Part shown: piece after piece, positions 1 to 34,191 of the stretch | Layout of the letters: every line of letters starts with the position of its first letter | Numbering within the stretch: the stretch's first letter is position 1 | Assembly: GCA_021107575.1 (NCBI GenBank) | Contig: JAIOSM010000089.1 | Coordinates: 1-34,191, forward strand | Reading direction: 5' to 3' | From: Desulfobacteraceae bacterium | GTDB taxonomy: Bacteria > Desulfobacterota > Desulfobacteria > Desulfobacterales > Desulfobacteraceae | Length of the DNA stretch: 34,191 nucleotides | The notes under the pieces: model-generated | What the model was told of the DNA's origin: nothing | Databases searched by the model: none | Seen by the model: the letters and a program-made list of their open reading frames with translations, nothing else | Made by a program: the position numbers and the translations under genes

Positions 1-1
1 A

Positions 2-652
2 AAAAAAGAGATTATTGTTGTTTGTGGTCCTTCCGGATCAGGGAAATCAACACTTATAAGGTGTATTAACAGACTTGAGGAGCATCAGAAAGGTAAAATA
101 ATTGTTGATGGTATTGAGCTTACAAAGGACTTGAAAAATATTGAAAAAGTAAGATCAGAAGTTGGAATGGTTTTTCAGCATTTTAATCTGTTTCCCCATC
201 TTACCATTGTTGAGAACTTAACGATAGGACCCATATGGGTACGGAAAATACCTAAAAAAGAAGCAGAAGAAATCGCCATGTTCTATCTTGAAAAAGTTCA
301 AATTGCGGAGCAGGCAGAAAAATTTCCCATGCAGTTATCCGGAGGTCAGCAACAGAGGGTTGCAATTGCACGAAGCCTTTGCATGAAACCTAATATAATG
401 CTTTTTGATGAGGCCACATCTGCCCTTGACCCTGAAATGGTAAAAGAGGTTCTTGACGTTATGATTGACCTTGCTCAGGGTGGTATGACCATGATTGTTG
501 TAACCCATGAGATGGGTTTTGCAAAAAGTGTTGCCCATAGAGTGCTTTTTATGGATGAAGGACAAATTATTGAAGAAAATGAACCGGAAGAATTTTTTAA
601 TAATCCTCAGAATGAAAGAACAAAGCTGTTTTTAAGCCAAATTTTATATTAA
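2..652 (+). CDS. Polar amino-acid type ABC transporter ATP-binding protein, 5' truncated by the window edge
   Basis: The frame is open from base 2, upstream of the listed [28 protein letters not shown] (Walker A), then [15 protein letters not shown] signature, [13 protein letters not shown] Walker B and [10 protein letters not shown]-loop. GlnQ/AapP-like. Confidence 0.93.
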
Positions 653-673
653 TAAACTTATACCTACTTTAAG

Positions 674-725
674 AAAAGGCTTTATTCTTTAATATTTTAA
701 CTTAAGTAATAAAGCCTTTTTTGTA
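674..725. terminator. Bidirectional intrinsic terminator between convergent genes
   Basis: Perfect 13-bp inverted repeat aaaaggctttatt (674-686) / aataaagcctttt (708-720), flanked by A-run and T-run, between the convergent ABC ATPase and kor genes. Confidence 0.8.
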
Positions 726-741
726 GTAATAAAACGATTCT

Positions 742-2073
742 TTAATGCACGACTTTATTAATAATTTCCATCGAAGAATCAATGATTTTTGCTTTTTCTT
801 TAAACTTAAATTCAATAACCTTTTTTAACATATTCAGATCTATAATGCTTCCCATGGCAGAAAGAGAGGCTAACGCTCCTAATGCTCTATCTGTTGATTT
901 GATTTTCATCTCTTTAAAATCAATATTAATTATTTTTGAATCTGCTGAATTCAGCCCATTGATTTCAAGATCTTTTGATTTAATTACCACAGTCTGGTCT
1001 GATAAATTTTTAAAGAGATCGCTTCTTCTATAAACTCCCTGCTCAGATATAGCAATTATTATATCAGGACTTTCAATTCCTGAATAATTAATTTCTCTAT
1101 CCTGTAACACGACTTCTGTCACAGAATGGCCCCTTAAGACTGTGATGGGATAATCGCTTTTCTGTGTAACCTCAAGACCAGATGTCATTCCTGCCAATGC
1201 TAATATTTCACCCGCAGTGATAATACGCTGCCCTGCTCCACCAAGTAGAATAACTTCTTTTCGCCCTGAAAACAATTTATCAAAATTTTTTGGAATACTA
1301 TTTTTAATAATCTGTGACTTGTCTTTACTTTTTTGTTTTTTTGATTCCTCAAAATATCTTTCAGTATATTCATTTACACTATTTGAAGAATCTGGCGTTG
1401 AGGAGATGCCCGCAAACTTCGGCATTTTTTTAATTAAACCGTCAATGTCTTTTGGAAAAATTTTATTACTTTTAGTATATCTGCCAGTACAGATCCCCAT
1501 GATGTCAAGCATGGAAAATCCCTTAAAATTGATAGCCTCTTCCAACTGAATTGAAAGATCATTCTGATAGCAGGAAAGTCTGTTAATGTATTGCCCCCCT
1601 GCCCCTTGTGCAAGCAGGCATGGATCGATTGGGTTATCAATCTTATTTAAAAAAGAAGACCCTAAAACAGCACCCTGAGGAGAAGTCGAAGATGCCTGCC
1701 CGCCAGTCATACCATAATTAAAATTGTTTAAAACAAGTAGGGTTAAATCAATATTCTTCCTGATTGTGCTTATAAAATGAGCACCTCCAATTCCAAGACC
1801 ACCATCACCCATGGTAACAATCACTTTTAGGTCAGGGCGTGCCATTTTGACGCCAACTGCATAAGTTAATGCGCGTCCATGAAGACCATGGAGTGCATGG
1901 GTATTAAAAAAGGTATCAAAAAGGCCTGAACAACCGATATCACTGACAATTACAACTTCTGACCCATCAATTCCCATATTCACAAGGGCTTTATCCAATG
2001 CATGTACCACTTTTTCATGGGAACACCCCGGGCAAAAAACTAGCGGACGTTCTTTATTTATAAGAGTTTTCAT
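742..2073 (-). CDS. 2-oxoacid:ferredoxin oxidoreductase, fused beta (TPP-binding) and gamma subunits
   Basis: N-terminus FCPGCSHEKVVHAL...IGCSGLFD...GDGGLGIGG...NNFNYGMTGGQASSTSPQG is the TPP-binding beta subunit. The C-terminal half (KEVILLGGAGQRIITAGEILALAGM...VTQKSDYPITVLRGHSVTEVVL) resembles the gamma subunit. Confidence 0.88.
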   Translation of the reverse strand: MKTLINKERPLVFCPGCSHEKVVHALDKALVNMGIDGSEVVIVSDIGCSGLFDTFFNTHALHGLHGRALTYAVGVKMARPDLKVIVTMGDGGLGIGGAHFISTIRKNIDLTLLVLNNFNYGMTGGQASSTSPQGAVLGSSFLNKIDNPIDPCLLAQGAGGQYINRLSCYQNDLSIQLEEAINFKGFSMLDIMGICTGRYTKSNKIFPKDIDGLIKKMPKFAGISSTPDSSNSVNEYTERYFEESKKQKSKDKSQIIKNSIPKNFDKLFSGRKEVILLGGAGQRIITAGEILALAGMTSGLEVTQKSDYPITVLRGHSVTEVVLQDREINYSGIESPDIIIAISEQGVYRRSDLFKNLSDQTVVIKSKDLEINGLNSADSKIINIDFKEMKIKSTDRALGALASLSAMGSIIDLNMLKKVIEFKFKEKAKIIDSSMEIINKVVH

Positions 2074-3187
2074 TTGTTAGAACCTCTAAAATCTCACTGG
2101 GTTTTATTAAAGTACCATTCATTCTTCCAAGAAATTGAACATTTTTTTCCGGTAATACTCGCTTTATCTCATTAACGTATTGCCCCTGATTCATTTCAAT
2201 AACCAGTATATTTTTAAAATCTTGAGCTTTTTCTCGAATGAGATCCTCACATACAGGCCATAAAGTTTTAAGTGTCAGAACAGAAATATTTGACTCTGTT
2301 TTTTCAGCCATATGTGAAGCTTCAATTGCGGAAGAAGATGAGATACCATATGTGATGATCAAAGTGTCACTGTCGGGCTTTAAAAGTTCATCATAGAATA
2401 AAAATTCATCTAAAGAATTTTCTACCTTTTTTTGAAGCCGTACATTAATATCGAAAATTTCTTTTGAATCAATAGTTATATATCCATTGATTCCATGGGT
2501 GGACGAAGTCTGACGGACTAATGTCTCAGATCCAATTGGTAAAAATGGAGGTGCAGTATCGTCATAATCGGTTGCAAAAGGTAAAAAGTGATCGTTGGGT
2601 GTACACAGAACTCTATCTAATATTTGCGGTAATTTAACTGAATTCAGATTAACACTTTTCTTTGTTAATGCTATTTCCTTATTAGACAAAATAAATACGG
2701 GACATCGTAATTTTTCAGCAATATTAAATGCATTTATGGTTAAAAGATAACAATCCCGGACATCAGCAGGAGCAAGAGCATACACAGGGATTCCACCTGT
2801 ATTACAATACCTGATAAAATTAACATCACCATCCGCACCTTTGGTTGCAGATCCGGTTGAAGGTCCTAATCTTTGAACATCTACAATTACAAGGGGAATT
2901 TCACTTCCAATTGCGAATGAAATGTTTTCGCTGTAAAGGCTGATCCCAGGTCCGGAAGTTGCAGTCATCGTTTTTTTTCCAGTCATTGAAGCACCGATAC
3001 AATACCCAATGGAAGCGATCTCATCTTCACCCTGAAGACACACTCCCCCTTCTGACGGCAAAGCATTCAACATGTAATTATAAATGGAAGTTGCTGGAGT
3101 TATAGGATATCCTGCAAAAAAATTACATCCTGCTGCAATTGCACCTGCACCACAAGCTTCATTGCCATCAATAAAAATATTACTCAT
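2054..3187 (-). CDS. korA: 2-oxoacid:ferredoxin oxidoreductase alpha subunit
   Basis: MSNIFIDGNEACGAGAIAAGCNFFAGYPITPATSIYNYM...ATSGPGISLYSENISFAIGSEIPLVIVDVQRLGPSTG. Start placed at 3187 because of the AAGGAGGGT Shine-Dalgarno just upstream; the track ORF to 3265 is an N-terminal over-extension. Overlaps the next gene by 20 nt. Confidence 0.88.
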   Translation of the reverse strand: MSNIFIDGNEACGAGAIAAGCNFFAGYPITPATSIYNYMLNALPSEGGVCLQGEDEIASIGYCIGASMTGKKTMTATSGPGISLYSENISFAIGSEIPLVIVDVQRLGPSTGSATKGADGDVNFIRYCNTGGIPVYALAPADVRDCYLLTINAFNIAEKLRCPVFILSNKEIALTKKSVNLNSVKLPQILDRVLCTPNDHFLPFATDYDDTAPPFLPIGSETLVRQTSSTHGINGYITIDSKEIFDINVRLQKKVENSLDEFLFYDELLKPDSDTLIITYGISSSSAIEASHMAEKTESNISVLTLKTLWPVCEDLIREKAQDFKNILVIEMNQGQYVNEIKRVLPEKNVQFLGRMNGTLIKPSEILEVLTNENSYK

Positions 3188-3425
3188 CAAACCCTCCTTA
3201 AAAGTTTGCAATATAATATATGATGTTATTTTGTTTGTCCACTTTTTAAGTTTGTTTTTCAACATATTTTTTTATCGTATTTAAGATCCAAATATATTTA
3301 GTCGATTTATAAAATTATTAGGATATAATCATATAATTATTGAAAATAATTGATCAATTTGTTACTTGATATCCTGATTAAAAATTTTTTTACTATTATT
3401 ATAACTATAACTGGAATTGACAATT

Positions 3426-4451
3426 ATGATTAAAGTAGGCGTTATAGGTGCAACCGGGTATACTGGAGCAGAACTTATAAAATTAGTATATAATCATCCT
3501 GAAGCAGAGCTTTCTGTTCTCACATCAAAAACATATGATGGACATCCTATTTCAGACGTCTTCCCAATTTTTAACAATATTGTAGATATAAAATGCCAAA
3601 ATCTTGATGTTGATATTATTTCCGAACAAACTAATGTTGTTTTTCTCTGTCTTCCCCATAAAATTTCCATGAAATATGTTCCTCAGTTTCATAAAAACGG
3701 AGTAAAAGTTATTGATCTTTCAGCAGATTATCGATTTAATAGTGTTGAGTCCTATGAATCTGCATATCAAGAACACACTTCAAAAAAACTTTTTAAATCA
3801 AGTGTATATGGATTAAGCGAAATATATAAAAGTGAAATAAAAAATGCAGAGATAATTGGAAATCCCGGCTGTTACCCGACAAGTCTTTTACTTCCCATGA
3901 TTCCTCTTGTAAAAGAAAAAATTATTGACACTAACCTTATCATTTCTGATTCTAAATCCGGTGTAAGCGGAGCTGGCAGGTCACCTTCCCTTGCAAGTCA
4001 TTTTTGTGAAACAAATGAATCTTTTAAGCCTTATAAAGTTGGAAATCACAGGCATACTCCAGAGATGGAAGAAAAATTAACTGAAAACGCAGGTGAAGAA
4101 ATTAAAATAACTTTTGTTCCTCATTTACTTCCGCTGACAAGGGGAATGTTAACTACCATTTATACAAATATTATAGGAAAAACCACAAGAGACAACATTG
4201 AAGATTTATTCCACAATTATTATGGAAAAAAATATTTTATCAGAATTTTGCAAAAAGAGCATTTTCCTGATATACTGAGCGCTAAGAATACGAATTTTTG
4301 TGACATTGGATTTCACCTGGACAAAAATTCAGGAAGGTTAATAATTGTGTCTGCCATTGATAATCTTCTAAAAGGTGCAGCAGGACAGGCGATACAGAAT
4401 ATGAATATAATGTTTAATCTTGTGGAACAAACAGGTTTAGATAAACTTTAG
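3426..4451 (+). CDS. argC: N-acetyl-gamma-glutamyl-phosphate reductase
   Basis: MIKVGVIGATGYTGAELIKLVYNHPEAEL...NPGCYPTSLLLPMIPL...SGAGRSP...VGNHRHTPEME...PHLLPLTRGMLTTIY. ATG at 3426 preferred over the TTG at 3417. Confidence 0.95.
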   Translation: MIKVGVIGATGYTGAELIKLVYNHPEAELSVLTSKTYDGHPISDVFPIFNNIVDIKCQNLDVDIISEQTNVVFLCLPHKISMKYVPQFHKNGVKVIDLSADYRFNSVESYESAYQEHTSKKLFKSSVYGLSEIYKSEIKNAEIIGNPGCYPTSLLLPMIPLVKEKIIDTNLIISDSKSGVSGAGRSPSLASHFCETNESFKPYKVGNHRHTPEMEEKLTENAGEEIKITFVPHLLPLTRGMLTTIYTNIIGKTTRDNIEDLFHNYYGKKYFIRILQKEHFPDILSAKNTNFCDIGFHLDKNSGRLIIVSAIDNLLKGAAGQAIQNMNIMFNLVEQTGLDKL

Positions 4452-4519
4452 GTGATTATTTAAATTTTTGTTCAATAATCGCTTGACACAAGCTAAATAT
4501 ACCTTTAAGAAAGGGAGTA

Positions 4520-5446
4520 ATGAGAAAAGATTTCAAAATATGGTTTCATGCTGGATCGGCAACTAATATAAAAGAATTTAATGTTCCACAATATATTGCT
4601 TACTTATTTTTCTTTGTAGTATTCTTTATTGTTTCCGGCCTTCTCTATGCTGGAGTTGATTACTACATGCTCAAATCCAGCGCATTTAACAATCATTTAT
4701 TAAATATGAAGATTGCGGAACAAAACAATGAGATGGAATCTCAAAAAAAGCAGATACAAAATTTTGCAGAATCCATTACTGAACTTAAAACTCAAGTCAA
4801 AAATCTTTGCGTATTTGAGGATAGAGTTCGATTAATTGCAGATATTGGGCGATCTTCCGATTCTAATGGTCTCATTGGTATTGGAGGCATCCCTAACACA
4901 GATTTGGATTATAATTTAGATCCTGATGCAAAACAAAATAACCTAATAAGAGAGATGCACGAGCAAGCTACACAAACACAACTTGCAGTTATAAAACAAA
5001 CTCAGGATTTTGAAGAATTAATAAAAGAGCTCCACAAAAAGAAAAATATACTTGCATCAACCCCTTCTATTAAACCTGTTAACGGCTGGCTATCGTCCAG
5101 ATTTGGATATAGGAGATCCCCTTTTACTGGCCTTAAAGAATTCCATTCAGGACTTGATATTTCCAATTTAAAAGGCACAAAAATTATTGCGACTGCAAAT
5201 GGAAAAGTATCCTATGCTGGTAAAAAATTATTAATAGGTAACCTTATCATTATAGATCATGGTCACGGTGTCTTAACAAAATTTGGTCATCTGAACAAAA
5301 TTCTTGTTAAATTTGGTCAAAATGTAAAACGTGGAGATGTTATCGGCCTAATGGGCAACACAGGTAGAAGTACTGGTCCACATGTTCATTATGAAGTTAG
5401 AATTAATGGTGCGCCTGTTAATCCCGCAAAATATATTCTTAATTAA
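4520..5446 (+). CDS. M23 family metallopeptidase (LytM/peptidoglycan endopeptidase-like), membrane anchored
   Basis: N-terminal transmembrane segment, coiled-coil region, then SRFGYRRSPFTGLKEFHSGLDIS...IIIDHGHGVLTKFGHL...GNTGRSTGPHVHYEVRING, the M23 HxxxD and HxH motifs. SD aaagggag upstream. Confidence 0.93.
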   Translation: MRKDFKIWFHAGSATNIKEFNVPQYIAYLFFFVVFFIVSGLLYAGVDYYMLKSSAFNNHLLNMKIAEQNNEMESQKKQIQNFAESITELKTQVKNLCVFEDRVRLIADIGRSSDSNGLIGIGGIPNTDLDYNLDPDAKQNNLIREMHEQATQTQLAVIKQTQDFEELIKELHKKKNILASTPSIKPVNGWLSSRFGYRRSPFTGLKEFHSGLDISNLKGTKIIATANGKVSYAGKKLLIGNLIIIDHGHGVLTKFGHLNKILVKFGQNVKRGDVIGLMGNTGRSTGPHVHYEVRINGAPVNPAKYILN

Positions 5447-5566
5447 ATAATCAAATCCTAATATCCCAATTTTTTTATTTTATTACCGTTTACTCTTTTT
5501 ATTTAGTAAAAAATGGTTATATATTCTAATTATGATTACCATAAACTTATTTGATAGGAAAATTGA

Positions 5567-8089
5567 ATGTTTTTAAACTTTTTTACAAAATTATTTGGTT
5601 CAAATAACGAAAGAGTTATTAAAAAAATGCATCCTTTGGTTGAATTGATCAATAAACTTGAGCCTGAGATGCAAAAACTTGATGACAATGATTTTCCTAA
5701 AAAGACCGATGAATTAAAGCAAAAAGTTGAAAATGGAGCCTACCTGAATGAACTTCTACCTGAGGCCTTTGCTCTTGTTAGAGAGGCGTCTCTCAGATCC
5801 CTTGGGATGCGCCACTATGATGTCCAGCTTATCGGAGGCATCGTGCTTCATAATGGATCAATAGCAGAAATGAAAACAGGAGAAGGTAAAACAATTGTTG
5901 CACCTCTTGCAGCCTATCTCAATTCTCTTACAGGAAAAGGTGTTCACATAATTACTGTTAATGATTATCTTGCAACACGTGACTCTGAATGGATGGGAAA
6001 ACTATTCAATTTTCTTGGACTCAGCGTTGGCGTAATTCTCCATGATATGAATGATCAGGAAAGAAAAGATGCATATAATGCTGATATATCATATGGGACT
6101 AATAATGAATTTGGGTTTGATTATCTCAGAGATAACATGAAATTTGAAAAAAAGGACTTAAGCCAAGGGCACCTTAATTTTGCTATTGTTGATGAAGTAG
6201 ATTCTATTTTAATTGATGAAGCGAGAACTCCTTTAATTATTTCCGGGCCAACAAATGATTCAACAGGTCTTTATCATCAGATTAACACATTAATCCCGAG
6301 CTTTAAAAAAGAGATACATTACACGATAGATGAAGAATCCAAAAGTGTTATGCTTACAGAAGATGGCATTGCCCACGGCGAAAAATTGTTAAATATTGAT
6401 AACCTTTATGATCCATCTAATATTGAAACTCTTCATCACCTTAATCAGGCCTTAAAAGCTCATAAGTTATTTAAAAAAGATGTGGATTATGTTGTTAAAA
6501 ATAATGAAGTAATTATAGTTGATGAATTTACAGGCAGACTCATGGCAGGCAGGAGATACAGTGAAGGCCTGCATCAGGCACTTGAAGCAAAAGAAAATGT
6601 AAAAATTGAAAATGAAAACCAAACTCTTGCCTCAGTCACATTCCAAAATTATTTTAGAATGTACGATAAACTCTCAGGCATGACAGGTACTGCAGAAACA
6701 GAAGCACCAGAATTCCAAAAAATATATAACCTCAGCGTAATAGTCGTACCAACAAATCTCCCAATGATTAGACACGATTTTCCTGATGCTATCTATAAAA
6801 ACAAAAAAGAGAAATTCGATGCAGTGATCAAAGATATTATTAAATTATCTAAAAAAGGACAACCTGTACTTGTAGGTACTATTTCCATAGATGTTTCAGA
6901 GGATTTAAGCAAGAAGCTTAAAAAAAAGGGAATAAAGCACTCTGTCCTTAATGCAAAACATCATAAATCTGAAGCAGAAATAGTTACCAATGCCGGACAA
7001 AAAGGAGTTGTTACAATTTCAACCAACATGGCAGGAAGAGGTACTGATATTGTTCTTGGAGACGGTGTTAAAGAGCTCGGAGGCTTACATATCCTTGGCA
7101 CTTCAAGGCATGAATCACGCCGAATTGACAACCAGTTGAGAGGCCGTTCCGGAAGACAGGGGGATGAAGGCTCATCAAAATTTTATCTTTCTTTGGAAGA
7201 CGAACTCCTGAGGATATTTGGTGGAGACAGGATTCATTCCATTATGGATAAAATAGGAATCGGTGAAGGTGAACCTATTGAACATAAATTAATTAGTAGA
7301 GCAATTGAAAATGCCCAGGCTAAAGTTGAAGGGCAAAACTGTGAAATAAGAAAACATCTTCTAGATTATGATGATGTTATGAATCAACAAAGAGATGCAA
7401 TATATAGCCAGAGAAGAAAGGCTTTACAGGGAGCAAATCTTAAAGACAGCATTATCGAAATGATTGAAGGAATCGCTTCTAATATTATTGCTGAATTTGA
7501 ACAAAATAAAACGCCTATTAAACAATGGGATACTAAAGGCCTCTCGGACAGAATAAAAGATCAATTTGGTTTTGAAGTTGATTTTGATCTTATTGCTGAA
7601 GGTCCATCTGAGAAAGAAGAATTAGATAAATTCGTTATTGCCAAAGCAAAAGAATTATATACGCAAAAAGAAGATATTATTGGAGATGACGAATTCAGAC
7701 AGCTTGAAAGATTTATTATGCTTCAGACGGTTGATTCTTTATGGAAAGATCATCTTCTCTCCATGGATCATCTTAAAGAAGGTATCGGGCTCAGAAGTTA
7801 TGGCCAACAAAATCCTCTTATTATCTATAAACGAGAAGGCTATAGAATGTTTGAAGATTTAATTGGTCGTATTAAAGAAGACACAATTAAAATTCTTTTC
7901 AGAATTCAAATAACTACTAATGATTTTAATCCAAACTTACACAGACCTGAAAAAAATGCTCTCTCTTTTTCTCATTCTGATGGTTCGACTTTTAATCAGC
8001 CTATAAAAAATAAAAACGAAAAGATTGGCAGGAACGAACCATGCCCGTGTGGGAGCGGTAAAAAATATAAAAAGTGCTGTGGGAAATAA
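5567..8089 (+). CDS. secA: Preprotein translocase ATPase SecA
   Basis: [66 protein letters not shown], and a C-terminal SEC-C motif [20 protein letters not shown]. Confidence 0.99.
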
Positions 8090-8091
8090 TT

Positions 8092-8406
8092 ATGTCACGA
8101 ACAGACACTGAAATATCCATAAAATCATCTGCTAAAAAAAAAGAAAGGACATTTAGACCATCCATGTATAAAGTTATAATTTTGAATGACGATTATACTA
8201 CAATGGACTTTGTTGTAGAAATTCTCGTAAAAATTTTTAGAAAAACCCTTGAAAAAGCTAACAAAATAATGCTTAATGTACATAGGAGAGGTAAAGGAAT
8301 CTGCGGATTATACACAAGGGAAATTGCCGAAACTAAAATTGAAACTGTACACGCTCTTGCACAGGAACAGGGATTTCCTTTAAGATGTACTATGGAGAAG
8401 GAGTAA
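8092..8406 (+). CDS. clpS: ATP-dependent Clp protease adaptor ClpS
   Basis: RPSMYKVIILNDDYTTMDFVVEILVKIF...GKGICGLYTREIAETKIETVHALAQEQGFPLRCTMEKE. ATG at 8092, 2 nt after secA; the track ORF starts upstream inside secA. Confidence 0.95.
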   Translation: MSRTDTEISIKSSAKKKERTFRPSMYKVIILNDDYTTMDFVVEILVKIFRKTLEKANKIMLNVHRRGKGICGLYTREIAETKIETVHALAQEQGFPLRCTMEKE

Positions 8407-8410
8407 GAAC

Positions 8411-10666
8411 ATGATAAGCAAAGAATTAAGTTCAGCTCTTGGCTTTGCAGTTAGGGAAGCAAAAAAAAGAAGACACGAGTATGTATGTGTTGAACATGTT
8501 CTATTCGCGATTTTGAACCATGATTCAGGCTCTGAAATCATCAAAAATTGTGGAGTTGAACCAGAAAAAATCAAAAGCGACCTTGAAACTTTTTTTAATG
8601 ATAGAATGACTAAAATCGATAAGAAAGAAGAATACGTGCTTCAACAGACCATAGGCTTCCAGCGAATGATCCAAAGAGCGATTAATCAGGCTCGTTCAGC
8701 AGAAAAAAATGAGGTTAACCTTGGCGATATTCTTGCATCTATTTTTTTAGAGAAAGATTCTCATGCTGCATATTTTCTTGAGTCAGAAGGTTTAGAAAGG
8801 GTCGACATCTTAAATTATATTTCTCACAGCGATACAATAACAAAGCTATCTGCTCCGGAACCTAATGCTCCTAAAAGATTCATACCCCAGACAAAAGAAA
8901 AGCCAAAACAAAAAAAAGCCAGCCCTTTAGCATTATACACGACTGATTTATTAAAAAAAGCTGAAAATAATAAAATAGACCCATTGATCGGAAGATCAAA
9001 CGAAGTCCAAAGAGTTATGCAGGTACTTTGCCGTAGACGAAAGAACAATCCTATTCTTGTTGGTGATCCTGGTGTAGGGAAAACTGCTATTGCTGAAGGA
9101 CTTGCCCTTAAAATCCAACAAAAAGAAGTACCTGAACTTTTAGAGGATTGCGAACTTTTCTCTCTGGATATGGGAACGCTGCTTGCCGGAACAAAATACA
9201 GAGGCGATTTTGAACAAAGACTAAAAGATGTAATAAATGAACTTATAACCAAAAAAAATGCTCTTTTAATAATCGATGAAATTCATACAGTTGTCGGCGC
9301 TGGCGCAACAACCAGCGGTTCAATGGATGCTTCTAATATCTTAAAACCAGCTCTTTCCAACGGTGATATTAAATGTATTGGCACTACAACCTACGAAGAG
9401 TATAAAAACCATTTTGAAAAAGATAGAGCTTTTGCAAGACGATTTGAAAAAATAGATGTAGGTGAACCTTCTATTGAAGAATCTATTGAAATATTACAAG
9501 GGCTTAAATCTTATTACGAAGAACACCATGATCTTAAATACTCTGATGAAGCCCTTGAAGCTTCCTCTAAACTTTCAGCAAAATATATTAATGACAGATG
9601 CCTCCCTGATAAAGCCATTGATGTTATTGACGAAGCAGGTGCGTATCTAAGATTGAACAAGAAAAAAAATCAAAAGACCATTTTCCCAAAAGATATTGAA
9701 CATATTGTTTCAAAAATTGCAAGAATTCCAGTTGCCAGCGTTTCTTCGTCTGATAAAAAAAGTCTTAAAAAGCTTGATCAAAAACTCCTTAATGTCATAT
9801 TTGGCCAGGATAATGCTATTGAAATACTTACTACATCAATTAAAAGATCAAGGGCCGGTCTTTCTGCCCCTGACCGACCGATTGGTTCTTTTCTCTTTAT
9901 AGGACCTACAGGTGTTGGGAAGACTGAAGTTGCAAACCAATTGGCTTTAAATATGGGAATTAAGTTCCTCCGTTTTGATATGAGTGAATATATGGAAAAG
10001 CATGCAGTATCAAGACTTATTGGAGCGCCGCCCGGCTATATTGGATTTGATCAGGGTGGTATTTTAACTGACAGCGTCAGAAAACACCCACACTGTATAC
10101 TTTTACTCGATGAAATTGAAAAAGCGCATTTAGATCTTTATAATATTTTACTGCAAATAATGGATTATGCCACATTAACAGATAATAATGGCAAAGCTGC
10201 TGATTTCAGAAATGTTATAATACTTATGACTTCCAATGCCGGTGCAAGAGAGATGAGTGCAAACCAAATTGGTTTTAGCAATGATCTAAAAGATGTTAAA
10301 TCCCATGGACTAAAAGCAGTTGAAAAAACTTTCAGCCCCGAATTCAGAAATCGCCTTGATGCTATTGTTCAATTCCATCATTTGTCTCAAAAAATTATGG
10401 AACAAATTGTTGATAAGGATATGAGCCAAATAAAAGAACTGCTTAAAGAAAAAAATGTGCGGATTATCTATTCAAAAAAAGCACGTTCTTACCTTGCTAA
10501 AAAGGGTTATGATCCAAAATTCGGAGCAAGACCTTTACAACGGGTAATACAGGCTGAGATAAAAGATAAATTATCCGACGAGATTCTTTTTGGCAAACTT
10601 GTAAAAGGTGGAAAGGTATCCATCGGAATTCGAAATAAAAAACTTATATTTAACTATAAAAGTTAA
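8411..10666 (+). CDS. clpA: ATP-dependent Clp protease ATP-binding subunit ClpA
   Basis: Clp N-domain, two AAA+ modules (VGDPGVGKTAIAEGLAL; FIGPTGVGKTEVANQLAL), LLIIDEIHT and ILLLDEIEKA Walker B, C-terminal ClpB-D2-like GARPLQRVIQAEI. Confidence 0.97.
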   Translation: MISKELSSALGFAVREAKKRRHEYVCVEHVLFAILNHDSGSEIIKNCGVEPEKIKSDLETFFNDRMTKIDKKEEYVLQQTIGFQRMIQRAINQARSAEKNEVNLGDILASIFLEKDSHAAYFLESEGLERVDILNYISHSDTITKLSAPEPNAPKRFIPQTKEKPKQKKASPLALYTTDLLKKAENNKIDPLIGRSNEVQRVMQVLCRRRKNNPILVGDPGVGKTAIAEGLALKIQQKEVPELLEDCELFSLDMGTLLAGTKYRGDFEQRLKDVINELITKKNALLIIDEIHTVVGAGATTSGSMDASNILKPALSNGDIKCIGTTTYEEYKNHFEKDRAFARRFEKIDVGEPSIEESIEILQGLKSYYEEHHDLKYSDEALEASSKLSAKYINDRCLPDKAIDVIDEAGAYLRLNKKKNQKTIFPKDIEHIVSKIARIPVASVSSSDKKSLKKLDQKLLNVIFGQDNAIEILTTSIKRSRAGLSAPDRPIGSFLFIGPTGVGKTEVANQLALNMGIKFLRFDMSEYMEKHAVSRLIGAPPGYIGFDQGGILTDSVRKHPHCILLLDEIEKAHLDLYNILLQIMDYATLTDNNGKAADFRNVIILMTSNAGAREMSANQIGFSNDLKDVKSHGLKAVEKTFSPEFRNRLDAIVQFHHLSQKIMEQIVDKDMSQIKELLKEKNVRIIYSKKARSYLAKKGYDPKFGARPLQRVIQAEIKDKLSDEILFGKLVKGGKVSIGIRNKKLIFNYKS

Positions 10667-10697
10667 TGCCAGCAAAAGTTAATATCGGCCAAAACTA

Positions 10698-11378
10698 ATG
10701 TCGGTATATAAATTATCCAGTAAACTTGAATTTCCACCACCCTATCTTGCAGAACCTAACGGGCTTTTATGTATTGGAGGAGATCTCAGCACAGAAAGAC
10801 TCTTGCTTGCCTACAGCAATGGAATATTCCCATGGTATTCAGATGATGAGCCTCTGTTATGGTGGTCCCCTGACCCAAGGCTTGTTCTTTATCCAAAAAA
10901 CATTAAAATATCCAGAAGTTTAAATAAAAAAATAAAAAATCATTATTTTAAAATTACTGTAGATAAAGCATTTGAAGATGTTATCTCAGCATGTTCCATG
11001 ACTCGTACACAGAATAGCCAGGAAACCTGGCTTGTGGATGAAATGATTCATGCCTATATAAAACTTCATAAGGAAGGATTTGCTCACTCAGTTGAATGCT
11101 GGAAAAATGATCGACTTGCAGGCGGGCTTTACGGGATATCTCTTGGAGGATGTTTCTTTGGTGAATCAATGTTTACATATGTCAGTGATGCTTCAAAAAT
11201 AGCACTTGCAACCCTGACAAATCATCTTTTAAATTTGAATTTTGATCTAATTGATTGTCAGGTTACAACTGATCATTTAATAAGCATGGGGGCTTTTGAA
11301 ATTTCCAGGAAAGCTTTTTTAAATATACTTGAATATTCTCTACAAAAACCGACTATTGCAGGAGAATGGGACTTTTAA
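10698..11378 (+). CDS. aat: Leucyl/phenylalanyl-tRNA--protein transferase
   Basis: FPPPYLAEPNGLLCIGGDLSTERLLLAYSNGIFPWYSDDEPLLWWSPDPR...GFAHSVECWKNDRLAGGLYGISLGGCFFGESMF, canonical Aat motifs. Confidence 0.97.
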   Translation: MSVYKLSSKLEFPPPYLAEPNGLLCIGGDLSTERLLLAYSNGIFPWYSDDEPLLWWSPDPRLVLYPKNIKISRSLNKKIKNHYFKITVDKAFEDVISACSMTRTQNSQETWLVDEMIHAYIKLHKEGFAHSVECWKNDRLAGGLYGISLGGCFFGESMFTYVSDASKIALATLTNHLLNLNFDLIDCQVTTDHLISMGAFEISRKAFLNILEYSLQKPTIAGEWDF

Positions 11379-11854
11379 ATATATTTTCTCTGTATTAAAT
11401 CAACAACTTTTAAGATACTCTTTTTAACCGGCTCACTGCATTCTTCAGAAAAAGTTGTTATATCCTGAGCTTCGATTCCTATAATTGTAATTTTTTTGGG
11501 TATTTTTCCTCCAAGGGTCGTGCAATAAAGTGTAAGAATAGTTGCAAGATCAAATCCATGGGCAAAACTTAAGTTTATTGAATTACCAATATCAGCAACA
11601 TCAAGCTCTTTCTCAAAAATTTTCCCAGGTTTACTTCCTGTTAAAAAAGCATCAACAACAATCAGATGATCAACATCTTCAAGAAGGTCAACAATTGCAA
11701 TACCACCGGTTCCACCATTTGTGAGTATAACATGATCCCTGAGGGATGATACAGCTGCCAATTTTTCTATAACATAAAGTCCTGCACTGTCATCAGTTAA
11801 AAGGCTTGATCCAATACCAAGGATTTGAATTGTTTCATTTTTGATAATATTCAC
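11375..11854 (-). CDS. [NiFe]-hydrogenase maturation endopeptidase (HyaD/HycI-type)
   Basis: IQILGIGSSLLTDDSAGLYVIEKL...LIVVDAFLTGSKPGKI; lies directly downstream of the hydrogenase large subunit gene. Confidence 0.88.
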   Translation of the reverse strand: MNIIKNETIQILGIGSSLLTDDSAGLYVIEKLAAVSSLRDHVILTNGGTGGIAIVDLLEDVDHLIVVDAFLTGSKPGKIFEKELDVADIGNSINLSFAHGFDLATILTLYCTTLGGKIPKKITIIGIEAQDITTFSEECSEPVKKSILKVVDLIQRKYI

Positions 11855-11880
11855 AGCATTATTTTATCGGTATCGTGATT

Positions 11881-13341
11881 CTATTTCCGTTTCATGCTTC
11901 GTATTTTCTGACCATTTTGTAAAATTGAAACTTCCATGGGCATTTTTCCGGGCATTGCGTGTGTTGCACAGGCAAGACATGGATCATATGCTCTGAAAGC
12001 CATTTCTATCTGGTCTAATATAGCATCATCAGAAGCACCATTTTTTATTAAATTCTTTGCCGCTCTTCGTACAGACATATCCATGCCAGCGTTATTCTGT
12101 GCTGTTGCAACTATAAGATTTACATCTGTTACAATCCCATTGGCATCGGTTTTATAATGATGATATAGAGTTCCCCGGGGAGCTTCAACAACTCCTATGC
12201 CTTCACCAGGTGTTTCAGTCGGTATCACTCTAACATCTGGATTTATAATATCGTCATCATGGGACAATCTTACTATTTCTTCACAGGCATATAGATTTTC
12301 AATAAGCCGTGCCCAATGAAATGCAAGGGTATTATGGACAATAGTGGTATTAAAAAAAGAATAAAACTCTTCATATGCTTCCTGGGCAAGTGCAGTTGAC
12401 ATACCTGTTGAAGCATTCAGCCTTGCAAGAGAATTTACTCTGTAAATACCACTTTCTTTTCCATCAACTCTGCCTTTCCAGCCAACATTTTTAAGATAAG
12501 GAAATTTAAGATATGTCCATGGCTCAACACGTTCTGCTATATGATCAAGATAATTTTCCGGCTTAAATTCAACAAACTCTTCTCCCATGGGATCTACAAC
12601 TCTAATATCACCATCATAAAAATCAATTTTACCGTTATCATCCACCATACCCATATAATAAGTTTTGTGAATGTACGTATCGCTTAGTATCATATCCTTA
12701 TACTTATCATTTGCTAAAATAAGGTCTTTAAATAGTTGGATTGAAACTCCGGCAAACTCTCTCATTTCCAGGCTCATTTTTTTTATTTCATCTCTTTGAT
12801 CCTTTGTTATTGGTTTTGAAAGACCGCCGGGTATGGATGAAACAGGGTGAATTGCATGTCCGGCTATGATTGATTGTATCTTTTGAGCATACCCTCTTAT
12901 CTTCATAACCTGCTTACCAGTATCAAGGCCAAGTACTTCAATAAGCCCGAGAATATTACGTTTTCCAGGTTCCGCATCAAATCCGGGAACAAAATCAGGA
13001 GCAGCAAGGGCAAAAAAATGTAAAAGGTGACTGTGGCTCATGTGAGCATTATAAAAAAGTCGTCTTAAATTTTCGGCAGCCTTTGGTATTTCAATGTTAT
13101 ACACTGCATCACAAGCCTTGGAAGATGCCATATGGTGAGCACCCGGGCATACACCGCAAATTTTAGGCATAATTCTGGGAAGTTCTTCAACAGGTCTTCC
13201 CTGACAGAACTTTTCAAAACCACGCAATTCTACTACCTGGAAATAAGAATCCGTGACATTCCCATCATCATCTAACATAATGTCAATCTTGCCGTGCCCT
13301 TCAAGTCTGGTAATTGGTGAAATTGTAATTTTTTTACTCAT
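11881..13341 (-). CDS. mvhA: [NiFe]-hydrogenase large subunit, MvhA/F420-nonreducing type
   Basis: ITRLEGHGKIDI; RIMPKICGVCPGAHH (L1 CxxC); C-terminal DPCLACATH (L2) followed by a cleavable tail AMPGKMPMEVSILQNGQKIRSMKRK. Confidence 0.93.
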   Translation of the reverse strand: MSKKITISPITRLEGHGKIDIMLDDDGNVTDSYFQVVELRGFEKFCQGRPVEELPRIMPKICGVCPGAHHMASSKACDAVYNIEIPKAAENLRRLFYNAHMSHSHLLHFFALAAPDFVPGFDAEPGKRNILGLIEVLGLDTGKQVMKIRGYAQKIQSIIAGHAIHPVSSIPGGLSKPITKDQRDEIKKMSLEMREFAGVSIQLFKDLILANDKYKDMILSDTYIHKTYYMGMVDDNGKIDFYDGDIRVVDPMGEEFVEFKPENYLDHIAERVEPWTYLKFPYLKNVGWKGRVDGKESGIYRVNSLARLNASTGMSTALAQEAYEEFYSFFNTTIVHNTLAFHWARLIENLYACEEIVRLSHDDDIINPDVRVIPTETPGEGIGVVEAPRGTLYHHYKTDANGIVTDVNLIVATAQNNAGMDMSVRRAAKNLIKNGASDDAILDQIEMAFRAYDPCLACATHAMPGKMPMEVSILQNGQKIRSMKRK

Positions 13342-13353
13342 AATCAGAGCCTC

Positions 13354-14352
13354 TTATTTTCCATCTTTCATATTTTTATTAATTATTGCGTTGGGTAATG
13401 AAAATCTGTAAAAAGTTCCTAAGGGATCTTTTATTGAATTCACAGGTCTCAGCATCTCACCCCTGACAATATAATCATCCTGCCCTGTTGTAACTGCACT
13501 TCCAAAGGTTGACATGGCTTCAGTACCTTGGTCATACTGGTTTTCAGCAGGACCGAAGCAGCCTCGGCATGGCATGTTTGCATCAATACAAGTTGATCCA
13601 CATCCTGATCTTGTAAAAGGTCCCATGCATATTATTCCTTGTTCTAAAAAACAAATATCAGGGTCAATCATTTTTTCATGAGGTCTTACAATCTTTTCTA
13701 TTACCTTTGAGGTCATTGAATTGTTTCTTCTGCATTCAGAACATAATGCGTTTTTACCTGCAATTATAGTTCCTTTTTTCGGCAGATCGCCATTATCTGC
13801 ATACCCTGCTATTATAGTTACTGCTTTTAAAATAATATCATAAGTCGGGGGGCAGCCCGGAACAAAATAATCTACATCAACAACTTGATCAAGAGTATTA
13901 ACATGATTCTGAAAACTCGGCAGAGTCAGTGTACCAGATTTTTTTTTCACATTAATCTCAGGGAATATATTATCAGGGTTGAAACTTGAAGCTGTATCTT
14001 TATATGAACAATCAAAAACACCTTTTTTATCTGTAAAGTTCGCCATCCCCGGGATTCCACCAAAGCAGGCACAAGATCCAAAAGCTATCATAACCTTACT
14101 TTTTTTTCTTAATAATTGTGCGTCTTCTTTATGCTCCGAAGTTCTGATCATGCCATTAAAAAGAGTTATATCTATACTTTTATCATCATAATCAAAAAGA
14201 TCTTTTCTTTTAAAATCCATTGCCACAGGCCAGTACACAATATCTGCAATACTCGTTATATCAAATACTTTCTCTTCAAGATCAAGTATTGCCACATCAC
14301 ATCCTCCACATGCTCCTGCCCAGTTTATGGCTATCTTGATTTTATTTTTCAT
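13354..14352 (-). CDS. mvhG: [NiFe]-hydrogenase small subunit, MvhG-like
   Basis: NWAGACGGCDVAILDLEE; AFGSCACFGGIPG; PGCPPTYDII; cluster-ligand Cys in ALCSECRR and GCGSTCIDANMPCRGCFGP. Confidence 0.92.
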   Translation of the reverse strand: MKNKIKIAINWAGACGGCDVAILDLEEKVFDITSIADIVYWPVAMDFKRKDLFDYDDKSIDITLFNGMIRTSEHKEDAQLLRKKSKVMIAFGSCACFGGIPGMANFTDKKGVFDCSYKDTASSFNPDNIFPEINVKKKSGTLTLPSFQNHVNTLDQVVDVDYFVPGCPPTYDIILKAVTIIAGYADNGDLPKKGTIIAGKNALCSECRRNNSMTSKVIEKIVRPHEKMIDPDICFLEQGIICMGPFTRSGCGSTCIDANMPCRGCFGPAENQYDQGTEAMSTFGSAVTTGQDDYIVRGEMLRPVNSIKDPLGTFYRFSLPNAIINKNMKDGK

Positions 14353-16828
14353 TTTTATCTCCTAATTGCTGTTGTAATCCAACAGGATTTGCACCGAGTT
14401 CCCGCAATTTTTTATCCATGGCCTTTACTCTGGTTGCAAGAATTTTAGAATCTGCAACTCCAATATAGTCAAATATCAATCTTCCGGAATCAAGTCCAAG
14501 CTGATCCATTAATTTAGATGCAAGATGTATTCTTCTATCAGACAGATAATTCCCATGAAGATGATGACAGCTGTTTACAGGACAACCTCCAACAATAATA
14601 CCGTCAACGCCTCTTTTGAACATCTCAAATAACAATGAAGTATGAACAGAAGAAGAACATCTTGTTCTAATTACCCGAAAATTTGTAGGAAGTTCACAAT
14701 CATATTTTTTTATAAAATCAGCAGCAGAGTATGAACACCAATAACATAGCAGTCCAAGGATTTTCGGTTCTCCTTGCTGCAACCCATCAAAGGCGACATC
14801 AACCTGCTCAAGGATCTGTTTTTCTGAAAAATTAGTAAGAGATGCTGCATGGGTAGGACATACTGCCTGACAAAGACCACAACCCTGACAAAAGGCCTGA
14901 TCGACCATTACTATTCCATCACCTGTTAACGAAATGGCTCCATGGGGGCATACAGTCTCACAGAACCTGCAATTTACACATGTCTCAGGATCAATATAGT
15001 TTGCAAACTTATGGATATTCAAATTTTTATTTAACATACGTGGGATAGCATTCATTGCAGCGGCCCTGCCTTGTTCAACAGCCTGCTGGACAACTTTTGG
15101 ACCTGTTGAGGCGCCTGCAGCATAGACTCTGTCTACAAATGTTTCAGTGGGTCTGAATATCCTTGGTTGATTTTCTATTGGGAATCCTGCATTATCTAAA
15201 GGAATCTTTAACTTTTCAGCAAGGCTGTCACTCCCTTTTTTTGGAGTTTGTGCTGATGCGAGGACAATTATATCTGCATCAATTTCAAGTTTACCCTGCT
15301 CATTAAAAACATAATCTTCCATAGTAGAAGACTTTTGTTCGCCAAGTTGCTCAAGCTTTATCTTTAAACCTTTGTTCAAATCGAATTCTGTACCTGTTCC
15401 CGAATTAGCTTCTGAGTGGGCGTTGCTATTTTTCTCTATAGATTCAAGGTTACCCTGTACAAATTCAATGCCTATGCTCTGAGCAGAGTTATATAATGCC
15501 TCAAACGTTCTTTCATATGTCCTTATGTCATAATAATAGATAATTGTTATTCGCGCAGAAATCAGCATATTAGAGACTTGAATCGCCTGTTTCATAGTTG
15601 TTGCACAACATGTTTTCGAACAATATGGGACTCCACTGCTTATTTTACCACCAACTGCTCGTGACCCTGCACAAAGTATAAATACAATATGATCTGGCTC
15701 TCTCTGGTCAGAAGGACATTTTAACCCATGATCTATTATTCGTTCAAATTCCATCCCTGTCACGACATCAGGCTCTTTAGTGCCATATTCAGGCAATGAA
15801 CCAAGACTTTTATGCTCAAATCCTGTACTTAAAAAAACTGCTCCGAAATAATCCTCAAAACATTTTTCTTCAGCTTTAAGATTAATTGCGTCAGCAGGAC
15901 AAACTTCCAGACATTTACCGCATTCAGTGCAGAATTCTTTTATTATATTAAAAGAATCAGGTATAGCCATAGGGAAATCCTTATCAATGGCTTTTCTTAT
16001 AAAAAGACCTTCTTCAAAGTCATTTTTTGCAAATTCAGGGCAAATCTCTGCACATTTACCACAGGATATACATTTGTCAGGGTCAACATATTCAGGAGCT
16101 TTTTTAATTTTAGCAAAAAAATTACCATCTCTCTTTTCAATGGTCTCAATTTCAGAATTAACAAAGGCCGATACTGAGGGCTCAACAATAGTATCGTTTA
16201 TGTGTACAGGCCCCACACAATGGCTGATACATTTTCCATTCCAGTTTTCACTTTGGAATAAAATTCTAATCTGGGGAATCCGTCCACCAAGATATGAATT
16301 TTTTTCAACAAGAGTTGCTTTTAATCCTACTTGAGCAATATTTTTTGCAGCTTCAAGACCAGCAGCTCCTCCTCCTATTATCAAAGCTTTGTCTTCAATC
16401 ACAGAATTTAAAATTAAAGGTTCATCATGAATAAGCCTGATATGTGCCATTCTTATTTGATCATAAGCTTTATTAAATGATTGTTCGCCCTTCTCATGAA
16501 TCCATGCACATTGTTCTCTAATATTTGCAACTTCAAACATTGAAGGATTCATGCTGTATAGATTCATTAAAAAAGAAATCTTCTTTTCAGGAAATTTTAA
16601 AGAAGATCTTGCTGAGCATCCAATAAAAAGAAAAGCATTCACTTTTTCTTTAACAAATTCTTCAAAGACTGAAGTAAGAATTTTTTCCTGACATAAAGCT
16701 TGCACATGCTTTATCGAAATTATATTTTCAAGTTCCATGACTTTATTAAAAAGCAGGTCAGTATCAATCTTGGATGAAATTTCTCCCTGACAATCGCAAA
16801 CTACGGCTCCGATTTTAGGGTATGTCAT
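14342..16828 (-). CDS. hdrA: Heterodisulfide reductase subunit A-like flavoprotein fused to a C-terminal MvhD-like iron-sulfur domain
   Basis: GAVVCDCQGEIS; ALIIGGGAAGLEAAKNIAQVGL (FAD); multiple ferredoxin motifs (CISCGKCAEICP, CTECGKCLEVCP, CVNCRFCETVCP, CQGCGLCQAVCP); GVPYCSKTCCATTMKQA; C-terminal LGLLCYWCSYSAAD...TRCSSSVH...GGCPVNSCHHLHGN, like MvhD. Confidence 0.9.
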   Translation of the reverse strand: MTYPKIGAVVCDCQGEISSKIDTDLLFNKVMELENIISIKHVQALCQEKILTSVFEEFVKEKVNAFLFIGCSARSSLKFPEKKISFLMNLYSMNPSMFEVANIREQCAWIHEKGEQSFNKAYDQIRMAHIRLIHDEPLILNSVIEDKALIIGGGAAGLEAAKNIAQVGLKATLVEKNSYLGGRIPQIRILFQSENWNGKCISHCVGPVHINDTIVEPSVSAFVNSEIETIEKRDGNFFAKIKKAPEYVDPDKCISCGKCAEICPEFAKNDFEEGLFIRKAIDKDFPMAIPDSFNIIKEFCTECGKCLEVCPADAINLKAEEKCFEDYFGAVFLSTGFEHKSLGSLPEYGTKEPDVVTGMEFERIIDHGLKCPSDQREPDHIVFILCAGSRAVGGKISSGVPYCSKTCCATTMKQAIQVSNMLISARITIIYYYDIRTYERTFEALYNSAQSIGIEFVQGNLESIEKNSNAHSEANSGTGTEFDLNKGLKIKLEQLGEQKSSTMEDYVFNEQGKLEIDADIIVLASAQTPKKGSDSLAEKLKIPLDNAGFPIENQPRIFRPTETFVDRVYAAGASTGPKVVQQAVEQGRAAAMNAIPRMLNKNLNIHKFANYIDPETCVNCRFCETVCPHGAISLTGDGIVMVDQAFCQGCGLCQAVCPTHAASLTNFSEKQILEQVDVAFDGLQQGEPKILGLLCYWCSYSAADFIKKYDCELPTNFRVIRTRCSSSVHTSLLFEMFKRGVDGIIVGGCPVNSCHHLHGNYLSDRRIHLASKLMDQLGLDSGRLIFDYIGVADSKILATRVKAMDKKLRELGANPVGLQQQLGDKNEK

Positions 16829-16944
16829 AATGTTATTCTCCAGAAATTACAGTTAATCAAATCTCAATGTATTAAAAATACAGTGTAACAAATCAAAATA
16901 AATGTTCAATAACTAATTTCAGTTTTCTGTTTATTATATCCACC

Positions 16945-16976
16945 TTGAATTTTTTCAAAAATGTATAATATTATAC
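16945..16976. promoter_or_regulatory. Candidate promoter/operator in the hdrA-fxsA divergent intergenic region
   Basis: Perfect 14-bp palindrome gtataatattatac (16963-16976) containing TATAAT-like -10s on both strands. On + strand TTGAAT (16945-16950), 18 nt, TATTAT (16969-16974). Confidence 0.4.
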
Positions 16977-17051
16977 AGCGGTTATTTATTAATATGTTTT
17001 GCTATTTTATCAATATTAAGATAGTCTAATTAATAGGAGATAGACACTACA

Positions 17052-17447
17052 ATGTTATTGAAACTTTTTTTAGCTTTCACTTTAATACCAGTAATCGAGT
17101 TATACCTTCTTATTAAAATTGGTACAGTTATAGGGAGTTTAAATACTATCTGCCTTGTAATTATAACAGGGTTCACAGGTGCCTGGCTTGCAAGAATGGA
17201 AGGCATGCACACCATGCTCAAAGTTAGAAAAAATATGGAACAAGGTATTATGCCGGCAGAAGAATTAATAGATGCCTTGATTATATTTTGTGCCGGAGTT
17301 GTCTTAATAACCCCGGGTATTCTGACTGACTTTGCAGGTTTATTACTTTTATGGCCTGTTACAAGGAAAAGATTTAAACAATTTTTAAGAAAAAAATTTG
17401 ACAAAATGAGTCAACAGGGAAATATAAATATCACTCACCTTCATTAG
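17052..17447 (+). CDS. fxsA: FxsA family membrane protein
   Basis: LFLAFTLIPVIELYLLIKIGTVIGSLNTICLVIITGFTGAWLARMEGM...GILTDFAGLLLLWPVTR, typical FxsA pattern. Confidence 0.9.
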   Translation: MLLKLFLAFTLIPVIELYLLIKIGTVIGSLNTICLVIITGFTGAWLARMEGMHTMLKVRKNMEQGIMPAEELIDALIIFCAGVVLITPGILTDFAGLLLLWPVTRKRFKQFLRKKFDKMSQQGNINITHLH

Positions 17448-17457
17448 GAGTTCATCG

Positions 17458-17982
17458 ATGTTCTTCAAATTAATTGAAAAGAGAAGAAGCATAAGAAAAT
17501 TTAAACAAAAAAAAATTGAGCGAAAAAAAATAGACAAACTAATCGAAGCAGCATTAAGAGCACCTTCATCAAGAGGTTTTAACCCCTGGCGCTTTATTGT
17601 AATTGATAACAAAGATATTCTTTATAAGCTCTCTGAATCAAAACCCCACGGCTCCTCATTTTTAAAAGATGCGGCACTTGGGATTGTTGTCTGTGGAGAT
17701 ATTGGAAAAAGTGATGTATGGGTAGAAGATACATCCATTGCAGCAATCTTTATTCAGCTTGCTGCTGAATCGTTAGAACTCGCAAGTTGTTGGATACAAA
17801 TCAGAAAGCGTGAACACAATAAAACCTTAAGTGCTAATAAATATGTTAAGGAGCTTCTCTCAATACCCGATAATATGAATGTGGCGTCAATTATCGCTAT
17901 AGGCTATCCAGACGAAGATAAACAAGGGCATACAAAAGAATCCCTTCAAACTGAAAAAATATTTTATAACAATTATAGTTAA
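17458..17982 (+). CDS. Nitroreductase family protein
   Basis: LIEKRRSIRKFKQKKIERKKIDKLIEAALRAPSSRGFNPWRFIVI...IPDNMNVASIIAIGYPDE. Confidence 0.9.
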   Translation: MFFKLIEKRRSIRKFKQKKIERKKIDKLIEAALRAPSSRGFNPWRFIVIDNKDILYKLSESKPHGSSFLKDAALGIVVCGDIGKSDVWVEDTSIAAIFIQLAAESLELASCWIQIRKREHNKTLSANKYVKELLSIPDNMNVASIIAIGYPDEDKQGHTKESLQTEKIFYNNYS

Positions 17983-17984
17983 CT

Positions 17985-18848
17985 ATGGATATTAGAGAAA
18001 GAGTTGTTGAATTAATAAAAAAAAAAGATAGCGACCTTCCTACACTGCCTGCTGTAGTTGACAGAATCATCGGAGCAGCTTCTGATTCGAAAACCACTAC
18101 TGAAGAACTTGCAGAAATAATTTCCTTTGATCAGGGCATAACAAATAAACTCCTAGTGCTTGCTAACTCTGTGTATTATGGGCAACGAACTAAGGTCGAC
18201 ACTATAAAAAGGTCTATAACTGTCATTGGATTTGATGAAATAATTGGGATTGCTCTTGCCATGAGTATTCTCTCATCTTTCTCTGATAAATCCGGTCTTG
18301 CTCTTGACATGAAAGTCCTATGGATACACGCCATTGGTGTTGCAACCGCTGCCAAAGAACTTGCAAAACGTACAAACCCCAGCATTGCAGATAAAGTTTT
18401 TATACCTGCCCTTCTGCATGATATGGGAAAAGTTATACTATCAATATATTTTAAAGAAGAATATATAGAAGTAAGGCAAAAAGCGATTGAGCAAAAAAAG
18501 ACTCTTTACGTTATGGAAAACGAAATATTAAAAATCAACCATGCCTCTCTTGCAGCGCTTTTAATGAAAAGATGGAATTTTCCTAATTCCATACTAATGC
18601 CTTGCAGATTTCATCATAATCCTGAAAAATGTCCGATAAAACTTCAACACATGACCTTAATTATCAACCTTGCTGATTATCTTTGCCAAAAAGCAGGCAT
18701 AGGACATAGCGGCAATCCAGTACCTGTCACTGTCAAAAATTCATTTCAAAAAGTTGGAACAAATGCGCAGATTCTACGCATGATTATTGAAAAGCTTAAA
18801 AAGAAAGAAGACCAGATAAAAGAATTTTTTAGAATTACTACTGAATAG
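17985..18848 (+). CDS. HDOD domain protein
   Basis: LPTLPAVVDRIIGAASDSKTTTEELAEIISFDQGITNKLLVLANSVYYG...ALLHDMGKVILSIYF, HDOD signature. Confidence 0.92.
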   Translation: MDIRERVVELIKKKDSDLPTLPAVVDRIIGAASDSKTTTEELAEIISFDQGITNKLLVLANSVYYGQRTKVDTIKRSITVIGFDEIIGIALAMSILSSFSDKSGLALDMKVLWIHAIGVATAAKELAKRTNPSIADKVFIPALLHDMGKVILSIYFKEEYIEVRQKAIEQKKTLYVMENEILKINHASLAALLMKRWNFPNSILMPCRFHHNPEKCPIKLQHMTLIINLADYLCQKAGIGHSGNPVPVTVKNSFQKVGTNAQILRMIIEKLKKKEDQIKEFFRITTE

Positions 18849-18872
18849 ACGATTTCAAGCAATTGCCAAATC

Positions 18873-20141
18873 TTAAATATCTTTAAATAACCTATTACCA
18901 TTTGAGTCAAATGCCGCTTTTGAAAACTTTTCTAAGCTGTCATTTAAAGCTTCAACTTCAATGGTGCCTGAGATATTAATATCCTTTTCAACTCCTTTAG
19001 TTTCCAATATTTCAATGGCATTCATAATACTTAGAGTTTCAACATCCCTTGCCGGCTGAAAACCTTTTTTATCATTTCCTTTGATAACTTCCGAGAGAAT
19101 ATTACACTTGACAAGATCTATAAGCAGAAGCCGTACAATTTTATTAGGAATTCTGAGTAAATTTGATATTTCAGATGCTGATAAAGATACTTCGCTATCC
19201 TTAAATCGTCTTACACTGAGAAGAATAATTCTTAATGAAAGTAGCTTTTTATTTTTAATACTGATTACATTAAAATCAGAGTCATCTGTTTCAAGAGAAT
19301 CTATATTTTCAAATGCAAATGACATTTCAGCACCGCTTAAAAGTATCAGCCAGCTCATTTGAAGCCAGATCAAAAAAAGAGGCAGGGCAGCAAAACTGCC
19401 ATAAATTGCATTATAATGGGTGACCTGTATCTGAAAGTTCAAATAAAGAATCTGCGTAATCTGATACATAGTACCTGCTATAATACCTCCAAGAAGTGCT
19501 GCTTTATAGTTTACCTTGGTGTTTGGAATAAAAATATAAAAAAATATAAAAATAAGCCAGGCAGTAAAAAAAGGAAGTAGATGAAATAAACTTTGTAATA
19601 ATATGCCTTGACCAAACAAATTAGAAAATTCCGATGTAATAAATATAGTCAGGCTTCCTGAAAAAATTAGAAAAAAAGATGCGGTAATAAAAAGCGCAAT
19701 ATAATCAGCAAATTTTCTTACCAGAGTTCTTGTATTGTTAACCCACCAGATAGTGTTAAAAGAATCTTCGATGTGGCTGAACATTTTTATTATTGACCAG
19801 ACAAGTAGAATAATTCCGGGGATAGCCATTACACCGCTTTTTGTTTCTCTTAATAAATTTGAAGAAAACTCGATAATTTTACCAGTTACATCCTCATGGC
19901 CTGGAAAAGCAGATAAAAGCTGGGACTCAAGCATTTTTTCAAGCCCAAACCCTTTGGAAACCCCAAATGCCATTGCCATTACCGGAACTATGGAAAGCAG
20001 GGTATAAAAAGTAAGCGCTGATGCTCTTAAAATACACTGGTCTTCTTTAAATCCCTTAACTGCAAACAATACACTTTTAGTCAATTTAGAAATATTAAGT
20101 TTCTGCATTTTGTTTTTCAAACCATTTTTTAAGTTTTTCAA
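18873..20141 (-). CDS. YihY/BrkB (UPF0761) family inner-membrane protein
   Basis: DQCILRASALTFYTLLSIVPVMAMAFGVSKGFGLE, multiple TM helices, LWLQMSWLILLSGAEMSFAFENI. True start may be 20108 (MQKLNISKL). Confidence 0.88.
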   Translation of the reverse strand: MKNLKNGLKNKMQKLNISKLTKSVLFAVKGFKEDQCILRASALTFYTLLSIVPVMAMAFGVSKGFGLEKMLESQLLSAFPGHEDVTGKIIEFSSNLLRETKSGVMAIPGIILLVWSIIKMFSHIEDSFNTIWWVNNTRTLVRKFADYIALFITASFFLIFSGSLTIFITSEFSNLFGQGILLQSLFHLLPFFTAWLIFIFFYIFIPNTKVNYKAALLGGIIAGTMYQITQILYLNFQIQVTHYNAIYGSFAALPLFLIWLQMSWLILLSGAEMSFAFENIDSLETDDSDFNVISIKNKKLLSLRIILLSVRRFKDSEVSLSASEISNLLRIPNKIVRLLLIDLVKCNILSEVIKGNDKKGFQPARDVETLSIMNAIEILETKGVEKDINISGTIEVEALNDSLEKFSKAAFDSNGNRLFKDI

Positions 20142-21096
20142 GTCCTTCTTCTATTGAAACTTTTGGCACATACCCAAGTTCTTTTTTTGCTTTTGAAATA
20201 TTAAACCAATGAGAAGTTGCTGCCTCTTTCGCTGCAAATCTTGTAATAGGCGGAGCGTTTTTAATTCGAAAAATTCTATAAATTAATTCAAAGACAGCCC
20301 CGACATAATATGCAGTGCTCCCTGAAACTCGTCCTTTAATTGAGGGAAGTCCTGCAAAAGCAAGATACTGATCAGCCATATCCCATTTAGAAACCGGATG
20401 GTCCTGGCTAATAAAATAAATATTTCCTGATAATGAAGAATTTGATTTTAATTTTTCAGCAGCAAGAATGTGTGCATCAGCCGCATTATCAATATATATA
20501 AAATCTACAAGATCATCTACTTTGCCAATTTTCTTTAATTTTTTTGCTCTTTCAATAATGGAAGGCATTATATGATTATCCTCTGGTCCAAAAATAAAAG
20601 GAGGTCTTAAAATTATTGTTTTTAAATCATAAGCAGTTTCTTTAACAACAATTTTTTCTGCCATTGCTTTGGTTTCAGAGTAATATCCTTCAAACTTTTC
20701 AGGATATGGTGTATTTTCATCTACTCCCTCCATATCCTTACCATTAAAAATAACACTTGGAGAGCTTGTATAAATAAGTCTTGAAATTTTATGCTGTTTA
20801 CAAGCAGTAATAATGTTCTTAGTGCCAGTTACATTGACACCAAAGAATTCATCCCAGGTTCCCCATAGTCCAGGTTTTGCAGCTACATGAAAAACTATAT
20901 CGCAATTGTTACATGCATCTTTAACTTGATTTAAATTTCTAAGATCACCCTGAATCTGATCAACACCAAGCTTATCAAGATCCGAATAATTATTTCTGGA
21001 AAAAGATTTAACCGAACAACCTTTTTTAAGAAGCTTTTTAACTATTGCTTTTCCTAAAAAGCCACCACCGCCTGTAACAAGCACCTTTTCATTCAT
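20095..21096 (-). CDS. NAD-dependent epimerase/dehydratase (extended SDR, 3beta-HSD-like)
   Basis: KVLVTGGGGFLGKAIVKKLLKKG Rossmann motif; YSETKAMAEKIV active-site YxxxK; ILRPPFIFGPED. Confidence 0.9.
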   Translation of the reverse strand: MNEKVLVTGGGGFLGKAIVKKLLKKGCSVKSFSRNNYSDLDKLGVDQIQGDLRNLNQVKDACNNCDIVFHVAAKPGLWGTWDEFFGVNVTGTKNIITACKQHKISRLIYTSSPSVIFNGKDMEGVDENTPYPEKFEGYYSETKAMAEKIVVKETAYDLKTIILRPPFIFGPEDNHIMPSIIERAKKLKKIGKVDDLVDFIYIDNAADAHILAAEKLKSNSSLSGNIYFISQDHPVSKWDMADQYLAFAGLPSIKGRVSGSTAYYVGAVFELIYRIFRIKNAPPITRFAAKEAATSHWFNISKAKKELGYVPKVSIEEGLEKLKKWFEKQNAET

Positions 21097-21327
21097 ATTA
21101 ATAAGTATTTTATAAAATTATTGAATTTTTATTCGTACTCTTAAACCAACTAACACAACAAGGTAAGCATTGCAAGGAATTAGCAGCTTCAAAATATATT
21201 TTAACTCATATTGTTTAGTATGATAGAATTAAGGCATCTTATAAATCAAATTAATATTATAAATTCAATTCACAAAAACCCTTACGTCTGTAAGGTATAA
21301 TATCTTTTACAATATATTTTTTATTCC

Positions 21328-21356
21328 TTGACAAAATAAAATCAAAGGCTTAGATA
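21328..21356 (+). promoter_or_regulatory. Sigma70-like promoter for cstA
   Basis: TTGACA (21328-21333), 17-nt spacer, TAGATA (21351-21356); cstA ATG is about 75 nt downstream. Confidence 0.65.
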
Positions 21357-21432
21357 AAATTAATAGTTTTTTTTAACAGATTGGTAAGTTTTAGTTATAT
21401 TATTATTAATTTTTTAGAAAGGAGAAAAATAG

Positions 21433-23148
21433 ATGCAAGCATTACTTATTATGGTTGTTGCTTTTATTGGCTATATTGCAATGTACAGCCTGTACGGCAA
21501 ATTCATTGGGAACAAAATTTTCAAACTTTCTGGAGATGTCTCCGTACCTTCAAGCGAGCTTGAAGATGGGATTGACTATGTACCAACAAAAAAAGAAGTT
21601 ATTTTCGGGCATCATTTTACATCCATCGCCGGCACTGGTCCTATTGTAGGCCCTGCTGTTGCAATAATCTGGGGGTGGGTACCCGCGTTAATATGGGTCT
21701 TTTTCGGAAGTATCTTTATGGGCGCTGTACATGATTTTGGTGCTTTAATTATTTCAATGAGAAACCAGGGAAAATCAGTTGCTGATTATACTGGTAAATA
21801 TGTTAATAACCGCACCAAATTTTTATTTTTCCTTATTGTATTCCTCGAGCTCTGGATTGTGATTGCAATTTTTGGTCTTGTAATTGCTGTTGTTTTTGCC
21901 ATGTATCCAGTATCTGTATTCCCGGTATGGTGTGAAATTTTAATAGCTCTTTATCTTGGACACTTAATATACAAAAAAGGCAAAAATATTATAACATGGT
22001 CTATTATTGCAGTTGTTGTCATGTATATCACAGTTGCAATTGGAGCATATATGCCTATAAAAATGCCTGCAGTTGCAGGAATCCCACCAACTGGTGTATG
22101 GACTATTATATTACTTATATATGCATATATTGCATCAACTCTTCCTGTTACTACTTTGCTCCAACCCCGTGATTTTATTAATTCACATCAACTTCTTGTT
22201 GCCATGGCTCTTCTTATCCTTGGTGTTATATTCTCTGCTTTTGGAGGCAACCTTGATATAGTTGCGCCAGCAGTTCAGATTGCTCCTGCAAAAGCCCCAC
22301 CAATGTGGCCATTCCTGTTTATCACTATTGCATGTGGTGCAATTTCAGGATTTCATGCCCTTGTTTCTTCTGGCACATCATCTAAACAAGTAAGAAATGA
22401 AAATGACTCCTTATTTGTTGGATACGGCTCAATGCTCATGGAAGGAACCCTTGCCACATTAGTTATTATTGCCGTTTCTGCTGGAATTGGAATGGGATAT
22501 GTTACCAAATCCGGTGAAACCCTTGTAGGCGTCGCTGCATGGACAACACATTATTCTTCATGGGCAGCTGCAGCTGGATTAGGATCAAAGATCAGTGCAT
22601 TTGTTAATGGATCTGCTAATATGATAGCATCAACCGGTCTGTCTTTTAAAATTGCTGTTGTTGTTATGGGTGTTTTTGTTGCTTCTTTTGCCGGCACAAC
22701 TCTTGATACAGCAACAAGAATCCAGAGATATATTGTTTCTGAACTCTTTGGAAGCGTTAAAATGGACTTCCTTACAGGAAAACATGCTGCTACATTGATT
22801 GCAGTTGGCACAGCCCTTATTCTTGCCTTTGCAACTGGTGCAGGAGGAAAAGGTGCACTTAAACTCTGGCCTTTGTTTGGAGCTGTAAACCAGACACTAG
22901 CAGGACTTGTTCTTATTATCATAACGGTCTATTTGAAAACAAAAGGTGGAATGAAATGGTTAATTTCAGGAATCCCTGCGATATTCATGATTATCATGAC
23001 TATATGGGCACTTTTCTTGAACCAGTCAAAATTTGGAACTGCTGACAACGCATTATTACAGGTTGTTAACGGGATTATTTTAGTTCTTGCTATCTGGATT
23101 GCTGTTGAAGGACTAATAAAATTCTTTTCCATAAAAGACGAAACCTGA
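21433..23148 (+). CDS. cstA: Carbon starvation protein A (peptide/pyruvate transporter family)
   Basis: DGIDYVPTKKEVIFGHHFTSIAGTGPIVGPAVAIIWGWVPALIWVFFGSIFMGAVHDFGAL; TTLLQPRDFIN; SGFHALVSSGTSSKQ; SD aggag upstream. Confidence 0.96.
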   Translation: MQALLIMVVAFIGYIAMYSLYGKFIGNKIFKLSGDVSVPSSELEDGIDYVPTKKEVIFGHHFTSIAGTGPIVGPAVAIIWGWVPALIWVFFGSIFMGAVHDFGALIISMRNQGKSVADYTGKYVNNRTKFLFFLIVFLELWIVIAIFGLVIAVVFAMYPVSVFPVWCEILIALYLGHLIYKKGKNIITWSIIAVVVMYITVAIGAYMPIKMPAVAGIPPTGVWTIILLIYAYIASTLPVTTLLQPRDFINSHQLLVAMALLILGVIFSAFGGNLDIVAPAVQIAPAKAPPMWPFLFITIACGAISGFHALVSSGTSSKQVRNENDSLFVGYGSMLMEGTLATLVIIAVSAGIGMGYVTKSGETLVGVAAWTTHYSSWAAAAGLGSKISAFVNGSANMIASTGLSFKIAVVVMGVFVASFAGTTLDTATRIQRYIVSELFGSVKMDFLTGKHAATLIAVGTALILAFATGAGGKGALKLWPLFGAVNQTLAGLVLIIITVYLKTKGGMKWLISGIPAIFMIIMTIWALFLNQSKFGTADNALLQVVNGIILVLAIWIAVEGLIKFFSIKDET

Positions 23149-23186
23149 TAAATACTGATCAGGCAAACAAATAATTAACTCTTTAT

Positions 23187-23240
23187 AATCTTAAGCAACC
23201 TCTCTTAAAAGGGTTGCTTAAGATTCAATTTTCTTTTATT
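23187..23240 (+). terminator. Intrinsic terminator after cstA
   Basis: Perfect 14-bp inverted repeat aatcttaagcaacc (23187-23200) / ggttgcttaagatt (23212-23225), 11-nt loop, followed by a T-rich tract. Confidence 0.75.
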
Positions 23241-23256
23241 TTGAATGTGTACTTAA

Positions 23257-23691
23257 ATGCTTATAAACTTAAAAAAATATTATTTTAAACTTATTAGCCT
23301 GACAATATCTCTTTTTATAATTTTAGGCGCCACTAAAATCCTTCATCTCCCCACTTTTCATACACTAAATGCTCCATCTTTTTTTCCGACACTCTTTTTT
23401 GTTCTCTCTGCAATAACTGCCATTGCCGGCCCGCTTTTTTTAAGAACGCTTTTTGCTCATTTTATGCGTGATAAAAAAAATGTATCTATAGACAGTTTTA
23501 AAAAATTTCAAAAAGGACTTATAAGCATATCTATGTTAACGCCCTTTTTTGCCTTTATTGCAGTTGTCTGTGAGTTTGAAAAGTTTTATTCTGCAAGTAT
23601 TATTATATTATCACTTTATGCAATTTATTATTATTTCCCAAGCAAAAAACGAATTGTTTTTGATAAAAAAATATTTAGAATAAATGAATAA
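23257..23691 (+). CDS. Hypothetical membrane protein
   Basis: Open frame with about four hydrophobic segments, overlapping the next gene start by 8 nt; no recognised family. Confidence 0.6.
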   Translation: MLINLKKYYFKLISLTISLFIILGATKILHLPTFHTLNAPSFFPTLFFVLSAITAIAGPLFLRTLFAHFMRDKKNVSIDSFKKFQKGLISISMLTPFFAFIAVVCEFEKFYSASIIILSLYAIYYYFPSKKRIVFDKKIFRINE

Positions 23692-23995
23692 TTTTAGATT
23701 CAAACTATTTGAATTAATAAAAAAAATAAAACACGGCCTGGTATCTTCATGGAAGATTGCTGATGAAGTAGCTAGAAGCAAAGCAATTGAGGGTGCAGAA
23801 GCAGAGCTTGAAGAACTTGAATATATCTTTGCCCTGCTTGTACAGGGTTCATTTATTGGTATGCCTTCACCTCCGGTACAAATTTCCCTTGATCTGCTCC
23901 CTTTAATGGAAAAAGATCTTGTTTTAATGTTAGAGAGAATAAACACATCTAACCAACCATTATCCAAACTTTTTTCAACATTTGACATAGGCTGA
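23684..23995 (+). CDS. Small conserved-looking hypothetical protein
   Basis: 103-aa ORF between two same-strand ORFs with a 4-codon-scale overlap; contains LVQGSFIGMPSPPVQISLDLLP; no family recognised. Confidence 0.6.
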   Translation: MNNFRFKLFELIKKIKHGLVSSWKIADEVARSKAIEGAEAELEELEYIFALLVQGSFIGMPSPPVQISLDLLPLMEKDLVLMLERINTSNQPLSKLFSTFDIG

Positions 23996-24004
23996 AAATA
24001 AAAA

Positions 24005-24922
24005 ATGAAATATCCCGAGACTATATTCTTTATTGGCAAAGGTGGTACCGGAAAATCTACTACATCTGCTCTTATATCCCTAATGTTTGCAAACACACAC
24101 AAAAAAGTTGGCCTTGCCTCTTTTGACTATGCCCATAATCAGTCAGATATCTTTGAAAAAAATCTTTCAGACAAAGCATATCCCATAAATCCCTTTTTAA
24201 AGGTACTTCAAATTAATCGGGATAAAGAGATCAAAAAATATTTAAAAGATACTCTCCAAAATGTAAAAAAAACTTATTCTTACCTTACTGCTTTTAACCT
24301 TGGAGACTATTTTGATGTACTGAAATTTTCACCCGGAATGGAAGAATATGCACTTGTGACTGCATTCTTAAACGTTAGAAAACAATTTATGGATTATGAT
24401 TATCTGATAATTGATATGCCTCCCACTGCAGTTGCATTAAGATTTTTTAACCTCCCTTCTTTATCTTTAGCCTGGATTGAGCAACTTGAAAAACTACGCA
24501 TGGAGATTTACAAAAAAAAGGAGATTATATCTAAAATCAAAATTGCCGGCAAAGAATTTGAGCGTGATAAAGTACTTTCTAAAATAAGAGAAATTAAAGA
24601 AACCTATATAACTCTGAAAAATATTTTTCAAACCAAAAAAAAATCAACTCTTTATATTGTTTTTAATCATGATTTGCTATCTATTAATGAAACTAAAAGA
24701 ATTATTGAAGATCTTAATAATTTTCATATCAATACCGCAGGTCTTATTTGTAACAACAGACAGAATAATTCAGATACAAGTGATTTAAAAGACATGCCTT
24801 TATCTGGCCAAATTAAATTTCTCCCCTTCTCTGACACTCCGTTAATTGGTGAAATAGCATTACAAAAATTTATTCAGGCAAATAATCTATCTACTGAAAA
24901 AGTCCTAAACCTAAAAAACTAA
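24005..24922 (+). CDS. ArsA/MinD-type P-loop ATPase (anion-transporting ATPase-like)
   Basis: FFIGKGGTGKSTTSALISLMFA deviant Walker A; FSPGMEEYALVTAFL; YDYLIIDMPPTAVALRFFNLPSL switch-like region. Confidence 0.82.
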   Translation: MKYPETIFFIGKGGTGKSTTSALISLMFANTHKKVGLASFDYAHNQSDIFEKNLSDKAYPINPFLKVLQINRDKEIKKYLKDTLQNVKKTYSYLTAFNLGDYFDVLKFSPGMEEYALVTAFLNVRKQFMDYDYLIIDMPPTAVALRFFNLPSLSLAWIEQLEKLRMEIYKKKEIISKIKIAGKEFERDKVLSKIREIKETYITLKNIFQTKKKSTLYIVFNHDLLSINETKRIIEDLNNFHINTAGLICNNRQNNSDTSDLKDMPLSGQIKFLPFSDTPLIGEIALQKFIQANNLSTEKVLNLKN

Positions 24923-25001
24923 AAATAGATACCCATAAAACTTGAAAAGTGATAAACAGGTTTCTAAATATGTATTATTAAATTTCAGAAAGATATAAAA
25001 A

Positions 25002-25604
25002 ATGGAAAAAGTATTATGCGTTAAAAGAAAAATTCTCCCTAGAGAATGGGTCAAAAAAAAAAGTATTATAATAATTGATGAATCAACTTTTTTTAAAACC
25101 TGCTCCACTTTTGATTTTGAGTTTAAAGAACGAGAAATAATTGAAAAAAACCAAGATTTCAAACAAATAATACCTTATATCATGATTCAGACAAAAGACT
25201 TAAAGTATATTGCTGTTTATAAACGGAAAGGCAGTGAAGAAAGATTGCATGATCTCTGGTCAATAGGTATTGGAGGTCATATAAATCCAATAGATGCAAA
25301 TAAAAACAACCATTCACTCAAACAAATAATTATAGCCGGTATGCAGCGAGAGCTAGGTGAAGAATTGGAAAAAATCGGTGATATGGATCAACCTGTTTTT
25401 TCGGGAATAATAAATGAGGAAGAAACTGATGTTGGTTCTGTGCATCTCGGAGCTGTTTTCAGAATCTTAACAAATAATAAAAATAGTTACATCAGTGGAG
25501 AAGAGCTTGTTGATTTCCAATGGATTGAGACTGAAAAAGCTGTCACTCTTAATTTAGAACTTTGGAGTAAGCTGACTCTCGAACTTATTGAGCTTATTGG
25601 TTGA
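25002..25604 (+). CDS. Nudix-hydrolase-like protein with degenerate Nudix box
   Basis: LWSIGIGGHINPID...AGMQRELGEEL...DVGSVHLGAVF; REL.EEL half of the Nudix box retained. Confidence 0.7.
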   Translation: MEKVLCVKRKILPREWVKKKSIIIIDESTFFKTCSTFDFEFKEREIIEKNQDFKQIIPYIMIQTKDLKYIAVYKRKGSEERLHDLWSIGIGGHINPIDANKNNHSLKQIIIAGMQRELGEELEKIGDMDQPVFSGIINEEETDVGSVHLGAVFRILTNNKNSYISGEELVDFQWIETEKAVTLNLELWSKLTLELIELIG

Positions 25605-25735
25605 CCTTATTAAGCTTATCACAAAATAAAGGTCAAGTATAAGTTTCCATCCCACCTTAAAAAAAGAATAGAAATATTAATTTGTTTGTTTCTTTAAAAA
25701 AACATGCGCTAAAATTATATTTTCTCAAGATTTTA

Positions 25736-26032
25736 TTACATACCAATCATTCTGAGTCCTTCTTCAGTTTCATAATATGGTAAGATATCATAGGAGTAGC
25801 CTTCAACACCAAAATAAACAGCCAGGCTATCACCAACGGCCTGAAGTCCTTCTGCAAGGCGAGAATTATCAACTTCATACAAGGTAATAGAATGGATACC
25901 GTCAAATCTGTTTGAAGAGATATAAGGGCCTTTTTTTACCAAAAATCCAGGTAGAGCTGGCGCTGTAAGAAAACGTTTTGCTATTTCTCTGGCACTTTCC
26001 GGTGGATATGTAACATTTGAAATTATAATCAT
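25736..26032 (-). CDS. Hypothetical protein, possibly a small alpha/beta-barrel-like protein
   Basis: 98-aa ORF with SD (aggaga) upstream; no family firmly recognised. Confidence 0.6.
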   Translation of the reverse strand: MIIISNVTYPPESAREIAKRFLTAPALPGFLVKKGPYISSNRFDGIHSITLYEVDNSRLAEGLQAVGDSLAVYFGVEGYSYDILPYYETEEGLRMIGM

Positions 26033-26209
26033 TGTTTTGCATCTCCTTTTACTTATAAAAATTATTACTAAATTAAGTATTTACACTTTTTTACTCAAAG
26101 ATAAAACAAATATTTTTTAGCAACGGAGAAAACAATCATGTTTGCAGTATAAAAACTACTGACAAACAAAATTATGATCTTGCGAGGTCAAATTTTTGAT
26201 CAGCTTTTT

Positions 26210-28516
26210 TTAGAATTTTTTTGCAATATCATTATCAATTACATAGATACAAATCTTATTTGCGCCCTGCTGAGTATAATTAAACTTTTCAACAAGATTA
26301 TTTATAAGGAACTTTACATCTGTCTTGATCCTATTGTCATAGGCTTTAAAATCATCAGTATCAAAATCTTTTATTGCACGTCGAAAATTTTCATTCTCAA
26401 TAAAGGGTTCTAAAACACGATTTTTTAAATTGTGTGCATATCGTTCATATAAAGATAGAAAAAGTTTTGTTTCTTCGATGGTTTTGCCATCAATCATAAT
26501 TTCCTGACTTAATGAATGAGTAGTGTATTGTTTTAAAACATCTGACCTGAATTCCTTACTCTTTGTTTCATCAATACTCCCTGCAAAAAGCCTGCTTTCA
26601 ATACTTTTAAAAAAACCCTCTGAAATTTCCAGTTTTTCATGGGTAAAAACACATTTTATTGAAGAATCATTTTCAAAATTTACTGCAGAGATATAGTTTT
26701 TAATATCCTTTACTATTTGTGCCTCATTATAATAATAAAGTGATTCTTTTACCTGTTGCAATACGCAATAGTCATACATCTTAATCAAAGATGACATAAA
26801 TTCCTCAGGTATCATTTTTTTATATTCATCTGAGAGTCCATTAAAAAATAAACAGAGCTCAGGCATGTTAATAAGTTGATCTTCTCTTAAATATCTTGAA
26901 TAGAACTGATCAAAAAGTTTAATGGAATCCCTTCCTGAGAACCCATTGTTTCCTTCTTTTTCTGATTCTATAATTATTTTTCGCCACATTTTCACATCAA
27001 GTGCTTTTCTATCGTCCTCATCTATCCATGATGGTATATTTCCTGAATAAATTTCCATTTTTAAAAGCATCAGGCTCTTATCACAATAAAATTTATACTT
27101 TTCAGGTTTCTTGATCCATTCAAGTAATGCATCAGATTTTTCATTAAGACGTGTGGATATAACAATTTTTGCAAAATTATGTAAAACCATGGGAAGAAAA
27201 CTTTCATCTATATGTTTCCCAAAAATATCCCTATAAATATTAACCTCGGTTTTTACATCTAAAACATATGGAATATTTATATACTGAATTCTGTCAGAAA
27301 AAGATGGAACGTCTTTAATGTTTTTTTTATCTTCCGGGTTCATAAGTGCAAAAAATAACGAGTTTACTTTTTCTTCGATATCTTCAACTTTATGCAGGCC
27401 CTCACTGATAATGTTATGAAGTTCAACCATACGGTCAATATTATGTGATTTTATGTCCATTAGGGCATAGATTCCGTTATTCACTTTTGCAAATTTTGAA
27501 TAAATATAATTAATTATATTGGAGTCCTGAAATAATATGTTAATTCTTCTTTGGATTATTTCATTATAATAGAAATCTCTTCTTACAGGCTTGTCTCCCG
27601 GGTTAAAAACACTAATTCCATTACCAAGTCGTCTGTTAAAATCATATGGGCGAGCATACAACATATTGAACACTTCAGTTGGGTTGCCAAGTCTTTCAAG
27701 AAGCGATTGAAATATCGAAGTACAAATTGTACAGGCTTCTTCATTAAAAACCCATTCATATTCTTTTTCTGTAAATAATCTCCATTTAAATTCGTCATTT
27801 TCTATGATTCCATCCAGAACATCTCTTCTGCTTTCTTTAGGTATCATTAAAATTGGGTTATCGTGAGACATACATGGAATCTCAATATAATCTTTCTCAT
27901 ATTGCTCTGCAATTTCTTCTTTTTTTCTTTTATTTTTTGAATGTTCTGTTTTTTCCATAAAGCTAAGATAATTTTCAAAAGCAGTTATAGTTTCAGATTT
28001 TTCTAATCGCCACAGCTTTTTTACATCAAGACGCCATAAAATCTCATATCGCAGGCCATTGTCAGTATTTGCATATTGCTCAAATTTTCTTAAAAGATTA
28101 TTTAGAAATGTACTTTTCCCACATCCATGGGGCCCATGGAAAATATATATTCTATTTTGCTGGGTACCATGACGTAAGCTTTCCATCTGTTTCATGAACC
28201 TGTTTGCAAATAACATATCTGTAAAATAAGGTTCCTCAGATCCTTCTACAAAAAGTTTTGTACAATCATAGGCAGTAAAATCGAATTCTTCCGGGTCATC
28301 GAATAATGCAGTGTCAAAAATCTGAACATTGCTCTTAATCATATCATGGAACGCCTGAAAAACATTTCGTAAAAGTATAGATGGATTTTGTTGAAGAAGA
28401 TTTAAAAATTCTTTAAATGGTACAGGCTTAAGTTTTTTAAAATCAACTGTTTTTTTATCAAGTAATGTAAAAGCCTGTTCTATGGAAGTACTGCCATTAG
28501 AATTATCATCATTCAT
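26210..28516 (-). CDS. Divergent PrkA-family AAA ATPase/serine protein kinase-like protein (second PrkA of the operon)
   Basis: Walker A IFHGPHGCGKSTFLNNLL; FSDRIQYINIPYVLDVKTEVNIY resembles the PrkA/YeaG segment after sensor 1; C-terminal EFRSDVLKQY..YDNRIKTDVKFLINNLVEKFNYTQQGANKICIYVID resembles the PrkA C-terminal domain. SD lies in the tail of the upstream spoVR gene. Confidence 0.82.
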   Translation of the reverse strand: MNDDNSNGSTSIEQAFTLLDKKTVDFKKLKPVPFKEFLNLLQQNPSILLRNVFQAFHDMIKSNVQIFDTALFDDPEEFDFTAYDCTKLFVEGSEEPYFTDMLFANRFMKQMESLRHGTQQNRIYIFHGPHGCGKSTFLNNLLRKFEQYANTDNGLRYEILWRLDVKKLWRLEKSETITAFENYLSFMEKTEHSKNKRKKEEIAEQYEKDYIEIPCMSHDNPILMIPKESRRDVLDGIIENDEFKWRLFTEKEYEWVFNEEACTICTSIFQSLLERLGNPTEVFNMLYARPYDFNRRLGNGISVFNPGDKPVRRDFYYNEIIQRRINILFQDSNIINYIYSKFAKVNNGIYALMDIKSHNIDRMVELHNIISEGLHKVEDIEEKVNSLFFALMNPEDKKNIKDVPSFSDRIQYINIPYVLDVKTEVNIYRDIFGKHIDESFLPMVLHNFAKIVISTRLNEKSDALLEWIKKPEKYKFYCDKSLMLLKMEIYSGNIPSWIDEDDRKALDVKMWRKIIIESEKEGNNGFSGRDSIKLFDQFYSRYLREDQLINMPELCLFFNGLSDEYKKMIPEEFMSSLIKMYDYCVLQQVKESLYYYNEAQIVKDIKNYISAVNFENDSSIKCVFTHEKLEISEGFFKSIESRLFAGSIDETKSKEFRSDVLKQYTTHSLSQEIMIDGKTIEETKLFLSLYERYAHNLKNRVLEPFIENENFRRAIKDFDTDDFKAYDNRIKTDVKFLINNLVEKFNYTQQGANKICIYVIDNDIAKKF

Positions 28517-28523
28517 ATTTTAA

Positions 28524-30188
28524 TTATATCTCCTGCTTATGAAATTTTCTATTTTCAATAACATAAAGAATTTTCTTCCATTCAAATTTTTCTTTTTCTG
28601 ATGACTCTGGCGTTTGATAATTCGGATCCCAAAAATTTACATAACTTTTATCTGATGTAGCCTGTTTTGCAACTTCGTGGGTTTCGAGTTTTATTGGACC
28701 GCCCCATAAAAATTCAATACCCATCATAGTGTTTTCTATAAAATCTTTTTTTAAGGGTTTTTCTTCAAATTTATGAACAAGATATAATAAACCCTGTTTT
28801 GACTTCTCATGATTAACAGAAATAACTGGTGGATGATAAAGAGTATCTATAACCATTTGTCTATAGTCTTGGGCATTTCTTGATTTAATATAATACTCCC
28901 TTGTCATTCTTGCCTTATTCAATCTTTGACCTGATACAAACAATTTATGTTCATTAACAAACTCCTGATCAATGTATCTATTGATAAAAGAAAAATCACA
29001 TAAATTTTCACGTACGCTGAAAATATAATCTAAGCCTGTACCTTTTAATTTATTAAAATGTTTTTTTTCGTGTTCATCTTTCAGCATAAAATATTCCAGA
29101 TCAAAACAGCCTCTATCTTCCATGGAGAGAATGTGAGAAAACAGTCGCAGACCAAGTGCATATGGATTTAAACCAAGCTTAGGCATAGCAGTAACTACTG
29201 CATTTACTTTTGCAAAGCTTACTTCATGACCATTTATTCTTTCATCTTTCATAAACAGAGTTTCATGCCAGAAACTTGCCCAGCCCTCATTCATTATCTT
29301 TGTTCTTATTTGTGGCTGGAAGTAATTTGAAGTCTGCCTTACTATCTCAATTATAGATTTCATCCATTTATTTTCATCTTCTTTTAAAAATAATGAGTGC
29401 TTAATTATATACTGGATAACATCGAGATGTTCATTGTTACTTTCTCTGGCCTCTTTTTTTTTTGTTTTATAAAACTCTGTAAATTCCGGGTGTTTTATAA
29501 AAACATCTTCAAAAAATATTGCTTCAAAGGCTTTTTTATTCTCTTTTTTACACTTGTTGTATCTTTCTATTTCTTTTAGATAATTATTAGTAGTAATTTT
29601 TTTTTCTTTTTGAAGAAAAATATCAAAATAGCAATCAACCTGAGTAAATTTTTTATTCTCAGGAAAGGTAAGCATATTATTTATTTCTCTATGATAATTA
29701 ACAAGATTATCAATTCCTCTTGCAAACTCAATAACATAATCAACCCATCTGCCTTTTTCTGCACGGTATCGTGCAATAACTCTCTTGTCAGAAAGGGCTT
29801 TACCTGTTAAGTCAAAATCCCAGGTGTTTTTGAAAAAGAGGTTGTTTTGAAAAAAGTCTATATGACCTAAAACATGATAGAATATCATCACATTCAACCA
29901 GTCAGGATTATTATCATTATAAAAAGAAATAGCAGGTCTTGTGTTAATAACTGTTTCGTAAGGATTATTTGGATAAAGCTCATACACTCCTTTACCGGAA
30001 ATGGTTTGTACGTCATGAACCCAGTAATCATACAAAGTCGGTATCATTACTTTTGGGCTCAGCTCAATCATATCCTTGTTTGTAACTATATATTCAAGAG
30101 TCTCATCATCAAACTTAAGGCCCTGATCCCTGGCTCTTTTTTTGCATTCCTCCATTATTCCTTTTGCATGTTGGCTAACCAGTTCCAT
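28524..30188 (-). CDS. spoVR: SpoVR family protein (YcgB-like)
   Basis: YEVIVTN-like N-terminus; MIFYHVLGHIDFFQNN; MNEGWASFWHETLFM; NPYALGLRLF; DYIFSVRENLCDFSFINRYIDQEFV. Confidence 0.95.
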   Translation of the reverse strand: MELVSQHAKGIMEECKKRARDQGLKFDDETLEYIVTNKDMIELSPKVMIPTLYDYWVHDVQTISGKGVYELYPNNPYETVINTRPAISFYNDNNPDWLNVMIFYHVLGHIDFFQNNLFFKNTWDFDLTGKALSDKRVIARYRAEKGRWVDYVIEFARGIDNLVNYHREINNMLTFPENKKFTQVDCYFDIFLQKEKKITTNNYLKEIERYNKCKKENKKAFEAIFFEDVFIKHPEFTEFYKTKKKEARESNNEHLDVIQYIIKHSLFLKEDENKWMKSIIEIVRQTSNYFQPQIRTKIMNEGWASFWHETLFMKDERINGHEVSFAKVNAVVTAMPKLGLNPYALGLRLFSHILSMEDRGCFDLEYFMLKDEHEKKHFNKLKGTGLDYIFSVRENLCDFSFINRYIDQEFVNEHKLFVSGQRLNKARMTREYYIKSRNAQDYRQMVIDTLYHPPVISVNHEKSKQGLLYLVHKFEEKPLKKDFIENTMMGIEFLWGGPIKLETHEVAKQATSDKSYVNFWDPNYQTPESSEKEKFEWKKILYVIENRKFHKQEI

Positions 30189-30210
30189 TTCTCATTTCCT
30201 GTTTTAAAAT

Positions 30211-31392
30211 TTATGAAATAAGTTTTTTTATACCCTGAATAATTCTCGAATCATCTGAACTTTCACTAAGTACATCCATTTTAATATAATTCTTTTGTTT
30301 ACTCAGGATCTCAGATTTTTTTAAATATAGTTCTACCTCTGTCTGTCTTGATTTTGAATAAGTATGTTCAACTATTGAAATTCCGACTCTTGAAGCATAT
30401 CCAAGCATTTTTTTAAGCTCTTCTATTGCTTCCTTACCATCTGTGTCCCAATCATCTCCATCAGTGCCATGAAAAATAAAAATATTATAATCCCGTGCTA
30501 AATTTTCCTTTTCAACAATATCATTTACCATTTTATAGCCTGAAACAACTTTAGTACCTCCTGCGACCTTATATGAATAATACTTATAAAAATCCTCGAC
30601 TTCCCTCGCCTCTGTATCATGAAGAATAAATCTTGTTTCAACTTGTTTCTCATATTGATAAAGCAACCATGAATAAAGCATTACATGCTGTGATACGACA
30701 ACCTGAGTAGTTTTGCCTCCCATGGAACCGGAATAATCCCTTACAAAAAAAACTATTGCCTGGGATTCAAAATCTTTTTCTCTTGATAAAATTCTATAAA
30801 CCAGATCTCTTGGAGAAATAATAAATGATGTAGGATCAATATCAGAAACATCAGGGATATTCCCAAGGCATCTGTTTGTTTGAACTACTTGTTTTAGAGT
30901 AGCCTTTTTATCAAGAACCTGGCCAACACCTCTGTTTTTGTCAGTCAAGTCATAAATATACCGTGAAAGAACGCGCTTTTTACCTTTATTACTTAAATTA
31001 GGAAGATCAAAATCCTCGGACAAACTCTTCCCCAGTTCATAGGCATTGGATTCAAGTTCATGTTCTCCTCCTTCTCCCTGACCCGGCCCTTCTCCTCCTT
31101 CGCCCTCGCCTTCTTCTTCAGAAGGTCTCAACGGCTCTTCTCCAATCACTTCGCCTTCTTGGCCTTCACCGGTTCCACCTGTTGAATCTCCCTGACCTCC
31201 TTCAGACTCTGGTACAGGTTTATCATGAATAAATTTTTCTTCTACGGTTGTTGGAACTATTATAATCCGCTCTTTACCTCTCTTGCTGGGCTTTACAATT
31301 TTACCGATACGGATCTTTCGCTTAAATCCGTCATCTTCTCGTTTACGATCCCTTTGGAGTAGTTCATCCAGAGTTACCATTTTATTTGTCAT
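30211..31392 (-). CDS. yeaH: DUF444 family protein (YeaH-like) with VWA-type domain
   Basis: AIVFFVRDYSGSMGGKTTQVVVSQHVMLYSWLLYQYEKQVETRFILHDTEAREV, MIDAS-like DxSxS; acidic Gly/Glu-rich N-terminal region. Overlaps the prkA stop; internal ATG at 31380 is an alternative start with better SD spacing. Confidence 0.93.
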   Translation of the reverse strand: MTNKMVTLDELLQRDRKREDDGFKRKIRIGKIVKPSKRGKERIIIVPTTVEEKFIHDKPVPESEGGQGDSTGGTGEGQEGEVIGEEPLRPSEEEGEGEGGEGPGQGEGGEHELESNAYELGKSLSEDFDLPNLSNKGKKRVLSRYIYDLTDKNRGVGQVLDKKATLKQVVQTNRCLGNIPDVSDIDPTSFIISPRDLVYRILSREKDFESQAIVFFVRDYSGSMGGKTTQVVVSQHVMLYSWLLYQYEKQVETRFILHDTEAREVEDFYKYYSYKVAGGTKVVSGYKMVNDIVEKENLARDYNIFIFHGTDGDDWDTDGKEAIEELKKMLGYASRVGISIVEHTYSKSRQTEVELYLKKSEILSKQKNYIKMDVLSESSDDSRIIQGIKKLIS

Positions 31393-33436
31393 CCTCCTGG
31401 CTGCAAAAATATTCTATTGTTTTTTGAGCACAAGTACTGCAATATTTTAGTTTACCCATCATTGTTGTAACCATTCGGTCATAAAGTTTTTGATTTTCTT
31501 CATTGGTTCTGTTAGCCAGCGCTCCTATCAGGCTACCTGCACCTGCAATATCAGATTTTAATCTGACGTCTGTAACGGCTTTAACAAGTTCTAAATTATC
31601 CATAAAATCATAATTGATATCCACAGAGATTTTCTGTCCATAAATTTTCCTGATGGAATTTCTAAACGATGTCCTTTGCTCGTCAGTTTTAAGCCCTAAT
31701 CTGTCTTCAACATTTTGAATATAACGTTCATCAATTTTAATAGCTTTTAACTCACCTGACTGAGGGTCTTTATACTTCCACATCATATCAACCCCAAGGT
31801 TCTCTGCATCAATACCTATAATCATATTTACATAATTCATAACATCTTTTTTAATTGCCAGAGGCTCGTCCATATATGCATTAAACATTTCAGTCATAAC
31901 TCTTTCACGATAAAGTCCTCTTGCGATTTTCAAATCTTCAAGAAACTTGCTGCGATCCTGAGCATCATTCACATAATCAAGAATTATTGTTTCAAGTGCT
32001 TTAAAAATATCCAGGGCAAACATGCATTTGCCTTCGTTTGTTTCTGAGCTCTCAAGCAATAGCTGAACTGCCCTGCCAAGGTTTCTCTGCCCAAGTCCTT
32101 TTTGTCCAAACCGCTTTGTAATATCTGTTTCTCTATTTAATGTATCAATCAATTCGGCAAGGGTTTTATGGCTTTTTTCACCAGCCACTTCTCCTGCTGC
32201 AAGTTTCATTGTTTCCACAGGCGTTAATTTTTCAGATCTGGGCAATCTTGATAGAATCACACCAACAGATGCGGCATAATTGAGGTTTGGATCCTGGTGT
32301 AATGTCTCATGATTAAAAGTGGTTTTAACATCACTTCCAATAGCATAACTTGTTAATGTTTCCTGAAGTTTATAATCTGTGTTATGTGCCACATAGCAAA
32401 TACGACATCTATCAATAATTGGAGCTTCTTCTCTTTCTGCAAGAAACGTATCAAATTCTGAATTATTACTTGTGGCAATAATTAAAGTGTCAATTGGCCA
32501 TTTGAATCCATCCAGCTCTATTGATCTGTTCTGAATCACCCCCAGATAGACCTGTACAAGGTCTTTTTTGTTCTTATATATTTCATCACTGAAATGTATT
32601 CCACCTCCTGCAACTCTGGCAAGAGCACCTCTTCTTAAGTCAAACCTGTAAGGATTATTTGTATCAGATATATGAAGCAGTCTTTGAATGGATTCTTCTC
32701 CCAAAAGATCAACTGCTGAAGAGGTGATTTTATCCTTGGCAGGATACTTTCCTGTCACAGTACCAAGGCTTTCAATCAAAGGTACAGGGATGATATCAAT
32801 AAATGCTAACATTTTCTTGATGTCATTATCTGTATGTGCTCGTATTAATTCCCAGATATAGGCACTACAAGCTCCAAGTGGACGATATTTTTCATATATT
32901 GATTCTAATTTTTTGGGCGGGAATTTAAAAATTTTCTCAAAATGCTTTCTTGAACCATCTTTTGTCTCCATAAGATTCATGGCAAGAATCATGGGATCTT
33001 CATAAGTCTGAGACTCAACAGTCTTTATTTTTCCAAAACTGCCTAATTTATCAAGATTATTAAACTTAAAAGTATATCTTCTATTATCTGGTTTAGTCAA
33101 AAACTCTCTGTACTGATCGCACAAAAAATCCACAAAAAACGTTTTACCATTTCCGGGCTCACCAACCAGAACAAATGCCATCTCACCTGATGAACCACCT
33201 TCTGCTGCATCTTTCACAAAGGATACAAAACTGTTTATTTCATCATACATCCCAATAAGATGTTTTTTCTTTTTGCTGAAAAGATCAAATTGATAGGTTG
33301 TTTTCCCTTTTACTGTAATCTTCTGAATCCCAGCCTTTAAAATCATTCTGGAGACGCTCTGAAAAGCGTTTTCAAAAGCTCGTTTTCCTTTTTTAACAGA
33401 ATCTATGTGATGTGAAAGAGTTTGATTCTCACCCAT
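31382..33436 (-). CDS. prkA: PrkA family serine protein kinase (YeaG-like AAA ATPase)
   Basis: FVLVGEPGNGKTFFVDFLCDQY Walker A; RGALARVAGGGIHFSDEIYKN; DTLIIATSNNSEFDTF; C-terminal YCSTCAQKTIEYF. Start at 33436 (MGENQTL) supported by GGAGGG SD; the track ORF to 33523 is an extension. Confidence 0.94.
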   Translation of the reverse strand: MGENQTLSHHIDSVKKGKRAFENAFQSVSRMILKAGIQKITVKGKTTYQFDLFSKKKKHLIGMYDEINSFVSFVKDAAEGGSSGEMAFVLVGEPGNGKTFFVDFLCDQYREFLTKPDNRRYTFKFNNLDKLGSFGKIKTVESQTYEDPMILAMNLMETKDGSRKHFEKIFKFPPKKLESIYEKYRPLGACSAYIWELIRAHTDNDIKKMLAFIDIIPVPLIESLGTVTGKYPAKDKITSSAVDLLGEESIQRLLHISDTNNPYRFDLRRGALARVAGGGIHFSDEIYKNKKDLVQVYLGVIQNRSIELDGFKWPIDTLIIATSNNSEFDTFLAEREEAPIIDRCRICYVAHNTDYKLQETLTSYAIGSDVKTTFNHETLHQDPNLNYAASVGVILSRLPRSEKLTPVETMKLAAGEVAGEKSHKTLAELIDTLNRETDITKRFGQKGLGQRNLGRAVQLLLESSETNEGKCMFALDIFKALETIILDYVNDAQDRSKFLEDLKIARGLYRERVMTEMFNAYMDEPLAIKKDVMNYVNMIIGIDAENLGVDMMWKYKDPQSGELKAIKIDERYIQNVEDRLGLKTDEQRTSFRNSIRKIYGQKISVDINYDFMDNLELVKAVTDVRLKSDIAGAGSLIGALANRTNEENQKLYDRMVTTMMGKLKYCSTCAQKTIEYFCSQEDDK

Positions 33437-33550
33437 TTTTTCCCTCCTCCGGGCAGCAGGAAGGTTAATGCTGCCATGATTAAAATCATTTAAATAACTA
33501 AAACTAATTAAACATGCCCACATTATGAATCATAAATATACCTAACTAAG

Positions 33551-33579
33551 ATTTTAACAACCCATATTTTCCATGTCAA
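33551..33579 (-). promoter_or_regulatory. Sigma70-like promoter of the prkA operon
   Basis: Minus strand TTGACA (33579-33574), 17-nt spacer, TAAAAT (33556-33551), about 115 nt upstream of the prkA ATG. Confidence 0.7.
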
Positions 33580-33610
33580 GAAATAATTCGTAATACGACA
33601 GATAAAAATA

Positions 33611-33640
33611 AATTTTACTTTTAGTAAAATTTTACTTTTT
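33611..33640. promoter_or_regulatory. Operator-like element: perfect palindrome AGTAAAATTTTACT plus a third half-site
   Basis: attttact (33612-33619), ttt, AGTAAAATTTTACT (33623-33636). Also reads as a 12-nt direct repeat aattttactttt at 33611 and 33628 (17-nt period). Lies about 35 nt upstream of the prkA -35. Confidence 0.5.
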
Positions 33641-33744
33641 CAAATTTTTAATTTATGATATCTTAATATATACGGTAATATTAGTACGTTATAAAAATAC
33701 ATTAAAGCTATTGATTCAAATTTGCAAACCATGGAGCCAATACG

Positions 33745-34191
33745 ATGGATACAAACTCTTTCTTAACTGTTTCGCAACTTTCCAATGAGCTTGAATCAAG
33801 TGAAGTAATTATTAAGTTCCTTGTTAAAAGATTCAAACAATTGGTTCCCGCCACAAGCCACCAAGGCCAAAGCCTTTACCACCATGATAGCATAATCACT
33901 CTGATATTTTTATTAGATGAAATAAATAGAGGTGTTTTACCTTCTACAATTGAAAAAAATTTTAAAAACAAATCAACTAAAGTTGCTACTCATAGTGAAA
34001 GCTCAGTTACAAAAAAAAATATTAGCTTTCAGGAACGAACTGTAAGAGCTCTTGAAAAACGAGCTGAGGCTGAGGAAAAACAAGTTTTAGCAATGACTAA
34101 TATTGTTACTGCAATCAATCAATTTAAAGCCTCTTTCTTAAATAATTCTGAAAACCAACAAAACAATCGGCCTTATAAATCTGAGGAATTC
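33745..34191 (+). CDS. MerR-like winged-helix DNA-binding protein, 3' truncated by the window edge
   Basis: Open frame ATG 33745 to the end (149 codons): FLTVSQLSNELESSEVIIKFLVKRFKQLVPATSHQGQSLYHHDSIITLIFLLDEINRGVLPSTIEKNF resembles MerR HTH plus wing, followed by a predicted coiled-coil stretch. Confidence 0.6.
   Translation, partial: MDTNSFLTVSQLSNELESSEVIIKFLVKRFKQLVPATSHQGQSLYHHDSIITLIFLLDEINRGVLPSTIEKNFKNKSTKVATHSESSVTKKNISFQERTVRALEKRAEAEEKQVLAMTNIVTAINQFKASFLNNSENQQNNRPYKSEEF

Follow-up and report, generated by a model that had tools for sequence, protein, structure and literature searches.

The stress-associated YeaG–YeaH–YcgB set of Escherichia coli and the PrkA–YhbH–SpoVR sets of Bacillus, Thermomicrobium and Legionella draw on the same three protein families as the locus described here, often in the gene order prkA–DUF444–spoVR; in E. 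coli, yeaG and yeaH adjoin and ycgB sits elsewhere. Labels given to PrkA/YeaG over the years include kinase, protease and, most recently, AAA+ ATPase of no known activity; its role with DUF444 and SpoVR proteins in E. coli, Bacillus and haloarchaea is poorly understood. A 2026 study of Bacillus anthracis PrkA reported that it oligomerizes with ATP, has negligible kinase and protease activity and shows no detectable autophosphorylation, and that its C-terminal kinase-like part lacks a P-loop (PMC13001217). Given these results, the word "kinase" in the family name calls for caution.

The E. coli and Bacillus-type sets contain a single PrkA, whereas the locus analyzed here encodes two. In all haloarchaeal genomes compared, a pair of adjacent PrkA-like genes is reported, in every case together with DUF444 and SpoVR (PMC3102087), in line with what the original prediction had put forward for some haloarchaea, and a Haloquadratum gene carries the name prkA2 (PMC9684190). 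Paired PrkA genes beside DUF444 and SpoVR are already published for haloarchaea and hence are not themselves new. The haloarchaeal cluster and the present set share two PrkA-like proteins, DUF444 and SpoVR; the haloarchaeal PrkA genes are reported side by side, whereas here they flank DUF444 and spoVR. Plasmid searches listed no haloarchaeal relatives.

Gene layout and protein families

The window, the whole 34,191-nt stretch of DNA analyzed, from a sulfate-reducer-type bacterium of the Desulfobacteraceae, contains a four-gene operon, prkA1–DUF444–spoVR–prkA2, with ORFs called on the minus strand throughout:

33551..33579, minus strand: promoter-like site TTGACA-17-TAAAAT upstream of PrkA1, a consensus match only (11/12)
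31382..33436, minus strand: PrkA1, AAA+ PrkA-family ATPase with complete catalytic motifs, 684 aa
30211..31392, minus strand: DUF444 (YeaH/YhbH-like) protein with VWA MIDAS motifs DxSGS, GGT and TDGDD, 393 aa
28524..30188, minus strand: SpoVR/YcgB-family protein, 554 aa
26210..28516, minus strand: PrkA2, divergent PrkA-family AAA+ protein with a degenerate Walker B, 768 aa

As originally predicted for this one-strand arrangement, successive genes overlap or lie within 22 nt of one another: PrkA1/DUF444 overlap by 11 nt, and gaps of 22 nt and 7 nt separate DUF444/SpoVR and SpoVR/PrkA2, respectively. The start of PrkA1 was taken as the ATG at 33436, with GGAGGAGGG upstream of it; an alternative in-frame ATG farther upstream, at 33523, is without a ribosome-binding site. 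Inside the operon, no terminator-like sites were found on the minus strand. The promoter-like site (33579-33551) is the top such match of the region, where promoter-like sites are no more frequent than in shuffled sequences. PADLOC returned only weak matches, including one to a P-loop region, and a defense-system reading of the locus was rejected.

Two full-length, divergent PrkA proteins had been predicted, and Pfam searches bear this out. Against a cut-off of 25 bits, both proteins score far above the gathering score for the C-terminal PrkA domain PF06798 (PrkA1, 125 bits; PrkA2, 182 bits) and above it, with partial coverage, for the N-terminal AAA_PrkA domain PF08298 (42 and 34 bits). The DUF444 protein matches PF04285 (117 bits) and SpoVR matches PF04293 (210 bits), the cut-offs for the four models being 25-27 bits. 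Assignment of the 768-aa PrkA2 to an unrelated AAA family was sought in Pfam and not found, and the source genome contains no PF06798 match beyond these two. Both proteins are remote from canonical PrkA: each forms its own fully supported clade apart from it, with ∼20-30% identity to canonical members, and in NCBIfam, PRK15455 gives 28.6 bits for PrkA1 against a 576-bit cut-off and no match for PrkA2. Both match the solved PrkA structure 9xip (30 chains across 3 entries). Because a profile–profile comparison of PrkA1 with PrkA2 gave a probability of only 41% (E 3e-4), their mutual homology rests on the common Pfam and 9xip matches. The predicted model of PrkA2 is moderate (pLDDT 76); its fold search against the PDB returned no significant match (none with E < 0.001), and the top matches were mostly AAA+ proteins (Ycf2-FtsHi, FtsH, ORC and p97).

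The DUF444 protein is of the MIDAS type, as proposed, with DxSxS, T and D motifs intact in 58/58 sequences. In SpoVR, HxxxH is conserved in 67/67 and NEGWA..WH in 62/67, whereas E. coli YcgB has HxxxxH; the SpoVR model found no fold match in the PDB. The conserved HxxxH and NEGWASFWH are suggestive of a (pseudo)metalloprotease or zincin-like protein; set against the differing YcgB spacing and the missing fold match, we regard this reading as a lead only.

Nucleotide sites and putative metal motifs of the two PrkA proteins

The motifs that distinguish the two PrkA proteins are the following:

33140..33163, minus strand: PrkA1 Walker A GEPGNGKT, residues 92-99, unchanged across 53 orthologues
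32582..32596, minus strand: PrkA1 Walker B HFSDE, residues 281-285, with DE in 53/53
31430..31444, minus strand: PrkA1 C-terminal YCxxC, residues 665-669, present in all 53 PrkA1 sequences and in none of 84 PrkA2 sequences
28109..28135, minus strand: PrkA2 Walker A GPHGCGKST, residues 128-136, with GKST in 84/84
27863..27874, minus strand: PrkA2 CxxH (C215-H218), first half of a putative metal site
27722..27733, minus strand: PrkA2 CxxC (C262-C265), second half of the putative metal site
27455..27475, minus strand: PrkA2 degenerate Walker B GIYALMD, residues 348-354, MD in 84/84
27338..27340, minus strand: PrkA2 sensor-1 Asn393, invariant
27290..27292, minus strand: PrkA2 putative arginine finger Arg409, invariant

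PrkA1 (n=53) and PrkA2 (n=84) alike show no variation in the P-loop, the sensor-1 Asn or the putative Arg finger. The catalytic Glu of Walker B, taken as the mark of a competent PrkA, is present in all 53 PrkA1 sequences and absent from PrkA2, where in 84/84 sequences Met353 and Asp354 replace the Walker B Asp and the catalytic Glu; this alignment of PrkA2 with PrkA1 needs a one-residue gap. A Glu-to-Asp change at Walker B reduces hydrolysis and need not abolish it. The canonical PrkA Walker B is itself unusual (GxxEFxE, without the Asp; catalytic Glu present in 22/22), so motif rules may carry over only in part. The asymmetric Walker B state of PrkA1 and PrkA2 is new here, as are the divided metal motifs and the distant-lineage parallel described below.

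The two putative metal motifs are likewise divided. YCxxC occurs only in PrkA1 and CxxH...CxxC only in PrkA2, whereas several canonical PrkAs have both; the CxxH, absent from PrkA1, is also found in some canonical PrkAs.

Distribution and gene order

Among 193 genomes of the source's class, PrkA1 occurs in 102 and PrkA2 in 100. The two are found together in 100 of the 102 genomes with either, every PrkA2 genome carrying PrkA1. SpoVR was found in 96 genomes of the class, all with PrkA, and nowhere else in it. Of 54 named loci with enough flank, 52 have all four genes in identical order and strand. PrkA, DUF444 and SpoVR are thus encoded together in these loci, with two separate PrkA clades in place of the single canonical-clade PrkA of the three-component set. 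The gene-neighborhood survey proposed for PrkA2 returned near-perfect co-occurrence, and the opposite outcome, PrkA2 mostly without prkA1, DUF444 or spoVR, was not found in the class (n=193) or at the 54 loci. The PF06798 matches listed in the class score ∼126-202 bits, like PrkA1 or PrkA2; a third, canonical-type PrkA (∼290 bits or more) is not among them. The two-PrkA set appears to stand in for the canonical set in this class, and the class-wide co-occurrence and apparent absence of canonical PrkA indicate that the four genes function together as a single unit.

A distant second lineage (L172 and L215; ∼25% identity) has the identical gene order, and there too the second PrkA has Asp for Glu at Walker B, whereas the first keeps Glu. 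The tree, which carries a long-branch warning (treekit), leaves the sister relation of PrkA2 and the second PrkA of L172 undecided. An apparent PrkA1–PrkA2 chimera in one genome (G216, locus L137) was read as decay and not as a true fusion, because PrkA1 is broken and DUF444 and SpoVR are missing.

A proposed mixed ring and its alternatives

We give a probability of roughly 0.5 to the reading that the locus encodes an AAA+ stress machine of the PrkA type, in which two non-equivalent subunits are obligately paired and work with the MIDAS VWA protein and SpoVR. PrkA1 would bind and hydrolyze ATP. PrkA2 would bind ATP through its intact P-loop and contribute sensor and arginine-finger residues. 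Since its Walker B has Asp in place of the catalytic Glu and Met in place of the Asp, PrkA2 would probably have little or no hydrolytic activity. The two would most likely form a mixed ring of active and impaired sites. The DUF444 protein may serve as a metal-dependent adaptor or substrate selector tied closest to PrkA1, and SpoVR as an effector or client partner tied closest to PrkA2; by homology to YeaG/YeaH/YcgB, the ring would come into play under starvation or other stress and remodel a client protein or complex. A PrkA1/PrkA2 hetero-oligomer is plausible, backed by the conserved asymmetry of the two Walker B sequence motifs.

Counted against the mixed ring were the splitting of the set into pairs in one genus, the residual hydrolysis that Glu-to-Asp may permit, the odd canonical Walker B, the one-residue alignment gap and the moderate PrkA2 model with no significant PDB fold match. 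Counted for it were co-occurrence (100/102), the lack of canonical-type scores among the PF06798 matches listed, the confinement of SpoVR to PrkA genomes, gene order (52/54), the short SpoVR–PrkA2 gap (median 3 nt), the asymmetric Walker B, the Glu-to-Asp change in L172/L215, the complementary putative metal motifs, the 9xip matches and the oligomers that B. anthracis PrkA forms with ATP (PMC13001217).

Genetic pairing is equally expected if a single pathway uses two separate homo-oligomeric machines, one of PrkA1 and DUF444, in the manner of YeaG and YeaH, and one of PrkA2 and SpoVR. The genus with split sets fits that arrangement: in G184, the set divides into exactly PrkA1–DUF444 on one contig and SpoVR–PrkA2 on another, and G325 and G302 have PrkA1–DUF444 without SpoVR or PrkA2 beside them. 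SpoVR–PrkA2 is also the tightest junction across loci (median gap 3 nt), and in E. coli the adjoining yeaG–yeaH, with ycgB located elsewhere, points the same way. However, a Walker B degenerate in every PrkA2 is not favored in a stand-alone motor, and cases in which one PrkA is lost and the other kept are almost unknown; we consider two machines rather unlikely, if the most serious competitor. It is less probable still that PrkA2 stays outside any PrkA1 ring and, as a pseudo-ATPase, regulates or scaffolds SpoVR. The degenerate Walker B would suit such a role, as would the greater divergence of PrkA2 (mostly 54-68% identity to the source protein, against 74-83% for PrkA1 in the same species set), whereas the invariance of P-loop, sensor-1 Asn and Arg finger (84/84) suggests that nucleotide binding and action in trans at a subunit interface are under selection. 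That both proteins are serine/threonine kinases with differing substrates, as the family annotation and the description of PF06798 as a kinase C-terminal domain would have it, is very improbable given B. anthracis PrkA (no detectable autophosphorylation; kinase-like part without a P-loop; PMC13001217) and the location of the conserved asymmetry in the AAA+ site.

A broader form of the mixed-ring reading is tentative and, on balance, doubtful: an ancient PrkA duplication common to bacteria and haloarchaea may have given an obligate hetero-oligomeric motor with hydrolysis-dead positions, PrkA2, the second PrkA of L172 and one haloarchaeal PrkA being the same degenerate subunit. If so, the asymmetric ring and the single-PrkA ring would be two fundamentally different designs. 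With PrkA divided between a catalytic subunit and a degenerate one, and the putative metal motifs shared out between the two, it becomes possible to test directly which sites must hydrolyze and which of the subunits contacts the VWA protein and which SpoVR.

In MoxR AAA+/VWA chaperone systems, as here, an AAA+ ATPase is encoded beside a MIDAS VWA protein; the AAA+ family differs, and the present set has two AAA+ genes plus SpoVR. Since neither PrkA1 nor PrkA2 matches a MoxR-type Pfam model above cut-off, the MoxR/VWA-like logic originally proposed holds as an analogy only. Heterodimeric ABC exporters (e.g., TM287/288 and TAP) pair paralogous ATPases of which one site has Asp for the catalytic Glu; being ABC and not AAA+ proteins, they parallel the PrkA pair in logic, not in relatedness. 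The pairing of PrkA1 with a second PrkA that lacks the key catalytic residue suggests a mixed two-subunit motor rather than the single-PrkA form of E. coli and Bacillus.

Operon layout and family assignment

The predicted four-gene order on one strand, with junctions of 22 nt or less, was recovered in the minus-strand ORF coordinates, which give an 11-nt overlap followed by gaps of 22 nt and 7 nt.

31382-33436, minus strand, PrkA1 ORF
30211-31392, minus strand, DUF444 ORF
28524-30188, minus strand, SpoVR ORF
26210-28516, minus strand, PrkA2 ORF

A strong ribosome-binding site marks the PrkA1 start at 33436; an alternative longer start at 33523 lacks one. Pfam scores over the curated cut-offs placed PrkA1 and, as proposed, the 768-aa PrkA2 in the PrkA family and identified the middle proteins as DUF444 and SpoVR. 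Against NCBIfam, DUF444 matched an equivalog (NF003712, 681 versus a cut-off of 421), PrkA1 scored far under the canonical PrkA equivalog (28.6 bits; cut-off 576), and PrkA2 gave no meaningful match. A PF06798 search of the operon's own genome, a draft assembly of 526 contigs, found no match beyond these two. A CstA carbon-starvation transporter gene lies nearby on the opposite strand (21433-23148), and a 98-aa same-strand ORF downstream of prkA2 (25736-26032) has no Pfam or NCBIfam match.

In profile searches, both PrkAs matched 9xip, a solved structure named "serine protein kinase" (E 4e-11 for PrkA1 and 2e-22 for PrkA2). Top matches to the PrkA2 AlphaFold model (pLDDT 76) were mostly AAA+ proteins, none significant. 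The SpoVR model (pLDDT 73) had no significant PDB match; its invariant H105xxxH109 and E301 (within NEGWASFWH; window 28524-30188) are reminiscent of a metal site, with different spacing in YcgB.

Motif asymmetry between the paired PrkAs

Motif sites were counted after alignment of PrkA1 and PrkA2 with canonical, single-form PrkA, in which Walker B reads GxxEFxE and neither Glu varies. The PrkA1 motif is a classical HFxDE (DE in 53/53); that of PrkA2 is GIYALMD, with Met for Asp and Asp for the catalytic Glu in 84/84. PrkA2 nevertheless keeps three invariant elements: the GKST P-loop, the sensor-1 Asn, and a putative finger Arg. Judged from sequence, this pattern fits a subunit that would bind nucleotide and act in trans but hydrolyze weakly; an Asp at the catalytic place can still support some activity. 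Two putative metal motifs also divide the proteins: C-terminal YCxxC occurs in 53/53 PrkA1 and 0/84 PrkA2, CxxH...CxxC in 84/84 PrkA2 and 0/53 PrkA1, and both in several canonical PrkAs. Additional PrkA2 copies lie upstream of PrkA1 at two loci, one retaining GIYALMD (L065:264-2537) and one degenerate (L097).

The same arrangement occurs in a distant locus of the phylum (L172:7030-14644, genome G021), PrkA (739 aa)-DUF444-SpoVR-PrkA (863 aa), whose proteins are only ~25% identical to their window counterparts, all four families being confirmed by Pfam. Its first PrkA retains Glu (GFVEIHEILK), and Asp stands in its place in the second (GLLHIHDAFGG) and in a relative from G434. The copy that follows spoVR is the one to have lost Glu in each lineage. 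The PrkA tree has five separate groups; the two second PrkAs may or may not be sisters in it, and either one ancient duplication or convergence may account for them.

Co-occurrence, split sets, and a proposed assembly

PrkA2, its operon partners, and the window SecA (72-73%) all have their closest named relatives in the Desulfobacterales (Desulfobacula, Desulfospira, Desulfocicer), which points to a Desulfobacteraceae-like sulfate reducer as the probable source. We compared 80 named loci picked through PrkA2, mostly Desulfobacterales, plus a small number under the labels KSB1, Aminicenantes, UASB270, or Geobacter. Of 63 testable loci, 62 had spoVR upstream of prkA2 and co-oriented with it, and all four genes kept order and strand in 52/54. 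The closest PrkA2 relative (83%; L026) sits in a 1.8-Mb MAG labelled Aminicenantes without a SecA match; the contig is probably Desulfobacterales DNA that was misbinned or mislabelled. In Desulfonema magnum (L077:3851-8000), chemotaxis-receptor-like and periplasmic-binding-protein-like genes, judged from translation, separate spoVR from prkA2.

Because these loci were selected for PrkA2, a genome-based count is the fairer test. Among 193 genomes of the class, PrkA2 was present in 100 and PrkA1 in 102, including 100/100 PrkA2 genomes; a PrkA2 living mostly apart from prkA1, DUF444, and spoVR, the outcome contrary to the original prediction, was not found. PrkA1 stood without PrkA2 in one 89% complete genome (G325) and as a contig-end fragment (G167). 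SpoVR occurred in 96 genomes, every one a PrkA genome. PF06798 matched in 101, nearly all with exactly two copies; among the matches listed, none had a canonical-like score, all scoring as PrkA1 or PrkA2. Of 148 phylum genomes, about ten have a canonical PrkA, and seven have the pair but no canonical copy. The pair occurs in 2/82 genomes of the KSB1 genome's phylum, where the remaining PrkA carriers have canonical-scoring copies.

Most likely, with a probability of about one half, PrkA1 and PrkA2 would form one mixed AAA+ assembly holding active and impaired sites, with the VWA protein as adaptor and SpoVR as partner, working in stress. In split sets, a PrkA1-DUF444 half and a SpoVR-PrkA2 half lie on different contigs in G184 and ~4.6 kb apart in G192. 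In single-contig G220 (L138) the operon is broken inside a truncated DUF444, no SpoVR was found, and a C-terminal PrkA2 remnant of ~64 residues lies ~365 kb off. This suggests PrkA1 is nearest to DUF444 and PrkA2 to SpoVR, a pairing compatible with one mixed machine or two cooperating ones; separate PrkA1 and PrkA2 rings within one pathway are the less likely arrangement. That PrkA2 is a pseudo-ATPase scaffold appears improbable. A chimeric ORF in G216 (L137:4704-8141) joins the PrkA1 AAA+ part to most of PrkA2; DUF444 and spoVR are missing and PrkA1 is also interrupted upstream, so the locus has probably decayed.

Relation to known systems

A kinase role for PrkA1 and PrkA2 is very improbable; Bacillus anthracis PrkA, required for sporulation and osmotic stress resistance, was recently assigned to clade III of the AAA+ proteins and reported to be almost devoid of kinase or protease activity (PMC13001217). 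Canonical PrkA is carried by uncultured huge phages (~600 kb) and several Thermus phages (H62-H65, H67-H81); SpoVR is likewise carried by huge phages, with a precedent in Ralstonia jumbo phage RsoM2USA (PMC8504454). In open-licence papers, we found no report of a bacterial paired-PrkA set or of Walker B asymmetry in paired PrkAs. The three-gene YeaG/YeaH/YcgB association is long known (PMC2375023). The suggestion that some haloarchaea carry paired prkA near DUF444 and SpoVR genes proved correct: such a set, reported in 2011, resembles the window operon in combining paired PrkA, DUF444, and SpoVR (PMC3102087).
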